A stretch of DNA of 64,000 bases from Halobellus sp. LT62 (GTDB taxonomy: Archaea; Halobacteriota; Halobacteria; Halobacteriales; Haloferacaceae), in the NCBI RefSeq assembly GCF_037031285.1, contig NZ_JAYEZO010000002.1, forward strand, positions 930,001 through 994,000, given 5' to 3'. The notes below the pieces were generated by a model that saw only the letters and a program-made list of their open reading frames with translations, made no database searches and was not told the DNA's origin. This document shows, piece by piece, positions 1 through 64,000 of this stretch. Positions within the stretch are counted from its first letter, which is position 1, and each line of letters starts with the position of its first letter. A program made the translations under genes and the position numbers.

Positions 1-84
1 CCGGCGTTGGCCGCGTTTCAGTACAAAAAGTCTCGTCCGAACCGACGCCCGTCTCCTCTCGTCGAATCGGTGCCTGTCTCCGGT

Positions 85-1224
85 TCACACGCCGAACGTC
101 GCGCGGAGCATATCCCGCGTTCCGGGGCCGAGACCGACCGCGAGCACCGCAACGAGCAGCAACATCGTGTAGCGCGGGCTCTCCTCGAAGATCTCCGCTT
201 CGAACACCCAAATCACGAACGTCGCCGCGACGAGTTTCACGAGGAGGAACGGCCACGTGTCACCGGTCACCGCGAGCACCGATGCGGGCAAGAGCGAGCC
301 GGTGACGTCGACGACGAACTGGTTCACCGGGTGTTTCGGGATCAGATTCGCCCCGGCACCGATCGCCGGCATCCAGTCGAGGCCGACGACGTTGGCGACG
401 CCGTCGACCGCGTGACCCCAGAGGATGACGAAGCCGATTTTTTCGGTTCCCGCGTTGACGCCGGGGGCGAACCGTTCGATGAGCGCCCATGTCGCGAGAG
501 CGGCGACCGTCGCGCCGGCGAGGACGACCGCCGACACCTGCGGGTAGAACTCGACTCCCTCGGCTCCCGTGAGCACGAGCCAGAACAGGTAGCCGAGCGT
601 GGCGAGGAGGACGACCGACCCCGTCCCGAACAGCGCGTAATCGTACCGCTCGACAACTCCCGCTCGGGCGGCCCAGACGGCGGCGACGACCGCGACGAGC
701 GTGATCGCGAAGACGGTGAAGTAGATGATCGGGCTGATAAAGAGCGTGTTCAACGGGTAGCTGATGAGCGCCTCCGCGGCCGGAACGGCGTCGTTTGCGT
801 CCTCGACGACGCGGAGCGCGCCGCCGAAGAAGACGAACGGCAGGAGCGCGTAGAAGAACTCCCGGTCGGTTCCCAGATCGAGGCGTCGAAGGAGGAAGAC
901 CACGCCGATCAGCGCGACGAGCAGCGTGACCATGTAGCCGACTTCCGAGACGAGGGTGTAGCCGGGGTATGCGACGGGCTCGGCGGCGTTCGAACAGGCC
1001 TGTGCATCGTAGATGTACTCGACGGTACTCCCCGGCCGGACCGCACACACCGCGGAGTTGGCGTCCGCCTGCACGGGGCCCCAGAAGTAGTGCCAGATGA
1101 AGCCGTCGTAGACGACCTCCGGGAAGGCGAGCACGCCGACGACGAGCGCGGCGAGCGCGGTCAGCACCCCGCCCGCCCAGAGCCGCTCGGGTGCGACGCC
1201 GACGCGTTCGGCGACTGTTGACAT
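85..1224 (-). CDS. DUF63-type polytopic membrane protein
   Basis: A 379-residue integral membrane protein with about ten hydrophobic helices, the first at residues 17-36. I assign it to the archaeal DUF63 family from the helix pattern and the segment [14 protein letters not shown] near residue 270; the biochemical function of this family is unknown to me. A short Cys-containing outside loop (residues 55-80, with CAV and QACSNA) lies between the first two helices. The ATG start is followed directly by a plausible cytoplasmic head. It stands alone on the minus strand, 143 bp downstream of the Lrp-type gene. No signal peptide beyond the first helix. Confidence 0.8.
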
Positions 1225-1367
1225 AGAGGAAACGCAGACGGCAGTCGTGTTGAGGATTCCGGTCTCCGCTGACGGGACGTTTCAGGGTGCTAACCGGACC
1301 TCCGGTCAGATCGATCTTCGTTCGGTACCGATCTCCGCCCAGAACCGATCTCCGTTCGGCCCGCACC

Positions 1368-1817
1368 TCAGATCGGGAGCGCCCGGTCGTCGAGGTCGGT
1401 CGCGAGGATGACCATCGTCTGGGACCGTGAGAACCCCTCGATCCGGGCGATCTCGTCGAACATCAGTTCGCGTAGGCCGTCAGTGTCCTCGGCGGTCACC
1501 CGGAGCATCACGTCCCACTCGCCGGTCGTGAGGTGGATCTCTTGGACGCCTTCGATGTCTCGCAGCCGGTCGAGTGCGTCGTCCTCGCGTCCCTGTTCGA
1601 TACGGAGCCCGACGAACGCCGAGGTCCCGAGGCCGACCGAACGCGGGTCGATCTTCGCGTGGTACCCCTCGATCACCCCGGCCTCCTCCATCCGACCGAC
1701 GCGGTCGTGCACCGTCGCACTGGACATATCGATCCGCCGAGCGACCTCGCTGAACGGCGTCCGTGCGTTGGCTTGGAGAATGCGCAGGATTTCTCGATCC
1801 GTCTCGTCGAGCTCCAT
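1368..1817 (-). CDS. Lrp/AsnC-family transcriptional regulator
   Basis: A 149-residue regulator starting MELDETDREIL, the usual opening of haloarchaeal Lrp proteins; an in-frame GTG seven codons upstream is possible but less likely. Residues 1-60 form the winged helix-turn-helix (ILRILQANARTPFSEVA...), and residues 65-145 the ligand-binding RAM/AsnC domain (GLGTSAFVGLRIEQG, TGEWDVMLRV). Family members bind amino acids or other small metabolites and act as dimers or octamers. It is monocistronic between the DUF63 gene and the phosphatase gene, so the target genes cannot be told from context. Confidence 0.93.
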   Translation of the reverse strand: MELDETDREILRILQANARTPFSEVARRIDMSSATVHDRVGRMEEAGVIEGYHAKIDPRSVGLGTSAFVGLRIEQGREDDALDRLRDIEGVQEIHLTTGEWDVMLRVTAEDTDGLRELMFDEIARIEGFSRSQTMVILATDLDDRALPI

Positions 1818-1902
1818 ACGGTGACTATCGTAGCCCACCGACTTGCGGTTTGTGGGTTGATGCCGACTGACGAATTCGTTTGCAGACTCGCGTCCGGCAG
1901 CC

Positions 1903-2697
1903 TCAGGACTCGTCGATCTCTCGGGCGGCTTCGAGGAGCGTGTCGTGAATCCGCCCGTTCGAGGCGACGAGTCCGACCGAGTCGTGTCGCCAGCGGTCGC
2001 CCGCGAGGTCCGTGACCCGTCCCCCCGCGGCCCGGATCATCGCGACGCCGGCTACCGTGTCCCACGGGAAGGCCCGAAGGTTCGTCACGACGCCGTCGAG
2101 CGACCCGTCGGCGACGGCCGCGAGTTCCGCCTGCGCGCATCCCATCCGCCGGAGGTCGCCGAACCGATCCGCCAGCGCCTGACAGGCCCGGCCGTACTGC
2201 CCCCTCGCGTCGAAGTCCCACCACATCGTCGGCGTGACGACGCACGCCTCGGGGTCGGTTTTCGTCGACACGGTGACGCGATCCCCGTTTCGGTACGTCG
2301 TCTCACCGTCAGTCCAGTAGCGGTCGTTCAACGCCGGGAAGTCCGACGCGCCGGCGACCGGCTGCCCGTCGAGAACCGCCGCGACGGCGGTCCCCCACAC
2401 GCGCATCCCGCGGACGTAGTTGTTCGTCCCGTCGATGGGATCGACGATCCACGCCGGGCCGGATTCGGGCACCCGCTTCAGTTCGTCGTCCTCCTCGCCG
2501 ACGACCGCGTCCTCGGGGCACGCCTCCCGGAGTACCTCGATGACGGCGGCCTGCGCGTCCCGGTCGGCCTGCGTCACGACGTCCGTCTTCTCTGTCTTCT
2601 GCTCGACGTCGTGACGGGTCCGGAACCGCTCATTTGCGACGGTCGCACCCGCCTCTGCCGCCCGTCGCGCTACCGACGCCCGATCGGCCGTATCCAT
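1903..2697 (-). CDS. Inositol monophosphatase-family phosphatase
   Basis: A 264-residue member of the Mg2+-dependent IMPase/FBPase superfamily. The metal-site motifs are all present: VGEEDD near residue 67, WIVDPIDGTNNY near 83-94, and WDTVAGVAMIRAAGG near 215-230. Archaeal members hydrolyse inositol-1-phosphate, fructose-1,6-bisphosphate or other sugar phosphates, and sequence alone does not settle which is used here. Cytosolic, no signal peptide. It is divergent from the small gene at 2896 across a 198-bp gap. Confidence 0.9.
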   Translation of the reverse strand: MDTADRASVARRAAEAGATVANERFRTRHDVEQKTEKTDVVTQADRDAQAAVIEVLREACPEDAVVGEEDDELKRVPESGPAWIVDPIDGTNNYVRGMRVWGTAVAAVLDGQPVAGASDFPALNDRYWTDGETTYRNGDRVTVSTKTDPEACVVTPTMWWDFDARGQYGRACQALADRFGDLRRMGCAQAELAAVADGSLDGVVTNLRAFPWDTVAGVAMIRAAGGRVTDLAGDRWRHDSVGLVASNGRIHDTLLEAAREIDES

Positions 2698-2895
2698 AAC
2701 TCACAGGCCGTCCGCCCCCATCGTAAACGCACGGGTTTCGTGGCGTCGCCAGCGCGCCTCCGGGTCTGAGCGCACCACCGGGACCTGCCCGGTCACGAGC
2801 GCGCCGCTGGATCTGTCGAAGAGAGCGGATCGGAGATAATTAACTCAATTTCGAGTCTGAGTACCTTTTAGTATTCGTACGACAGTAATGGAGGT

Positions 2896-3177
2896 ATGCG
2901 CCCGTCAGACGCGGCACGACAGCTCCAATACGCAGTCGCCTCGCAGGCAGACACCTACGACTACGAGATCAGTTACTGGGAAGCCCACGTCTACGAGGAC
3001 GTCTTCGCGGACGTCTCCGAGCACGGAACGCTCTCGGACGTGATGAGCGTCGTCGAAGCGCTCGGCGACCAGTTCGTCGAGGGGACCCGTCCGTCGCCCG
3101 CCGACGCCCGCGAGATCGCCGACGGCGTTCTCACGGCCGGCGGCCGACCCCTGACCGACGGCGGCGACGGTAGCTAA
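2896..3177 (+). CDS. Small conserved-looking haloarchaeal protein, unknown function
   Basis: A 93-residue acidic protein that I do not recognise. It is predicted mostly helical, with a Tyr/Asp-rich stretch (QADTYDYEISYWEAHVYEDV) at residues 18-37 and a disordered Gly/Asp tail. There is no cysteine and no membrane segment. A TATA-like box (TTTTAGTA, 2866-2873) lies 23-30 nt before the ATG, which favours a leaderless transcript. Base composition and third-position GC match the neighbours, so it is likely a real gene. A function cannot be inferred. Confidence 0.7.
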   Translation: MRPSDAARQLQYAVASQADTYDYEISYWEAHVYEDVFADVSEHGTLSDVMSVVEALGDQFVEGTRPSPADAREIADGVLTAGGRPLTDGGDGS

Positions 3178-3260
3178 GCGGCGTCGACGCCGAGTACGGG
3201 CCCTTTTGTCGCGTTGTCGTCGATCGAAGTCAACGAGCGTCTGCGACTCGCCGTGTAGCG

Positions 3261-3340
3261 ATCAGGCTGGGCAGAGGTGTCTCAGACTGGACGAAGGTGC
3301 CTCAGACTGGACGGAGATACCTCAGGCCGGACGGAGGTGC
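3261..3340. repeat. Four tandem 20-bp units grown from the 3' end of birA
   Basis: Four consecutive units of exactly 20 bp: 3261-3280, 3281-3300, 3301-3320 and 3321-3340, with core CTCAGACTGGACGAAGGTGC. Units 2-4 differ at only a few positions and unit 1 is more diverged. Unit 4 encodes, on the minus strand, the last residues of BirA (HLRPA) and its TGA stop. Every unit keeps TCAG, so each carries a TGA in the minus sense. This looks like slippage or unequal recombination of a coding end into the downstream spacer. Confidence 0.85.
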
Positions 3341-4269
3341 TCGCAATCGCCGGCGTGGACGACGCGCTCGTCGCCCTCGTCGGTTCGGACGACGAGACTC
3401 CCCGGAAAGCGCACGTCGACGGCCTCGCCCTCGACGGTCCCGCTGGGGGTCTCGACGCGCACGCGACGACTGAGCGTCGCGGCCCGTTCGCGCCACGCGT
3501 CGAGGATCCGGCGGACGTCGGCCTCCTCGCTCGTGAGCTCGTGAAGCGCTCCGAGGACGGACTGGAGGAACGCGCGCCTGTCCACGTCGCCCGCCTCCGC
3601 GCGCAGGCTCATCGCCCCCGTCGGCAGCGCGTCGGCGTCGACGTTCGCGTTCACGCCGATCCCGACGATCAGCCACGAGACGCGGTCGGCCTCGCCTTCC
3701 ATCTCCGTCAGGACGCCGCAGAGCTTTCGTTCCTCGCCGTCGTCGCCCGCGACGAGGACGTCGTTGGGCCACTTGATCCGCGCGTCGACGCCGACCTCTC
3801 GAGCGGCTCGGGCGACCGCGACGGCCGCGGCGAGCGTGTACAGCGGAATCTCCGCGGGCGGGCGTCGGGGGCGAAGAAGGACGCTCGCCCAGATCCCGCC
3901 CGACGGCGCGGTCCACTCGCGCGCGAGGCGACCCCGTCCGCCGGTCTGTTCGTCGGCGGCGACGACGACGTCCGTTTCGCCCGCCTCGGCCAGCGCTCTC
4001 GCGCGACTGTTCGTGCTCTCGATCCGCTCGTGATACTCGACCGTGTAGGGGGCGTCGAGGCCGAATTCAATGGCGGCCGCACCGTACGCTGGGACGCCGA
4101 CGACTCGGTAGCCGGCCTCACCGCTCTCGATGTCGAAGCCCTCCTCGCGGAGCGCTTCGACCTGCTTCCAGACCGCCGCGCGCGACACGTCGAGCCGCTC
4201 GGCCAGTTCCGGGCCCGGAACGGGGCCGTCAGACAGCGCTCGCAACAGCGTCCGTCGGGTCTCGTTCAT
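3322..4269 (-). CDS. birA: Biotin--protein ligase with N-terminal HTH
   Basis: A 315-residue biotin protein ligase. Residues 1-60 are a winged helix (ELAERLDVSRAAVWKQVEAL) as in bifunctional BirA. The catalytic domain follows: TNSRARALA, the nucleotide/biotin loop GGRGRLAREW near residue 110, and RIKWPNDVLV near 165. A short C-terminal SH3-like domain ends HLRPA. It makes biotinyl-AMP and attaches biotin to the lysine of a carrier domain. The carrier is almost certainly the BCCP domain of the adjacent upstream gene, whose stop is 39 bp away on the same strand. The HTH suggests an additional repressor role, which is an inference. Confidence 0.95.
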   Translation of the reverse strand: MNETRRTLLRALSDGPVPGPELAERLDVSRAAVWKQVEALREEGFDIESGEAGYRVVGVPAYGAAAIEFGLDAPYTVEYHERIESTNSRARALAEAGETDVVVAADEQTGGRGRLAREWTAPSGGIWASVLLRPRRPPAEIPLYTLAAAVAVARAAREVGVDARIKWPNDVLVAGDDGEERKLCGVLTEMEGEADRVSWLIVGIGVNANVDADALPTGAMSLRAEAGDVDRRAFLQSVLGALHELTSEEADVRRILDAWRERAATLSRRVRVETPSGTVEGEAVDVRFPGSLVVRTDEGDERVVHAGDCEHLRPA

Positions 4270-4308
4270 CGTGCCTCTCTCATCTCACGCATAGCTGTTT
4301 TTCACCCG

Positions 4309-6150
4309 CTATTCGAGGACGACGAGCACGTCGTCCATATCGACGCTGTCGCCCTCGCCGACGAGTACCTGCGTGACGGTGCCGCCGCGCTCGGCCACCA
4401 CGTCGTTCTCCATCTTCATCGCTTCGAGCACGCAGACGACGTCGCCCGCAGCGACTTCCTCGCCCTCCTCGACATCGACCGAGAGGATCGTCCCCTGCAT
4501 CTCCGCGGTGACCGTTTCGCCGTCGCCCTCGACGACGACCTCGCCGCCGTCGTCGGTCGCCTCGTCCGGTCGCGAGCGCGTCGAGGCGCTGCCCGTACCG
4601 CCCGACACGCCGCCGTTGCCGACGGCGTCGAGGTCTGGAATCGGGGGCGCGCCGCGCTCTTCGAGGTTGACCTCGAAGCGCTTGCCGTTGACTTCGACGG
4701 TGAACTCCCGTTCGGTCACGTGGTCCTCGTCGCCCTCGGATCCGTCCGCTCCGTCGGGGGCCGCAGCGGTGTCGCCCGATCCCCACTTCTCGACCGCGCG
4801 TTCGATCCGACGCGGGTCGAGCTCCTCGTCGAGGTACTTCGTGGTGTGCTCGCCCGATCGGAACGCCTCGTCGGTGATCATCAGTCGGTGGAACGGGACG
4901 ATCGTCTCGACGCCCTCGATCTCGAACTCCGAGAGCGCACGCTCCGAGCGTGCCAGACACTCCGTTCGGTCGCTCGCGGAGACGATCAGCTTCGCGATCA
5001 TCGAGTCGTAGTCGCCGCCGATCTCGTCGCCTTGGCGGACCGCGTCGTCGATGCGGACGCCGATGCCGCCCGGTGGGTCATACGTCTCCAGTGTGCCCGT
5101 CGCGGGCGCGAACTCGGCGGCCGCGTTCTCGGCGTTGATCCGGTACTCGATCGCGTGGCCGTCGAACGCCACGTTCTCCTGTGCGAAGTCGAGTTCCTCG
5201 CCGGCGGCAACCCGGAGTTGCCACTTAACCACGTCGATGCCGGTAATCTCCTCGGTGACGGTGTGTTCGACCTGAATCCGGGTGTTGACCTCCATGAAGT
5301 AGAACTCCCCATCTTCCACCAAGAACTCCACCGTCCCCGCATTCGTGTAGTCCGCGGCGCTGACGCCGCGTCGGGCCGCCTCGCCGATCCGCTCGCGGAG
5401 GTCGTCGTCGAGCGCGGGCGAGGGCGCTTCCTCGATGACCTTCTGGTGGCGGCGCTGCAGCGAGCAGTCGCGCTCGCCGAGGTGGCGGACGTTGCCGCGC
5501 TCGTCGGCGAGGATCTGCACCTCGATGTGCCGCGGCGATTCGAGGTACTTCTCGACGTACACCGACGAGTTGTCGAAGTACGCCTCGCCCTCGCGCTGGG
5601 CGGTCTCCAGCTGTGACTCGACTTCCTCGGCCGACTCGACGACCTTCAGACCGCGCCCGCCGCCGCCGCCCTCGGCCTTGATCGCGACCGGGTAGCCGTA
5701 CTCCGCGGCGATCTCCTTCACCTCTTCGGCGGATTCGACGGGCTCGGTCGTGCCCGGAACGACCGGCACGTCGGCCTCCTGCATCAACGCGCGGGCCTTC
5801 GTCTTCTCTCCCAAGCGCTCCATCGCGTCGGCGGAGGGGCCGATCCACGTCAGTTCGGTCTCCTCGACTTTCCGCGCGAACGTCGCGTTTTCGGCGAGGA
5901 AGCCGTAGCCGGGATGGACCGCCTCCGCACCCGCCTTCCGAGCGGCCTCGATGATCGCCTCGTGATCCAAGTACGAGTCCGCCGCGCGCGCGGGACCGAC
6001 GTTGTACGCCTCGTCGGCGAACCGGACGTGACCGGCGTGCTTGTCGGCGTCGCTGTAGACGGCGACGGTCCGCACGCCCAAGTCGCGGCACGCCCGCATC
6101 ACCCGGAGGGCGATCTCCCCGCGGTTGGCGACGAGAACCTTGTTGAACAT
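4309..6150 (-). CDS. accC: Acyl-CoA carboxylase, biotin carboxylase + BCCP fusion subunit
   Basis: A 613-residue alpha subunit of an acetyl-/propionyl-CoA carboxylase. I start it at [16 protein letters not shown], the standard beginning of biotin carboxylase; longer readings add an improbable Arg-rich head. Residues 1-450 hold the biotin carboxylase with the ATP-grasp glycine loop ([14 protein letters not shown]) and the catalytic [17 protein letters not shown] Gly/Asp/Ser-rich linker follows, and the C-terminal BCCP domain has the biotinylation site EAMKMEN near residue 580. The carboxyltransferase subunit is not in this window. In haloarchaea such enzymes feed propionyl-CoA into methylmalonyl-CoA. 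It is paired with birA. Confidence 0.95.
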
Positions 6151-6328
6151 TTGCCGATGTGTTCTGAAACGCGCCACCTCTATCTGTCGGTTCTGCACGA
6201 AGGCACATTCGACGATCGTCGATTTCTCCGTCGATTCTCGGCCGTCGAAATCGACTGTTCGTCGGGTGTGCGAACCGAGACACCGACGCCGTTGAACGAT
6301 CGTGAGATACGGAGAGAATCCAAACCGC

Positions 6329-6337
6329 CTTATGTGT
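6329..6337 (+). promoter_or_regulatory. TATA-like box of asd
   Basis: CTTATGTG lies 22-30 nt before the chosen ATG at 6359. This is the spacing expected of a leaderless haloarchaeal transcript, and it supports that start over the in-frame ATG at 6302. Confidence 0.5.
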
Positions 6338-6358
6338 GTGCCTCCCACGCCAACGACA

Positions 6359-7393
6359 ATGACAGTACGTGTCGGTATCCTCGGCGCGACGGGCGCGGTA
6401 GGACAGCGATTCATCCAGCTTCTCGAAGACCACCCGACCTTCGAGCTCGCGGCGCTGACGGCGTCGGAGTCGAGCGCGGGAAAGAGCTACCGCGACGCCG
6501 CCAAGTGGCGCGTGAACACGCCGATTCCGGACGACATCGCGGAGATGACCGTCACTTCGACGGCCCCCGAGGAAGTCCCAGACGACGTTGATCTCCTCTT
6601 CTCGTCGCTGCCCTCCGGTGCCGCCGCCGACGTCGAGCCCGACTTCCTCGAAGCGGGCTACGTCGTCTCCTCGAACTCCTCGAACGACCGGATGGCCCCG
6701 GACGTCCCGCTCACCATCCCCGAAATCAACCCCGGTCACCTCGATCTGATCGAGGTCCAGCGCGACCAGCGCGGCTGGGACGGCGCGCTCGTGAAGAACC
6801 CGAACTGCTCGACGATCACGATGGTCCCGACGCTCGCGGCGCTGGCTCAGTTCGGCCTCGAATCGGTGCAAGTGTCGACGCTGCAGGCCGTCTCCGGCGC
6901 GGGCTACTCCGGCGTGACCTCGATGGAGATCATCGACAACGCGATCCCGCACATCAACGGCGAGGACGACAAGATGGAGACCGAATCCCGGAAGCTCCTC
7001 GGCTCGTTCGACGGCGCGGAACTCGAACTGCACGGGATGGACGTCGCCGCCTCCTGTAACCGCATCCCCACGCTCGACGGCCACTTGGAGAACGTCTTCG
7101 CGGAGACGAGCGAGTCTATCACTCCCGAGGACGCCGCCGCGGCGATGCGCGAGTACCCGAGCCCGGATCTCCACTCCTCGCCGGATCAGCTCATCCACGT
7201 CTTCGACGACTTCGACCGCCCGCAGCCCCGACTCGACCGCGAGCGCGGCGACGGGATGCAGATCTCCGCCGGCGGGCTGCAGGAGACGACGAACGGCGTG
7301 AAGTACAACTGCCTCGCACACAACACGATCCGCGGCGCGGCCGGCGCATCCGTCCTCAACGGCGAACTCCTCGTCGAAGAGGGTTGGGTCTAA
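6359..7393 (+). CDS. asd: Aspartate-semialdehyde dehydrogenase
   Basis: A 344-residue enzyme that reduces aspartyl phosphate to aspartate semialdehyde with NADPH, feeding lysine, threonine and methionine synthesis. It starts [12 protein letters not shown]; the Rossmann motif GATGAVG is at residues 9-15. The catalytic cysteine is in [10 protein letters not shown] (Cys150), and GAGYSGV follows around residue 180. Length and motifs fit the archaeal/fungal-type ASADH class. It is convergent with the HD-domain gene, separated by a palindromic spacer. Confidence 0.95.
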
Positions 7394-7408
7394 AATCAAC
7401 CACCCACC

Positions 7409-7469
7409 TTTTTCCAGCGGTGGGTTTCCTCGCTCACTGCGTTCGCTGCGGGAACCCACCGTACAAAAA
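7409..7469. terminator. Imperfect palindrome between convergent genes, possible bidirectional terminator
   Basis: A 61-bp imperfect inverted repeat: TTTTT (7409-7413) and CGGTGGGTT (7418-7426) face AACCCACCG (7453-7461) and AAAAA (7465-7469). Each strand thus carries a hairpin followed by a T-run. It sits between the 3' ends of asd and the HD gene. Termination is inferred from position and form only. Confidence 0.55.
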
Positions 7470-7570
7470 CCTGGAGGGAAAAACTTCCCGCTCGGCTCGC
7501 TTCGCTCGCCTCGCGGTACTAGTTCTTGCACACGACTTCCGCTGACAGCGACCGCGACGCCCCTCCTCAG

Positions 7571-8128
7571 CTATACTGTCCGCAGGTCGTCAGTCGCGCG
7601 CCACCGGATCGCCGCGGCGGCAACCTCGTCGGCCCGCCGGACGATCTCGGCTTCGATCGTCGCCAGCTCGACGTTCGTTCGACTCGTATGAGAGAGGACG
7701 ATGTGGGCGATTTCGACCGGCAGGCCGACTCGTGCGACGACGTGAACGCCGTAGTACGGATGCCCGAGGAGGTCGTAAACGGGCGTGTCGTCCATCCCGT
7801 CGAACTCCGCGAGCTTGCTCACGTCGTGGACGAGCGCGCCCGCGACGACGACGTCGAGGTCCAGATCCAGTCTGTCGCCGCGGCGCTCGGTGAGTCGCTC
7901 CGCGAGGGCGACGGAGCCGGCGGTCACGTCGCGCACGTGGCCGACGAGCGTCTCGTCTTCGATCCTCAACTCCCGCTGCGTCGGCGGCAGCCACGGGACC
8001 GCCGCGAGGTCGTCGACGTCGTGTTCTTCCATCGCGGTCGTCCACGCGTCGACGACGCCCGAACGCAGGCTGTCGTCCTCGATCGCGTCGAGTTCCGGAA
8101 AGATCGCACGGACCGAACCTTCGCTCAT
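7571..8128 (-). CDS. HD-domain phosphohydrolase
   Basis: A 185-residue soluble protein with an HD metal-dependent phosphohydrolase fold. The visible metal-site signatures are VGHVRDVT (residue 63 region), the HD pair in GALVHDVSKLAEF (near 98), GHPYYGVHV and IVLSHTSRTN (near 142). HD proteins hydrolyse nucleotides or cyclic nucleotides; the substrate here is not deducible. It is monocistronic on the minus strand, convergent with asd and 86 bp downstream of the peroxiredoxin gene. Confidence 0.88.
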   Translation of the reverse strand: MSEGSVRAIFPELDAIEDDSLRSGVVDAWTTAMEEHDVDDLAAVPWLPPTQRELRIEDETLVGHVRDVTAGSVALAERLTERRGDRLDLDLDVVVAGALVHDVSKLAEFDGMDDTPVYDLLGHPYYGVHVVARVGLPVEIAHIVLSHTSRTNVELATIEAEIVRRADEVAAAAIRWRATDDLRTV

Positions 8129-8214
8129 ACCCGGGCTACGGCGGCATCAACAAGTAGAGTTTCGAAGCGGTCTGCGCGGCGGATCCGGTGGACGGGCTCC
8201 GCACACGCCCCGAC

Positions 8215-8697
8215 TCAGAGTTCCCGCACTTCGTTGAGCAGTTCCTCGTAGTCGGGTTCGTTCGTCGGGTCCTCGGAGATCCAGTCGTACGCGATAATGC
8301 CGTCCTCGTCGATGATGAACACCGCGCGGTTCGCGACGCCCACGAGTCCGAGGGCGTCGATATCGATCTCCAGTCCGTACTTGTCGATCGCGCTGCGGGC
8401 CATATCGCTGAGTAGGCCAAACTCGATGCCGTGCTTCTCCCGGAAGGCGTTCTGCGATAACGCCGAGTCGGCGCTCACGCCGTAGATGGTCGCGCCCGCG
8501 GCCTCGAAGTCGGCGAGGGATTCCTGTAAGGCGACCATCTCGCTCGTACACGGCGGGGTGAACGCGCCGGGGAAAAAGGCGAGGACGACCGGACCGTCGC
8601 CGAGCGCGTCGGCGAACTCGAACTTCGATAGATCGCCGTCCGCGAGGGTCGCACGGAAGTTCGGTGCCTCGTCGCCGATCGTCGGTGATTGAGTCAT
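8215..8697 (-). CDS. 1-Cys peroxiredoxin (AhpC/TSA, redoxin family)
   Basis: A 160-residue thiol peroxidase that reduces hydrogen peroxide and organic peroxides. The peroxidatic cysteine is in FFPGAFTPPCTSEM (about residue 50). It is the only cysteine in the protein, so the enzyme must be of the 1-Cys type and rely on an external thiol. The AhpE-like C-terminal half (VANRAVFIIDEDGIIAYDW) is complete. Cytosolic. A second, Bcp-type peroxiredoxin is encoded at 47113-47580. Confidence 0.93.
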   Translation of the reverse strand: MTQSPTIGDEAPNFRATLADGDLSKFEFADALGDGPVVLAFFPGAFTPPCTSEMVALQESLADFEAAGATIYGVSADSALSQNAFREKHGIEFGLLSDMARSAIDKYGLEIDIDALGLVGVANRAVFIIDEDGIIAYDWISEDPTNEPDYEELLNEVREL

Positions 8698-8876
8698 TGC
8701 ACTGCTATCATTCGGTCGCCACGGACCAAAAGATGGTGGGTGATATGGTAGCGTGCGGCGCGGCTTCGGTGGCCGTCAGCAGCCGTTTCTCGTGAATCGC
8801 TGCCGCACGTGACCGGGGCGACCTTCACGGCCGCCGACCTCAACGCGGCGGTGTCGCCTTTCGCACCCCGGGGCCG

Positions 8877-10628
8877 TCACTTCGCGCCGGGGTTCGTCAC
8901 CGCGCCGTTGGCGGCGGAGTCGAAGTCGTTGCCGTACTTCGCGAGCACACCGGAGGTGTACTGCGGCTCGCGCGGCTCCCACGCCTCGCGCCGAGCGTCG
9001 AGTTCGGATTCCGAAAGATCGACCGACAGCTCGCGTTCGGGGATGTCGACGGTGACCTCGTCGCCGTCCTCGATGAGGCCGATCGCGCCGCCGACGGCGG
9101 CCTCGGGGGCGACGTGGCCGACCATCGGGCCGCGGGTCGCACCGGAGAAGCGGCCGTCGGTCAGGAGCGCGACGTCGTCCTCGTGACCCTGACCGACGAC
9201 GGCGGCGGTGACGCCGAGCATCTCGCGCATCCCGGGGCCGCCCTGCGGGCCCTCGTTCCGGATGACGAGGACGTCGCCCGACTCGATGTGACCCTCTTGG
9301 ACGTACTCCATCGCCTCTTCCTCGCCCTCGAAGACGCGGGCGGGACCGTGGTGGTGGAAGGCGTCGTCGCCGGTGACCTTTAGCACCGCGCCGTCGGGCG
9401 CGAGGTTCCCGGTGAGGATCTTGATCGCGCCCTCCGCTTGGTAGGGATCGTCGACGGTGTAAATGAAGTCGCCGTCGATCTCGTCGTCGTCGGGGAGATC
9501 GAGTTGCGCTAGCTCCTCGGCGATCGTCCGGCCCGTGACCGTCATCGCGTCGCCGTGGAACAGCCCGGCGTCGAGCAGGCGACGGACCACGACCGGGACG
9601 CCGCCCTCCTCGTGGAGATCGTTCATCGTCTTCGTTCCGCCCGGCTGGAGGTTCGCGATCTTCGGCGTGCGCTTCGAGATCTCGTCGAACTCCTCGATCG
9701 AGAGGTCGATCCCGGCCTCGGCGGCGAGCGCGAGCAGGTGCAGCACGGCGTTGGTCGAGCCGCCGATCGCGACCTGCAGGGCGATGGCGTTCTCGAAGGA
9801 TTTCTTCGAGAGGATGTCGGAGGGGCGGATGTCGTTCTCGACGGCGTTGAGGACGGCTTCGCCGGCGCGACGCGCGACGTCGTAGCGCTCGGGCGATTCC
9901 GCGGGCGCGTCGGCGGTGCCGAGCGGAGCCATCCCGAGCGCCTCGGAGATCGAGGCCATCGTGTTGGCGGTGAACATCCCGCCGCAGGAGCCCGCACCGG
10001 GGCAGGCGTGGCGCTCGAGATCGTCGAGTTCGTCGGCGCTCATCTCGCCCTGCGCGTAGGTGCCGACGCCCTCGAAGACGTTCTGGACGGTGACGTCGCG
10101 GCCCTCGTGTTGCCCGGGCATAATCGACCCGCCGTAGAGAAAGACCGAGGGCAGGTCCGTGCGAATCGAGGCCATCATCATTCCCGGGAGGTTCTTGTCA
10201 CAGCCCGCGACGGTGACGAGCGCGTCCATCCGTTCGCCGAAGGCGACGAGTTCGACGGAGTCGGCGATGACCTCTCGGGAGATCAGCGACGCCTTCATCC
10301 CCTCCGTCCCCATCGAGATGGCGTCGGAGATGGTGATCGTGCCGAACTCGATCGGCATCCCGCCGGCCGCTTCGATGCCCTCGATAGCGGCGTCGGCGAC
10401 GTCGTCGAGGTGGACGTTACACGGCGTGATGTCGGCGGCGGGATTGGCGACGCCGACCATCGGCGAGCCGAGGTCCTCGTCGTCGAAGCCCATCGCGCGG
10501 AACATCGCGCGGTGCGGCGCTTTGTCCGGGCCCTCCGTGACGTCCGAGCTGGGGAGGTCCGGGTCCTTTCCGTGAGAGAACGGCTCCGCTTCGCCGTCCT
10601 CCCGTTCGGGTGGTTCCTGCTGGCTCAT
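8877..10628 (-). CDS. ilvD: Dihydroxy-acid dehydratase
   Basis: A 583-residue Fe-S dehydratase that converts 2,3-dihydroxy-isovalerate and its homologue to 2-keto acids in valine, leucine and isoleucine synthesis. Cluster-ligand motifs are [11 protein letters not shown] (near residue 150) and [17 protein letters not shown] (near 215), and [14 protein letters not shown] follows at about 290. The length is normal for the family. The ATG at 10628 is 24-31 nt downstream of a TATA-like box, so the mRNA is probably leaderless. It is monocistronic. Confidence 0.96.
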
Positions 10629-10651
10629 ACGTGGGACGTAGTCGCAGTGGC

Positions 10652-10659
10652 ATTAAAAG
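10652..10659 (-). promoter_or_regulatory. TATA-like box of ilvD
   Basis: On the minus strand CTTTTAATG lies about 24-31 nt before the ilvD ATG, the position of box A for a leaderless transcript. The 82-bp repeat element begins about 24 bp further upstream. Confidence 0.5.
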
Positions 10660-10682
10660 GCCACGCATAGCCGCACTGCGAT

Positions 10683-10764
10683 ATAGTAGCGTTTGCAAGT
10701 CTTCAGTCACTCGATCGCACGCTGTCGTGCGATCGGCTGAGAGGTCAGTTGCAACCGCTACTAT
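10683..10764 (-). mobile_element. 82-bp palindromic MITE-like element, copy 1
   Basis: A short element with near-perfect terminal inverted repeats (ATAGTAGCGTTTGCAA ... TTGCAACCGCTACTAT) and an inner palindrome (GATCGCAC ... GTGCGATC). Its reverse complement aligns end to end and without gaps with the element at 20923-21004, with about 13 mismatches by my hand count. No open reading frame and no clear target duplication. It lies in the spacer upstream of ilvD. Confidence 0.85.
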
Positions 10765-10792
10765 CGGTGTGGGGCGATGATGTTCGCGAGCG

Positions 10793-10800
10793 TTTATATA
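10793..10800 (+). promoter_or_regulatory. TATA-like box TTTATATA
   Basis: A strong AT-rich octamer in a GC-rich spacer on the plus strand with no plus-strand gene behind it. It lies 25 nt before the first stem of the candidate structured RNA at 10818. Confidence 0.45.
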
Positions 10801-10817
10801 TGAGAACGCGGCCAGAG

Positions 10818-10925
10818 GTGCCGTGGTGTGAGAGCTACCCCGCGCCGCTTCGCGGTTGCTCGGCACGTCGACGCGGGTGTGAGGGCGACGCTTCCCGGCC
10901 GTCCCACCCGGTCGTCCGCGAGCGG
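10818..10925 (+). ncRNA. Candidate structured RNA: two stem-loops with matching GUGUGAG bulges
   Basis: This is the rest of the 343-bp gap between ilvD and moaB. Stem-loop 1: GTGCCG (10818-10823) pairs CGGCAC (10861-10866). Inside, AGC (10833-10835) pairs GCT (10858-10860), and CCGCG (10840-10844) pairs CGCGG (10851-10855). Stem-loop 2: CGCGG (10872-10876) pairs CCGCG (10916-10920), and GGCGA (10884-10888) pairs the adjacent TCGTC with one G-U. In both, GTGTGAG (10826-10832 and 10877-10883) bulges on the 5' side with nothing opposite. Transcription is inferred from the TATA box only. GC-rich DNA pairs easily, so this remains a candidate. Confidence 0.4.
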
Positions 10926-10971
10926 GTGCCGACTGTTCGCCCAAATTCGCCCGAGAGCCTCGCCCTCGCGC

Positions 10972-11550
10972 TCACTCCGCGGGTCGCGTCGCCAACCCTG
11001 CCAGATGCGGCGCTTCGGGAACGATGATCTCCTCGCTGCCGAGTCGCGCGGCGTTCTCGCTGCCGGGCAGGCAGAACACGGGAACGCCGTGGACGATTCC
11101 CGCCGTCGCTCGCGTCCCGACCACGCGGGTTCCGATCTCGTCCTCGGAGTAGCGTCTGAACAGTTCGCCGAACCCCGGCAGCGTCTTCTCGAAGCGGTCG
11201 CCGACGGCCTCGACGGTCACGTCGTCCGGTGTAACGCCCGTTCCGCCGGTCGTGACGACCACCTCGACGTCGTCGCGCTCGACGATGGCATCGACCTTCG
11301 ACTGGAGCGTGTCGAAGTCGTCGGGAACGACCTCTCTGACGGTAATCTCGTGGCCTGCGGATTCGAAGGCCGACGCGATGACGTCGCCCGCGGGGTCCTC
11401 GTCGAGCGACCGCGACGTCGAGACGGTGAACACCGCCACGCCCAGCGCGCCGACGTCGTGCGCGTGGTGGTCGTCGTGCTCGTGGGATTCGCTGTCGTGA
11501 TGACCGTGTGTCTCGTGCTCGTGAGAGTCGTGGTCGTGCTCGTCGCTCAT
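10972..11550 (-). CDS. moaB: MoaB/MogA-type molybdenum cofactor protein with His-rich N-terminus
   Basis: A 192-residue MoCF_biosynth-domain protein. Homologues adenylylate molybdopterin before molybdenum insertion. The start MSDEHDHD is an ATG; an upstream TTG in frame is unlikely. Residues 1-31 are a His/Asp/Glu-rich segment with 12 histidines, absent from ordinary MoaB. The domain follows: ALGVAVFTVSTSRS, VVVTTGGTGVTPDDVT (near 110) and VFCLPGSENAARLG. The head probably binds metal ions, which is an inference. It is separate from the molybdoenzyme genes at 31-44 kb but serves the same cofactor. Confidence 0.92.
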   Translation of the reverse strand: MSDEHDHDSHEHETHGHHDSESHEHDDHHAHDVGALGVAVFTVSTSRSLDEDPAGDVIASAFESAGHEITVREVVPDDFDTLQSKVDAIVERDDVEVVVTTGGTGVTPDDVTVEAVGDRFEKTLPGFGELFRRYSEDEIGTRVVGTRATAGIVHGVPVFCLPGSENAARLGSEEIIVPEAPHLAGLATRPAE

Positions 11551-11689
11551 ATCGGATCTGTGCAGTTCCGTCGACAAAGGTTCACCTCCTCGGCCTTCGG
11601 GTGTGATTCACTCTCACGACAGGACCGACGGGCACGGGGTCCGCGAGGAGATCGGTGCGGAGAAACAGATCGATTCGATTCGAAGCCGC

Positions 11690-11866
11690 TCAGTTGTCGC
11701 CCGATTTCGACTGCCACTCGTAGCTGCGGCGCTTGGCCGACTTGCCGAAGCCGCACGAGGAGCACTTCTTCTTCTTAACGTGGTAGGACTTCTCGCCGCA
11801 GCGGCGGCACTTGACGTGCGTCGTCTTGTTCTTCTTTCCTTGACTGGGGGTTCCTGCGCCCGTCAT
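11690..11866 (-). CDS. rpl37e: Ribosomal protein L37e
   Basis: A 58-residue basic zinc-finger protein of the large ribosomal subunit. The start is [20 protein letters not shown]; the zinc ligands form CRRC and CSSC pairs (residues 20-23 and 35-38), all four present. Its ATG overlaps the stop of the LSm gene (ATGA, 11863-11866), so the two are translationally coupled. The LSm-L37e pair is a conserved arrangement in Halobacteria. Confidence 0.97.
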
Positions 11867-12093
11867 GTTTGTATCGTGACGACGTTGTCGCCGCGTATAA
11901 TCGTTGTGTCTTCGACCGCCGTCGCGTCGAGGTCTCCGGCGGCGTCCTCGGCGTCTGCAGACGGTTCGAGCACGGCGTTCATGTGTTGGTCGTACCCGGA
12001 AAGCGTTCCGTAGTACGCGGTACCGTCCTTCAACGTGACCGTGACGACGTCTTCGAGTGCGGCTTCGAGAACGTCGAGGGGTCGTCCGCTCAT
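11863..12093 (-). CDS. lsm: LSm (Sm-like archaeal) RNA-binding protein
   Basis: A 76-residue Sm-fold protein that forms a heptameric ring binding U-rich RNA. Sm1 is [36 protein letters not shown] (residues 7-42) and Sm2 is [11 protein letters not shown] near the C-terminus (the IRG motif). A short acidic insertion ([11 protein letters not shown]) lies between them. It is first in a two-gene operon with rpl37e. A TATA-like box 22-30 nt before the ATG indicates a leaderless mRNA. Confidence 0.95.
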
Positions 12094-12114
12094 ACCTCAA
12101 CGCCTCCCGTTTTG

Positions 12115-12123
12115 GTATTAAAT
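12115..12123 (-). promoter_or_regulatory. TATA-like box of the lsm-rpl37e operon
   Basis: On the minus strand CATTTAATACC is centred about 26 nt before the lsm ATG, which fits a leaderless transcript. Confidence 0.55.
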
Positions 12124-12245
12124 GTGCCGGACCGACGTTCGGCGTCCGTTCGACCGCGTTCGCGACCGCCGAGGTGGAGGTCCGTTCGGGAGCAGTCGCC
12201 TGCGGGCGTCTCACACTGATCGGGAGTATCGTAAATCCTCATAGA

Positions 12246-12273
12246 ATTCTCGCCACCCCCACGTGGCGAGAAT
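12246..12273. terminator. Perfect 11-bp hairpin downstream of the histidine kinase gene
   Basis: ATTCTCGCCAC (12246-12256) and GTGGCGAGAAT (12263-12273) are exact reverse complements with a 6-nt loop. The hairpin lies 26 bp past the kinase stop and about 150 bp before lsm. There is no T-run after it on the minus strand, so a terminator role is only one possibility; a processing or protein-binding site is another. Confidence 0.45.
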
Positions 12274-12298
12274 ATCTGGACAGTTACGATAACCCCTA

Positions 12299-13597
12299 TC
12301 AGACGTCGGCGGCGAGCGGCACGTGTATCGAGACGCGGCTGCCGTCGCCGTCCCGGTTCTCCGCGGCGATCTCGCCGCCGAGCCGTCGAACGACGAAGCG
12401 GACCAGCCAAAATCCGAGGCCGCTTCCGTGCTGCAGCGGCGTTTCCTCCTCGGCGTGCAGCGCGGTCAACTCCTGCGGAGGGATTCCGGGCCCCTCGTCG
12501 ACGACGCGTATCTCGACCCAGTCGGGGACGTGGCTGGGCGTTACTTCGATGTGGACGACTGGTCCGTCGCCCGTGGCGGGATCGTCGTTGTGCTTGATCC
12601 CGTTCTCGCAGAGTTCGACGAGTGCGACGTGGAGTCGTTCGGAAACGCGCATCGATGAGTCTACCTCACACGCCGCTTCGACGCGCCCCTCCGTCCACTC
12701 GCCTTCGACTGTCCGACGCGTGGAGGCGATGACTTCGGAGAGCTCCGCCGTCTTCGTGGGGACCTCGTCGAACAGCCGCTCGATGTTGCGCACCGTTTCG
12801 GCCAACCCGAGCCACCGGTCGGCGATTCGATCGAGCACCGCAGCGGAGTCGGCGACCTCGTCGTCACCGTGCTTCTTGAGGACGTTCGCGTGTCCTCGAA
12901 GCAGATTCAGGTCGTTCCGGACGTTGTGGCGCATCAGGCGATTCAGTACCTCCGCCTGCTGCTCGCGGCGCTGTCGTCGCGTTACGTCGATGTGAAAGAT
13001 GACCTGCCCGTCCGCCTCGTCAGCTCGTGGGACCGCCTCCGCGACGGTTTGGATCAGATGCCCATCCACACCGACGAGCGTACAGACGGAACCGGCGGGG
13101 TTGTCTCCGTCGTCTGTGTCCGCCTCTGAAACGCACTCGTGCGCGGTGAACGCGCGGGTGAACCCGTGATCTCGTTCGTTCTCCGGCTGTGGTTCCGAAC
13201 GCCGAGAATCTGTCGAGTTTCGGTGATCGCGACCACGTGGGGCGAGCGGGCCCGTCGCCCCCGATGCGTCGCTCTCATCCGTAGTCGTCTCCGAACCGTC
13301 CTCGTTTGTGGTAGCATCGCAACCGTCGGTCTGCTCGCACTCCCACGCGTCCGCGTTGCGCTCTGGGTTCGGATCGAGCGTTGGCGGCGTCGCGCCCGGC
13401 GCGTACACCGCCGTCGCGGGCTTCCCGATGAGATCCTCGCGAGCGTAGTCGAGTCGCCGGGCGAACCGAGTGTTACAGTCGTCGATCGTCTGCGTACCGT
13501 TGTCGCCGATCGTCGTGCAAACAGTCAGCACCGGTAGGCGCTCGAAGAGGTCGACGCCCGCAGTCCCGCAGATCACAGCTGATTCGTCCCCAGTCAC
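12299..13597 (-). CDS. Sensor histidine kinase with PAS-like input domain
   Basis: A 432-residue cytosolic kinase with no membrane segment. Residues 15-70 resemble a PAS-type domain (CNTRFARRLDYAREDLIGKPA). A long disordered acidic/Thr/Ser insertion (about 75-150) separates it from the rest of the PAS domain. The phosphoacceptor helix is NRLMRHNVRNDLNLLRGH near residue 228, typical of haloarchaeal kinases. The HATPase domain has ELCENGIKHND (N box), VDEGPGIP (G1) and GSGLGFWLVRF (G2). No response regulator is adjacent, so it is an orphan. The start appears to be GTG at 13597. Confidence 0.9.
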   Translation of the reverse strand: MTGDESAVICGTAGVDLFERLPVLTVCTTIGDNGTQTIDDCNTRFARRLDYAREDLIGKPATAVYAPGATPPTLDPNPERNADAWECEQTDGCDATTNEDGSETTTDESDASGATGPLAPRGRDHRNSTDSRRSEPQPENERDHGFTRAFTAHECVSEADTDDGDNPAGSVCTLVGVDGHLIQTVAEAVPRADEADGQVIFHIDVTRRQRREQQAEVLNRLMRHNVRNDLNLLRGHANVLKKHGDDEVADSAAVLDRIADRWLGLAETVRNIERLFDEVPTKTAELSEVIASTRRTVEGEWTEGRVEAACEVDSSMRVSERLHVALVELCENGIKHNDDPATGDGPVVHIEVTPSHVPDWVEIRVVDEGPGIPPQELTALHAEEETPLQHGSGLGFWLVRFVVRRLGGEIAAENRDGDGSRVSIHVPLAADV

Positions 13598-13755
13598 GCT
13601 TATCGGTATCGCTGACGTCTTTGATAGTCAACGTTTCCCCGAAAGTATCGAATACGATAATATCTGCTACGCCTGTCCGGCGCAGAGGAACGGCTGGGAA
13701 CTCCCGTTCTCCCCGCCGTCACCGTTGACTCGTCGGACGGGTCGTCACTAACCCG

Positions 13756-13767
13756 GATAGTTTTTAG
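13756..13767 (+). promoter_or_regulatory. TATA-like box for the rnj leader transcript
   Basis: GATAGTTTTTAG is the last convincing AT-rich box before rnj. No TATA-like sequence lies 25-30 nt before the ATG at 14006, so transcription probably begins near 13787 and leaves a leader of about 220 nt. Confidence 0.45.
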
Positions 13768-13786
13768 TCCCCCGCCGAGAACCGAC

Positions 13787-14005
13787 CAGTACCAGAACTC
13801 CCGCGGGCAAGTGCCTCGATGCGATCGGGGCACGCGGGACCGACGACCGACGCGCTGTAAGACGCCGGGGCCGATCGGTCCCGAGACGCGTCGCCTCGCA
13901 GTCGGGCGACAACCACGCCACGCCGGGACGTTTGAGTGAGCACCCCGCCGCGTTGGAAGGGCGGTTGAGCCCTTCCCCGTGGCTTTCGATGCTCGGGATT
14001 CAACT
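13787..14005 (+). ncRNA. Structured 5' leader upstream of RNase J
   Basis: This is the main content of the 408-bp gap between the kinase and rnj. Hairpin A: TCCCGCG (13799-13805) with CGCGGGA (13833-13839), enclosing GTGCCTCGAT (13811-13820) with ATCGGGGCAC (13824-13833); the shared base at 13833 can serve only one stem. Hairpin B is built on GACGC and GCGTC around GGGGCCGATCGGTCCC (13867-13882). Hairpin C: GGAAGGGC (13955-13962) with GCCCTTCC (13969-13976), extendable outward through CCGCG and CGTGG with a G-U pair. No open frame in it looks coding. It could be a cis-regulatory leader or a separate RNA. Confidence 0.45.
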
Positions 14006-15364
14006 ATGGAAATCGAAATCGCGACAATTGGCGGATACGAAGAAGTCGGTCGACAGATGACGGCCGTTCGCGCGGGCGACGACGTCGTCATCTTCGATAT
14101 GGGCCTGAACCTCAGTCAGGTCCTCATCCACGACAACGTGGAGACCGAAAAGATGCACAGCCTCGATCTGATCGACATGGGCGCGATCCCGGACGACCGG
14201 GTGATGTCCGACCTCGAGGGCGACGTGAAAGCCATCGTGCCGACGCACGGTCACCTCGACCACATCGGCGCGATCCCGAAGCTCGCCCACCGGTACGACG
14301 CGCCGATCGTGGCGGCACCGTTCACGATCGAGCTCGCGAAACAGCAGGTCGAAGACGAGACGAAGTTCAGCGGGAGCTTCAACAACGACTTCATCAAGAT
14401 GGAGGGCGGCGAGACGATGTCGATCGGCGACTCCGGCAACGTCGAGATGGAATTCGTCCACGTGACGCACTCGATCATCGACGCGGTCAACCCGGTCCTG
14501 CACACGCCCGAGGGCGCGATCGTTTACGGCCTCGACAAGCGGATGGACCACTCGCCGGTGCTGGAAGACCCTATCGATATGGAGCGGTTCCGCGAGATCG
14601 GTCGCGAGGGCAACGGCGTCCTCTGTTACATCGAGGACTGTACGAACGCGGGTCGGAAGGGCCGCACGCCCTCCGAGTCGCACGCGCGTAACCACCTCGA
14701 AGACACGATCCGATCGATCGAAGATTACGACGGTGGCATCGTCGCCACGACGTTCTCCTCGCACGTCTCACGCGTCTCCTCGATCGTCGAGTTCGCGAAA
14801 GACATCGGACGACAGCCCGTCCTGCTTGGTCGTTCGATGGAGAAGTACTCCGGGACCGCGGAGCGGCTCGGCTTCGTCGACTTCCCCGACGACGTCGGGA
14901 TGTACGGCCACCGCAAGTCCGTCGACCGGACGTTCAAGCGGATTATGAAGGAGGGCAAGGAGAACTTCCTGCCCGTCGTCACGGGCCACCAAGGCGAGCC
15001 GCGCGCGATGCTCACCCGGATGGGTCGCGGCGAGACTCCCTACGAAATCGAAGACGGCGACAAGGTAATCTTCAGCGCGCGGGTCATCCCGGAGCCGACC
15101 AACGAGGGCCAGCGCTACCAGTCCGAGCGCCTGCTGCGGATGCAGGGCGCGCGGATCTACGACGAGATCCACGTTTCCGGCCACCTCCGCGAGGAGGGCC
15201 ACTACCAGATGCTCGACGCGCTCCAGCCCCAGCACGTCATCCCGGCGCACCAAGATCTGAAGGGCTTTTCACCGTACGTCGACCTCGCGGAGTCGCAGGG
15301 CTACGCCCTCGGCCGGGATCTGCACGTCACGCGGAACGGGAATATGATCCAGCTGGTGGAGTGA
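14006..15364 (+). CDS. rnj: RNase J (beta-CASP metallo-beta-lactamase ribonuclease)
   Basis: A 452-residue archaeal RNase J, a processive 5'-to-3' exoribonuclease. I start it at [17 protein letters not shown]; nine more in-frame codons upstream are possible but unlike the family. The metal-binding motif is [14 protein letters not shown] (residues 76-89), with a second His in [10 protein letters not shown]. The C-terminal part has [16 protein letters not shown] and the final-motif region HVIPAHQD. It is followed after one base by idsA (TGA-G-ATG), so the two are co-transcribed and probably coupled. It has an unusually long structured leader. Confidence 0.95.
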
Positions 15365-15365
15365 G

Positions 15366-16412
15366 ATGAGTTCGGACGCGGCGGAAGGGCGGGTACTCGA
15401 CGCGGTCCGACAGCGGCGCGAGCTCGTCAACGAGGCGCTCGACGAGGACGTCCCGATGAAGTCGCCCGAGCGTCTGTACGAGGCGACGCGCTACCTGCTG
15501 AAGGCCGGCGGCAAGCGGCTCCGGCCGACCGTCGCCCTGCTGACCGCGGAGGCGCTCGCGGACGTCGAGCCCCTCTCGGTCGACTACCGCGCGTTCCCGG
15601 CGCTCGACGGCAGCGACATCGACATTATGTCGGCCGCGACGAGCATCGAGGTCATCCAGTCGTTCACGCTGATCCACGACGACATTATGGACGACGACGA
15701 CCTCCGCCGCGGCGTCCCCGCCGTCCACAAGGAGTACGACACCGAGACCGCCATTCTCGCGGGCGACACGCTCTACGCGAAGGCGTTCGAGTTGCTCTCG
15801 GAGACCGGCGCGGACCCCGCCAACGGCCTCGAAGCCGTCAGACGGCTGGCGACCACGTGCACGCAGATCTGCGAGGGACAGGCCCTCGACGTCGAGTTCG
15901 AGCGTCGGACCGAGGTGCTCCCCGAGGAGTACCTCGAAATGGTCGAGCTGAAGACCGCCGTGCTCTACGGCGCGGCGACCGCGACGGCCGCGGTGCTGAT
16001 GGACGCCGACGACGAGACCGTCGAGGCGCTCTACCGCTACGGCATCGACTCCGGGCGCGCGTTCCAGATTCAGGACGACGTCCTCGATCTGACCGTTCCC
16101 TCCGAGAAACTCGGCAAGCAGCGCGGCTCCGACCTCGTCGAGAACAAGGAGACGCTCATCACGCTGCACGCGCGCCAGCGGGGCGTCGACGTCGACTCGC
16201 TCGTCGGGACCGACGACGTCGATTCGGTCTCTGAGGCCGAGATCGACGTCGCCGTCGACGAGCTCGACGCCGCGGGCTCGATCGAGTACGCCGAATCGAA
16301 GGCCGAAGAGCTCACCGCGAACGCGAAGGCCCACCTCGACGTCCTTCCGGACAACGAGGCGCGGGCGCTCTTAGAAGACCTTGCGGACTATCTGATCACG
16401 CGCGGCTACTGA
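15366..16412 (+). CDS. idsA: Geranylgeranyl/farnesyl diphosphate synthase
   Basis: A 348-residue trans-prenyltransferase that condenses IPP with allylic diphosphates to make GGPP for archaeal ether lipids. Motifs: KAGGKRLRP (near residue 40), the first Asp-rich motif LIHDDIMDDDDLRRG (near 102), GDTLYAKAFELL, and the second Asp-rich motif FQIQDDVLDL (near 233). The ATG begins one base after the rnj stop. The pairing of an RNA exonuclease with isoprenoid synthesis recurs in haloarchaea; the reason is not known to me. Confidence 0.95.
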   Translation: MSSDAAEGRVLDAVRQRRELVNEALDEDVPMKSPERLYEATRYLLKAGGKRLRPTVALLTAEALADVEPLSVDYRAFPALDGSDIDIMSAATSIEVIQSFTLIHDDIMDDDDLRRGVPAVHKEYDTETAILAGDTLYAKAFELLSETGADPANGLEAVRRLATTCTQICEGQALDVEFERRTEVLPEEYLEMVELKTAVLYGAATATAAVLMDADDETVEALYRYGIDSGRAFQIQDDVLDLTVPSEKLGKQRGSDLVENKETLITLHARQRGVDVDSLVGTDDVDSVSEAEIDVAVDELDAAGSIEYAESKAEELTANAKAHLDVLPDNEARALLEDLADYLITRGY

Positions 16413-16489
16413 GCAAATCGCGGTTACTTAGCCACCGCGGCTACTACCGTCGCCGCCGGGTCAACGACTGCGATTCACTTTTCGACGCT

Positions 16490-17173
16490 TCAGACGCCGA
16501 GCGCGTCGGCCAACTCGAACAGCGACTCGACCGTCAGGTCCGGCTCGCCGTCGAACGGCTCCCACGGGCTCGCTTTTCGATCCGCCCAGACGCCCTGCAT
16601 CCCGGCGTGTTGTGCGCCCATCACGTCGAACCACGCCGCGGTGACGTGTGTGATCCCGTCGATCGGGGTCCCCGTTCGCGCCGCAGCGTGCCGGTACAGT
16701 TCGGCTCTCGGTTTGAACGTCTCGACCTCGTCGGCGCTGATCGTGTCCGCGAGGAGGTCGCCGATGTCGGCGTGCTCGACCATCGACGCGAGCATTTCTG
16801 GATTACCGTTCGAGACGACGTAGCAGTCGTAACCGCCCTCGCGGAGGCGTTCGATCCCCTCGCGGACGTCGTCGAAGACGTCGAGTTCGTGGTAGACCGC
16901 GAGGATCTCGTCGCGCTCGTCCGTCGAGAGATCGACGCTGTGGGCGTCCAGCGCGTGCTGGAGCGCGTCGCGGTTCATCTCGTAGAACGGCTGGTAGGCG
17001 TCGATCTCGTTGGCGACGAAGGTGTACTCCAGCGACCGCGCGCGCCAGAGCTTCGAGACCGGCTCCGGGTCGTCGACGCGGTCTTTCAGGGCCGACTCGG
17101 CGGCGTCGACGTCGACGATGGTGCTGTAGGAGTCGAACGTGACCGTCTCCACGCGGTCGGGATCGAAGGGCAT
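16490..17173 (-). CDS. HAD-superfamily hydrolase, haloacid dehalogenase type II-like
   Basis: A 227-residue HAD hydrolase starting MPFDPDRVETVTFDSY; a TTG nine codons earlier is less likely. Motif I is TFDSYSTIVDV, with the nucleophilic Asp about residue 14. The helical cap follows, then motif II VSNGNPEML near 125, Lys in ETFKPRAELY, and WFDVMGAQHAGMQGVW. It resembles L-2-haloacid dehalogenases, but the usual GT after motif I reads ST and the dehalogenase SSNAFD motif reads TAAWFD. The true substrate may therefore be a phosphate ester. It is convergent with idsA. Confidence 0.85.
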   Translation of the reverse strand: MPFDPDRVETVTFDSYSTIVDVDAAESALKDRVDDPEPVSKLWRARSLEYTFVANEIDAYQPFYEMNRDALQHALDAHSVDLSTDERDEILAVYHELDVFDDVREGIERLREGGYDCYVVSNGNPEMLASMVEHADIGDLLADTISADEVETFKPRAELYRHAAARTGTPIDGITHVTAAWFDVMGAQHAGMQGVWADRKASPWEPFDGEPDLTVESLFELADALGV

Positions 17174-17290
17174 CGACGGACGTTCGCTCGCAACCGACAA
17201 AACAGTACGGTGATCGGGCGGTCAGGCGGTCGGGCGAGCGGGCGTTCCGCCCGCCGGACGATTATTGGTTGTCGACGACGAAATCACCGT

Positions 17291-17755
17291 ATGGTCTCGA
17301 ACACGCGGCTGTACGGCGCGTCGATCGCGTTCGCCTCGGGGCTCTACTCGCTGTGGAGTGCGTCGATGGCGACTCGGATGGGCGTCGGCGGGTGGCTGAT
17401 GCTCCTCGTCGGCGTCGTCGTCCTCGTCCACGGCGTCGTGCTGCTCACCGAGTACGCCGACAGGCTCGGGAGCGCCAGCGGCCCGCTGATGATCGGGTAT
17501 TCGATCGTGATGCTGCTGAATCAGGCGCTCCTCGGAACCGGAATGATGGGTGGGATGGGTTTCGGATCGACGAGCGGAATGGGTTCGGGGTCGATGGACG
17601 GCGGAATGATGGGTGGGGACGCAATGAGCGGCAGCGCGATCAGTGCCGGGATGGGCTGGGACGCGGGGATGGTGTTCCTCGCGCTGTTGATGCTCGTCAG
17701 CGGCGTGATTATGACTCGGAGCGGCGAGACCGACGCGTCCGCGGGCGGGATGTAA
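17291..17755 (+). CDS. Small membrane protein with Met/Gly-rich loop
   Basis: A 154-residue protein with four predicted helices (about residues 7-24, 34-54, 63-83 and 122-142). Between helices 3 and 4 is a low-complexity segment of Met, Gly and Ser (MMGGMGFGS, GGMMGGDAM) of about 38 residues. I do not recognise the family. Methionine-rich membrane loops can bind Cu(I), but no His or Cys supports this here, so it is only a thought. A TATA-like GATTATTGG at 17260-17268 lies upstream. It is monocistronic, between the HAD gene and gltX. Confidence 0.75.
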   Translation: MVSNTRLYGASIAFASGLYSLWSASMATRMGVGGWLMLLVGVVVLVHGVVLLTEYADRLGSASGPLMIGYSIVMLLNQALLGTGMMGGMGFGSTSGMGSGSMDGGMMGGDAMSGSAISAGMGWDAGMVFLALLMLVSGVIMTRSGETDASAGGM

Positions 17756-17845
17756 GGTCCGAGCGCGTCGGTTCCCAGTCTTCGGGAGCGCCGTCAACGC
17801 CCCAATCCGGCCCCCTTTTTACCGGGGAGGACGCACGCACGTCTA

Positions 17846-19594
17846 ATGGACGACGATCTACGCGAACGGGTCGAGCGCGAGGCCGAGAAGCACGCGCTGC
17901 TCAACGCGGTGAAGTACGAGAGCGACGCCGACGTCGGAGCGGTGATGGGGCCGCTGATGGGCGAGAACCCCGACTTCCGCCCGCACGGTGACGAGATCCC
18001 CGGCGTCGTCGGGGGCGTCGTCGCCCGCGTCAACGACCTGTCTACCCCGGAGAAACGCCAGCGTCTCGAAGATCTCGCGCCCGAGGAGTTGGCCGAGATC
18101 GAAGCCGAAGACGAGGGCGACGAACACGACCTCCCCGACCTCCCGAACGTCGACGAGTACGACGAGGTGCGGATGCGCGCCGCGCCGAATCCCAACGGCC
18201 CGTGGCACATCGGCCACGCCCGGATGCCCGCGGTCATCGGCACGTACAAGGAGCGCTACGACGGCTCCTTCATCGTCCGCTTCGACGACACCGACCCCGA
18301 AACGAAGCGCCCGGATCTCGACGCCTACGACGCCATTCTCGACGATATCGACTACCTCGGCTTCGAGCCCGACGACGTCGTCGTCGCCTCCGACAGAGTC
18401 GAGACGTACTACGAGCACGCCCGCGAGCTGATCGACGCCGGCGGCGCGTACACCTGCTCCTGCTCGGGCGAGGACTTCTCCGATCTCAAGAACAACGCCG
18501 AGGCGTGCCCACACCGCGGGAAGGACGCTGAGACCGTCCACGAGGAGTTCGAGGCGATGGTCGACGGCGAGTACGAGTCGGGCGAAATGGTGCTCCGCGT
18601 TCGGACCGACATCGAGCACAAGAACCCCGCCCTGCGCGACTGGGTCGCCTTCCGGATGATCGACACGCCGCACCCCCGCGAGGAGGCCTCGGCGTATCGG
18701 TGCTGGCCGATGCTCGACTTCCAGTCCGGCGTCGACGACCACCTGACCGGCGTCACGCACATCATCCGCGGCATCGACCTGCAGGACTCGGCGAAGCGCC
18801 AGCAGTTCGTCTACGACTACTTCGATTGGGAGTACCCCGAAGTCGTCCACTGGGGTCACGTCCAAGTCGACGCCTACGACGTGAAGCTGTCGACGTCGAC
18901 GATCAAAGAGCAGATCGAAGCCGGCGATCTCGACGGCTGGGACGATCCGCGCGCCCCGACGCTTTCGAGCCTCCGACGGCGCGGCATCCGCGGTGCGGCC
19001 GTCGTCGACGCGCTGATCGCGCTCGGGACGTCGACCTCGAACGTCGACCTCTCGATGAGTTCGATCTACGCGGCGAATAGAGAACTCGTCGACGACGAGT
19101 CTGATCGGTATTTCCTCGTCAGAAACGGCGGGACCGAGGGTGCGCAGTACGAATTCGATACGCGCGAGTTCGAGGTGGAGGGCGGCCCGGACGCGGGTCA
19201 TCCCCCGCGGCATCCCGACGACGAGGAACGCGGGCGACGGACGATCCCCGTCCGAGGCGGCGTCGTCTTGGAGAACCCCGACGTGCCCGAAGACGGTGAG
19301 CGCGTCTGGCTGAAGGGATACGCCTGCGTCCGGCGCGACGGCGACTCGCTCGTCGCGACCGACGACGGCATCGACGTGGTCCGCGACGGCGACGTCGACG
19401 TCGTCCACTGGGTTCCCACCGAAGGCGGCATCGACGTGGAGATGCGCACCCCCGACGGCGACGTCACGGGCGTCGCCGAGCCCGACTTCGGCGAGACCGA
19501 CGTCGACGACGTCATCCAGTTCGAGCGGATCGGGTTCGCGAGGGTCGACGAGCACAGTTCTGACGGGTCGGTCGTCTACTGGACGCACCCCTAG
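17846..19594 (+). CDS. gltX: Glutamyl-tRNA synthetase, archaeal type
   Basis: A 582-residue class I synthetase of the archaeal/eukaryotic GluRS type (beta-barrel anticodon domain at the C-terminus). The HIGH motif is PWHIGHARM (residues 117-125), and the class I KMSKS equivalent is DVKLSTSTI (near 345). Residues 1-100 are the archaeal N-terminal extension with an acidic segment. It charges tRNA-Glu, and in organisms lacking GlnRS also tRNA-Gln for later amidation. A T-rich TATA-like CCTTTTTACC (17814-17823) precedes it. Confidence 0.95.
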   Translation: MDDDLRERVEREAEKHALLNAVKYESDADVGAVMGPLMGENPDFRPHGDEIPGVVGGVVARVNDLSTPEKRQRLEDLAPEELAEIEAEDEGDEHDLPDLPNVDEYDEVRMRAAPNPNGPWHIGHARMPAVIGTYKERYDGSFIVRFDDTDPETKRPDLDAYDAILDDIDYLGFEPDDVVVASDRVETYYEHARELIDAGGAYTCSCSGEDFSDLKNNAEACPHRGKDAETVHEEFEAMVDGEYESGEMVLRVRTDIEHKNPALRDWVAFRMIDTPHPREEASAYRCWPMLDFQSGVDDHLTGVTHIIRGIDLQDSAKRQQFVYDYFDWEYPEVVHWGHVQVDAYDVKLSTSTIKEQIEAGDLDGWDDPRAPTLSSLRRRGIRGAAVVDALIALGTSTSNVDLSMSSIYAANRELVDDESDRYFLVRNGGTEGAQYEFDTREFEVEGGPDAGHPPRHPDDEERGRRTIPVRGGVVLENPDVPEDGERVWLKGYACVRRDGDSLVATDDGIDVVRDGDVDVVHWVPTEGGIDVEMRTPDGDVTGVAEPDFGETDVDDVIQFERIGFARVDEHSSDGSVVYWTHP

Positions 19595-19609
19595 CGTCCG
19601 TGACTAACC

Positions 19610-20269
19610 GTGACTGATCCGAGGGATGCGACGGACCGGACTCGGCTGGTGGACCTCACGAGGCGCGTCGAGTCGGGGATGCCCACGTATCCGGGCGATC
19701 CGGCGGTCAGCGTCGAACCGCACGCGACCCACGAGCGCGACGGCTACCGCGTGTCCGAGATCCGACTCGGGACGCACACCGGCACGCACGTCGACGCGCC
19801 CGCGCACGTCGATCCCGCGGGCGCGACGCTCGACGCGTTCGACCTCGAAGACCTGCGGTTCGTCGCGTGCGTGGTCGACTGCCGCGGCACGGGGACCGGA
19901 GCGGCGATCGGTCCGGACGCGCTCCCGGAGCGGAGTGCGCTCGACGAACTGGACGCGCTCGTGTTCGACACCGGGTGGGCGGACAAGTGGGGAACGGACC
20001 GAATGCTCGAACACCCGTTTCTCGCCATCGAGACCGCGCGGCTGTGCGCCGAGAGGAACGTCGCGGTCGCGACCGACGCGCTCAGTCCGGACCCCTCCGA
20101 CCACGAGACCGATCTCCCCGCACACCGCGCGCTCTGCGGGGCGGGACTGCCGATCGTCGAGAACGTCTGTACCCTCGACGCGCTACCGGGGGATGTCTTC
20201 GAGTTGCTCGTCTGTCCCCTCCGGGTCGACGCCGACGCCGCACCCGCGCGCGTCGTCGCGCGAGTTTGA
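19610..20269 (+). CDS. Cyclase-family (kynurenine formamidase-like) metal hydrolase
   Basis: A 219-residue member of the Cyclase superfamily, starting at GTG 16 bp after gltX. The signature HTGTHVDAPAH (residues 62-72) supplies metal ligands as in KynB and polyketide cyclases. Further conserved stretches are DTGWADKWG (near 122) and DALSPDPSDHETDLPAH (near 162). Related enzymes hydrolyse N-formylkynurenine or isatin. No tryptophan-degradation gene is nearby, so the substrate is open. The close spacing suggests co-transcription with gltX. Confidence 0.88.
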   Translation: MTDPRDATDRTRLVDLTRRVESGMPTYPGDPAVSVEPHATHERDGYRVSEIRLGTHTGTHVDAPAHVDPAGATLDAFDLEDLRFVACVVDCRGTGTGAAIGPDALPERSALDELDALVFDTGWADKWGTDRMLEHPFLAIETARLCAERNVAVATDALSPDPSDHETDLPAHRALCGAGLPIVENVCTLDALPGDVFELLVCPLRVDADAAPARVVARV

Positions 20270-20361
20270 TTCCTCCGGCTGGCACGGGCTGACGTTCTTC
20301 GGTTCCCTTGCACTCGTTCAAATCCGATTCAATCCGAAATCATTGGGGTTGAACGCCGCGA

Positions 20362-20383
20362 AAACCGGCCCGAAACCCGGTTT
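20362..20383. promoter_or_regulatory. Inverted repeat upstream of a secreted-protein gene
   Basis: AAACCGG (20362-20368) and CCGGTTT (20377-20383) are exact reverse complements with an 8-nt spacer, 55 bp before the ATG at 20438. Two direct AATCCGA copies lie just before it. It could be an operator or the terminator of the cyclase gene. Confidence 0.35.
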
Positions 20384-20437
20384 AGCGAGTCGTCGGTTTA
20401 CAACGGGTCGGCCTCACCTCTCGAGTGCAGATCGACA

Positions 20438-20845
20438 ATGAACCGAACGAAGCTACTCGCCGTCGCGCTCACAGCCCTCGTCGTTGCGACGGGCGCGGCG
20501 GCCGCGACACCGGGAAGCACAGCCACGGCAGACAACGGCAGCGCGACGAGCGCGGCCGACGCGTCCGAGCGCGCGGGATCGAACGCCGATGGGTCGAGCG
20601 CCGCCGGACAGGCCGGACCGCCCGAGGACCTGCCGAGCGCCGTCCCCGACTTCGTCTCGGACATCCACGGCCTCATCGAGCAGTTCAAAAACGGATCGCT
20701 GGATTCACTCGGTCCGGCGATAAGCGACGTGGCCGGTAACGGCGACGAGGCAGCCGAAGGTGACGAATCCGCCGGCGGTGGCGAGAGCGACGACTCCAGC
20801 GGCGACGCGACCGACGAGAGCGACGACGAAACCGCCGATAGCTAA
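20438..20845 (+). CDS. Secreted acidic low-complexity protein, unknown function
   Basis: A 135-residue protein with a Sec-type signal peptide (MNRTKLLAVALTALVVATG, cleavage likely after AAA near residue 23). The mature chain is mostly Ala/Ser/Gly/Asp/Glu and probably disordered. One ordered-looking helical stretch (residues 69-98, PDFVSDIHGLIEQFKNGSL) lies between disordered flanks. No Cys, no known domain. Codon use matches the neighbours. It lies between the cyclase gene and the second MITE-like element. Confidence 0.75.
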   Translation: MNRTKLLAVALTALVVATGAAAATPGSTATADNGSATSAADASERAGSNADGSSAAGQAGPPEDLPSAVPDFVSDIHGLIEQFKNGSLDSLGPAISDVAGNGDEAAEGDESAGGGESDDSSGDATDESDDETADS

Positions 20846-20922
20846 CGTGAGAACGCGCCCCGCTGACACCGGTAGCCCTTTCGGGCGGCCGCCCGCACGT
20901 CGGATCAACGACGCAGACGGCT

Positions 20923-21004
20923 ATAGTAGCATTTGCAACTGACCTCTCATCCGATCGCGCGCTGTCGTGCGATCGAGTGGGTAACGACTTGCAAATGCTA
21001 CTAT
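20923..21004 (+). mobile_element. 82-bp palindromic MITE-like element, copy 2
   Basis: Terminal inverted repeats ATAGTAGCATTTGCAA and TTGCAAATGCTACTAT are perfect over 16 bp. The inner palindrome is GATCGCGC ... GTGCGATC. It has the same length as the copy at 10683-10764 but the opposite orientation; the central six bases appear inverted relative to the arms. It lies in the 199-bp spacer between two secreted-protein genes, 41 bp before the next ATG, where it may affect that promoter. Confidence 0.85.
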
Positions 21005-21044
21005 ATCTCACACGACGAGCACCCTCCCACGCATCCCTCAAACA

Positions 21045-21596
21045 ATGAAAACAGCACCGATCGTCGTCATCGCACTCCTCGTCGCCGTCGGCGCGGGAGC
21101 GGCCGTCATCGGCGACGACGTCCTCCCCGGAACCGACGGCGAGAACGCCGAGCCGTTCCCGACGGCGACGCCGCAGGAGTCGGCTGAAGGAGGTAGCACG
21201 GACGACAGTGACAGCGATAGCTCGGGCACGGACGCCGCAGAGACGTCGACGCCGCCGTTCGGCTTCGTGATAGAGAACATCGAAGAGTGCGGAACCACCT
21301 GCCGGGACGTCACCACGACGCTGACGAACCAGCAGGATTCGACCGCCGAGGAGACCACCGTTTACAGCCGGGTCTTCGCCGGACAGGAAGTCGATCCGGA
21401 CAAGGAGGTCTGGCGCGGTAACGAGTCGGTCGGCACGCTCGACGCGGGCGAGTCCTACACGGCGACCCGTCGGGTCGACCTGTCGTATTCGGAGGCGTTC
21501 GAGGTGCGGAACGAGGACGGCTGGATCACGATCCAGACGACCGTCGAGACCGCCGATCGGACCGTCACGTTCACCGAGCGGCGACAGGTGCTCTGA
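21045..21596 (+). CDS. Secreted/anchored protein with beta-sandwich domain
   Basis: A 183-residue protein with an N-terminal hydrophobic segment (residues 4-24, signal or anchor) followed by a disordered Ser/Asp/Thr linker (40-70). A compact domain (about 72-183) resembles haloarchaeal FxLYD/CARDB-type beta-sandwiches (TLTNQQDSTAEETTVYSRVF, GESYTATRRVDLSYSEAF). Two cysteines in EECGTTCRD could form a disulfide outside the cell. Function unknown. Confidence 0.75.
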   Translation: MKTAPIVVIALLVAVGAGAAVIGDDVLPGTDGENAEPFPTATPQESAEGGSTDDSDSDSSGTDAAETSTPPFGFVIENIEECGTTCRDVTTTLTNQQDSTAEETTVYSRVFAGQEVDPDKEVWRGNESVGTLDAGESYTATRRVDLSYSEAFEVRNEDGWITIQTTVETADRTVTFTERRQVL

Positions 21597-21675
21597 GGGG
21601 GTAAGACCGGGTTCGGCCCGGTATCGGGCCTCCCGATCCGGAACGTCCTTACCCGCCCGCGCCGAACCGCGCGGT

Positions 21676-22989
21676 ATGACGCTGCAAGTTCGGGCCATCT
21701 CGGAGCTCTCGCCCGACGAACGAGCGGCCTTCTTCGACCGCGACGCGGGAGTCGCCGACGTCAGAAGCGACGTCAGAGACATCATCGACCGCGTGCGGAC
21801 CGAGGGCGACGTGGCAGTCCGCGAGTTCTCTCGGGAGTTCGACGGCGTCGAGGTCGGCAACCTCGACGTGACCGACGCCGCCGAGCGCGCCTACGACGAG
21901 ATTCCTGACGACGTGCGCGGGGCGATCGAAGCGGCCGCGGCGAACGTTCGGGAGTTCCACGAGCGACAGGTGCCTGACGACTGGCGGGACACGTTCGAGT
22001 CGGAGGCCGGCCGCCGGGAACTCGGCCGGCGCTTCCGACCGCTCGAACGCGTCGGCGTCTACGCGCCCGGCGGCACCGCCGCCTACCCCTCCAGCGTGCT
22101 GATGGGCGTCGTTCCCGCGAAGGTCGCGGGCGTCGAGCGCGTCGCGATCGCGACGCCGCCCGCCGAGGAGCTGAACCCCGTCACGCTCGCGGCCGCCCAC
22201 GTCGCCGGCGCGGACGCGATCTACAGTGTCGGCGGCGCGCAGGCGATCGGCGCGCTGGCCTACGGCACCGAGTCAGTCAACGCCGTCCAGAAGATCGTCG
22301 GCCCCGGAAACAAGTGGGTCACCGCGGCGAAAGCCGAGGTGCGCGGCGACGCCGACATCGACTTCCTCGCCGGGCCGAGCGAAGTGCTCGTCCTCGCCGA
22401 CGAGACCGCCGATCCCGAGTTCGTCGCGGCCGACCTCCTCGCGCAGGCGGAGCACGACCCGAACGCCTCCGTCGTCGCCGTCACCGACGACGAGGGCGTC
22501 GCCGAAGCTATCGTCGACGCCGTCGAGGCGCGGGTCGACGAGCGTGAGCGCGCTGCGGTCATCCGCGATGCGCTCGATAGCGACACCTCGGGCGTTCTGA
22601 CCGCGCGGTCGATGTCGGAGGCGGTCCTGTTCGCCGAGGAGTACGCGGCCGAGCACCTCTCGATTCAGGCCGACGACGACGAGGCGCTCTTAGACCGAGT
22701 CTCGAACGCGGGCAGCGTCTTCTTGGGGCCGTACACGCCCGTCGCCGCGGGCGATTACGCCTCCGGGACGAACCACGTGCTCCCAACGTCAGGCGGCGCG
22801 AAGCGCTACGGCGGGCTCTCGGTCGACACGTTCCTCCGCTCGACGACCGTCCAGCGGCTCGATCGCGCTGGCCTCGACGCCCTCTCGGAGACCGTGACGA
22901 CGCTCGCGGAGGCCGAGGGGCTGGACGCCCACGCCGAGAGCGTCCGGGCGCGGTTCGATTCGTCAGCGTCGGCAGGCGACGACGAGTGA
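21676..22989 (+). CDS. hisD: Histidinol dehydrogenase
   Basis: A 437-residue enzyme performing the last two oxidations of histidine biosynthesis (L-histidinol to L-histidine, NAD+, Zn2+). Signatures: GPGNKWVTAAKAEVRG (near residue 211), DFLAGPSEVLVLADE (near 230), AEHDPNASV (Zn-ligand Gln/His region) and AAEHLSIQ (near 327). The length is normal. The methyltransferase gene follows 4 bp after its stop, so they are likely co-transcribed. Confidence 0.96.
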   Translation: MTLQVRAISELSPDERAAFFDRDAGVADVRSDVRDIIDRVRTEGDVAVREFSREFDGVEVGNLDVTDAAERAYDEIPDDVRGAIEAAAANVREFHERQVPDDWRDTFESEAGRRELGRRFRPLERVGVYAPGGTAAYPSSVLMGVVPAKVAGVERVAIATPPAEELNPVTLAAAHVAGADAIYSVGGAQAIGALAYGTESVNAVQKIVGPGNKWVTAAKAEVRGDADIDFLAGPSEVLVLADETADPEFVAADLLAQAEHDPNASVVAVTDDEGVAEAIVDAVEARVDERERAAVIRDALDSDTSGVLTARSMSEAVLFAEEYAAEHLSIQADDDEALLDRVSNAGSVFLGPYTPVAAGDYASGTNHVLPTSGGAKRYGGLSVDTFLRSTTVQRLDRAGLDALSETVTTLAEAEGLDAHAESVRARFDSSASAGDDE

Positions 22990-22993
22990 GTCG

Positions 22994-23770
22994 ATGACGG
23001 GCCGACCGACTCGCCCGCCGACGTTCGCCGACGCCTGCGCGTCCGTGCTCGACGATCCCTCGGGAGAACACGGTGCCGACACGACGCTCGCGCCGATGGT
23101 CGCGCGGACCGTCTCGGACGCGTGGGGCGAGCGTCGCGCGCGCCTCGTGTCGTCACGGCTGCCCGCGGACGTCGACCGAGTGCTCGAACTCGGCTGCGGC
23201 GTCGGCGCGTTGTTGTGCGCGTTGGGATCTCGGTACGACGCTGTCGGCGTCGACGACCGCCGGGAACACCTCCGGTTTCCCGCCGCACGCGGCGAATCGG
23301 TCATCTACGGAGATCCGGCGGATCCGCCCGTCAGACCCGCGTTCGACGCGGTCTGTGCCGTCGAGACGACGACGGCCCGTGTGGACGTCTCGGCGGTCTG
23401 CGCGGCGGCGTACCGATCGCTGCGCCCGGGCGGCATCGCCGTCGTCGCCGCGCCGACGGACCCCTCGGCGGTGATCGAATCCGGCGTCGAGACCTACAGC
23501 GGGTCGGGGTACCTGCTCGAACGCGCCGTCGACGTGGCCGGATCGGGGACCGTCGCGGTCGACTACCGCGTCACGGATCGACAGACCGGCGCGACGACGG
23601 TCGTGACCGAGCGGGCGACGGTTTCGACGACGACGACCGACGGACTCACCCCCGCGCTCGGGCGGGCGGGGTTCGAGCACGTGCTGGTCGCCGGTGAGAG
23701 CGACCTGCCGGGCGTGGTCGTCGGCCGCGGCGTCCGGCCTGTCGAGACGAGCGCGCCGGCCGAGCAGTGA
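22994..23770 (+). CDS. Class I SAM-dependent methyltransferase
   Basis: A 258-residue Rossmann-fold methyltransferase. Motif I is VLELGCGVGALLCAL (near residue 63), followed by VGVDDR (motif II). RPGGIAVVAAP (near 148) is the strand-5 region. There is no catalytic motif that tells a small-molecule from a macromolecular substrate. It is directly downstream of hisD (4-bp gap), which may be simple co-transcription rather than a shared pathway. Convergent with the UspA gene. Confidence 0.82.
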   Translation: MTGRPTRPPTFADACASVLDDPSGEHGADTTLAPMVARTVSDAWGERRARLVSSRLPADVDRVLELGCGVGALLCALGSRYDAVGVDDRREHLRFPAARGESVIYGDPADPPVRPAFDAVCAVETTTARVDVSAVCAAAYRSLRPGGIAVVAAPTDPSAVIESGVETYSGSGYLLERAVDVAGSGTVAVDYRVTDRQTGATTVVTERATVSTTTTDGLTPALGRAGFEHVLVAGESDLPGVVVGRGVRPVETSAPAEQ

Positions 23771-23775
23771 GTGGG

Positions 23776-24195
23776 CTACTCGCCGCGAATCGTCAGGACC
23801 GGAATCGGTGAGAGCCTGACGACGCGTTCGGTGGTGCTGCCGAGCAGGTAGCGATCCAGCCCGCGGCGGCCGTGCGTTCCCATCACGATGAGGTCCGCCT
23901 CCACCACATCGGCGTAATCTAGGATCGTTTCGACGGGGCCGCCCGTCTCGATGGCGTCGACGACGTCAACGGTGCCGTCGAGGTCGTCCATCGTGTCGGC
24001 GAGGATCCGTTTTCCCTCCTGTTCGAGTGCGTCGACGACCTCGCCGCCGAGCGTCGTCACGCTATCGCGGTTGCTGTCGGCGACGTAGAGCAGGTGAACC
24101 GTCGCGTCGTGCTGTCGAGCCAGCGAGAGCGCGTGTTCGAGCGCGGTGTCGGCTTGGTCGCTACCGTCGGTCGGGACGAGGATCGTCTCGTACAT
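23776..24195 (-). CDS. Universal stress protein (UspA family)
   Basis: A 139-residue single-domain UspA. The ATP-binding signature is complete: VPTDGSDQA at the start and GTHGRRGLDRYLLGSTTERVV (G-x2-G-x9-G-S/T) near residue 110, then the C-terminal PVLTIRGE. Such proteins bind ATP and respond to stress; no specific partner is evident. It is convergent with hisD and the methyltransferase. A second UspA-family gene is at 28945. Confidence 0.93.
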   Translation of the reverse strand: MYETILVPTDGSDQADTALEHALSLARQHDATVHLLYVADSNRDSVTTLGGEVVDALEQEGKRILADTMDDLDGTVDVVDAIETGGPVETILDYADVVEADLIVMGTHGRRGLDRYLLGSTTERVVRLSPIPVLTIRGE

Positions 24196-24298
24196 AGGCG
24201 GAGTTCACACCCGGGGATCATATAGTTCGTGCGGCCCCGTGAGCGGTTCGTGTGGTCATCGACCGTAGTTCGAGGGCAGCTATCGAGAGGTGATCAGT

Positions 24299-24323
24299 GG
24301 GCGGGTTGGGAGGCGGTTGGGGG
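24299..24323 (+). promoter_or_regulatory. G-quadruplex-type sequence
   Basis: Four runs of three or more G on the plus strand (24299-24301, 24303-24305, 24308-24310 and 24319-24323) with loops of 1, 2 and 8 nt. It is in the 195-bp spacer between divergent uspA and the Fe-S assembly gene, about 70 bp before the latter. Folding at high salt with K+ is plausible but untested. Confidence 0.4.
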
Positions 24324-24390
24324 CGCTGTGATGAGTGCGTCGTCGTCGGGGCGTCAAGATTAACACCTTGGATCTGCTATCTACTCGCAT

Positions 24391-24759
24391 ATGAGCACCG
24401 AGACGGCCGAAAGTGGTGGTGGCGACCCCGCCGTGACCGTCACACAGGACGCCGCGTCGGAGGCCATTCAACTCATCGAGTCTGAGGGGCTCGATACCGA
24501 CGAGGCCGGGCTCCGACTCTTCGTCCAACAGGGCGGCTGTGCGGGGCTTTCCTACGGGATGCGGTTCGATCACGAGCCGGAACCCGACGACGCGATCGTC
24601 GAACAGCACGGCCTCCGCGTCTTCGTCGATCCCGCGAGCCAGAACTACGTCGGCGGATCCACGCTGCGCTATGAGGGCGGCCTCCAAGGCGCTGGCTTCC
24701 ACGTCGAAAACCCGAACGTCGTCAGCGAGTGCGGGTGCGGCGAATCCTTCCGGACCTAG
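24391..24759 (+). CDS. HesB/IscA-type iron-sulfur cluster carrier
   Basis: A 122-residue A-type carrier that holds or transfers Fe-S clusters. The three conserved cysteines are present: QGGCAGLSYGM (near residue 50) and SECGCGESF at the C-terminus. The first 20 residues are an acidic extension. No suf or isc genes are adjacent in the window. Clients nearby could include IlvD and the 2Fe-2S and 4Fe-4S molybdoenzyme subunits, which is speculative. Confidence 0.93.
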   Translation: MSTETAESGGGDPAVTVTQDAASEAIQLIESEGLDTDEAGLRLFVQQGGCAGLSYGMRFDHEPEPDDAIVEQHGLRVFVDPASQNYVGGSTLRYEGGLQGAGFHVENPNVVSECGCGESFRT

Positions 24760-24861
24760 GGCGTCCGCTGCGGTTTTCAGCATTCGCTGCGACCGGTACG
24801 TTCCTCTCCGCCGACGCCTCCCGAGCGTGAACACTATACTGCTACTCAGGTAAGCGGGCGT

Positions 24862-25113
24862 ATGACTGTCGAACTCGATCCCGTCGAACGCGGCGCAGGC
24901 GAGACCGTGTACGTCGATCGGACGGACGCCGAGCGCGGCTCGGAGGGCCCGTTCTTCGTCGTCTACGCGACGCCGGAGCGGACCGAGCGATGGGGCTTCC
25001 TCTGCGGGCACTGCGAATCGACCGATAACGCGATGGACACGATGGGCCGTATCGAGTGCAACGCCTGTGGAAACCTCCGGAAACCGGACGAGTGGGACGC
25101 GGCCCACGAGTAG
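24862..25113 (+). CDS. Small zinc-ribbon protein (DUF5816-like)
   Basis: An 83-residue protein with two CxxC pairs, CGHC and CNAC, flanking STDNAMDTMGRIE (residues 51-73), a probable zinc ribbon. The N-terminal half is beta-rich (GETVYVDRTD, FFVVYATPERTERWGF). I believe it belongs to the haloarchaeal DUF5816 family from this pattern; function unknown. It is monocistronic or weakly linked with the IscA-type gene 102 bp upstream. Confidence 0.8.
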   Translation: MTVELDPVERGAGETVYVDRTDAERGSEGPFFVVYATPERTERWGFLCGHCESTDNAMDTMGRIECNACGNLRKPDEWDAAHE

Positions 25114-25225
25114 CGCCCCGAGAGCGCGGTCTCCGAGTTCGCGCGGAGTTTCGCCTCCGACGCGTAAATCCCGTGTGTTAGACTGTAACAAGATTTATGC
25201 TCTCGGACGTAGAAGCCGAAAGTAC

Positions 25226-25567
25226 ATGCCCCCTGTCAGCATGCCTCCCTCGGAGGACGCTCGGGCGATTTTCACCCGTCTGGGCTACAGTGTCTCGGGC
25301 GACGGACCTGACTTCGTCGCCGAGCGAAAGTGGCGCACGGTTCGCGTCACGGCGCTTTCGGACGGCGAAGACCTGCGCGGCCGCCGCGTACTCGCAGACG
25401 GCGGCGAGCCGTCCGAAACGTATCGATTCCGCTGCTTCGTCGCTCCGAAAGGAGAGACAGGGGACGTACAGAATCGACTCACGAGCGTCGATCCGAGCTA
25501 CGAGTGGGCGGTTATCGGCGTCGGCGACGACGGCGACTACGACGTCCACCACCCCGACGCGAGTTGA
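25226..25567 (+). CDS. Conserved-looking haloarchaeal protein, unknown function
   Basis: A 113-residue soluble protein starting MPPVSMPPSEDARAIF; the TATA-like ATTTATG at 25193-25199 supports this start. It has an alpha/beta pattern (FTRLGYSVSG, FVAERKWRTVRVTAL, YRFRCFVAPKGET, YEWAVIGVGDDGDYDVH). One Cys, no membrane segment. I do not recognise a characterised family. A second in-frame ATG six codons on is also possible. Confidence 0.72.
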   Translation: MPPVSMPPSEDARAIFTRLGYSVSGDGPDFVAERKWRTVRVTALSDGEDLRGRRVLADGGEPSETYRFRCFVAPKGETGDVQNRLTSVDPSYEWAVIGVGDDGDYDVHHPDAS

Positions 25568-25641
25568 GCAGACCGGGAACCGCACGGTTCGGATTTTTTG
25601 ATGCACGAACTGTTTAGTAGCGAGACGTGCCTATCGATGAT

Positions 25642-26364
25642 ATGTCGAACTCCGGGCTGTCGAGCGTCGTGGAGAGTCGCCGACTCAACGCCCTCTTGGC
25701 GGGGACGATCCTGCTCTTCTTAGCGATCGCGGCCGTCGGCCAGTTTCTCGACGGCGACTTGGAGTGGGCGGGGTTCACGCTGGCAGTGCTCGTCATCGGT
25801 CTCGTCCCGCCCCTCGCTCGGCGGCGTCCGACCGCGATGTTGCCGTGGGAGGTCGTCTCTCTCGCCGCGCTGCCGATCGTCCTGCGGGCGCTCGTCGCGG
25901 GCGAGACGGTCGGCGGAATGACCTTCTCGGGGCGGATCGTGACGTACGTGGCCGTCGCGGCCGCAGCGCTCTTGATCGCCGTCGAACTCGACGTGTTTAC
26001 CGCGGTGAAGATGAACCACCGCTTCGCCGTCGTGTTCGTCGTGGTGACGACGATGGCCGCCTCGGGCATCTGGGCGGTCGTTCGGTGGCTCTCGGACGTC
26101 CTCGTCGGAACGCGGTTCCTGTACGACGGTCGCTCCGAACACGTCATCGAGGAGGCGCTGATGTGGGATTTCGTGGCGGCGACCGTCGCTGGCGTGTTCG
26201 CGGGAGTGCTCTTCGAGTATTACTTCCGCCGCCACGCGCGGCTCGTTCGGCGGATTCCGGACGCGACGCCCGCGGAGTACCCTGATCCCGACATAGGGTC
26301 CGTAGATGACCGCGGCGCGGACCGCGGGACGTACCGGTCGGTCGAGGAGGTCGAGGAGCGATGA
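25642..26364 (+). CDS. Integral membrane protein, unknown function
   Basis: A 240-residue protein with about six hydrophobic helices (for example residues 19-40, 45-62, 72-86, 95-112, 123-146 and 170-190). A GTG at 25627 would add five residues. It ends in a hydrophilic acidic tail. Its stop overlaps the next ATG by four bases (ATGA, 26361-26364), so the two membrane proteins are translationally coupled and may form one complex. The internal segment TAVKMNHRFAVVFVVVTTM and an acidic-aromatic loop recall DUF2238-like proteins, but weakly. Confidence 0.75.
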   Translation: MSNSGLSSVVESRRLNALLAGTILLFLAIAAVGQFLDGDLEWAGFTLAVLVIGLVPPLARRRPTAMLPWEVVSLAALPIVLRALVAGETVGGMTFSGRIVTYVAVAAAALLIAVELDVFTAVKMNHRFAVVFVVVTTMAASGIWAVVRWLSDVLVGTRFLYDGRSEHVIEEALMWDFVAATVAGVFAGVLFEYYFRRHARLVRRIPDATPAEYPDPDIGSVDDRGADRGTYRSVEEVEER

Positions 26365-27017
26365 GAGTTCGTGACGCGCTCCACATCTCGGATCGTCGGC
26401 AGCGACAGGCCACCCGCGGGATGCAGGTCTTCTTGGCGACGATGCTCCTCGCGGGTCTCGCACTCCGAAACGGCGGCGTCGTCGTCAACGCCTCGATCGG
26501 TCTCTTCGTGACGTTCCTCCCGGGCATCCTCGAACGCGACCTCGGCATTCCGATAGACGCGGGACTGGCGCTTTGGATCTCCGCGGCGGTGTTCCTGCAC
26601 GCGCTCGGGACGATCACGTGGCCGGGGATCGGCAAGCCCTACGCGAGCGTCTGGTGGTGGGACCACCTCACGCACGCGCTGTCGGCCAGTCTCGTCGCGG
26701 GCGTCGGCTACGCGACGACGCACGCCGTCGACATCCACTCCGACTCGGTCTCGTTCCCCCCGCGGTTCCAGTTCGTCTTCATTCTCCTCTTCGTACTCGC
26801 GTTCGGGGTCTTCTGGGAGGTCATCGAGTTTATGATCGGGCTCGCGGCCGACTACACCGGCACGCAGGGCGTGCTGACGCAGTACGGGCTCGGCGATTCG
26901 ATGCTCGATCTCGTCTTCAACACCCTCGGGGCAATGCTGGTCGCCGCCTACGGAAGCGCCCAACTGAGCGAGGTCGTCGACGCGCTCACCGCCCGGTTGG
27001 CCGAAACGTACGGGTAG
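26361..27017 (+). CDS. DUF2238/YjdF-like membrane protein
   Basis: A 218-residue polytopic membrane protein with about six helices. Conserved-looking motifs are WWWDHLTHALSASLVAG (near residue 98), FWEVIEFMIG (near 153) and GLGDSMLDLVFNTLGAM (near 178). Such His/Asp/Glu residues inside helices are typical of the DUF2238/YjdF and VanZ-like groups. Function unknown. It is coupled by an ATGA overlap to the preceding membrane protein. Confidence 0.78.
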   Translation: MRVRDALHISDRRQRQATRGMQVFLATMLLAGLALRNGGVVVNASIGLFVTFLPGILERDLGIPIDAGLALWISAAVFLHALGTITWPGIGKPYASVWWWDHLTHALSASLVAGVGYATTHAVDIHSDSVSFPPRFQFVFILLFVLAFGVFWEVIEFMIGLAADYTGTQGVLTQYGLGDSMLDLVFNTLGAMLVAAYGSAQLSEVVDALTARLAETYG

Positions 27018-27080
27018 TGCACTCCGACCGCTATTCGCCCCCGAGACTTATCCTGCTCCGTGCTGTACTGTCGCACGGCG

Positions 27081-27284
27081 ATGGTGTTCAAGAAAGTAAC
27101 CCTGATCGGCCGGAGCGGAGAGAGCTTCGACGACGCGGTGGACGACGCGATCAATCGGGCCGAGGAGACCCTCGACAACGTCCACTGGATCGAGGTCGAG
27201 GAACTCGGCGTGGAAGTCGCGTCCGTCGAAACGAGAGAGTATCAGGCGGAAGTCACGGTCGCCTTCGAGCTTCGAGACGAGTAA
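27081..27284 (+). CDS. Dodecin, flavin-binding protein
   Basis: A 67-residue protein that closely follows haloarchaeal dodecin: [20 protein letters not shown], then the flavin-stacking Trp in [10 protein letters not shown] (residue 37) and the Gln in [12 protein letters not shown] (near 56). Dodecin assembles as a 12-mer that stores riboflavin or lumichrome in pairs between Trp residues. I start at MVFKK; the longer frame adds seven residues unlike the family. A TATA-like GACTTATCC is at 27045-27053. Confidence 0.95.
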
Positions 27285-27404
27285 CGGGGACAGCCCACTG
27301 GGGAGTGGGGACCTCGAAGGCGACGTACGGCGGTTGCGGGGCTCCGTCGACGTCACTCTCCGACATCGACGGCTTCATTTTTGCCGCGCGACCACTCCGC
27401 GTGA

Positions 27405-28814
27405 ATGCCGCGTCTCCTCCACTATTCTGACGTCGAAAACGTCTACGACGACCCCGTCCGGGTCGGTCGCCTCGCGGGGGCGATCCGCTCGCGGGACGCC
27501 CCCGACGCGCTCGTCTGCGGAACCGGCGACAACACCGCGCCGGGCGTGCTCGCGCTGATCGAACGCGGTCGGCAGGCGTTGGACCTCTTTCACGCCATCG
27601 ACGCGGACCTCGAAACGTTCGGCAACCACGACTTCGATTTCGGGCCGGCGGCGACGCGGTCGATCGTCGCCGACGCGCCGCAGACGTGGCTCTCGGCGAA
27701 CGTCTACGAGCCCACCGGCGAGCGGTTCGCGGCGGATCACGTCGTCGATCACGCCATCGAGGCGGTCGACGGCGTCCGAATCGGGTTCTTCGGCGTCACC
27801 GACCCCGCGACGCCCTCGCTCAACCCGAAGTCAGGGGAGCTCGAATTCAGCGATCCCTACGAAGCCGCCGCGACGGCCGTTTCGGAGCTCCGTGCCGCCG
27901 GCGTCGACCGCGTCGTGGCGCTCTCACACCTCGGCAGCGGCGACGACGACCTCGCACGCGGGGTCGACGTCGACGTGATCCTCGGCGGTCACCTCCACGT
28001 CGAACGCTGCGAACGGATCGACGGGACGCTGCTGCTCCGACCGGGTGCGAACGGGCGCGTGATCTTCGAGGTCGACCTCGGCGCGACGGGACCGATCGAG
28101 GTCCGGCGTCACGAGACCGGCGACGCGTCGGTGGCCGAGGACGTGGTCGAGACGCTCCGCGGGCGCGTCGACGCCGCGGGGCTCGACGAGGTGGTCGCAC
28201 ACGTCGAGGAGCCGCTCACCCGGGACGAACCGACGGTATTCGGCGGCGAGTGCCGGATCGGTAACGTCGTCGCGGACGCGTACCGGTGGGCGCTTGACGC
28301 CGACATCGGGTTGCAGAACAGCGGTGGGATCCGCGACGGCCCGGCGCTCTCGGGCGACGTGACCGTCGCCGACCTCGTGAGCGTCATCCCCTTCGAGGAG
28401 CGCGTCGTTCGCGCGGAGCTCACGGGGGCTGAGCTGCTTGCGGTGTTCCGGGAGTCGGCGGCGGACGTCGTCGACTTCGGCGACGCCGGGTGGTGGCACG
28501 GGCACTTCTCGGGGGCGGAGATCCGCTGGGACGACGAGGCGAACGAGCTACTGGCAGCCCGTGTCGGCGGCGAGGCTGTCGATCCCGACCGCCGCTACAC
28601 GCTCGCGACCTCGGCGTATCTGCTCCACACCGACCACGAGTTCCCGACGCTGCGCGAGCGACACCGCGCCGGCGAGGGCGGCATCCAGTACGAAGTACTC
28701 GCGGACTACGCGCGACAATTCGGGCTGGATACGGCGGTGGACGGGCGCGTCCGGCGACTCTCGGGATCGCGACCGATCGCCGACGAACCGGTTCGGGAGC
28801 GATCGAACGAGTGA
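27405..28814 (+). CDS. Metallophosphatase/5'-nucleotidase family enzyme
   Basis: A 469-residue two-domain enzyme. The N-terminal calcineurin-like domain has HYSDVENVYDD, CGTGDN (near residue 40), FGNHDFDFG (near 68), ALSHLGSG and LGGHLHVER (near 192). The C-terminal 5'-nucleotidase domain has IGNVVADAYRWAL, NSGGIRDG (near 305) and the substrate-stacking region. No signal peptide, so it probably acts in the cytoplasm on nucleotides or UDP-sugars. Monocistronic. Confidence 0.9.
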   Translation: MPRLLHYSDVENVYDDPVRVGRLAGAIRSRDAPDALVCGTGDNTAPGVLALIERGRQALDLFHAIDADLETFGNHDFDFGPAATRSIVADAPQTWLSANVYEPTGERFAADHVVDHAIEAVDGVRIGFFGVTDPATPSLNPKSGELEFSDPYEAAATAVSELRAAGVDRVVALSHLGSGDDDLARGVDVDVILGGHLHVERCERIDGTLLLRPGANGRVIFEVDLGATGPIEVRRHETGDASVAEDVVETLRGRVDAAGLDEVVAHVEEPLTRDEPTVFGGECRIGNVVADAYRWALDADIGLQNSGGIRDGPALSGDVTVADLVSVIPFEERVVRAELTGAELLAVFRESAADVVDFGDAGWWHGHFSGAEIRWDDEANELLAARVGGEAVDPDRRYTLATSAYLLHTDHEFPTLRERHRAGEGGIQYEVLADYARQFGLDTAVDGRVRRLSGSRPIADEPVRERSNE

Positions 28815-28944
28815 GTGTTTGAGTGCTTGCGGTGCGTTTGGAGAACGGACCGAGATGCGTCTCTGAGAGGAGCGTGTGAGGCCGCGGTCCGATCGCCGTT
28901 CCAAGTGGAAACGTTCAGGGGTCGTCAATTCGTCATTCGGGACA

Positions 28945-29352
28945 ATGACGCGCGTCGTGGTTCCTGTCAGATACCCCTTATCGAAGCACTCGCGAGCGAC
29001 GCTCTCGGAGGCGACCCGAATCGCCGAGGAGCGCGAAGCAGAACTGACGGTCCTCCACGTCGACCTCTATCAGGAGAGCCACGGCGTCACGCGCGCCGAA
29101 CTGAAACGGGCGGTCGAATCGGTGTTCGGCCCGCTGGAGCGGACTCGCTACGTGGTCCGACGGGGATTTCTCGTCGAGGAGACCATCCTCGAAGAGATCG
29201 CGGCCGACGACGCCGACGTCGTCGTCCTCGGCTCGAAACAGGCCAGCCGGTGGCGCACGATGCTGCGCCGATTCCTCGACGACCCCGACATCGAAACGTA
29301 CCTGCGTCAGAAACTCGACTGCACAGTGATCACCGTCCGCGCCGACAGGTGA
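28945..29352 (+). CDS. UspA-family universal stress protein
   Basis: A 135-residue UspA-like protein starting MTRVVVPVRYPLSKHS; a longer frame adds an Arg-rich head of 23 residues that I reject. The fold elements TVLHVDLYQE and DVVVLGSKQASRW are present, but the G-x2-G-x9-G nucleotide signature is replaced (GSKQASRWRTML), so it may not bind ATP. It ends CTVITVRAD. It is convergent with the MscS gene. Confidence 0.85.
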   Translation: MTRVVVPVRYPLSKHSRATLSEATRIAEEREAELTVLHVDLYQESHGVTRAELKRAVESVFGPLERTRYVVRRGFLVEETILEEIAADDADVVVLGSKQASRWRTMLRRFLDDPDIETYLRQKLDCTVITVRADR

Positions 29353-29379
29353 CCGACCGGTCCACGCTTTTCGCTGCTC

Positions 29380-30393
29380 TCATTCCCCGTCGGTTTCGTT
29401 TGCAGGGTCCGGTTCCCCATTCGAGGGATATTCCATCGGACGGGTCGGCGGTGCCCGCGTGCCGACGGTCGCATCGACGGTCCCGCTCGTCTCGTCGAAG
29501 ATCAGGTGGCGGTGCGGGTAGGCGAACTCGATGTCGGTGTCAGCCGCGTGGAACGCCTCCCAGATCCGGTCGCGGATCCGCGATTCGATCGTCGGGATCT
29601 TGTACGGCCGCTTCACCCAGTACCGGAGCGTGAGGATGACCCCGTCGTCGCCGAACGACGATCGGAGGACCGTCGGCCGAGCGGGGTAGCGCGCGCTTCC
29701 GACGCGGATGTCGGGGCCGCCCTCGATCACTTCCTCGTCGGCCGCGGCCGCGCGCCGCATCAGTTTCTTGGCTTGGTCGGTGTCGGACCCGTAGGTGATC
29801 ACGACCTCTATGGAGAGGCGAACGCGCTCGTCCTCCGCGGAGTAGTTCGTCACGAAGTGATCGCGGATCGCCGAGTTCGGAATGACGAGCGAGGTGTTGT
29901 TCAACGTGAACAGTTTCGTGTAGCGGATCGTGATCTCGTCGACGAACGCTTTCCGCCCGTCGTCCAGTTCGATCAGGTCGCCGATCTCGTAGGGTTGGTC
30001 CGCGAGGATGAACAGCCCGTTGATCACGCTCCCGACGATCGGCGCGAGCACGATACCCAGCACGGCCGAAAACACCGTCACCGAGAGCACCAAGTCGCCG
30101 ACTTCGAGGCCGAGAATTCTGGCTGCGACGCCCAAGAATACGAACACGACCGCGAGGCGAATGAGTCTGAGGACAGTCTGTGCGACACTCTGGCGGCGGA
30201 ACCGCTTCGCGACGGACCGGCCGGTGAGTCGAACGACGTACCGCGAGAGCAGCACGCCGAGGGCGATCGCGACGATCGCGAACACCACCCGCCATCCGGG
30301 GAACTGGAGCCACTCCGGCACGACGGCGAGTACGTCGCCGTCGGTGGCGGCAGCGAGAACCAGTGTCGCCGTGAGTGTCGTCGCGGCCTGCAT
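29380..30393 (-). CDS. MscS-family mechanosensitive channel
   Basis: A 337-residue channel protein. An N-terminal hydrophobic segment (signal or helix) is followed by helices at about 32-52, 72-92 and 98-128. The last holds the pore-type TM3 (VLGIVLAPIVGSVINGLF) and then the beta-domain QPYEIGDLIELDDGRKAFVDEI, and a C-terminal alpha/beta cytoplasmic cage. It opens under membrane tension to release solutes at hypo-osmotic shock. I start at MQAATTLTATLV; the frame extends 26 residues further upstream without family likeness. A second, larger MscS is at 61635-63008. Confidence 0.9.
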   Translation of the reverse strand: MQAATTLTATLVLAAATDGDVLAVVPEWLQFPGWRVVFAIVAIALGVLLSRYVVRLTGRSVAKRFRRQSVAQTVLRLIRLAVVFVFLGVAARILGLEVGDLVLSVTVFSAVLGIVLAPIVGSVINGLFILADQPYEIGDLIELDDGRKAFVDEITIRYTKLFTLNNTSLVIPNSAIRDHFVTNYSAEDERVRLSIEVVITYGSDTDQAKKLMRRAAAADEEVIEGGPDIRVGSARYPARPTVLRSSFGDDGVILTLRYWVKRPYKIPTIESRIRDRIWEAFHAADTDIEFAYPHRHLIFDETSGTVDATVGTRAPPTRPMEYPSNGEPDPANETDGE

Positions 30394-30512
30394 ATCTCCG
30401 ACCACGAGAGGGTCGGGCAAAAAGGGTACCGCCCTCGTCGACCGAATCCGATCGGTGACCACGACCGTCACCGTGGAAACAATAAGGTATCAGGTCACCG
30501 AATATCGAGCCA

Positions 30513-31250
30513 ATGAGCGCGCCCCAGCACACCCCCGGTTTCACGATCACGCACGAGACGGCACCGAGCGAGACGCTCCTCACGGGGTTCTCGGCGTTCG
30601 GACTTGCAGGTCTCACCGCTGCGGACTACCTCGTCGACCACCTCGACCTTCAGGAGCAGGGCCATCTCTCCGTCGAGGGGTTACCGACGGTGACGCCGTT
30701 CGAGAACGGACGACCGCGCCATCACACGCGGCTGTTCTCGCGCGACGACCTCGATGTGACCGTCCTCGTCGGCGAGCTGTTCATTCCCGTTGGCGCGGGA
30801 CGGACGTTCGCCAACGCCATCTTGGACTGGACGGAGAAGAACGGCGTCCTCGACATCGCGATCCTCTCGGGCGTCCCGATCCCGCACGGTCCCGAGGAAC
30901 ACAAGACGTACTACATCGCGACCGACGACTACCGCGAGCGTCGGCTCCTCGACGAGGCGGTTCCACCGATGGGTCGAGGCTTCCTCGACGGCATCAACGC
31001 GGCTTTGGTCGAATGTGGACTCGACTCTCCGTTGGGCGTCTGTACGTTCGTGACGCCGGTCCACGCGCAGGTGCCAGACATCGAAGCGGCGATTCGGTTG
31101 GTCGAGACCGTCGAAACGGTCTACAACATCGGGATCGACGCCAGTCCGCTCGAAGCGTTCGCTGCGGAAGTCGAACAGTACTACACAGAACTGGCCGAGC
31201 GGATGCAAGAACACGATGACGAACTGCCGGAGGACCGAATGTATATGTAA
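30513..31250 (+). CDS. PAC2-family proteasome assembly chaperone homologue
   Basis: A 245-residue PAC2-domain protein. Landmarks: LLTGFSAFGLAGLTAADYLV (residues 22-41), VEGLPTVTPFENGRPRHHTRLF (near 53-74) and VPIPHGPEEHKTYYI (near 128). The archaeal proteins PbaA/PbaB are related to eukaryotic proteasome-assembly chaperones; some bind the core particle through a C-terminal hydrophobic-Tyr tail. This one ends DRMYM, whose role I cannot judge. Monocistronic. Confidence 0.88.
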   Translation: MSAPQHTPGFTITHETAPSETLLTGFSAFGLAGLTAADYLVDHLDLQEQGHLSVEGLPTVTPFENGRPRHHTRLFSRDDLDVTVLVGELFIPVGAGRTFANAILDWTEKNGVLDIAILSGVPIPHGPEEHKTYYIATDDYRERRLLDEAVPPMGRGFLDGINAALVECGLDSPLGVCTFVTPVHAQVPDIEAAIRLVETVETVYNIGIDASPLEAFAAEVEQYYTELAERMQEHDDELPEDRMYM

Positions 31251-31310
31251 CTTCCTCCGAACCGCGACACGCGTCGGTGTGTGATACCTCACCATGTTCC
31301 GGGTACCCTA

Positions 31311-31319
31311 AGTTTAAGT
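31311..31319 (+). promoter_or_regulatory. TATA-like box of the cytochrome b gene
   Basis: AGTTTAAGT is centred 28 nt before the ATG at 31343, consistent with a leaderless mRNA. Confidence 0.5.
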
Positions 31320-31342
31320 CTTGGTAAGAAGATCATTAGGTT

Positions 31343-32293
31343 ATGCCGCTTGGAATAGATATATTCAGATACGCACAACGAGCGGGACGTGAGGTCATCG
31401 TCGGCCTGAGTTGGGACATTCTGCTCGTGTTCGCGTTCATCGGAACACTAACGTTTTTGATCCACTATATACTCCGCGAGCTCTGGAATCCGACGGACCA
31501 CACCTCCCGACCCGACGATCCGCCGAAATCCGAGGTCGAACAGTCGCTCGAAGAGCAAGGCGTCGACGAGATCAAGCGGTTCTCCGTCGCCCAGCGCGTC
31601 TCCCACTGGGTGATGGCGATCTCTATTTTCGCGTTGATGCTCTCGGGATTCGTGATAATGAATACCGAAGTGACGCTCCGGGCCGTCCCGGGGCTATCGT
31701 GGCTCGATGTCCACATCGTCTCGGCGGTCGTGCTCATCGGCTACGTGATCTTTCACGTCGGCCACGTCGCGTACAAGGGCACGTGGTCGAAGATGTGGTT
31801 CGGCGTCGCCGACGCCAAGGACCTCTGGCGGCGGTTCACGAACCTGATCGGACAGACCGACGAGTACCCGCGCCAGTTCGAGTACCCGAGCGCCCAGAAG
31901 TTACTCCACTGGGGCGTCACCGGAGCCTCGCTCGCCGTCATCGTAACCGGCGTCGTCCTCGTTCGCCGGGTGAGCCTCGAACCGCTGTGGGGGCCGACGC
32001 GAGAGTTCTCCTTCCTCGGCCTGCAGTTCGGCCTCGGAACCGCCGATGCGCCCGGACTGATCGCGTGGAGTTTCGTCTTCCACGACTTCTTCGCCGTCGC
32101 GCTGTTGGCTCTCGTGATGGGCCACGTCTACTTCGCGCTGCGACCGAACGAGTGGGCGATCACGAAAAGTATGATCACGGGACGCGTCACCGTCGAGGAG
32201 TACGCCGAGAAGTACTCGCCGACGAGTTGGAAGATCGGCGGCTCGAAGGCCGCGGACGGCGGCGAGGTCTCGAACGACGACGCCGAGCGCTGA
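31343..32293 (+). CDS. Formate dehydrogenase gamma-type cytochrome b membrane subunit
   Basis: A 316-residue di-heme cytochrome b with one extra N-terminal helix (residues 20-42), then four core helices. Candidate heme histidines lie in RVSHWVMAISIF (near 88), VHIVSAVVLIGYVIFHVGHV (near 118), KLLHWGVTGASL (near 192) and FHDFFAVALL/VMGHVYFAL (near 253-270). Such subunits pass electrons from a formate dehydrogenase or similar molybdoenzyme to quinone. No catalytic formate dehydrogenase subunit lies next to it in this window, which is odd. It heads a same-strand run with the three accessory-like genes that follow. Confidence 0.88.
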   Translation: MPLGIDIFRYAQRAGREVIVGLSWDILLVFAFIGTLTFLIHYILRELWNPTDHTSRPDDPPKSEVEQSLEEQGVDEIKRFSVAQRVSHWVMAISIFALMLSGFVIMNTEVTLRAVPGLSWLDVHIVSAVVLIGYVIFHVGHVAYKGTWSKMWFGVADAKDLWRRFTNLIGQTDEYPRQFEYPSAQKLLHWGVTGASLAVIVTGVVLVRRVSLEPLWGPTREFSFLGLQFGLGTADAPGLIAWSFVFHDFFAVALLALVMGHVYFALRPNEWAITKSMITGRVTVEEYAEKYSPTSWKIGGSKAADGGEVSNDDAER

Positions 32294-32365
32294 GCGAGGG
32301 TTCCTCGAGGGGTGTCCCGCCGCTCGGACCGCCATCTCTTTTTCGTCCCGAGATAACCAGAACGT

Positions 32366-33592
32366 ATGTCGGACGTCACCATCACGCTCTTTTCCGATCC
32401 GCTGTCTCCCGCGGCGTATCGGCTACGACCCGTCCGCTCGCGACTCAGGTACGTCTTCGACGACGTCGACCTTCGATATCGGTGTCTCGTGTCTATCCCA
32501 GACGCACGCGACGATGCCGCCCGTGATACCGACGATTCAGACCGCGATACCGACGATGTCGACCTGTATACCGATGAAACCGCGGCCATAGCGACCGAAC
32601 TTTCGGAACTGAAAGCCGCGGGTTCGATGCCGGTCGCCGGTTCGCTGACGGCCGAGGCGCTCCCCCCGTCGTGGGCGGCGTGCGAGGCGGTCGCCGCTGC
32701 GAGAGAGATCGGTGGACCCGACGTCGCGTTCGCGCTCACGAGGGCGCTCGCCGATCGAACGTTCGCGGAGGGCGAACCGACGGGCACCCCGGAAGCGATC
32801 CGAGCGGCCGCGGCCTCGGTCGACGGGATCGACGCCCGCCGAGTCGCCGACGCGGTCGGCTCTCGTCGCGCGACCGCGGCGGTGGGTCGAGATCTCGAAC
32901 GTGCCCGACAGACAGCGGCGTCGCTCTCCGAGGTCGACGTCCGGGGGACGCCCGAGACGGTACCGCTGCAGCCGAGAAGCTGTCTCGACGGCGTCGCTGG
33001 CGACACAGACCGTCACAGCGATTCGGGTGGTGAGACGGGAGTAGACGACGAAGCGGAATCAGACGACGCGGCGGGACCGGATAGCGTCGGGACGACGTCG
33101 GACAGCGATGGGACAGGATCGAACAGCGGCGGAACGGGAACGAACGGCGACGGCGATACGAACTCGGACGAGTCGGCGTCGGCAGCGCCCCCGACGAGAG
33201 ACGCCATCCTCCGCGCTCCGGTATACCGCGTTAACGGACCGGGCGGAGCGACGATCGTCGACGGGAACGCCGGGTTCGACGCGGTCCGCGATGCGGTACG
33301 GACGTACGACCCCGACCTCGGCGACACGGGTGAAACGACCGGAACGCAGAGCCGGAACGTGATGCAGCAGTACGGTGCGGCACCGATGAACGCCGAGAGC
33401 TTCAGCCCGGAGGACCACGGTTCGCGCGCGATCGAGGTGCTCGAGACGCTTCCCTCGGCGTTCACCGCCGAAATATGCGCCTGTCTCGACGTCACCGAAG
33501 AGACCTGTCGCATCGCGCTGCATCGCCTGAAACGGGACGGCGACGTACGACGGCTAACAACCGGCGCGTGGACCCGGGTTCCCGAAGAGTAA
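32366..33592 (+). CDS. DsbA/FrnE-like domain without CxxC fused to a winged-helix domain
   Basis: A 408-residue two-domain protein. Residues 1-205 follow the FrnE/DsbA thioredoxin clan: TITLFSDPLSPAAYRL at the start, GSMPV, a helical insert (WAACEAVAAAREIGGP) and RGTPETV at the end. The redox CxxC expected after DP is SPAA, so it cannot be a disulfide enzyme. A disordered Asp/Ser/Gly/Thr linker (about 205-275) follows. Residues 335-408 look like a winged helix (FTAEICACLDVTEETCRIALHRLKRDG). An adaptor or regulator role is inferred; related bacterial SpxH/YjbH is a non-oxidative adaptor of this clan. It lies 72 bp after the cytochrome b gene. Confidence 0.75.
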   Translation: MSDVTITLFSDPLSPAAYRLRPVRSRLRYVFDDVDLRYRCLVSIPDARDDAARDTDDSDRDTDDVDLYTDETAAIATELSELKAAGSMPVAGSLTAEALPPSWAACEAVAAAREIGGPDVAFALTRALADRTFAEGEPTGTPEAIRAAAASVDGIDARRVADAVGSRRATAAVGRDLERARQTAASLSEVDVRGTPETVPLQPRSCLDGVAGDTDRHSDSGGETGVDDEAESDDAAGPDSVGTTSDSDGTGSNSGGTGTNGDGDTNSDESASAAPPTRDAILRAPVYRVNGPGGATIVDGNAGFDAVRDAVRTYDPDLGDTGETTGTQSRNVMQQYGAAPMNAESFSPEDHGSRAIEVLETLPSAFTAEICACLDVTEETCRIALHRLKRDGDVRRLTTGAWTRVPEE

Positions 33593-33618
33593 TATCGCGA
33601 GCTACGCAACTGAGTGGC

Positions 33619-34032
33619 ATGCCTGAAACGCCAGTATCAGATCTTCGTGACGCGATCGAGCGGATCGAGATCGCCTACGAGTTCCTGATATCCTTCGCCG
33701 GGGAGGGGATCGACCGCGAAACGATCCAATCCGGGACGGGTCAGACGAAGGAGTACCTCACGGACTTCGAGGAAGGGCTGGCAGACGGGTACGAGGCCGC
33801 CCGGTCCGTCCCTGACAGTCACGAGGAACTCGACACCGAGACGTATCGGGCGTTTCTGGAGGAGATGGAGCCCGAGATCGAGGAGGCCCGGACCGTCCTC
33901 CGACTGCTCTCCGAACAGGAGTCGGTCACGTCGCGGATGGCGGACAACCTCAACGGAATGTCGGTCTTCCAGTCGGTGATGATGAAGTTCTTCTTCCTCG
34001 ACGAACTGACCGACCACCTCGAACGCGAGTGA
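33619..34032 (+). CDS. Small helical protein of unknown function, linked to molybdoenzyme genes
   Basis: A 137-residue acidic all-helical protein starting MPETPVSDLRDAIERIE. It has no cysteine and no membrane segment; amphipathic stretches (AYEFLISFAGEGIDRETI, MADNLNGMSVFQSVMMKFFF) suggest protein-protein binding. I do not recognise a named family. It begins 26 bp after the DsbA-like/wHTH gene and its stop is one base before the next ATG (TGA-G-ATG), so it is part of one operon with both. Confidence 0.75.
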   Translation: MPETPVSDLRDAIERIEIAYEFLISFAGEGIDRETIQSGTGQTKEYLTDFEEGLADGYEAARSVPDSHEELDTETYRAFLEEMEPEIEEARTVLRLLSEQESVTSRMADNLNGMSVFQSVMMKFFFLDELTDHLERE

Positions 34033-34033
34033 G

Positions 34034-34636
34034 ATGGCCGCGTTCGTCGCCGCGATCACGGCCGCGGGGAAATCGACGCGGATGGGCGGGTTTCCCAAGC
34101 CGCTCTTGACGTTCGACGGGCGTCGATTCGTCGAGCGGCTCGTCGGGACGTACGCCGGACTCGGGATCGATCCCGTGGTGGTCCTCGGTCACGAAGCCTC
34201 GGAAGTCCGAGCGCGAGCGGACCTGTCCGAGGCGGTCGTCCGTGAGAACCCCGACTACGAGTCGGGGATGCTCTCCTCGGTCCACGTGGCCGTCGAGTAC
34301 GCGGCCGAACGCGGTGCCGACGGCGTGTTCTTGAACCCCGTCGACTGCCCGCTAACGCCGGACGCGGTCATCGAGACTCTCGCCGCGGCCGCCACTGACG
34401 ACGACGGCGACGTCCTCGTTCCCAGTGCTGACGGCGGGCGAGGCCATCCGCCCCTCTTCCGCTCGGACACCTTCGATGCGCTCCGTGAGGCACCGATCGA
34501 TCGGGGTGCCCGGGCAGTCGTGCGGTCCGACGACACCGACACCCGCACCGTCGACGTCGACGACGAGCGCATCCTCGCCGACGTCGATACTCCCGCGGAG
34601 TACTGGGATCTGGTGAAACACTACGAACCGGTGTAG
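34034..34636 (+). CDS. MobA/MocA-like nucleotidyltransferase
   Basis: A 200-residue NTP_transf_3 protein. The signature loop AAITAAGKSTRMGGFPKPLL (residues 6-25) binds the nucleotide, and NPVDCPLTPDAV (near 98) holds the metal-binding Asp. MobA attaches GMP, and MocA attaches CMP, to molybdopterin. The GMP and CMP forms differ by fine motifs I cannot settle here. Placement behind the cytochrome b and one base after the helical protein supports a cofactor-maturation role for a molybdoenzyme. Confidence 0.87.
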   Translation: MAAFVAAITAAGKSTRMGGFPKPLLTFDGRRFVERLVGTYAGLGIDPVVVLGHEASEVRARADLSEAVVRENPDYESGMLSSVHVAVEYAAERGADGVFLNPVDCPLTPDAVIETLAAAATDDDGDVLVPSADGGRGHPPLFRSDTFDALREAPIDRGARAVVRSDDTDTRTVDVDDERILADVDTPAEYWDLVKHYEPV

Positions 34637-34705
34637 ACCGCGCCCTTCCCCGCGGCCGCTACTGCGGCGGTATTTTTATCCAGTTTCCCCGAGAAGCATC
34701 GAGAT

Positions 34706-35125
34706 ATGGCAACAAGCGTCACACACACAGAGTCGAGCGGTCTGCAGACCGCGCCCGACGTCGTCGGGGCTGCCGTCATCACTGTCTTGGGACTGCTCCA
34801 TCTGTTCGGCCTGCAGGTCGGTGGCGTCATCGGATATCTCGTCCTTCTCATCGGGTGGCCGCTCATCGGGGGAACCGTCGCAGCGAGGCTGTCCCCCGTC
34901 GGCGACGAACGCGTTGCTGGCACCGTCGCCGGAGCGTTCGCCGCTATCACGACCACGCTTATCGTGTTCCTGATCGGGCTGTTCGGCGCGTGGTCCGGAT
35001 TCATCATCGGCACGTTCGGTGTGACGCTGTGGCCGGTCACGTTCGGAATGCTGTTGGTGCTGACTATCGCGTGGTCGGTCTTCGGTCTCGTCGGTGCGGA
35101 CCTGTCGGTCCGGCTCACGGACTGA
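34706..35125 (+). CDS. Small membrane protein, DUF5518-like
   Basis: A 139-residue protein with four helices (about 17-35, 38-55, 68-95 and 100-135), Gly/Leu/Val-rich, with a short cytoplasmic head. The pattern VGGVIGYLVLLIGWPLIGGTVAARLS recalls haloarchaeal DUF5518 proteins, but the assignment is tentative and the function unknown. A TATA-like TATTTTTATC at 34671-34680 gives it its own promoter. Confidence 0.7.
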   Translation: MATSVTHTESSGLQTAPDVVGAAVITVLGLLHLFGLQVGGVIGYLVLLIGWPLIGGTVAARLSPVGDERVAGTVAGAFAAITTTLIVFLIGLFGAWSGFIIGTFGVTLWPVTFGMLLVLTIAWSVFGLVGADLSVRLTD

Positions 35126-35190
35126 CGCGTGTCACTATTCGTGGGGGCTCGGACTCACTCCGGCGAGCGACGAGGCCGGACGCGGTCGGT

Positions 35191-35526
35191 TCATCCGTCG
35201 GTTTCGACCCGTCGTCCGCCCGCCTCGACCGCGCGTTCGACCGCCGCTTCGTCGGGACAGAGGAGGGTCGTTCGTAGCGGGCCCTCTTCGACGAACACGG
35301 CCGTCGAGCGCACCGATACGGGCGGGTCGCGCTCGAAGATGACGCGGTACGCGTCGAGGTCAGAAACGGTTCGCCACTTGCCGGGAAGGGCTTCGAGTTC
35401 GTCCGCGGTCGGTACTTCGTAGCGGTCTTCCGCCTCGTTGTAGTAGCGTTCCAGCGACGCCGGAACCGACGCGTCGTCGACTCGAAACACGTAGACGCCC
35501 CTGAGCTCGAACACGTTGAACGGCAT
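35191..35526 (-). CDS. Small conserved-looking haloarchaeal protein, unknown function
   Basis: A 111-residue soluble alpha/beta protein starting MPFNVFELRGVYVFRV. The order is two strands, a helix (VPASLERYYNEAEDRY), WRTVSDLDAYRVIFE, a strand region with VSVRSTAVFVEEG, and a last helix DEAAVERAVEAGG. One Cys. I do not know the family. A longer upstream frame exists but is Arg-rich and unlike a protein. It is divergent from a pseudogene. Confidence 0.7.
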   Translation of the reverse strand: MPFNVFELRGVYVFRVDDASVPASLERYYNEAEDRYEVPTADELEALPGKWRTVSDLDAYRVIFERDPPVSVRSTAVFVEEGPLRTTLLCPDEAAVERAVEAGGRRVETDG

Positions 35527-35639
35527 CGGTCTCTGTTCTCCGTCGCGACGCCGCCGGCAAAACAGTGGCGCTCGTCGGCGTTCGGTTCGTTCCGGGCCGC
35601 GAAGGACCGAGGGACGCACCCACCGCTCTAACCACGCTG

Positions 35640-36053
35640 ACGGCGAACGTCTCGGACTTCTCATCGCGGGGATAGGCGTCAGTCTGGGAACGTACTTCGC
35701 GGGAGCGACCTTCGGACTGAACCCGCTCGGGGACGACCGACCCAGTTGCCGCTTCTGGTACTCACCGAGACATCACCTCAAACCGTCGTTCGCGGGCGGC
35801 TGCTGGCCGGCGTTGCTGTTGGACTCCCGATTGCGGTCCTCGTTTCGACTGCTTCGATACTTCTCGGAATGGCGGCGCTCTATGCCCCGCATTCGCTGTC
35901 ATTGGGATCGGTCTGTGTCTCGCCGCAGCAGTGTTTGCGGTCGGAGTCGGCTCGGCGTACCCCATCTACGAAGAGCGCGAGATCTGGGGCACCGAAGCGG
36001 TCGTGCCGTCAACGTTTGTGATGATGGTGATCCTGCTCGTCATCGGTGGTTGA
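35640..36053 (+). pseudogene. Frameshifted remnant of a polytopic membrane protein (ABC-2 permease-like)
   Basis: Three pieces in three successive frames join into one membrane protein. Piece 1 is LLIAGIGVSLGTYFAGATFG...GDDRP (to about 35741). Piece 2 from 35746 is LPLLVLTETSPQTVVRGRLLAG and a helix ILLGMAAL. Piece 3 has FAVIGIGLCLAAAVFAVGVG and AYPIYEEREIWGTEAVVPST, then stops at 36051-36053. Two frameshifts are needed and the N-terminus is missing. The helix pattern suggests a permease, which is tentative. The gene is dead unless these are sequencing errors. Confidence 0.8.
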
Positions 36054-36071
36054 ACAGTTCTTGGACTGTTC
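36052..36071. terminator. Short hairpin at the end of the pseudogene
   Basis: GAACAGT (36052-36058) and ACTGTTC (36065-36071) are exact reverse complements with a 6-nt loop, overlapping the pseudogene stop. The 170 bp beyond it, up to the LURP-one gene, hold nothing I recognise. Confidence 0.4.
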
Positions 36072-36242
36072 ATCAGGTGGTTTGCGGTTACTGACAATCT
36101 CGTCTTGACGCCCGTATTCCTCGTGGGATTCGAGATTCACTGCCTGGTGGCTGTGGGTTGTCGTACGGGTCGTACCGGTACGCGGTTCGACGGCATCGAG
36201 AAGACCCTGAAGCCCGCGTAGTCGCGACGTCTGGGTGTCTGC

Positions 36243-36845
36243 TTACTGGTTTTCGAGCGCATCAAGGACGCACGCGGCGGCGATTACAGCCTCTTTTGGG
36301 ACGTTGCTGGCATCGTCGATGCTGACTATGTAGGTATCCCGAAGGGAGAACTGCCCGTCGATATCGCCAACATGGGTGCCGTCGGCGTCGACGATCTCGT
36401 ATTTGTTCGGGATCAGGTTCGTGATGGAGATGAGGTGTCGGAGCGCCGAGAGGAGCTTGTTTTTCGATCGAATGACCGCTAACGGCTCCCCCGTGTCGGG
36501 ATCTCGAACCGTCCAGTTTTCCACGAACAGCGAGAAGTCCTCGTCGAGGACGACGACTTCCTCGCCGGTGCCCGCATCCGTGATCGCGTAGTTCCCTGCG
36601 ATGTCCATAATACCGCCGGCCTTCACCGTGAACGCGTCTTCGTCGTCACCGGTGACGAACGGGAACTCCTCTTTCAGTTTGAACATCTTCTGTTTCCCGC
36701 GCAGAACAACAGTACCAGCGCTGTCGCGGATGACGTACTTGTTCCGAATCGCGGACTGTTTGACCTCGTAGCGGTCGTCGTCGAGATCAACTGTAGAAAT
36801 GTCGTAGGGGGTGGTTGTCGATTCGAACGTGGAGGAATCGGCCAT
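36243..36845 (-). CDS. LURP-one-related (Tubby-like fold) protein
   Basis: A 200-residue protein of the LOR/DUF567 family. The repeating beta pattern fits the phospholipid-scramblase/Tubby-like barrel: YEVKQSAIRNKYVIRDSAGTVV, MDIAGNYAITDAGTGEEVVVL, WTVRDPDTGEPLAVIRSKNK, NKYEIVDADGTHVGDIDGQFSLRDTYIVSI. It ends in a hydrophobic helix (EAVIAAACVLDAL). The molecular role is unknown; plant members are defence-related. A TATA-like GCTTTTATC (minus, 36867-36875) lies 22-30 nt upstream. It sits between two pseudogenes. Confidence 0.85.
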   Translation of the reverse strand: MADSSTFESTTTPYDISTVDLDDDRYEVKQSAIRNKYVIRDSAGTVVLRGKQKMFKLKEEFPFVTGDDEDAFTVKAGGIMDIAGNYAITDAGTGEEVVVLDEDFSLFVENWTVRDPDTGEPLAVIRSKNKLLSALRHLISITNLIPNKYEIVDADGTHVGDIDGQFSLRDTYIVSIDDASNVPKEAVIAAACVLDALENQ

Positions 36846-36884
36846 ACGTGGTTGATCCCTCGGAGTATGATAAAAGCCTTCTGC

Positions 36885-37255
36885 TCAGGTCGATTCAGTA
36901 CGAGATACGCACTCCAACCGGTTTTCGGGGGGCTTGGCTTCCGAGTACGACCAGTCGGGATCGACACCACCGAGGTCAGCGCTAATTTCTGCTCTCGATT
37001 CTCCGGATCGGTCGCTTCTGTCGACGGGGCCGTGATTCCGGTGACGTACGTACCGGTTCGCTCACTGAATTCCGGAGTGGTGACGAGGTTGTAGAGTCGT
37101 CGTGCGCCTTCTTGTTGTGTGGAGCCGATACCGGATGGTGGCTGCCGGACGGATCATCACTCGGGTCCGGACGGTGGCGTCGCCGAACAGGTTCGTCGAT
37201 GGGACGAAGCCGGGGTGGAGGCAATTCGCCGTGATGCGTGGAGACCCTGCTCAAA
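36885..37255 (-). pseudogene. Frameshifted C-terminal remnant of a short-chain dehydrogenase
   Basis: Read on the minus strand, one frame gives ITANCLHPGFVPSTNLFGDA, the post-catalytic segment of retinol-dehydrogenase-like SDRs. A second frame gives EGARRLYNLVTTPEFSERTG then TYVTGITAPSTEATDPENRE. A third gives SADLGGVDPDW before a stop at 36885-36887. At least two frameshifts separate them and the Rossmann half is not found. It occupies most of the 629-bp gap between LURP-one and the small membrane protein gene. Confidence 0.82.
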
Positions 37256-37474
37256 CCTGTTTTCCAATCAAATTCTCGTGTAGAACAGTCGATGAGAACG
37301 GAATATTGTCTCGATGATAACGACACCAACGAACACGATAAGTGCCTGCGCGAGTCCCTCAACGGCCTGTGCCGCAGAAAGCGTTACCCCAAGGTGGTGA
37401 GAGTACCAACCGAATCTTGGAGGGATCGATCTCCCACAACCTTCGATACTGTCGCTGCCCTCATCGGCCGTTTG

Positions 37475-37711
37475 TTACTGTGGCTGGTTCCGATACGCCT
37501 TGGACTCAGAGCGAAATGCACCCCACAGATACAACCCACCACTAGCAAATAGTACGGACGTCAGCCAGACCGCTTCGAGTTCAGACGCAAATGATTCAAT
37601 GAGATGGATCGTAAACAGATACCCGACGGCCCCACCAATAGCACTTGCAAGGACTACAATCGCAACAGCGTGATTCACCGAGATCGTAGTTCCGTCCCAA
37701 TCCGGACTCAT
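37475..37711 (-). CDS. Small two-helix membrane protein, possibly truncated by an in-frame stop
   Basis: A 78-residue protein with helices at about 14-33 and 45-62, ending AYRNQPQ. I do not recognise it. After its TAA the same frame stays open for 67 more codons (to 37268), adding an acidic linker and a third good helix (AQALIVFVGVVIIETIF) ending RLFYTRI. It is either a short protein or the front half of a gene broken by a nonsense mutation. It lies in the decayed segment and is less GC-rich than the surroundings. Confidence 0.6.
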   Translation of the reverse strand: MSPDWDGTTISVNHAVAIVVLASAIGGAVGYLFTIHLIESFASELEAVWLTSVLFASGGLYLWGAFRSESKAYRNQPQ

Positions 37712-37796
37712 ATCTTCGATATCTCTACTGTAGGTGAAATATCTTGACCCCGCTGGACCCAGTGCTTATGCCCGCTGACAGCCTGTGTTTCGAAGA

Positions 37797-38486
37797 ATGG
37801 CCGACGCCAAAGCAGTTCTCATCGGTGCAGTCTTGGCAGCAGGCCTCACCTACGGGGGGCTCGTGGGCGTCGAACTCCTCGTCACCGGCGAGTTGGACGG
37901 ACCGGCCGCGCCGCTCGCGGGGGAGACGACGGTCGAAGGGACCACCTATCACCTCGACCGGTTGGGTCGGCCCACAGTCGTCGGCGAGGTGTACAACGGC
38001 CGGTCCCATCCGGTCGGGAACGCGACCGTGACGGTGACGTATTACCGCGACGGCGAGGTAGTCGGCGAAGCGGTCGGCGGCGTGTTGGGTGAACCGATCG
38101 CACCGGGGGAGTCCGCACCGTTCGACGTCCACTACGGAGAGAGCGGCGATGTCGACGATTACAACGTCTCGCTCACGACGGAACGGGCGACTGCGAGCGC
38201 GGCTGATTTGGCCGTCGACGCGGCTGTCGTCGATCGCTCACAGAGCCGGGTCGTCGTTTCTGGGACCGTCGAAAACCGCGGGAGCGACCCGCAGGCGGCC
38301 GACGTCGTCGTGGCCTTCTACGACGATGAGGGCAACGTGATCGGCGTTCGGACGACGCGGCCGAACCGCGAGGTTCCGCCCGGGGAATCTGTCCCGTTCA
38401 CGGTCACGTTCCAGACCACCGGCGACGTGCCCAGCCTCGCACAGGAGTTCGACGACTTCGAGGCGCGAGCGGTGGCCGTCTCCTGA
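37797..38486 (+). CDS. Exported FxLYD/CARDB-like protein
   Basis: A 229-residue protein with an N-terminal helix (residues 6-28, GAVLAAGLTYGGLVGVELL) acting as signal or anchor. Two immunoglobulin-like beta domains follow: PTVVGEVYNGRSHPVGNATVTVTYY (about 55-120) and SRVVVSGTVENRGSDPQAADVVVAFYD (about 145-225). These are the FxLYD pattern common on haloarchaeal surfaces. No cysteine. A GTG four codons upstream is possible. It is divergent from the small membrane gene. Confidence 0.8.
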   Translation: MADAKAVLIGAVLAAGLTYGGLVGVELLVTGELDGPAAPLAGETTVEGTTYHLDRLGRPTVVGEVYNGRSHPVGNATVTVTYYRDGEVVGEAVGGVLGEPIAPGESAPFDVHYGESGDVDDYNVSLTTERATASAADLAVDAAVVDRSQSRVVVSGTVENRGSDPQAADVVVAFYDDEGNVIGVRTTRPNREVPPGESVPFTVTFQTTGDVPSLAQEFDDFEARAVAVS

Positions 38487-38558
38487 GGCCTGTGGCTGCT
38501 GAGGGAAGTCGCTGACGGCTGGATTGGATAGACCCACTAAAAAACCGCGGGCGACCGC

Positions 38559-39548
38559 TCAGGCGACGTTGCTCAGCGCCCGGCTGACCAGTCCGTCGGC
38601 GAGGTTCAGCTTGTACTCGTTGTCCGATTGCGGGCGCGCGTTCGGAAGCACGTTCTCGGAGGCCGAGGCGATGTTTCCGTCCGAGAGACTGTTTCCGCGG
38701 ATCGCGTTCTCGGCTTTGCGGAGGCGCTTCGGCGTCGGCGCGAAGCCGTTGGCGACGAGGCGGAGGTCCGAGACCGTACTGCCGCTCGTGCGCACCGCGG
38801 CGGCGATGTTCCCGATCGCGAAGTCCCACGAGTCGCGCCCGCGGACCTTCTCGAAGTAGAAATTCTCTCCCCGCCAGTCGCTGGGGACCTCGATGTGCGT
38901 GAGGATCTCGTCGTGCGCGAGGTCGTGCATCACGGTGATGTTGTCTTCGGGACCGACGAAGAACTCCGAGAGCGGCTCGCGGCGCTCGCCGCGCGGACCG
39001 GCGACGACGACGTCCGCGTCCAGCGCGATGAGCGCGACGGCACCGTCCGAGGGATGGGCGGTGATGCACCGCGAGTAGTCGGTGACTGCGTGGTCGCTCG
39101 ACTCGCCGGTGATCGCATAACAGGTGTTCCCGCCCGCGCGGTAGCAGTCGAAGCCGCCGCGGTAGTACCAACACCGCGAGTCCTGCGTGAGGTTGCCGCC
39201 AATCGTTCCCTGATTGCGGATCTGCGGCGTCGCGATCTCGCCGATCGACTCGGCGATGAGCGAGAAGCCGTCGGTGACCGCGTCGTGGGATTCGACCTCC
39301 GAGAGCGTCGCCAACGCGCCGATCCGAAGCCCGCCGCCGCTCGTCTCGGTGATCTCTTTGAGCTCCTCGATCGGCTTGAGGTCGACGAGTACTTCCGGCG
39401 TCCGGTCGCGGTTCTTCAGCCAGTTGATTTCGTCGGTGTTACCCGCGATCGTCGCCGCGTCGCTACCGTGTTCGTCTAGGAGCCGCACGGCGTGCTCGAC
39501 GCTCGTGGCGTCGATGTGCTCGAGCGGCGGGATCATATCTTGTTGCAT
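38559..39548 (-). CDS. FAD subunit of a xanthine dehydrogenase-family enzyme, with extra 4-Cys segment
   Basis: A 329-residue CO-dehydrogenase flavoprotein-type subunit. FAD-binding motifs are TIAGNTDEINWLKN (near residue 33) and GTIGGNLTQ (near 112). Four cysteines follow, in SRCWYY, FDCYRAG, NTCYAI and SRCITAHPSD (about 119-160). This is the arrangement of the extra [4Fe-4S] cluster in PaoB/YagS-type subunits. The C-terminal CODH_FAD_C domain is complete. It is last of the operon, 2 bp after the molybdopterin subunit gene. It moves electrons from the 2Fe-2S clusters to FAD. Confidence 0.9.
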   Translation of the reverse strand: MQQDMIPPLEHIDATSVEHAVRLLDEHGSDAATIAGNTDEINWLKNRDRTPEVLVDLKPIEELKEITETSGGGLRIGALATLSEVESHDAVTDGFSLIAESIGEIATPQIRNQGTIGGNLTQDSRCWYYRGGFDCYRAGGNTCYAITGESSDHAVTDYSRCITAHPSDGAVALIALDADVVVAGPRGERREPLSEFFVGPEDNITVMHDLAHDEILTHIEVPSDWRGENFYFEKVRGRDSWDFAIGNIAAAVRTSGSTVSDLRLVANGFAPTPKRLRKAENAIRGNSLSDGNIASASENVLPNARPQSDNEYKLNLADGLVSRALSNVA

Positions 39549-39550
39549 AG

Positions 39551-41980
39551 TTACAGCTCCACCTCCCCACTGCGGACCTTCGCAAGCACCTTGCCGGGGG
39601 TGACGGGGAACGTGTTGAAGGTCACCCCGAGGGCGTCCTTGACCGCCGCGGCGACCGCGCCTGACGCCGCCCCGTAGGGGGGTTCGCCGACCCCTTTCGC
39701 CCCGAAGGGGCCGAATGGGTCCGGTTCGCCGACCGCCCCGACGTGGAGGTCACCGGCGACGTAGTCGTGAATCGACGGCGGGTTGTTCTTGTAGAGGTCC
39801 GTGTTCACCGGGATGCCGGTGCCCTCGTCGTGGCGGTACTGCTCGTAGAGGGTGTACCCGATGCCTTGGATGGCACCGCCCTCGACCTGCGCTTTGAAGC
39901 TCTCGGGGTGAATGACCGTTCCCGAGTCGTTGTAGTTCGCCATCTCCTCGACGACGACCTTGCCCGTCTCGAGGTCCACCGAGACCTCCGCAATCGCGCC
40001 GGCGAAGGAGGTCACGAACCCGTCGAGGTCCTCGCCGGTCGTCTTACCGAACGCGACGAGCCCCTGCCCGACCGCGTCGCTCGCGGCGGCGATCGTCAGC
40101 GGGACGAGGCTCTCTTGGTACTGCTCGGGGATCTCCTCGGCCGTGTACTTGCCGCCCGCGTCGACGGCGGCCTGTGCGGCCTCGGCGAAGGTGATCGACT
40201 CGCCCGACTGTCCGTGAACGACCTCGTGGTTTTCCACAGTGTAGGCGTCGGCCGTGCCGCCGAGTTCCTGTGCGGCCAGTTCCTTGAGGTACTGGACGGC
40301 CGTCTCCGCGGCTTTGACGTTGGCCAGCCCCTCGGTGAAGGTCGTATTCGAGGAGAACTGCCCGAGGGTGAACGACGACTTGTCGCTGCTCCCCCACGAG
40401 ACCTCGACGTTGTCCCAGTCGGCGTGCATCGTGTCCGCGACCATCCGGGCGACCGCGGCGAAACTCTCGGTCCCGAGGTTACCGGCACCCTGCCGCACTT
40501 CGACGGTACCGTCGGTGTGGACGACGACGAGCCCGTCGAAGCCGATGTACCCGGAGGCGTGCGACGCCGACGCCATTCCGACGCCGTACACCTTCGATCC
40601 CTCGCGGGTCCCGGACCGGGCGCGCTTCTCCTCGTAGTTGATCGCGTCGGCGGCCAGCTCGTAGGCCTCTCCGAGGTACGCGCTGGTCATCGGAATCCGC
40701 TCGGCTCCCGCCGGCCCGCGGTTCTCCGGGGCGTTCTGTAGACAGACGTCGAGCGGGTCGAATCCGGCCTGCTTCGCCGCTTCGTCGATGACCTGCGTGA
40801 CGGCGAGCGCCGCTTGGTTCTGGCCGGGACCGCGCTGCGGCCATCGCTTGGGGGTGTTGGTGAAGACGCCGACTCCGCGGAACCGAAGCGTCTCCGGTTG
40901 CCAGCACTGAGTCAGCGAGTTGAACCCGGAGCTGAGCGTCGACAGCGCGTCGGCGGAGTACGCACCGGAGTCGCCGATCGCCTCGATCTCCATCGCGGTG
41001 ATCGTTCCCTCCGAATCGAGCCCGACGCGAGTTTTCGCGATGAACGTCGAGCGGCCGTTGCCCCAGTGGAACTCCTCGCGCCGCGTCCCGCGGATCTTCA
41101 CCGGGCGGTTGACCTCCCGCGAGAGGAACGCTGGCACGCCCATCTGCGGGTACGCGGTACCCTTCGAACCGAATCCGCCGCCGCAGAAGTTGCTGATGAA
41201 GGTGACGTCCCCCGGAGACTTACCGATGATCCCCGCGACGCCCGTGTGCGTCATACTGATGCTCTGGCTGGAGCCCCAGAACGTGACGTGCCCGTCCGTT
41301 CCCCACTCGGCGACAGTCGAGCGCGGCTCCATCGGGTTCGTCGGCTGCGGGTGCGCCGAGACCGTGTCCTCGTAGATCGTCTCGGCGTTCTCGAACCCCT
41401 CGCTGACGTCGCCCCAGTTCCACTCCATCGTGAACTCGCCAGGGTCCTCCGGGAAGTCGCCGCTGAAGTCGGCGTCGTCCCATTTGATGGTGTCAAAGGC
41501 GGCGTCGGACCCGCCTTGCCCTTCGGCGCTCTCACCGCCCGCTTCGCCCGTCGGGGCGTTCCCCTCCGGACGGGCGTTCGGACTGCCCGGCTTGAGCGTC
41601 TCGATCGGATCGACGACGTGATCGAGCACCTCCCAGTCGACCTCGACGGCCTCGACCGCCGCGGCGGCGGTGTATTCGTCGTCCGCGGCGACCGCGGCGA
41701 CCGGGTATCCGAAGGTCAGCGGCTCCTCGGCGAGCACCGGCTGTCCGACCGCCGCGTCCGGGACGTCCTCGTGGGTGATGACCGCTTGGACGCCCGACAT
41801 CGACTCGGCCGCCGAGGTGTCGATGCTCCGGGCTCTGGCGTGAGCGTAGGGACTCTTGACGGTCTTCGCGTGCAGGAGGTTGTCGAACTGGTAGTCGTCG
41901 GCATACTTCGCTTCGCCCGTCACTTTCGCTCGGCCGTCCGGGACCTCGAAGTCCGTTCCGACGTAGTTGTGGTTAGACAC
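39551..41980 (-). CDS. Molybdopterin-binding catalytic subunit, xanthine dehydrogenase/aldehyde oxidase family
   Basis: An 809-residue large subunit. The N-terminal aldehyde-oxidase a/b hammerhead begins VPDGRAKVTGEAKYADDY. The cofactor-binding region has GGGFGSKG (near residue 270). The catalytic Glu is expected in FGAKGVGEPPYGAASGAV near the C-terminus. A long acidic/Gly insertion (about 130-190) is haloarchaeal. No signal peptide of its own; export would depend on the Tat-bearing small subunit. Substrate (aldehydes, purines or other) is not resolvable. Confidence 0.93.
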   Translation of the reverse strand: MSNHNYVGTDFEVPDGRAKVTGEAKYADDYQFDNLLHAKTVKSPYAHARARSIDTSAAESMSGVQAVITHEDVPDAAVGQPVLAEEPLTFGYPVAAVAADDEYTAAAAVEAVEVDWEVLDHVVDPIETLKPGSPNARPEGNAPTGEAGGESAEGQGGSDAAFDTIKWDDADFSGDFPEDPGEFTMEWNWGDVSEGFENAETIYEDTVSAHPQPTNPMEPRSTVAEWGTDGHVTFWGSSQSISMTHTGVAGIIGKSPGDVTFISNFCGGGFGSKGTAYPQMGVPAFLSREVNRPVKIRGTRREEFHWGNGRSTFIAKTRVGLDSEGTITAMEIEAIGDSGAYSADALSTLSSGFNSLTQCWQPETLRFRGVGVFTNTPKRWPQRGPGQNQAALAVTQVIDEAAKQAGFDPLDVCLQNAPENRGPAGAERIPMTSAYLGEAYELAADAINYEEKRARSGTREGSKVYGVGMASASHASGYIGFDGLVVVHTDGTVEVRQGAGNLGTESFAAVARMVADTMHADWDNVEVSWGSSDKSSFTLGQFSSNTTFTEGLANVKAAETAVQYLKELAAQELGGTADAYTVENHEVVHGQSGESITFAEAAQAAVDAGGKYTAEEIPEQYQESLVPLTIAAASDAVGQGLVAFGKTTGEDLDGFVTSFAGAIAEVSVDLETGKVVVEEMANYNDSGTVIHPESFKAQVEGGAIQGIGYTLYEQYRHDEGTGIPVNTDLYKNNPPSIHDYVAGDLHVGAVGEPDPFGPFGAKGVGEPPYGAASGAVAAAVKDALGVTFNTFPVTPGKVLAKVRSGEVEL

Positions 41981-41986
41981 GGGTGA

Positions 41987-42637
41987 TCACATCCGCTCGG
42001 CCGCGCTGAGAACGCTCTCGATCTCGTTCTCGTAGTTCCCGCAGCGACAGAGGTTCCCTTCGAGGGCGTCTTTGACCTCCTCGCGAGACGGGTCGCTGTT
42101 CTCCTCCAGCAACGACTTCGCGGACATAATCATTCCGGGCGTACAGAACGCGCACTGTCCGCCGAGTTCCTCGATGAACGACTCTTGGATCGGGTGGAGC
42201 TGTCCGCCCTCGGCCAGCCCTTCGACCGTCGTGATCTCTTTGCCGACGGCGTCTTTCGTGAAGTACGTGCAGCTGTAGATCGGATCGCCTTCGACCTGCA
42301 CCGTACACGCGCCGCACATCGCTCGGTCGCAGCCGAACTTCGTGCCGGTCAAGCCGAGCTTATACCGGAGCGTCTCTGCCAGCCGCTCTTGGTCTTCCAC
42401 CCTGACGAAGCGCTCGCGGCCGTTGACTGTCAGTTTCAGTTGATTCGAGAACCGCTCTCGAACTCCCGGCGTTTCGTCGCCCTGCGCCGACGTCTGTCTG
42501 ATGTTGTTGAACAGATAGGCGTTCGCCGCGACGAGCGTCCCGCCGATCGTCCCCTTGATGATGTCACGGCGGGATGGTCCTCCCGAGTCGTCGCCGGCGT
42601 CTGGCTCTGACTCGTCCGGTACGTCTGTCGTAGACAT
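41987..42637 (-). CDS. Tat-exported 2Fe-2S subunit of the molybdoenzyme
   Basis: A 216-residue small subunit starting MSTTDVPDESEPD. A twin-arginine signal SRRDIIKGTIGGTLVAANAYL occurs at residues 22-42. The plant-type [2Fe-2S] domain has GCDRAMCGACTVQ (near 109) and the second cluster has QCAFCTPGMIM with NLCRCGNY. The Tat signal implies that the heterotrimer acts on the outside, as in bacterial PaoABC where the small subunit carries the signal. A TATA-like box 26 nt upstream supports this start. Confidence 0.92.
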   Translation of the reverse strand: MSTTDVPDESEPDAGDDSGGPSRRDIIKGTIGGTLVAANAYLFNNIRQTSAQGDETPGVRERFSNQLKLTVNGRERFVRVEDQERLAETLRYKLGLTGTKFGCDRAMCGACTVQVEGDPIYSCTYFTKDAVGKEITTVEGLAEGGQLHPIQESFIEELGGQCAFCTPGMIMSAKSLLEENSDPSREEVKDALEGNLCRCGNYENEIESVLSAAERM

Positions 42638-42662
42638 ACCTTGATTATCTTTCACACACATT

Positions 42663-42670
42663 CATATATG
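42663..42670 (-). promoter_or_regulatory. TATA-like box of the molybdoenzyme operon
   Basis: CATATATG (palindromic) lies 26-33 nt before the ATG at 42637. The molybdoenzyme subunits may therefore be transcribed separately from the xdhC-type gene, 108 bp upstream. Confidence 0.5.
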
Positions 42671-42745
42671 TTCGGCCTCCGGAAGGGGTGACCGGTGGAA
42701 TCGGCCGCAAAACCCGGTGAAACAGAGACGTCCGTTCGCAATCCG

Positions 42746-43567
42746 CTAGGATTCGACTACACCGGGTGAGAGACCGTTCCGAACTCGGTTGAGTTCGCCG
42801 AGTATCGAAAGGGCGACGTCCGCGGGATCGCCGCCGCCGAGATCGAGCCCGACCGGCGAGTGGAAACGCTCGAAGTCGCCCTCGTCGACGCCGTCCTCTC
42901 GAAGCCCCTCGGCGACGCGTTCGGCCTTCGTGTCCGAGGCCACGAGACCGACGTAATACGCCCCCCGTTCGAGCGCTTCCCGGGAGGCGACGCGGTCGAA
43001 GTGACCGCTCCGCGTGGCGACGACGACGGCGGTGTTGTCCGTGACGCCGATCGCGTCGATTCCCGCGTCGTACTCGTCGGCGTACACCGCCGCGTCGGGG
43101 AAGCGCTCTTCGGTGGCGTACTCCTCCCTGTCGTCGACGACGGAGACGTCGTAGCCCAGTTCTACTGCCATCGGTGCGAGCGACTGCGCGATGTGGCCGC
43201 CGCCCGCGACGATCAGTCGTTGACTGCCCGGAACCACGTTGATGAACACGTCCATTTCGCCGCCGCACACCATTCCCGTGTTACCCTCGGGCCGCAGTTC
43301 CCAGCGTTCCGTCCGCGGGGTCCGTTCCCCGATCGCCTCGACGGCCGCCCGACGCGTCCGCTCTTCGACGGTGCCGCCGCCGACGGTCCCTTCGGTGCTC
43401 CCGTCGGCGCGAACGAGCATCGACGCCCCCGGATCCTGCGGGGCCGACCCGTCGACTCGCGTCACCGTTGCGAGCGCCACCGTCTCACCGGCCGCGGTCA
43501 GTTCGTCGATGCGACCGTACACGCTGGACGCGCTCTCGTCCCCTCCGTGCTCCTCCATCACACGCAT
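42746..43567 (-). CDS. XdhC/CoxF-family molybdoenzyme maturation factor
   Basis: A 273-residue maturation factor; I choose the ATG of MRVMEEHGG. The XdhC_CoxI domain has TVTRVDGSAPQDPGASMLV and GGGTVEERTRRAA (near residue 60), then CGGEMDVFINV. A Rossmann domain has VAGGGHIAQSLAPMA (near 132) and GLDLGGGDPADVALSILGEL at the end. Family members bind and sulfurate the molybdenum cofactor and insert it into xanthine-dehydrogenase-type enzymes. It is upstream of the three enzyme subunit genes and divergent from trmB. Confidence 0.92.
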   Translation of the reverse strand: MRVMEEHGGDESASSVYGRIDELTAAGETVALATVTRVDGSAPQDPGASMLVRADGSTEGTVGGGTVEERTRRAAVEAIGERTPRTERWELRPEGNTGMVCGGEMDVFINVVPGSQRLIVAGGGHIAQSLAPMAVELGYDVSVVDDREEYATEERFPDAAVYADEYDAGIDAIGVTDNTAVVVATRSGHFDRVASREALERGAYYVGLVASDTKAERVAEGLREDGVDEGDFERFHSPVGLDLGGGDPADVALSILGELNRVRNGLSPGVVES

Positions 43568-43577
43568 TTTCGGCCGC

Positions 43578-43590
43578 CGAGGCTTATATT
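43578..43590 (-). promoter_or_regulatory. TATA-like box of the XdhC-family gene
   Basis: On the minus strand AATAAATATAAG lies 12-24 nt before the ATG at 43567 and 21-32 nt before the next in-frame ATG at 43558, so either start could be used on a leaderless mRNA. Confidence 0.45.
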
Positions 43591-43666
43591 TATTCAACGG
43601 GGTATTCACTCCAGCTATCGGAGTCCGCTCACCGACCGATATGTATTCCATTCCGGAATCGCGTGC

Positions 43667-43682
43667 TACTCGAAGCATAGTA
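43667..43682. promoter_or_regulatory. TrmB-type operator candidate
   Basis: TACTCGAAGCATAGTA matches the published haloarchaeal TrmB site TACT-N7/8-GAGTA except for one base (T in place of G). It lies 33-48 nt before the trmB-family ATG, over the AT-rich CATAGTAAAC that may serve as its TATA box. Confidence 0.5.
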
Positions 43683-43714
43683 AACAGTAAGTGGGAGGGA
43701 CGTAATCACCCCGT

Positions 43715-44776
43715 ATGGCAGACGAACTCCGGATGACGTTGGAGCGGGTCGGAGAGCGCTTCAACCTCGGCGAGTACGAGATCGAGGCGTATCTGGCCGT
43801 GCTCGAACACGGCGAACTGACGGCCTCGGAGATCGCCGATCGGACCGAGATCCCGCAGCCGCGGGTGTACGACACCGTACGGAGCCTCTCCGATCGCGGA
43901 CTCGTCGAACTACGGGAGTCGCGCCCGATGAAGATCGTCGCGGTCGCGCCCGACGACGCCTTCGGCAACGTCCAGCAGTCCCTCGACAGCCTCGTCTCGG
44001 AGTTGGAAGCGCGGTACACCGCGCCCGCTCGGGACACCGAAGCCGTTTCGCTCGTGAAATCGCGCTCGACGATCCTCCGGTACGTCGAGGAGATCATCGA
44101 GAGCGCCGAGTACGAACTGGTGCTGTCTCTCACGCCGGATCTCCTGCGTCGCTTCCGCGAGGATCTCGCCGCGGCGGTCGACGACGGCGTGAGCGTCGAC
44201 CTGCTCGTGACGCCGCTGTCGCGCGCGCCGGATCCGGACAGCTTCGACTACCTCGAAGTCGCGACGGTCGCGCGGGCACGCCGGGGAATCACCACGCCGA
44301 TCCTCGCGGTCGCCGACGGCAACTACTCGATCTACGCGACGCAGGACGCCCTGCGCGACGACCGCGACCGCTACGGCGTCATCTTCAACCGCTCGGCGCT
44401 GGGCTTTCTGGTCTCGGGGTTCTTCGGGACCGTCCTCTGGTCGACCGCGGAGACGATCGCCACGGACGGCAAGCGGCGGCCGTTCCCCAGACGCTACGCC
44501 TCGATCCGACGCGCCGTGAAGGACGTTCGCGAACTCGACGGCCCGTTCTACGCTTCGATCACCGGCCGCGACGTCGAGACCGGCGATCCCGTCGTCGTCG
44601 AAGGGAAGGTGAAGACCGCGACGCTGGAGGAGTCCGAGGAGGTCGCCTCAATCCAGTTGGAGACCGACGACGGCGTCTTAGAGATCGGTGGGCTAGTCGC
44701 GGCCTTCGAGGACGTCGAGGCCCAAGAGATCATCCTCGGACGCGACGAGGTGCCCGACCGCGAGCAGTTCGCCTGA
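43715..44776 (+). CDS. TrmB-family transcriptional regulator
   Basis: A 353-residue regulator. The N-terminal winged helix (residues 15-75: [39 protein letters not shown]) is TrmB/HTH-type. A short coiled coil (80-105) and a phospholipase-D-like/effector domain ([27 protein letters not shown] onward) complete the family layout. TrmB proteins sense sugars and control sugar-uptake, central-carbon and cofactor genes. The divergent position suggests control of the molybdoenzyme operon and of itself, which is an inference. Confidence 0.9.
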
Positions 44777-44908
44777 GCGTCTCGGCCTTCCGTCCGGCCG
44801 TCGCGTTCTTCGGTCCGGCTGTCTCGACCCCTCGTCCGAGCGTCGCGTTCTCCGCACCGTCCGGAGGCGCAACGGCTTTACTCCTCGCTCCGAAAGTCTC
44901 GGCGACCG

Positions 44909-46066
44909 ATGGAGGCGCGCACGCGGACCTACCTCGAAGGCCGGTTCGGCGACTACTACCGCCGCAGCGACGTCTCCCTCCCGCCCGCGGCCGAACGCCG
45001 CGAGTGGGGACACATCCCGTGGAGCGCCGGCGCGACCCGGATGATCCGCCACCAGTCGCTGCTCGACGTCGGCGACCTCGGCGACTTCCTGCACCGCACC
45101 GCGCCCCGGCACGTCTACTTCTCGTCGGCTCGGTTCGCCGACCCCGGAGCGGGTTCGATGGACGAGAAGGGCTGGCAGTCGGCCGACCTCGTCTTCGACC
45201 TCGACGCCGACCATCTCCCCGGCGTCGACCCCGAGACCACCTCGTACGCGGAGATGCTCGAAGCGTGTAAGGGAGAGCTTCTGAACCTCCTCGATTTCAT
45301 CGACGACGACTTCGACTTCGAGGAGACCGAGGTGGTCTTCTCCGGCGGGCGGGGGTACCACGTCCACGTTCGCGACCCCGAAGTACGAGGGCTCGACAGC
45401 GAGGCGCGCCGCGAGATCGTCGACTACGTCCGCGCGATCGACCTCGATGTCGACGGCCTGATCGAGACCGAGTCGAACCGCGGGACGACCCGCCGGGTTC
45501 TCCGCCGTCGCGGCGGGTGGGGGGCGCGCACGCACCGCCGCCTCGTGGACCTCGCAGAACGGCTGCGCGAGATGGACGACGACGACGCCTTAGAGCGGCT
45601 GCAGGAACTCGACGGGATCGGCGAGGGGCGCGCGCAGACGATCCTCGGAACGGTCCGGAACAACTTCGAGGCGATCCGCGCGGGTAACGTCGAGGCGGGC
45701 GGCCCCGGGACCCGCATCCTCGTCGAGGCGCTCGCCGCCGAGGCGATCGAGACGGAGACCGCGCCGATCGACGAGCCGGTGACGACCGACACGAAGCGGC
45801 TCATCCGGCTTCCGGGCAGCCTCCACGGCGGCTCGGGGCTGGTCGTCACGCCGCTCGCGCGCGAGGAACTCGACGGTTTCCACCCGCTGGAAGACGCCAT
45901 CCCGGAGCGGTTCCGCGGGCGAGAGATCAGCGTGAACGTGGTCGATCCGGGGCCGACGACGTTCGACGGCGACACGTTTACTATCACGGAGGGTGAGCAA
46001 TCCGTCGAAGAGTGCCTCGGGATCTTCCTGATGTCTCGCGGGCGCGCGGAGAAAATCAAAGAATGA
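44909..46066 (+). CDS. priS: DNA primase small (catalytic) subunit
   Basis: A 385-residue archaeal/eukaryotic-type primase. The catalytic Asp residues are in [12 protein letters not shown] (near residue 95), and [12 protein letters not shown] (near 145) is the nucleotide-binding His region. The third acidic residue lies around [18 protein letters not shown] (near 290). It makes RNA/DNA primers together with PriL, which is not in the window. The GINS gene begins 19 bp downstream, a conserved replication operon in archaea. Confidence 0.95.
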
Positions 46067-46085
46067 ATTCGGCCGAGTGCAAAGA

Positions 46086-47033
46086 ATGGACTTAGACGAG
46101 CTGCGGAGCGTCCGACGGACCGAGCGACAGAAGGACAGCCTCCAGCACCTCCGCGACTCGTTCTACGAGGACGTCGCCGCATACATCGCAGAGCGGAAGG
46201 CCGAGCGCACCCGCGCGGCAGACGCCGCCGACGATCCCTTCGGGGATCCCGAAGTGGGTCAGCTGACCGACGAGATCGAGACCGCCGAAGACGTCGTCGA
46301 GTCGATCTACGAGCGGCGCGTCGGCAAGGTCGTCAAGCTGGCGTCGTTCGCGGCGGCGGATATGAGCGCCAACACCGACGGCCTCACCGCCGAGGAGCGA
46401 GAGCTGTTCGACGGACTGGTCGCGCAGATCAAGCGGAACCGACAGACTGTCCTCGATGTCCTCGCCGGCGAAGGCGGCGACCACTCCGGAAGCGACGGCG
46501 TGACGATGTCGGCTTCGGCCGACCACGCGGCGACCGCCGCCGAGACAGACCACGCGGCGATGCCGGATACGGCGACCGAGTCGTCGTCGACAGCCGAGAC
46601 CGACGCGACTGCTGAGACGGACGCACCGTCCGCGGATATGGCGACCGCACCGACGGACGACCCGGCCGGCCCTGACGACGTTCTCGCCGACGCGATGGGC
46701 GGTTCGGACCCGGGCGGCTCCGGGGAGTCGTCGGATCCGATCGCCGAATCGGAGTCGGATCCGAATCCGGGCGCTCCCCCGGATGTCCCGCCGGACGCCC
46801 CACCGGACACGTCGGAATCTGAAACCCCCGTCATCGGGAACGGAGATCCCACCGAAGGCGGGCAACCGTCTGACGATACCGAACGCGTCACGCTCCGGAT
46901 CACCGAAGACATCGGCCAGATCTTCGGCGTCGACGAGCGCGAGTACGACCTCGAATCCGAGGACGTCGTGACGCTCCCGGCGACGAACGCCGGGCCGCTC
47001 TTGGACCGCAACGCCGCGGAGCAACTCGATTAG
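46086..47033 (+). CDS. GINS subunit (Gins51/15 type) with long acidic linker
   Basis: A 315-residue replisome protein starting MDLDELRSVRRTERQKDSLQ. The helical A domain covers residues 1-120 (DVVESIYERRVGKVVKLASFAA). About 135 residues of disordered Asp/Ala/Ser/Pro/Thr follow, then the small B domain (VTLRITEDIGQIFGVDEREYDLESEDVVTLP). GINS links MCM helicase with the polymerase and RecJ-like nuclease. The linker is far longer than in non-halophilic archaea. It is cotranscribed with priS. Confidence 0.92.
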   Translation: MDLDELRSVRRTERQKDSLQHLRDSFYEDVAAYIAERKAERTRAADAADDPFGDPEVGQLTDEIETAEDVVESIYERRVGKVVKLASFAAADMSANTDGLTAEERELFDGLVAQIKRNRQTVLDVLAGEGGDHSGSDGVTMSASADHAATAAETDHAAMPDTATESSSTAETDATAETDAPSADMATAPTDDPAGPDDVLADAMGGSDPGGSGESSDPIAESESDPNPGAPPDVPPDAPPDTSESETPVIGNGDPTEGGQPSDDTERVTLRITEDIGQIFGVDEREYDLESEDVVTLPATNAGPLLDRNAAEQLD

Positions 47034-47112
47034 CCCCGGCGGTCGGGGAATCGCGAATCCGCGCTCGCTTTCAAGCGGTACGTTGAAGCCCGGCTCGCGA
47101 GACGGACGGAGT

Positions 47113-47580
47113 ATGCTCGATATCGGTGAGACCGCTCCCGGCTTCACGCTGCCCGACCAAGACGGCCAGACCGTGTCGCTCTCGGAACTCCGCGGCGAGT
47201 ACGTCGTCGTTTACTTCTACCCGCGGGCGGACACGCCCGGTTGTACGACAGAAGCGTGCGGATTCCGCGACGTCTACGACGAACTTCGCGAGCGCGGTGT
47301 GACCGTTCTCGGGATCAGCGACGACCCCGTCGACGACCTCGCGCCGTTCGCCGCGGAGTACGACCTCCCGTTCAGACTGCTCTCCGACGAGGACGGGTCG
47401 GTGTCGTCCGCCTACGACTCCTACGGCGAGAAGAATATGTTCGGCAACACCTTCGACGGCGTCTTCAGAAACACGTACGTTGTCGGCCCCGACGGGGACG
47501 TCGTTCTCGCGTACGAGGGCGTCTCCCCCGAGGGCCACGCGACGGAGATTCTCGACGACCTCGACGCGCTCGAGGACTGA
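47113..47580 (+). CDS. Bcp/PrxQ-type peroxiredoxin
   Basis: A 155-residue thioredoxin-dependent peroxidase. The peroxidatic and resolving cysteines are five residues apart in TPGCTTEACGF (near residue 46), the atypical 2-Cys Bcp arrangement. This complements the 1-Cys enzyme at 8215-8697. The start MLDIGETAPGFTLPDQDG fits the family. Monocistronic. It is followed by a 188-bp spacer in which I see nothing clear. Confidence 0.95.
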   Translation: MLDIGETAPGFTLPDQDGQTVSLSELRGEYVVVYFYPRADTPGCTTEACGFRDVYDELRERGVTVLGISDDPVDDLAPFAAEYDLPFRLLSDEDGSVSSAYDSYGEKNMFGNTFDGVFRNTYVVGPDGDVVLAYEGVSPEGHATEILDDLDALED

Positions 47581-47768
47581 TCGGACGGCGTGTCGATCCC
47601 GCGCGCTTCAAGCGGAGATTCGAACGCGGATCGACACCGCATTTCCGGTGAAAGAAACGATAACTCAGTTTTATTGTTTGAGATATAACAGGCCGTTGAT
47701 TGCCCGATACGAGCTACAGTGAAATTCCCGAAGGCTCCTCCGGCTACTGGAACGTCCGCCGCGATGGT

Positions 47769-50030
47769 CTACTGGAACGTCCGGCCGATTTCGGCCTCGG
47801 GCTCGCGCTCGACCTCGCTGGTCTGGAAGCGCTGTTCGATCTCCTCGTAGCGCTCGCGCGTTTCCGGCGTCACGCTCGGGCCGACCTCGTCGAGCGCGTG
47901 CTCGAAGTGCGCCATCGTCACGCGGACGTTGCCGACCGATTCGGTGACCTCCTCGCGGGAGACGCTGTTGATGAACTCGCGGCTCGCAGCCATCGACGCC
48001 TCGCGACAGACCGCTTCGATGTCGGCACCGACGTAGCCGCCGGTCTCCGCGGCGAGTTCGTCGAGGTCGACGTCGTCTGCGAGCGGCTTGTGCTCGGTGT
48101 GGACCGCGAATATCGCCCGGCGACCCTCCTCGTCGGGGACGGGCACGTGGACGTGACGATCCAACCGTCCCGGGCGCAGGAGCGCCGAATCGATCAGATC
48201 CGGGCGGTTCGTCGTCGCGACGACGACGACGTCTTCGAGGGTTTCGAGCCCGTCCAGCTCGGTCAAGAGCTGGGAGACGACGCGCTCTGAGACGCCCGAA
48301 TCGCCCGAGTGGCTGCCGCGCTCGGTCGCGATCGAGTCGATCTCATCGAAGAAGACCACGGTAGGCGCGTTCTCGCGGGCCTTCTTGAAGATCTCGCGGA
48401 CGCCTTTCTCGGATTCGCCGACGTACTTGTCGAGCAGTTCCGGCCCCTTCACGGAGATGAAGTTCGACTCGGACTCGTTGGCGACGGCCTTCGCGAGCAG
48501 CGTCTTTCCAGTTCCGGGCGGCCCGTACATCAGGACGCCCTTCGCGGACTGCATATCCATCGCCTCGAACACTTCGGGGTATTCGAGCGGCCACTGGATC
48601 GTCTCCCGAAGGCGCTCTTTGGTGTCTTCGAGACCACCCACGTTCTCCCAAGAGACGTCTGGCACCTCGACGAACACCTCCCGCAGCGCCGAGGGCTCGA
48701 TTCCTTTGATCGCCTCTTTGAAGTCCTTCGAGGTGACCGTCAGCTTTTCGAGGACCTCGGCGTCGATCTCGTCGGAGTCGAGGTCGAGTTCGGGACGGAT
48801 GCGCCGCAGCGCATTCATCGCGGCCTCTTTCGCGAGGCTCTCGATATCCGCGCCGACGAAGCCGTGGGTGTTGTCGGCGTACTCGTCGAGGTCGATCGCA
48901 TCCGACAGCGGCATGTTCCGCGTGTGGACCTGCAGGATCTCCTTTCGACCCTCGCGGTCCGGCACGCCGATCTCGATCTCGCGGTCGAAGCGACCGCCGC
49001 GGCGCAGCGCCGGGTCGATCGCGTCCACTCTGTTCGTCGCACCGATGACGACGACCTCGCCGCGCTCGTCGAGGCCGTCCATCAGCGAGAGCAGTTGCGC
49101 GACGACGCGACGTTCGACGTCGCCGCCGGCCTCGCCGCGCTTGGGCGCGATCGAGTCGATCTCGTCGATGAAGACGATCGCCGGGGCGGCCTCCTCGGCC
49201 TCCTCGAAGATCTCCCGGAGCTGCTCTTCGGACTCGCCGTAGTACTTCGACATGATCTCCGGCCCGGAGATCGTGTGGAACGAGGCGTCGATCTCGTTGG
49301 CGACGGCTTTCGCGATCAGCGTCTTCCCCGTTCCGGGCGGGCCGTGGAGGAGCACGCCCTTCGGCGGCTCGATGCCGAGCCGCTGGAACAGCTCGGGGTG
49401 CCGCATCGGCAGCTCGATCATCTCTCGCACTTGTTCGAGTTCGCGATCGAGACCGCCGATGTCCTCGTAGGTCACCGAGGGCGTGTCGGCCTCGCCATCC
49501 GCGCCCGACTGGATGTCCTCGGCGGGCGTCTGGCTGATCGTCACCTCAGTCGAGTCGGTGACGACGACGGTCCCGTCCGGTTCGGTCGAGGCGACTTTCA
49601 ACGGCAGCGGCTGACTCGACGAGCTCATGAAGCCGAAGCCGAACGGGATCCGGATGTTCTGCCCCTGCGTAACGGGCTGCCCCGCGAGCTTATCCCGCAG
49701 GTGCGCGCCGATGTTGCCGCTGATGCGGAGGTTCTGCGGGAGCGCGACGGAGACGTGCTTGGCGGGCTTGATGTCGGCCTTTTCGACCTCGACGCGGTCG
49801 TCGATGCCGACGTTCGACTGCTGGCGGAGCCGGCCGTCGATCCGGATGACGCCCGAGCCGCTGTCCTCGGGGTAACCGGGCCAGACGCGGGCGATCGCGG
49901 TGCCGCCGTCGCCGTCGATGCGGATGTAGTCGCCGCCTTCGAGGTCCAGATCCTCGGCGGCCTGCCGGTCGATGGCGGCGAGCCCGCGACCGGCGTCCTT
50001 CTGCTTGAGTGGTTTGACAGTGAGCTTCAT
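47769..50030 (-). CDS. CDC48/VAT-type AAA+ ATPase
   Basis: A 753-residue unfoldase with an N domain (double-psi barrel and four-stranded barrel, residues 1-185) and two AAA+ modules. D1 has [17 protein letters not shown] and [16 protein letters not shown] (about 228-295). D2 has [17 protein letters not shown] and [15 protein letters not shown] (about 500-570). It threads proteins for the proteasome and remodels complexes. Its ATG overlaps the stop of the Hsp20-like gene by ATGA, so translation is coupled to that small protein. Confidence 0.96.
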
Positions 50031-50275
50031 TTTTCGACCGTGATCGTGAGTACGCCGTTGTTCGTCGCGACCGACGCGTCCGAGCCGGGAAGCTCGAACT
50101 CGGCCTCGGAGACCTCCTCGCCCGTCTCGGCGACGACGATGGCCGTCGTGCCGACGATGTCGACATCGAGATCCTCGTCGGCGACTCCCACGTCGGCGGC
50201 GAGGACCCAGCTGTCCTCGTATTCGTACCGGCGAACGATGCGCTCGTCTCCACCGGCTAACTGTTTGATACTCAT
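50027..50275 (-). CDS. Small Hsp20-like (DUF7127-type) partner of CDC48
   Basis: An 82-residue protein starting [21 protein letters not shown]. The alternating strands ([50 protein letters not shown]) give the alpha-crystallin/p23 sandwich with the classic Asn-Asn-Gly-Val-Leu-Thr-Ile end. It lacks the usual flexible N-terminal region. It is first in the operon and translationally coupled to the CDC48 gene, so it may act as a substrate adaptor; that role is inferred. Confidence 0.85.
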
Positions 50276-50283
50276 CGTGATTC

Positions 50284-50298
50284 CTAACTCCAAGTTAG
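50284..50298. promoter_or_regulatory. Palindrome at the CDC48 operon transcription start
   Basis: CTAACT and AGTTAG are exact reverse complements with spacer CCA. The palindrome lies between the TATA-like box and the ATG, where a repressor such as a heat-shock regulator could bind. Confidence 0.45.
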
Positions 50299-50303
50299 TC
50301 GCC

Positions 50304-50315
50304 CTAATATTTAAA
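50304..50315 (-). promoter_or_regulatory. TATA-like box of the Hsp20-like/CDC48 operon
   Basis: On the minus strand AAATATTAG within GATTTAAATATTAG is about 30-40 nt before the ATG at 50275, giving a leader of at most about 10 nt. Confidence 0.5.
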
Positions 50316-50543
50316 TCTTCCTACCACTAATCGACGTACAGCGGTGGATGAGCGTGACTTGCGATTGAATTGCGGTCCAGGCCGCTCGGTGTTACTGTCA
50401 CTCGAACCGGAGTGGTGCGGTTCCGTCGTCGAGGCGACTCCGACGTCACGTCGACAGGGCCGTCTCGACACTTCCACATCACGTTCAATCGCTGACGGCT
50501 TCCACGTTCAGGGTTTATACCTCGGCCGATCGAACGAATTCGT

Positions 50544-51323
50544 ATGCAAACGGTATCTCACCACGGTCGGGAGACGGCCTACCGGACGTTCGACCGGGAC
50601 GCGAGCGGCCCCGTCGTCCTCGCCATCCACGGCAGCGGCGGCACCCACCGCGTCTGGAGCGCGCAGGCGAAGATCGCCGACGAGTACCCGCTGATCGCGC
50701 TCGACTTGAGCGGGCACGGCGACAGCGACGACGTCGCGGCCGAGCCGGGGTACGAAACGCTCTCGGCGTACGTCGACGACGTCGTCGCCGTCGCGACGGC
50801 GGTAGACGCCGACGTCCTCCTCGGCAATTCTCTCGGTGGCGCGGTCGTGCTGACGGCGCTCATCGAGCGCGAGATCGACGCATCGGGAGCAGTCTTGGCC
50901 GGAACGGGTGCGCGGCTCCCGGTGCTCGACGACCTCCTCCAGTGGGTCCAGACGGATTTCGACCGCGTGATCGAGTTCTTCCACGAACCGGACCACTTGT
51001 TTCACGATCCCGACGAGACCACCCTCGACGTCTCGAAGGCGGCGCTGCGCAACACCGGGCGAGCGGTCCTCGAACGAGACTTCCGAACGGCGCACGCCTT
51101 CGACGTCCGCGGAGCGCTTTCGACCGTCGACGTCCCGACGCTGGCGCTCGTCGGCGAGTACGACCGGCTCACGCCCCCACACTACCACGAGGAGCTCTGT
51201 ACCGGACTCCCCGACTGCGAGCTCTCGGTTCTCGACGACGCCGCCCACCTCGCGATGCTCGAGGCCGCCGAGGCGTTCAACGCGGGGCTTCGGGACTTCC
51301 TCGACCGGCGCGTGTTGGCGTAG
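50544..51323 (+). CDS. Alpha/beta-hydrolase
   Basis: A 259-residue alpha/beta-hydrolase. The oxyanion loop is IHGSGGTHRVW (near residue 30), the nucleophile elbow GNSLGGAVVL (Ser near 96), the acid residue in ALVGEYDRLTPPHY (near 205), and the catalytic His in DDAAHLAML (near 233). It has a helical cap (YLQWVQ..FFHEPDHLF region). Esterase, lipase or C-C hydrolase activity is possible. TATA-like GGTTTATACC sits at 50511-50520. The 50276-50543 spacer otherwise holds only the CDC48 promoter. Confidence 0.92.
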   Translation: MQTVSHHGRETAYRTFDRDASGPVVLAIHGSGGTHRVWSAQAKIADEYPLIALDLSGHGDSDDVAAEPGYETLSAYVDDVVAVATAVDADVLLGNSLGGAVVLTALIEREIDASGAVLAGTGARLPVLDDLLQWVQTDFDRVIEFFHEPDHLFHDPDETTLDVSKAALRNTGRAVLERDFRTAHAFDVRGALSTVDVPTLALVGEYDRLTPPHYHEELCTGLPDCELSVLDDAAHLAMLEAAEAFNAGLRDFLDRRVLA

Positions 51324-51406
51324 CGCGACTCCATCGCGACCGCACAACGCCGAAAGCGCTCGCGCGAAACCGGCACGCCTTTGCGCCTTCCACCGAAGTC
51401 GAGTCC

Positions 51407-51679
51407 GTGCAACCGGTCGAGACCTCGGATCCGGACGGGATCGACTACGGCTGGGTGATGCAGACGACGTTCGTCCTCACTATCGCCGTCGGCGCGCCCG
51501 TCGTCGCCGCGCTTTCGTTGCAGACGACGCTGCCGACGTGGGGCGCTCGCGTCGAGTTCGCGATCCGCGTCGGCAGCGTCGTCTGGATCCTCGTCGCCCT
51601 CGCGGTCTTCGGGTACGCGTGGCGATTCGACGCGGGCGACGGCGGCAACGACCCCGACGACATCGTCGAGGGGGAGTGA
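51407..51679 (+). CDS. Small two-helix membrane protein (DUF5822-like)
   Basis: A 90-residue protein beginning at GTG (MQPVETSDPDGIDYGWVMQ). Two helices lie at about 20-40 and 51-71 with an acidic tail ending DDIVEGE. The Pro-Asp-Gly-x-Asp-Tyr-Gly-Trp head and the helix pair fit what I recall of haloarchaeal DUF5822; function unknown. The last seven codons and the stop are duplicated directly downstream. Confidence 0.75.
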   Translation: MQPVETSDPDGIDYGWVMQTTFVLTIAVGAPVVAALSLQTTLPTWGARVEFAIRVGSVVWILVALAVFGYAWRFDAGDGGNDPDDIVEGE

Positions 51680-51704
51680 GGACGACATCGTCGAGGGGGA
51701 GTGA
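51656..51704. repeat. Exact tandem duplication of a gene's 3' end
   Basis: The 24-bp string GACGACATCGTCGAGG...GTGA occurs at 51656-51679 and again, identical, at 51681-51704, one G apart (period 25 bp). The first copy encodes DDIVEGE and the stop; the second is untranslated because the stop precedes it. Perfect identity suggests a recent event. Confidence 0.9.
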
Positions 51705-51785
51705 CCGATTTCGCGCGGGCGCGGGTCGGCGCACATCGGTCGCCGCCGTCGGAAGGTCTTTGACGCGAGTCGCCGACTCTCGCAT

Positions 51786-52643
51786 ATGATCGACGAGACG
51801 ATCGCGGAGATCCGAGAGATGCAGACGCACAGTTCGTCCGTCGTTGCCGTGAAAGCGACGCAGGCGCTCTCGGATCTCATCGAACGCGATCACGCGACGG
51901 TCGAGGAGTTCGAGCGCGACCTCGAACGCAACGTGAGCGCGCTCAAGCGGGCGAATCCGTCGCACGCCTCGCTGTTCAACGCGATGCAGACGGTGCTCGT
52001 GAACGTCGTCGATCGGAAGGACACCGTTCCCGAGGCCAAATCGCTCCTCGAAGAGGTGATCGAACGAGTCGTCGAGGACGTCCGACAGGGGAAATCCCGC
52101 GCGGCCAGAAACGCGGCCCCGACCTTCGAGGAGGGCGAGACGTTCCTCACCCACGACTTCTCTTCGACGGTTTTGGAAGCCGTCGAGCAGGCCGCCGCCG
52201 ACGGGACGTACCTGACAGCGTACGTCACCGAGGCGCGGCCGCGGTTCCTCGGCCGGAAGACGGCCCGACGACTCGCCGCCTTCGACCGCGTGGAACCCCA
52301 TCTGCTGGTCGACAGCGCGGCGGGCACGTACCTCGAGGAGTGCGATCGAATCGTCATCGGGATGGACTGCATCGTCGGCGACACCCTGTACAACCGGGTC
52401 GGCACCTTTCCGATCATCGCGACCGCGAACTACCTCGACGTCCCCGTCACGGTCGTCGGGTCCGCCGCGAAGATCGTCGAGGACGGCTTCGTCTTCGAGG
52501 ACGAGATCCGCCCGCCTGCGGAGGTCACGCTCGAACCGATCGAGGACGTCGTGATCGAAAACCCCGCCTACGACGCCACGCCGGTCGAACTGCTCGACGA
52601 AGTGATCACTGACAACGGCATCGAGAACATTCCTCGGGAGTGA
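51786..52643 (+). CDS. eIF2B-like / ribose-1,5-bisphosphate isomerase-family protein
   Basis: A 285-residue protein of the eIF2B alpha/beta/delta family. An N-terminal helical domain (residues 1-115) precedes the Rossmann-like domain, with YVTEARPRFLGRKTARRLA (near 146), the IVIGMDCIVGDTLYNRVGTFPIIATA stretch (near 197) and a C-terminal NPAYDATPVELLDEVITDNG. Archaea use relatives as R15P isomerase in AMP recycling or as translation-factor-like proteins. Which holds here is not clear. Monocistronic. Confidence 0.88.
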   Translation: MIDETIAEIREMQTHSSSVVAVKATQALSDLIERDHATVEEFERDLERNVSALKRANPSHASLFNAMQTVLVNVVDRKDTVPEAKSLLEEVIERVVEDVRQGKSRAARNAAPTFEEGETFLTHDFSSTVLEAVEQAAADGTYLTAYVTEARPRFLGRKTARRLAAFDRVEPHLLVDSAAGTYLEECDRIVIGMDCIVGDTLYNRVGTFPIIATANYLDVPVTVVGSAAKIVEDGFVFEDEIRPPAEVTLEPIEDVVIENPAYDATPVELLDEVITDNGIENIPRE

Positions 52644-52721
52644 CGGGCCGCTGCGGCGTCCGGCGGAAAGCCCGCTGCGGGGATCAGCGAGAATCGATGC
52701 GGACGTGAGCGTGATAGGCTA

Positions 52722-53027
52722 TCAGTCCTCCAGATACGCGTAGAGGTCCTCCCGCGGGCCGCCACAGCCCGGACAGCGATCCGGGATCTCGTCGAGATCG
52801 CCCAGTTCGCCGCAGTTGACGCACCGCCAGAGCAGATATCCTTCCCCGGCGTCCGATCCGAGCGCTTGTTTCAGTGAAACGGTCTCGACGTCGCCGTGCG
52901 TTTGTACCTCAACGCCGGTTTCGGTGATTGCGCGGATCGTGCCGATCGCTCGGCCGTCGGCGTCGTACACCCGTTGGCCGGGTTCGAGCGTTCGCGTCGT
53001 CGCGTCGGTGGTGTTCGTGTCGGCCAT
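52722..53027 (-). CDS. PRC-barrel-like protein with rubredoxin-type zinc ribbon (DUF7130-like)
   Basis: A 101-residue protein. Residues 14-55 form a small beta barrel (GQRVYDADGRAIGTIRAITETGVEV). The C-terminal ribbon has WRCVNCGELGDLDEIPDRCPGCGGPREDLYA, with two CxxC pairs as in rubredoxin. It may bind zinc or iron. I believe it belongs to the haloarchaeal DUF7130 group; function unknown. Monocistronic. Confidence 0.83.
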   Translation of the reverse strand: MADTNTTDATTRTLEPGQRVYDADGRAIGTIRAITETGVEVQTHGDVETVSLKQALGSDAGEGYLLWRCVNCGELGDLDEIPDRCPGCGGPREDLYAYLED

Positions 53028-53083
53028 ACCGGACTATTCGCTCGCTATCAGCATAAATCGTCCCTCACTGATTGATCGGCGAG

Positions 53084-53575
53084 TTACGTCCCCGTCATCG
53101 ACCGCCGAAAGAACTCGGCGAACTTCTCTCGGAGCGAGGAGCCGTCGCCGAGTCGGAGGTAGTAGGCGTCGCCGCCGTCCTCGTAGTAGCCGTTGATCCG
53201 CCGGATGATCTCGAAGCCGAGGTGCTCGTAAAACGACAGCGCGCTCTCGTTCGTCGCCCGCGCGTGACAGGAGATCGATTCGTGATCTTGGAGCGCGGCG
53301 GCGACGAGTCGCTTGCCGTACCCCTCGCCGCGACGGTCGGGCGCGACGGCGAGAAAGAGAATGTATCCGTCCCGTCGAACCGACGCGAAGCCGACGAGGT
53401 CGTCGCCCTCGAAGAGCAGGTGGTCGTTCGCGCGGCGGTACGCGTCGGCGAAAAAGGCCCGTCGCTGCTTGAGGACGCTCTCGCGCTCTCGGATCCGTTC
53501 TTTGAGTTCCCACGTGTCCGCGGCGAACTCGCTGGATCCCGGGGGATCGACTCGCGTCTCGACGTTGACGCTCAC
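53084..53575 (-). CDS. GNAT-family N-acetyltransferase
   Basis: A 163-residue GNAT enzyme. I start at the GTG of MSVNVETRVD because the TATA-like box lies 23-31 nt before it; the upstream GTG at 53593 would be only about 5 nt from that box. The acetyl-CoA loop is FLAVAPDRRGEGYGKRLV (near residue 78), and the C-terminal part has NESALSFYEHLGFEIIRRI. The substrate (amino group of a small molecule or protein) is unknown. Confidence 0.9.
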   Translation of the reverse strand: MSVNVETRVDPPGSSEFAADTWELKERIRERESVLKQRRAFFADAYRRANDHLLFEGDDLVGFASVRRDGYILFLAVAPDRRGEGYGKRLVAAALQDHESISCHARATNESALSFYEHLGFEIIRRINGYYEDGGDAYYLRLGDGSSLREKFAEFFRRSMTGT

Positions 53576-53597
53576 AGGTATCGATAGAACCACGACC

Positions 53598-53606
53598 GAT
53601 ATAATT
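53598..53606 (-). promoter_or_regulatory. TATA-like box deciding the GNAT start
   Basis: On the minus strand AATTATATC. The distance to the GTG at 53575 fits a leaderless transcript, while the GTG at 53593 is too close to be transcribed from it. Confidence 0.55.
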
Positions 53607-53665
53607 CCACCGTCGAATCGCGAATCTGCCGACTCGTTCGTCTCAGCCCCCCGCGAGGGTCGAGC

Positions 53666-54145
53666 TCAGACGAACACGATCAACAGGAGCACGACCAGCA
53701 CCGACCCGGTCAGGATCACCTGCACAACCGACGAGGCGAGCACGCCGACCGTCGTGTACAGTGCGACGCGCAGCCCCCGTTCGGTGTCCGCGTGCTGGGC
53801 GAACTCGACGGCGAAGACGGCAACCGCGATCCCGACGAGAAAGCCGATCGGTCCGGCGACGAGGAGGAGTACGAGCCCGACGACGACGGCGACGCCGGTG
53901 GTCACCAGCGACGCCCCGCCCGCCCGGGCCGCAATTGCGCCGCCGACGTAGTCGACCGTCATCGTCAGGACGCCGACGCCGACGAGCACGGCGACGACGA
54001 GCGCCGAGGGCTCGACGAAGCCCGTCGACCACCAGTAGCCGACGACGCCGACGACGGAGAGCAGCCCGCCGGGAACGAGCGGCAGCACCGATCCCGCGAC
54101 GCCGGCGGCGACGACCGCGAGAAAGAGCCAACTGAGCGGTTCCAT
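53666..54145 (-). CDS. DUF456-type membrane protein
   Basis: A 159-residue membrane protein with four or five helices rich in Gly, Ala and Val. The early VLPLVPGGLLSVVGVVGYWW (residues 20-39), TVDYVGGAIAARAGGAS (near 63) and GPIGFLVGIAVAVFAVEF (near 98) match the DUF456 pattern. Function unknown; glycine-zipper packing is likely. Monocistronic, 83 bp upstream of the tmcA stop on the same strand. Confidence 0.85.
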   Translation of the reverse strand: MEPLSWLFLAVVAAGVAGSVLPLVPGGLLSVVGVVGYWWSTGFVEPSALVVAVLVGVGVLTMTVDYVGGAIAARAGGASLVTTGVAVVVGLVLLLVAGPIGFLVGIAVAVFAVEFAQHADTERGLRVALYTTVGVLASSVVQVILTGSVLVVLLLIVFV

Positions 54146-54228
54146 ACCCGAGAGAAGTCATCGACGGTGATGAGCGCTGTGCTCCCGATCGCGCCGCTGA
54201 CGCTGGTCGCTACTCCTGACGCCGGGCG

Positions 54229-56544
54229 CTACTCCCGATCGAACCGCGCGCGCTCAGCCGCGGTAATCTCGTTGTCGCCGTACCGATCGAGGAGCGTCGC
54301 GTACGCCGCGCCGAGATCGCGCAGGCACTCCCGCGTCGAGGCGTAGCCCAGTTCGTCGGCGACGGTCTCTTGCGGCCGCGCCTGCAGCACTTTCCCGACG
54401 AGGAGTCGCTCCTGTCGGTCGGATAGTTGTGCGGTCGACTCGTCGTCGTCGCCGGCGGCGTCGGCGTCACCGTCAGCCTCGTCGACTCCCGCAGTCGCAT
54501 CACCACCGAGCAGCGCGGTCAGCGCGAGCCGGCGAAAGGCCCCCGGCGCGGTCGCGTACTGACCGGGGCCGTCGGCGACACCGACGACGACGCGCCATTC
54601 GTAGTCCGACAGCGCGGGCGTGAGCGACGCGGGACACGCCGCGAGCACACCGCGCACGATGTCAGGGTCGGCGTCGCGAAGTTGATCGGCGAGCACGTCG
54701 CCGATCCGGTCGCGAAGCAGCCGCGCGTGTCGCTCGCGAAGCTCCTCGCCCGTCTCCGAGAGCGGGCACAGCATCACCGCCGAGTACTCGCCGCTGGACT
54801 CGTTTCGCGTCGTCGAGAGGTGCACCGTTCCGTAGCCGTTGTCGGCCCAGAACTCCAGTAGGTCGGGCGTCGCGCCGTAGCCCGTGCCGAGGTAGTCCGC
54901 GTCGCCGTCGAACTCCGCGCGAATTTCCGAGAGGAGTGTCGAGCCGAGCCCCCGCGTTCGGACCGCGTGATGGGTCGCGATGCGCACCACCCGGTAGCCG
55001 AGCGGCGTCCCGGCGTCCTCGTCGCGGAGTTGACTCGTCAGCACGTCGGGTATCATGTGTCCGCGGATCCGCGAGCCCTCGTACACCGATCTCCGCGTCT
55101 CCGCGTCGAGGTCGCCCTCGCGCGCCAAGAGCGCGACGCTCACCACTCGTCCGTCGTGTTCGAGGACGCGCACGCGGAAGTTCGGGGCGTCGAGGAGGCG
55201 CGCCAGATCGTTCGGCTCCGTCCGATAGTGCGCGAACACGAGAAGGCCGAAGGTCGCCCGCAACAGGTGCTCGTCCGCCGCGAAATCCTCCGGTGAGAGC
55301 GCCCGATACTCGACGGTCGACGGCGACGCGTCGGCGACGAGGTCGTCGACGGGCGGGCGCGCGTCGAGAAGCAGCGCCCGGAACGCCCACGACTCGATCG
55401 GATCGCCCGGCGCGTAGCGGATCGGCTCCGAGAGCGTCACGTCGGTCACGTCGTGGTCGGACGCCGCCAACTGACCGCGGAACCGGACGGAGAACCCCCG
55501 TCCCGTGCCCTCGTAGCCGTGGACCGTCGTGAAAAAGCCGACCGCCGGGGCGTCGAGCAGCGACGAGAGCAGCCGGACGGGTATCGCTGCGGCCTCGTCG
55601 ACGAGGACGACATCCGGATCGTCGGGGAGGTCGGCCGCCGCCGCGGGTGACTCGAATCGGATGCGACCGCCTGCGGCGGTCTGCAGCGCGTCGATAGAGC
55701 CGGAGCCGTCCTCGATCTCCGCCAGCAACTCGCGAGCCCGGGCGAAGAGATCGTCGGCGTTACGCCGGTCCGGGGCGGTGACGAGGACGTCACGACCGAC
55801 CGCCGCCAGCGACGCGGCCGCCAGTCCGGCCGCGCTCGACTTCCCGCGCCCCCGGTCGGCCTCGACGACCACCGCGTTTTCGATTTCGGCCCCCTCTCGT
55901 TGGAGCGCTTCGAGCGCGGAGAGCGCGCGGGACTGATCCGCAGTCAGGCAGGCGGCGTACGCCTCGCCCGGGAAGCGGCGACGCTCGGTGGGAGGAACGA
56001 CGGGGTTCGAGCGACGGCTCGCGGCGTCGTCGGCCTCACCGCGGCGTTCGACCCGTCCCTCGTCGACGTCGACGATCGCGACGCCCGGGTGATCGAGGAG
56101 TGTCTCGCGGAGCCGCTCGCGGAACCGCCCGCCGACATCGCTGACGTCGTACGGCGAGACGGCGAGCGAGGACTCGAAGGAGCCGGCTCGGTCGGGCCAC
56201 GAGTTTAATGACGGCGTCAGGAGGATCAACAGCCCGCCGCCGTCGACGCTCCCGACGAGTCGGCCGAGCACGTTGGGCGAGAAGTCCTCGTGGGCGTCGC
56301 AGATGACGGCCGAGCGGGTCGTTCCCAAGAGCGTTCGCGCCTGCTTGGGATCGACGCGGTCGAACCGGAACCCCTCCCGCGTCGTGACGATCGTCGTCTC
56401 CGCGTCGGGGATCGACGCGCCCTCGATCGCGTCGTAGGCGGCGTCGATGCCGCGGTCGCGGTCGCCCGCGAGGACGAGCAGGCGTCTGTGGTTCGTCCGC
56501 TGCCCCGCCGCGCGGAGCTTCGCAGCGAGGACGGCCACGTTCAT
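54229..56544 (-). CDS. tmcA: tRNA(Met)/RNA cytidine acetyltransferase
   Basis: A 771-residue fused enzyme that makes N4-acetylcytidine in RNA using acetyl-CoA and ATP. I start at MNVAVLAAKLRAAGQRTNH; upstream codons are Arg/Cys-rich and unlike the family. Domains: DUF1726 (residues 1-180), RecA-like helicase domain with VVEADRGRGKSSAAG (Walker A, near 253) and VVLVDEAAAIP (Walker B, near 340), GNAT domain with GLGSTLLSEIRAEF (near 520), and a C-terminal tRNA-binding domain interrupted by an acidic insert (near 700). Confidence 0.95.
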   Translation of the reverse strand: MNVAVLAAKLRAAGQRTNHRRLLVLAGDRDRGIDAAYDAIEGASIPDAETTIVTTREGFRFDRVDPKQARTLLGTTRSAVICDAHEDFSPNVLGRLVGSVDGGGLLILLTPSLNSWPDRAGSFESSLAVSPYDVSDVGGRFRERLRETLLDHPGVAIVDVDEGRVERRGEADDAASRRSNPVVPPTERRRFPGEAYAACLTADQSRALSALEALQREGAEIENAVVVEADRGRGKSSAAGLAAASLAAVGRDVLVTAPDRRNADDLFARARELLAEIEDGSGSIDALQTAAGGRIRFESPAAAADLPDDPDVVLVDEAAAIPVRLLSSLLDAPAVGFFTTVHGYEGTGRGFSVRFRGQLAASDHDVTDVTLSEPIRYAPGDPIESWAFRALLLDARPPVDDLVADASPSTVEYRALSPEDFAADEHLLRATFGLLVFAHYRTEPNDLARLLDAPNFRVRVLEHDGRVVSVALLAREGDLDAETRRSVYEGSRIRGHMIPDVLTSQLRDEDAGTPLGYRVVRIATHHAVRTRGLGSTLLSEIRAEFDGDADYLGTGYGATPDLLEFWADNGYGTVHLSTTRNESSGEYSAVMLCPLSETGEELRERHARLLRDRIGDVLADQLRDADPDIVRGVLAACPASLTPALSDYEWRVVVGVADGPGQYATAPGAFRRLALTALLGGDATAGVDEADGDADAAGDDDESTAQLSDRQERLLVGKVLQARPQETVADELGYASTRECLRDLGAAYATLLDRYGDNEITAAERARFDRE

Positions 56545-56670
56545 ACCCCGGAGTGGGGGGCGGCAGGTAAGGAAATTGCGTTCGCGGGCCGTCGCTCGGG
56601 CCCGGGGGAAGTAGTCGCGCGAATATGACGCGTGTGTCGTCGTGCCACGGCACGACGCCATTGAAAGCGC

Positions 56671-56680
56671 TTTTATGGGA
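56671..56680 (+). promoter_or_regulatory. TATA-like box of the rpl7ae operon
   Basis: TTTTATGGGA in a GC-rich setting predicts a start of transcription near 56700, about 93 nt before the rpl7ae ATG, making this operon leadered. Confidence 0.55.
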
Positions 56681-56704
56681 TCCGAAGCAACCGACGTGTA
56701 CAGC

Positions 56705-56761
56705 CTGCCCGGGGTTGATGATACTCCCCGCCGTCAGGGAAACCACACACCGGCGGGGCAG
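56705..56761 (+). promoter_or_regulatory. Candidate L7Ae-binding leader, three-way junction
   Basis: Three stems share one junction. CTGCCC (56705-56710) pairs GGGCAG (56756-56761). GGGG (56711-56714) pairs CCCC (56726-56729) around a loop holding UGAUGA (56716-56721). GCCG (56730-56733) pairs CGGC (56751-56754). A rival fold pairs CCCCGCCG (56726-56733) with CGGCGGGG (56751-56758). UGAUGA is the box C sequence bound by L7Ae in k-turns. Autoregulation is inferred; a matching box D is not obvious. Confidence 0.4.
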
Positions 56762-56776
56762 TCGAGCCCGCGAGCA

Positions 56777-56786
56777 GGAGAGGTGA
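56777..56786 (+). promoter_or_regulatory. Strong Shine-Dalgarno of rpl7ae
   Basis: GGAGAGGTGA ends 6 nt before the ATG. Such a site is unusual in this window, where most starts are leaderless, and agrees with a leadered mRNA. Confidence 0.6.
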
Positions 56787-56792
56787 ACAACA

Positions 56793-57155
56793 ATGCCAGT
56801 CTACGTAGAATTCGACGTCCCAGCCGACCTCGCAGAGGATGCCCTCGAGGCCCTCGAGGTCGCACGAGACACAGGAACCGTAAAGAAAGGAACCAACGAG
56901 ACGACCAAAGCCGTTGAGCGCGGCACCGCCGATCTCGTCTTCGTCGCCGAGGACGTCTCGCCCGAAGAGATCGTGATGCACCTGCCCGAACTCGCCGACG
57001 AGAAGGGCATCCCGTACGTCTTCATCGAGACGCAGGACGAAGTCGGTCAGGCCGCGGGCCTCGAAGTCGGCTCGGCCGCCGCCGCCATCGTCGATGCCGG
57101 CGACTCGGAGGACGAGGTCGAAGACATCGCCGCGAAGCTCGAGGAACTGCGGTAA
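56793..57155 (+). CDS. rpl7ae: Ribosomal protein L7Ae
   Basis: A 120-residue RNA-binding protein of the large subunit that also binds k-turns in box C/D and H/ACA RNAs and RNase P. The recognition region is [25 protein letters not shown] (residues 31-55), followed by [19 protein letters not shown]. It heads the operon rpl7ae-rps28e-rpl24e-ndk with gaps of 6, 3 and -4 bp. Its leader may be its own binding target. Confidence 0.97.
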
Positions 57156-57161
57156 CCGACG

Positions 57162-57386
57162 ATGAGCGCAGAAGAGACCGCCAGCGACTCGACGTCCGCG
57201 GAGGTCATCGAGATCGTTGGCAAGACAGGGATGCACGGCGAGGCCATGCAGGTCAAATGCCGCATCCGCGAGGGCTCGAACCAGGGCCGCATCATCACAC
57301 GGAACGTCCTGGGCCCCGTCCGCGAGGGCGACATCCTCCAGCTCCGCGAGACGCAGCGGGACGCCGACTCCATCGGAGGTCGATAA
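57162..57386 (+). CDS. rps28e: Ribosomal protein S28e
   Basis: A 74-residue small-subunit protein. The OB-fold core is [21 protein letters not shown] (residues 16-36), then [22 protein letters not shown], and the conserved tail [13 protein letters not shown]. An N-terminal Ser/Glu/Asp head (about 15 residues) is haloarchaeal. It is second in the L7Ae operon. Confidence 0.97.
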
Positions 57387-57389
57387 CCT

Positions 57390-57578
57390 ATGGTCGAAAC
57401 GCGCACGTGCGATTACACCGGCGAGGAGATCGAACCGGGTACGGGAACGATGCTCGTGAAAAACGACGGCACGATCCTCCACTTCAAGGACTCGAAAGCC
57501 GAGAAGAACTACCGCCTCGGCCGCGAGCCCCGCGATCTGGAGTGGACCGAAGCCGGCCGCGAGGACAAGGGCGAATGA
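57390..57578 (+). CDS. rpl24e: Ribosomal protein L24e lacking most zinc ligands
   Basis: A 62-residue L24e. It aligns through [21 protein letters not shown] and [15 protein letters not shown]. In zinc-binding haloarchaeal L24e the pattern is CDYCG and FCSxKCE; here the second, third and fourth cysteines are Thr, Lys/Asp and Ala (CDYTG, FKDSKAE). Only Cys7 remains, so it cannot hold zinc as usual. Its stop overlaps the ndk ATG (ATGA, 57575-57578). Confidence 0.96.
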
Positions 57579-58054
57579 CCCACCACGACGAGCGAACCTT
57601 CGTGATGGTCAAGCCCGACGGCGTCCAACGCGGCCTCATCGGCGAGATCGTCTCCCGATTCGAGGAGCGCGGCCTGAAGCTCGTCGGCGGGAAGTTCATT
57701 CAGATCGACGAAGAACTCGCCCACGAGCACTACGGCGAACACGCCGATAAGCCGTTCTTCGACGGCCTCGTCGACTTTATCACCTCGGGCCCGGTCTTCG
57801 CGATGGTCTGGGAGGGCGCTGACGCGACCCGTCAGGTCCGCTCGATGGTCGGCGAGACCGACCCCGCCGAGTCCGCGCCGGGGACGATCCGCGGCGACTT
57901 CGGGCTCGACCTCGGTCGCAACGTGATCCACGCCTCCGACCACGAGGACGAGGGCGCGAACGAGCGCGAGATCGGACTGTTCTTCGACGACGAGGAACTG
58001 CTCGATTACGAGCGCATCGACGCGCCGTGGCTGTACGAAGACGAAGATCACTGA
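57575..58054 (+). CDS. ndk: Nucleoside-diphosphate kinase
   Basis: A 159-residue kinase that transfers the gamma-phosphate between nucleoside triphosphates and diphosphates. It has [20 protein letters not shown] (residues 11-30), an insertion typical of halophiles in the middle, and the active-site His in GRNVIHASD (near residue 124). It is last in the ribosomal-protein operon, translationally coupled to rpl24e by ATGA. Confidence 0.97.
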
Positions 58055-58086
58055 TTCTTCTCGACCGGGGATTCCGAGCGGCCCCG

Positions 58087-58719
58087 TTACCGCGCTTCGA
58101 TTGTGACTGACACGTCGTCGACGTAGTGCGCCGCGTTGGCCTCCCAGACGACGGCCGTGCCGATCGCCAAGTGGAGCGTGTCGGTCGAAAGCGTCGGCGT
58201 CGTCCACTCGAACGCGTACTCTCGCCAGCCGTCTGCGAGCCACAGCGGCTCTCGAAGCCCGCCGTACGGCGTCTCGCCGAGAGCTGTCGTGTTGACGCCC
58301 GGCTGCGGGAAGTCCTCCTCCGTCTCGGGTGGCTCGGCTCCGAGTCTCATCACTGCGTTGCGGATCGTGTTGAACGACTCGGACTCGCTCCAGAACTGCG
58401 CCCGGACGTCGATCCGATACCGTCGGTCCGCCTCGACGGAGATCGGATGGACGCCCCACGTCACGCCGTCGTCGTACGATCCCTCGTTCCAGATCCGCAG
58501 CGACCGCTCACCCTCGACCGCCTCCGCGTCCGAAACGCCGAGTTCCCACGCGAAGTCGTCGATGTCGACCTCCGGTCCGATCGCCGCGTCGGCCTCCCAC
58601 TCGCCGAGTTCGTCTTCGAACCCCTCGGTGAACGCCGGCCCCTTGGTCCGCCCGGTGCATCCGGCGACGCCGGCGAATCCGGTTCCGATGCCCGCCCGAA
58701 GCACGTCTCGACGTTTCAT
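58087..58719 (-). CDS. Predicted Tat-exported lipoprotein
   Basis: A 210-residue protein with a Tat-type lipoprotein signal: MKRRDVLRAGIGTGFAGVAGC, with the twin Arg at 3-4 and the lipobox cysteine at residue 21. The rest is a beta-rich carbohydrate-binding-like jelly roll (GEWEADAAIGPEVD, GERSLRIWNEGSYDDGV, WREYAFEWTTP, HYVDDVSVTIEA). No catalytic motif seen. It is convergent with ndk and anchored outside the cell. Confidence 0.83.
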   Translation of the reverse strand: MKRRDVLRAGIGTGFAGVAGCTGRTKGPAFTEGFEDELGEWEADAAIGPEVDIDDFAWELGVSDAEAVEGERSLRIWNEGSYDDGVTWGVHPISVEADRRYRIDVRAQFWSESESFNTIRNAVMRLGAEPPETEEDFPQPGVNTTALGETPYGGLREPLWLADGWREYAFEWTTPTLSTDTLHLAIGTAVVWEANAAHYVDDVSVTIEAR

Positions 58720-58846
58720 ACCGCCGAACCGTCCTCCACTGGTATAACCGCTGGGTCCGATCCGGGAACGCGCGCTGGAAAATCCGTCCGTCGGTCGCCG
58801 GGCAACGATGCCGACGTCCCCACTGAGCCGATCGGCAGGGAGAGCG

Positions 58847-59914
58847 TCAGTCGTCGGACGGAAGCGCGACGTCGATCTCGTCGGCGTCGAGATCCGCCTC
58901 GACCTCCCGCGCCGCGGTCACCATGTTCGAGATCTTCTCGTAGGCGACTTCGCGCGGCAACAGTTTCACCCCGCAGTCCGGGGAGACGCTGAGCCGATCG
59001 GGCGAGACCACCTTCAACCCCTCCTCGATGTTCGATTTGATCTCCGCGACGGACTCGACCTCCGGGGTGTGGACGTCGACGACACCGAGTGCGAGATCCG
59101 GCTCGAAGGCGTGTTCGCGGAACACGTCGATCTGCTGGTAGCCGTCGTTGCAGAGTTCGATGTCGAACTCGTCGATCGGGAAGTCGTTGATCGCCGGGTA
59201 CAGCTTCGAGTAGTCGCCGTAGCAGACGTGCAGACAGACGCGGACGTCCTCGGGGACGCCGTCGACGATGCGTTCGAGGCATTCGCCGACGATCGCGTGG
59301 TCCTCGGGCGTCGTCGCGAGCGCGGGCTCGTCGAGTTGGACGTACCGCGCGCCCGCGTCGATGAGTCGATGGACCTCCTCGTTGACGAGGTCGGCGAGGT
59401 CGTACGCGAGCGCGGCCTCGGTGTCGTAGGCCTCGTTGAACGCCCACCGCGCCAACGTGTACGGACCGGTGATCGGCACTTTGACCGGCCTGCTCGCGAC
59501 GCTCGCGGTGAACTCGAACTCCTCGACCAACCACGGTTCGTCGTACTCGACCTCGGAGACGACCGAGGGCTTGTCGAAGTAGTTGTGTCCCCACACTTTC
59601 ACCGGCCCGTTGAACTCGTAGCCGGGGATCCGGTGGGCGAAGTACTCGACCATCTCGTCGCGGCGCATCTCGCCGTCGACGACGGTGTCCAACCCGGCGC
59701 GCTCGTGCTCGTGGGTGATGACCCGTGCGGCGTCGTCTTGGGCCTCCGCGAACGCCCGCTCGTCGAAGCCGGAGTCGGGGTCGTCGGCGAGCTTCTTCGC
59801 CCGGTTGAGCCACGCGGGCTTCGGGTAGCTTCCGACGACCGTCGTCAAGAGGAAGTGCTCGGCGTCGTGGTCGGCGGGGCGGAACTGCTCGCGGTTCGAT
59901 GGGTTTCGGACCAT
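58847..59914 (-). CDS. metE: Methionine synthase, MetE catalytic-domain protein
   Basis: A 355-residue protein corresponding to the C-terminal, zinc-binding half of cobalamin-independent methionine synthase. The start is MVRNPSNREQF. Zinc ligands: CLHVCYGDY (His-x-Cys, near residue 230), Glu in FDIELCNDGY (near 255) and Cys in SVSPDCGVKLLP (near 322). VQLDEPALATT (near 190) binds homocysteine. Its ATG overlaps the stop of the companion gene by one base (TGATG). The methyl donor in haloarchaea is not settled. Confidence 0.9.
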   Translation of the reverse strand: MVRNPSNREQFRPADHDAEHFLLTTVVGSYPKPAWLNRAKKLADDPDSGFDERAFAEAQDDAARVITHEHERAGLDTVVDGEMRRDEMVEYFAHRIPGYEFNGPVKVWGHNYFDKPSVVSEVEYDEPWLVEEFEFTASVASRPVKVPITGPYTLARWAFNEAYDTEAALAYDLADLVNEEVHRLIDAGARYVQLDEPALATTPEDHAIVGECLERIVDGVPEDVRVCLHVCYGDYSKLYPAINDFPIDEFDIELCNDGYQQIDVFREHAFEPDLALGVVDVHTPEVESVAEIKSNIEEGLKVVSPDRLSVSPDCGVKLLPREVAYEKISNMVTAAREVEADLDADEIDVALPSDD

Positions 59915-60921
59915 CAGACGCTCACCTCGCGTTCGAGGTCGGCCGCCGCGGCGAGGGCGGCCAGCTTCTCGCGATAGCTGTTCACCGGGAGGTAGAACAG
60001 TTCGGTGTTGGTGCTCACGTACGCGTTCTCGAAGTCGGCCATCGGCACTTGGTCGATGAACCACTCGACGCGTTCGCGCAGCGTCTCGGCCGACTCGACG
60101 AGCGTGTTCTGCCCGTCGGCGACGCCGAGTGCGACGTCGTCTGTGATTCCGTACTCGACGGCGTTGTACACGCTCTGCTCGCGGTCGTCGGCCACGAGAT
60201 CGAGACCGAGGGCGTCGACAGCGGCGTCCATCAGGTGTGCGTAGGTCTTCTCATCGAGCGCGCCGAAATAGGTGTGCGCGACGACGGCGGAATCGGTCGC
60301 GTCGGCGACGGTGCTGATCGCCTCCGGAACGGCGTCGGCGAGGTCGTCGTCGGGCGGCGATTCGACGAGCGAGGGCTCCAAGAGAAACAGCGTCTCGTGC
60401 GCCGGGAACGACTCGACCTCGCTCGCGAGAAAGTCCGCGATCGCCGAGAGGAATTCCCGGTCGTCGCCGTAGTGCGCGTCGGTCGCGAGGTCGGCGAGCG
60501 AGTACGGACCGGGGAGGACCGCCTGCAGGGGTGCGTCGTCGATCACCTCCGCGGCGGCCGTCAGTTCGGCTGCGACGTCGCCGGAGTGAGTCAACTCGCC
60601 GACGACGCGGGGGTTGCGATAGAAGTTGTTGTTGTCGTAGTAGCGAGCGATCCCGCCCGTCTCGACGCGGTCGTGAACCGTCAGCGGGTGGGCGAGCATA
60701 TCGTCCCAGCGGAGTTGTCCCTCGACGACCCGATCGAGACCGGCGTCGAACTGCTCGTCGACGGCCTCCGCGCGGGCCCGCTCGTACGTCGACACGACGG
60801 CGCTGGACTCCGATCCCGAGATCAGATCCGCCTTCTGGCGGCCCTTCAGGTCCGCGAGGTCCGATTTCGCCCAGTCCGGAAGCGGGAACAGCCCCGGCGT
60901 CGTCGCGACGAGTTCAATCAT
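59914..60921 (-). CDS. MetE N-terminal-domain-like partner protein
   Basis: A 335-residue TIM-barrel protein of the MetE family that has lost the zinc site: where the catalytic protein has HVC, this one reads VVAHTYFG. The conserved PGPYSLADLA (near 133), FLLEPSLVES (near 185) and STNTELFYLPVNSY (near 302) remain. It probably supplies the folate-binding or structural half missing from the neighbouring catalytic protein, so together they equal a split MetE. It is first in the two-gene operon. A TATA-like box lies 26 nt upstream. Confidence 0.85.
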   Translation of the reverse strand: MIELVATTPGLFPLPDWAKSDLADLKGRQKADLISGSESSAVVSTYERARAEAVDEQFDAGLDRVVEGQLRWDDMLAHPLTVHDRVETGGIARYYDNNNFYRNPRVVGELTHSGDVAAELTAAAEVIDDAPLQAVLPGPYSLADLATDAHYGDDREFLSAIADFLASEVESFPAHETLFLLEPSLVESPPDDDLADAVPEAISTVADATDSAVVAHTYFGALDEKTYAHLMDAAVDALGLDLVADDREQSVYNAVEYGITDDVALGVADGQNTLVESAETLRERVEWFIDQVPMADFENAYVSTNTELFYLPVNSYREKLAALAAAADLEREVSV

Positions 60922-60946
60922 CGGGGTTCGCTACGAAATGCCGCTG

Positions 60947-60958
60947 CTTAATATTTGC
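60947..60958 (-). promoter_or_regulatory. TATA-like box of the split metE operon
   Basis: On the minus strand GCAAATATTAAG is 26-37 nt before the ATG at 60921, as for a leaderless mRNA. I see no SAM-riboswitch-like structure. Confidence 0.5.
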
Positions 60959-61011
60959 TAAAGTGTATTATTCGTTCCAGTTATTTTCCGGCGAGCGGAG
61001 GAGGACCGCTA

Positions 61012-61638
61012 TCAGTCGTCGTCAGCGGCGGTCAGCGCGAGCACCGAGAGCGTCTCGAAGGGATAGGATTCCTCGACGACGACCTCGTGGTCGAAACCGC
61101 ACGCCTCGGCGTGAGCGAGGACTTCTTCGTACCCGGTCAGCGAACTCACGAGCAGCAGCGCGACCCCGTTCGGCGCGAGCGCGCGGCCGACCGTTTCGAG
61201 GAACGGCTCGATCAGTTCGCGACCCGACTCCCCGCCCGACAGCGCCCGCTCCATCCAGTCGTCCCACTCGCGTTCGGGGTCGGTGGGGAGATACGGCGGG
61301 TTGAACGCCACGGTGTCGAACGCGCCGTCGACGAACGGTGAGAGGAGGTCCGCGCGAACGACATCGAAGCGCGCCTCTCCGGCCTCACCGCTCAGCGCGC
61401 GTTCCCGAGCGGCCAGACAGGCATGGGGGTTGACGTCGCTGGCGACGACTGAGGTCACCGTCTCGACGTCTGCGGCCCGTGCGGCGACCCACCCCGAACC
61501 GGTGCCGACTTCCAAGAGCCGCCCTCGACCCACGGCTTCGACCGCCGCGGCGAGGAGCCGAGAATCCTCCGCGGGTTGATACACGGTCGTCTCGACGTCG
61601 CGGCGCGCGGCCAGCGTTCTCTTCGTCTCCTCGCTCAC
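61012..61638 (-). CDS. HemK2/Mtq2-type methyltransferase
   Basis: A 208-residue SAM methyltransferase of the archaeal release-factor/ribosomal-protein glutamine type. Motif I is LEVGTGSGWVAARAA (residues 42-56), and the substrate-amide motif is FNPPYLP (near 112). The last strands carry VALLLVSSL. Eukaryotic Mtq2 methylates the Gln of the eRF1 GGQ motif. Here it overlaps the MscS stop by ATGA (61635-61638) and is downstream of it. Confidence 0.93.
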   Translation of the reverse strand: MSEETKRTLAARRDVETTVYQPAEDSRLLAAAVEAVGRGRLLEVGTGSGWVAARAADVETVTSVVASDVNPHACLAARERALSGEAGEARFDVVRADLLSPFVDGAFDTVAFNPPYLPTDPEREWDDWMERALSGGESGRELIEPFLETVGRALAPNGVALLLVSSLTGYEEVLAHAEACGFDHEVVVEESYPFETLSVLALTAADDD

Positions 61639-63008
61639 GACTCGCCCCCGTCGGTCTCGTCCGCGCCGGACCCGTCCGGAGCTCCCTTGGCTTTCACGTT
61701 CGTCGCCGCCTTCGGGGGCTCGCGGTCGGCGTCGTTCTCGGCGGTCGGTTCCGTCTCGCTGTCCGACTCCGTGCGCTCGGATTGTTGTTCCCCACTCTCG
61801 GGGTCTTCACCATCTGCGTCGCCGTCAGCTTCTCCGTTTCCTCGCGCGTCCGCAGACGACGCTTTTAGCTGTTCCTCCGCCGATCCTTCGTTGCCCGCGA
61901 GGATGAACCCGCCGGCCTCCTGCCGACCCATCAGCTCCCGCTGGGGGAACGGGATCTTGATGCCCTCGGCCTCCAGTGCCTGCTTGACAGCGCCGATAAC
62001 GGCCGTCTGTGAGCGCCACTTTCGACGGGCGCTCGGGTTGTTGATCCAGTAGCGGACGCCGAGCACGACCGCCGAGTCGTCGAGCCGCTTGAACACCACC
62101 TGTGGCGTGGGCACGTTCATCGGATCGTCGAGCTTCGCGACGGCCTTCTTCGCGATGTCGGCGGCGTTCTCGGGGTCGGCGTCGTAGTCGATGCCGACTT
62201 CCACCTCGATGCGGAGTCGGCCCTTTCGGCTGCGGTTGACGAGGCTCTCCGAGGAGACCACGTCGTTGGGGATCATCACGTACTCGCCGTCGAACGTCTG
62301 CATCCGGGTGTTGACGATCGTGATGTCGGTGACGATGCCCTCGTAGTCGCCGACTTGGATCCAGTCACCGATCTCGAACGGCCGTGAGAACATCAGGACG
62401 AATCCCGCGAGCATCGCACCGAGCGTTTGTCTGGCGGCCATCCCGACGACGATACCGAGGAATCCAGCACCGACGAGGAATCCGCCGACGTTGACGTCCC
62501 ACAGCGAGAGGATGATCGTGAGCGCGAGGAGGTAGAGCGCGACCTGCCCGAGGCGATACGCGATTTCCCGCTCGTGCTCGCCGACCGACGACCGAGTCTC
62601 TGCGAGCTGGTCGACGAGTTGCTTTATCAGCCCGGTCATCGTGTACGCGCCGATCAGAAACAGCGCGGAGACGCCGAACCTGACGATCGTTTCGGGGCCG
62701 TAGCTCGTCCCGAAAACCGCGAAGAGATCGTCTGAGAGGCCCCAAATCCCGACGATCGCCAGCCCTGCGGTGGCGGCGACGATCATCGTTCCGACGGTGA
62801 CGATCACGTGCCACGCGGTCGATTCCAAGCGATCGGGGGCCGTCTTGTGGAGCCAGTCCGTCCGAGCCAGAAACGCCATTACGGCGACGCTGATCGCGAA
62901 GGTGACCGCGATTCGACCGGTGAACGTCGGCACCAACTCCGAGAGCGCCGAAAGCGCGTCTCCGACGCCTTCGACTCCTCCGAATCCCGTTTGAAGTATT
63001 CCAGCCAT
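61635..63008 (-). CDS. Large MscS-family mechanosensitive channel
   Basis: A 457-residue channel. N-terminal helices are at about 28-45, 65-90, 96-118 and 145-165. The pore region TM3 (FLGIVVGMAARQTLGAMLAGFVLMFSRP) is near residue 185, then the beta domain PFEIGDWIQVGDYEGIVTDI and the cytoplasmic cage. The C-terminal 80 residues are a disordered Asp/Glu/Ser tail. It lies in an operon-like row with KsgA upstream (9-bp gap) and HemK2 downstream. It is distinct in architecture from the channel at 29380. Confidence 0.93.
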   Translation of the reverse strand: MAGILQTGFGGVEGVGDALSALSELVPTFTGRIAVTFAISVAVMAFLARTDWLHKTAPDRLESTAWHVIVTVGTMIVAATAGLAIVGIWGLSDDLFAVFGTSYGPETIVRFGVSALFLIGAYTMTGLIKQLVDQLAETRSSVGEHEREIAYRLGQVALYLLALTIILSLWDVNVGGFLVGAGFLGIVVGMAARQTLGAMLAGFVLMFSRPFEIGDWIQVGDYEGIVTDITIVNTRMQTFDGEYVMIPNDVVSSESLVNRSRKGRLRIEVEVGIDYDADPENAADIAKKAVAKLDDPMNVPTPQVVFKRLDDSAVVLGVRYWINNPSARRKWRSQTAVIGAVKQALEAEGIKIPFPQRELMGRQEAGGFILAGNEGSAEEQLKASSADARGNGEADGDADGEDPESGEQQSERTESDSETEPTAENDADREPPKAATNVKAKGAPDGSGADETDGGES

Positions 63009-63017
63009 ACTCGTGAT

Positions 63018-63884
63018 TCAGCGACCGTGTTCGTCGGCAATCGCGGTCAGTTCGGCGAACTCGGCGGGCGTGAGCGATCCCGCTCGCGCGCGGAGCAAGT
63101 CCTCGTCGACGCTCTCGATCGCCTCGATGACGGCCTCTGGATCGGCGAGCCCCGAGATGTGGGCGGTGTTCCGGATCCCGTTTCTGATCGTCTTGCGCCG
63201 CTGGGTGAAAAGCGCCTTCACGAAATCGAAGAAGAACGTCTCGTCGTCGACGGCGTACTCCGGCGCTCTCGGTCGCAGCCGAACGATCGCGCTCTCGACG
63301 GCCGGTGCGGGATCGAACGCCGTCGGCGGAACGATCTCGACGACCTCGACGTCCGCGTAGTGTTGCGCACTCACCGATAGCCGGCCGTACGCGTCGGTCC
63401 CGGGCTCGGCTGCCATCCGCTCGCCGAACTCCCGCTGGAACATCAACACGAGCGGGCGCTCGGCGGGGAGCAGCCGAAACGTGATCTCCGAGGAGATCCC
63501 GTACGGGAGATTCGAGACCGACGCCGAAAAGTCGGGCAGGTCGACGTCGAGCGCGTCGCCCTCGACGATCTCTAATCGCCCGACTTCGACGTCCTCTCGG
63601 AATTCCTCGCGGAGGAACGCCGAGAGCGACGGGTCGCGCTCGACGACGGTCACCCTGTCGGCGACGCGGAGCAGTCGGTCGGTGAGCGCACCCGTCCCGC
63701 CGCCGATCTCCAGCAGTCGCGTCGCGTCGGCGTCGTCGGGGAGGTAGCTCGGAATCCGATCGAGCACCCGGTCATCGACCAGAAAGTGTTGGTCGCGATC
63801 GGGATCGCCGCGCACGCCGGCCCGGCGGCGCAGGTCGTCCGGATCCCGGAGGTCGGACGCGGCGTCGGCCCTCGAATCTGTCAT
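63018..63884 (-). CDS. ksgA: 16S rRNA adenine dimethyltransferase
   Basis: A 288-residue RsmA/KsgA that dimethylates two adjacent adenines near the 3' end of 16S rRNA. I start at MTDSRADAASDLRD; the longer frame adds an unlikely 20 residues. QHFLVDDRVLDRI, LEIGGGTGALTDRLL (motif I, near residue 60), VVERD and the substrate motif VSNLPYGISSEI (near 125) are all present. The C-terminal helical domain is complete. It is upstream of mscS in the same direction. Confidence 0.95.
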   Translation of the reverse strand: MTDSRADAASDLRDPDDLRRRAGVRGDPDRDQHFLVDDRVLDRIPSYLPDDADATRLLEIGGGTGALTDRLLRVADRVTVVERDPSLSAFLREEFREDVEVGRLEIVEGDALDVDLPDFSASVSNLPYGISSEITFRLLPAERPLVLMFQREFGERMAAEPGTDAYGRLSVSAQHYADVEVVEIVPPTAFDPAPAVESAIVRLRPRAPEYAVDDETFFFDFVKALFTQRRKTIRNGIRNTAHISGLADPEAVIEAIESVDEDLLRARAGSLTPAEFAELTAIADEHGR

Positions 63885-63972
63885 TGCCCCCCGTTGCGCC
63901 CGGGAGAGTGTAAACGTCTCGGGTCGTCGATCGTCGGAGAACAATTCGCCGTCGCGCTCGCAAAACGGCTGT

Positions 63973-64000
63973 TCAGGCGTCGCGCCCGACGAACGCCTTG
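63973..64000 (-). CDS. Partial C-terminus of an upstream gene (cut by the window edge)
   Basis: Only the last eight codons (KAFVGRDA) and the TGA stop at 63973-63975 can be read. By known haloarchaeal gene order the gene before ksgA is often the DUF655 RNA-binding protein, but eight residues cannot confirm that. The frame continues to the window edge without a stop. Confidence 0.4.

Follow-up and report, generated by a model that had tools for sequence, protein, structure and literature searches.

The ilvD/moaB spacer and a dispersed element

The window analyzed here, a stretch of 64,000 nucleotides (64 kb) from Halobellus sp. LT62, contains an intergenic spacer between ilvD and moaB. Both genes are on the minus strand; that no plus-strand gene follows was stated in a preliminary description of this DNA, which also correctly located the TATA-like octamer TTTATATA upstream and two exact occurrences of the 7-mer GTGTGAG (10826-10832 and 10877-10883). 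That description combined the 7-mers into two adjacent hairpins sharing a one-sided GUGUGAG bulge, and the drawn fold was dropped since the 7-mer was not enriched (7 occurrences in the window versus 5.96 expected, i.e. no repeat beyond chance) and since the RNA of positions 10800-10945 folded no better than its dinucleotide shuffles (z of -0.72, with 45 of 200 shuffles as good; z of -0.40 for single-sequence folding of the minus strand). The outer stem, drawn from 10818, also took in bases preceding 10823, where the transcript is predicted to start. In the alignments described below, the first GTGTGAG covers the second codon and the stop of a conserved RTG-NNN-stop motif, plus one more base. 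The first base of the second GTGTGAG is the last of the S1 3' strand, and the other six lie in a loop that is unconserved even among syntenic orthologues. The shared bulge is a coincidence, and the conserved fold is one H-type pseudoknot with an optional variable arm. The proposal of a structured RNA at this locus, which is indeed conserved, was retained without its two-hairpin shape. Taken by itself, the shuffling test would have led to the rejection of the proposal.

Searching the genome and the genus with the spacer DNA revealed two separate multicopy sequences, a palindromic repeat and the RNA element. The multicopy stretch of the latter extends from about 10786 to 10949 and takes in the TATA box. 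Fifty-four copies, all in the correct orientation, align from GAG-N-G-TTTATATA through CTGTTCGCC, with the consensus cGAG.gTTTATATaCGAa..gcGcGGCCA-N8-CGTGANNTGA-N7-CCCGCGTCG-gggcGCGGTTGYT-CGGCAC-GT-CGACGCGGG-(variable)-GTGCCGACTGTTCGCC. The corresponding parts of the window copy are listed in Table 1. No poly-T terminator was found after the 3' tail, a run of four T being present in only 7 of 244 copies.

Table 1. Parts of the RNA element in the ilvD/moaB spacer.
Feature	Positions	Strand	Basis or remark
Whole element	10788-10941	+	Belongs to a dispersed family of RNA genes
Promoter module: TATA box TTTATATA (10793-10800), GGCCA (10810-10814), pyrimidine at -1 (10822)	10788-10822	+	Conserved in copies order-wide
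Leaderless start-X-stop mini-ORF (GTG-GTG-TGA), beginning at the predicted 5' end of the RNA	10823-10831	+	RTG-NNN-stop conservation
Spacer of 7 nt from stop codon to pseudoknot	10832-10838	+	6-8 nt in 220/233 copies
Stem S1, 5' strand (CCCGCGCCG)	10839-10847	+	Pairs with 10869-10877
Loop L1 with conserved GCGGTTG motif	10848-10859	+	GCGG-TTG conserved; 12-13 nt in 190/233 copies
Pseudoknot stem S2, 5' strand (TCGGCAC)	10860-10866	+	Pairs with 10926-10932
Stem S1, 3' strand (CGACGCGGG)	10869-10877	+	Covariation
Loop L3 / optional variable hairpin arm	10878-10925	+	Contains the second GTGTGAG minus its first base
Pseudoknot stem S2, 3' strand (GTGCCGA)	10926-10932	+	Covariation
Conserved 3' tail CTGTTCGCC	10933-10941	+	CTGT-NN-GC nearly invariant; conservation ends here

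About 43 strong copies are present in the Halobellus genome and five in each of two other genomes, which we take to be those of Haloarcula marismortui and H. hispanica. Among the named relatives, the exact core motif was found in Halobellus only. The copies are intergenic and mostly vertically inherited: both flanks matched for 14 of 30 of the genome's own copies in Halobellus limi and for 13 of 30 in H. rarus, and 22 pairs of syntenic copies were identified between these two species. Covariance model R1 detected the family in at least 144 of the 170 genomes of the GTDB family. In the order Halobacteriales, R1 gave matches in at least 283 of 392 sampled genomes at E ≤ 1e-4 and in at least about 200 (counted by hand) at E < 1e-8, the E-values of the models being rough. 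Only the genomes with E < 1e-8 were taken as carriers of the family since the weakest R1 matches are spurious. Inspection of nine low scorers with a second model, R2, built from order-wide copies, led to the rejection of weak matches as members, six of the nine being promoters of leaderless protein genes. The genomes with weak matches are, at a guess, Natrialbaceae and Halorubrum. R2 was applied to 393 genomes of the phylum and, among the matches listed, those found in 47 genomes were all in Halobacteriales. Viral contigs and phages gave no match to the family, and plasmid matches were limited to a Halobellus limi replicon, in which the element is unannotated.

The Rfam covariance models gave no match at the gathering score in the window, nor, at 20 loci representing many genera, over the element; a hairpin-ribozyme match obtained at low threshold (E of 3.2) was discarded as chance. 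Neither the RTGATGA/CTGA end pair of box C/D RNAs nor the ACA located 3 nt from the 3' end in H/ACA guides was seen, the 3' consensus being CTGTTCGCC. The lack of an Rfam match is in keeping with a new RNA and, as judged from sequence comparisons, the RNA is a previously unclassified family present order-wide in Halobacteriales. Individual copies may already be catalogued as anonymous sRNAs.

Five genomes assigned to the same GTDB genus (G011, G013, G014, G015, and G016), of which G014 and G016 are 98-99% complete, contained no copy of the RNA element or of the palindromic repeat, corresponding either to loss or to a deep split within the genus. At the edge of the window (1-34, minus strand), the promoter end of another family copy (G000:C2:929919-930034) is cut by the boundary. 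One family copy (L181, 1501-1650) is located approximately 50 bp from an archaeal RNase P RNA gene (1699-2093), in divergent orientation.

A conserved H-type pseudoknot

Stems S1 (CCCGCGTCG/CGACGCGGG, 9 bp) and S2 (TCGGCAC/GTGCCGA, 7 bp) interleave to form an H-type pseudoknot. In alignment A1 (43 copies), 98.7% of the S1 cells and 100% of the S2 cells were paired, and compensatory changes were present at 7 of the 9 S1 pairs. The held-out order-wide alignment A5 comprised 60 further copies, none of which had been used to build R2, with a few loci that may repeat earlier ones. In A5, 98.4% of the S1 and S2 cells were paired, including 165 double-change cells, and compensatory changes were detected in 9 of 9 S1 pairs. 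The covariation score was 0.564, versus 0.179 for shuffled alignments and at most 0.118 when slid. Over 184 copies, 5 of the 1288 S2 cells were non-pairs, and four types were present at the outer pair (TA, 78; GC, 48; CG, 28; AT, 25). Stem and loop lengths differ by 1 to 3 nt among copies and covariation tracks the base pairs; in addition to L1, loops L2 and L3 comprise 2-3 and 5-156 nt, respectively. The window copy and its syntenic orthologue in Halobellus limi displayed compensatory differences in both S1 and S2, and S1 of the window copy harbors one C-A mismatch (10845:10871). The covariation is overwhelming: the family has a conserved pseudoknot fold.

The strand was deduced from the wobbles. 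Cells with G-U outnumbered those with A-C (134 versus 12), indicating an RNA on the plus strand since these wobbles pair in plus-strand RNA only, and a minus-strand RNA was ruled out on the same basis. Compensation at the S1 and S2 pairs across haloarchaeal copies, together with the empty Rfam search and the conserved TATA box, strongly supports the possible new plus-strand structured RNA that had been suggested for this spacer.

Promoter and predicted start-X-stop mini-ORF

The center of the TATA box is located approximately 26 nt upstream from an almost invariant R, which is preceded by Y in 183 of 184 copies. This spacing is the layout expected of a haloarchaeal start site, and transcription from the TATA promoter is predicted to begin with the R of RTG (10823). 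Conservation of the octamer at this distance strongly supports its assignment as the promoter of the RNA, as originally surmised.

The nine bases starting at R read RTG-NNN-stop in 232 of 244 distinct copies, versus 0 to 2 copies at the other offset windows tested. The third codon was TGA in 189 distinct copies, TAG in 27, TAA in 16, and TGG in one. In a tree built from the remaining sequence, which is approximate owing to the short alignment, TGA was replaced by TAA or TAG on at least 23 branches and by TGG once. RTG was present in 57 of the 60 held-out copies. The start codon is GTG in more than 90% of the copies and rarely ATG; in about 3%, RTG is absent and replaced by ATC, ATA, GTA, or ACG. 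Since R1 and R2 both contain the RTG columns, copies devoid of RTG are slightly under-sampled in these counts, although a few were still found. Codon X is mostly ATC, ACG, ACC, or CGC and is usually a common codon. In six leaderless genes for proteins, whose promoters have this layout, the start codon is located, within one base, at the offset of RTG. The fixed offset of RTG-NNN-stop, the interchange of stop codons, and the position of the start codon in the leaderless genes led us to interpret these nine bases as a leaderless start-X-stop mini-ORF. In Haloferax volcanii, 72% of the coding transcripts are leaderless and GUG starts 6% of the leaderless ones (PMC4983044).

The six leaderless genes (L328, L329, L330, L339, L340, and L344, with matches at position 1501) have promoters with the TATA-CGAA-GGCCA layout found for the RNA and encode an archaeal pilin, a Cys-rich zinc-finger-like protein, and other proteins. 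GGCCA or GACCA is present in five of these promoters, and G(G/A)CCA, located at about -13 to -9, could represent an unrecognized haloarchaeal promoter element.

Possible engagement of ribosomes and alternative explanations

The element would be the gene for a small structured RNA of roughly 80-155 nt expressed from its own TATA promoter. From 5' to 3', this RNA would contain a leaderless start codon (GUG or, rarely, AUG), a single ordinary codon, and a stop, and then, after 6-8 nt, the pseudoknot with the optional arm and the fixed 3' tail CUGUUCGCC. A 70S ribosome would initiate on the leaderless RUG, make a dipeptide, and meet the stop at codon 3. The spacing of 6-8 nt between the stop codon and S1 implies that, with the stop codon in the A site, the pseudoknot would be positioned at the mRNA entry, an arrangement known from recoding signals. 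The ribosome would be held there, or its release sensed, and the RNA would tune translation or be itself controlled by translation. Readthrough and frameshift pseudoknots use this spacing and, in those of the MuLV type, the A-site codon is followed by about 6-8 nt and then by an H-type pseudoknot. The family resembles these pseudoknots by this spacing and by its fold. In contrast to recoding pseudoknots, the family RNA ends with the pseudoknot, with no conserved downstream reading frame: an in-frame ORF past the stop codon is not conserved among copies, and the frame of the window copy meets a second stop codon.

Two observations argue against the ribosome mechanism. The copies lacking RTG (approximately 3%) raise the possibility that the motif functions as a signal in the RNA or DNA and not as a codon, and GTG, found in more than 90% of the copies, is a weak leaderless start in Haloferax. 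The neighboring genes, for their part, give no deducible function for the RNA. We consider it an even call whether the window copy is a small-RNA gene of an unclassified Halobacteriales family that engages ribosomes through start-X-stop and the pseudoknot. More tentatively, the family may be a new, ribosome-directed class of small RNAs, spread in haloarchaea and amplified in Halobellus to dozens of copies, in which start-X-stop loads a ribosome and its immediate termination against the pseudoknot acts as a general translation brake, a ribosome store, or a sensor of initiation or termination.

A trans-acting scaffold or sponge, binding a putative protein or ligand via the pseudoknot, the GCGGTTG loop, and the CTGTTCGCC tail, is a somewhat unlikely alternative, in which the early stop would only shield the fold from leaderless translation. 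Such a role would account for the conserved unpaired motifs located away from the mini-ORF and for the many interchangeable copies. If translation were merely harmful, loss of RTG would be expected, yet RTG is kept in about 97% of the copies. The variable arm differs even between syntenic orthologues. This turnover argues against locus-specific guides and in favor of interchangeable copies, and a guide or antisense function of the arm was rejected on this basis.

It is improbable that the element acts in cis, the RNA or its convergent transcription setting the 3' end or the expression of the neighbor whose stop codon adjoins the 3' end of the element. Genes were called in these orientation analyses by a simple composition rule. 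Convergence is the usual orientation of the downstream gene, whose stop codon is at a median distance of 38 nt. This gene was convergent in 37 and co-directional in 18 of the independent held-out loci; these 18 of 55 genes thus run the other way. Flank orientation in the first set was significantly biased toward (-,-) over (+,+) (55 versus 19), but the held-out loci failed to reproduce this bias (14 versus 10), and the neighbors are functionally unrelated.

Still less probable is a selfish, SINE-like or MITE-like dispersed element with a conserved fold serving its own spread. The internal promoter and the copy number (about 43 dispersed copies here versus 5 in each of the two genomes taken as Haloarcula) would fit this explanation. 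However, the copies are old (70-84% identical), their sites are syntenic in the sister species (14/30 and 13/30), the alignments contain no terminal inverted repeats (ends GAG...GCC), and compensatory evolution at a single locus (L059/L281) indicates selection after insertion. A leader (riboswitch or attenuator) of the downstream gene, suggested by the succession of a promoter and a structured RNA, can hardly be entertained as most copies, that of the window among them, have this gene on the opposite strand, and it is different at each locus.

The proposed engagement of ribosomes has a parallel in the CreT RNA toxins of haloarchaeal CreTA modules (Haloarcula hispanica, H. hubeiense), which are short RNAs acting through translation (PMC8501985). 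CreT comprises a mini-ORF ending in a conserved UGA, followed by a stable structure needed for activity, and is leaderless in H. hubeiense; its two consecutive rare codons (AGA or AUA) sequester tRNA and its partner is the CRISPR-like CreA (PMC8501985). The family shares with CreT the succession of a start codon, a short ORF, a stop codon, and a downstream structure, with RTG-NNN-stop in 232 of 244 copies and the pseudoknot after 6-8 nt. It differs from CreT by a single codon between start and stop, without two rare codons, and by the pseudoknot and the many dispersed copies. Neither creA nor a type I cas operon was found beside the window copy in the ilvD/moaB spacer, and the family copies are located at many unrelated loci.

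Haloferax and Haloarcula are model archaea, whose sRNAs, inventoried for years, have mostly been described as species-specific. The family described here would be an order-wide RNA class, proven by covariation, that carries a promoter of its own, ranges from a single copy to dozens in a genome, and is absent from Rfam; if true, it would be among the few conserved structured non-coding RNAs specific to archaea. The start-X-stop design predicts a ribosome parked on codons 1 to 3 and could account for haloarchaeal sRNAs that occupy ribosomes but encode no protein. In Haloferax volcanii, untranslated sRNAs display strong ribosome occupancy, such as the 111-nt sRNA_61 (PMC12482152). Compared by description only, these small RNAs, with high occupancy and no protein product, have the appearance that the family would be expected to show in Ribo-seq. 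The H. volcanii sRNAs H225.2R, hts10, and htsf_359 were reported to be conserved in 12-19 further haloarchaeal genomes (PMC3956466) and, again by description only, resemble the family as conserved haloarchaeal sRNAs. The article texts on H. volcanii and H. mediterranei sRNAs gave no sequences for comparison with the family.

Two further features flank the element. The other multicopy sequence of the spacer is an 83-bp near-perfect palindromic repeat (10682-10764; TAGTAGCGTTTGCAA...GATCGCACG...) present in about 40 copies in the genome and in many copies in congeners. It was found inserted within the loop of three RNA copies (L108, L111, and L115) and is therefore probably a MITE-like element preferring GC-rich palindromic targets. 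On the other side, the MoaB-like protein (10972-11577) harbors a long His/Asp/Glu-rich N-terminal tail (HDHDSHEHETHGHHDSESHEHDDHHAHD), which looks like a metal-binding extension.
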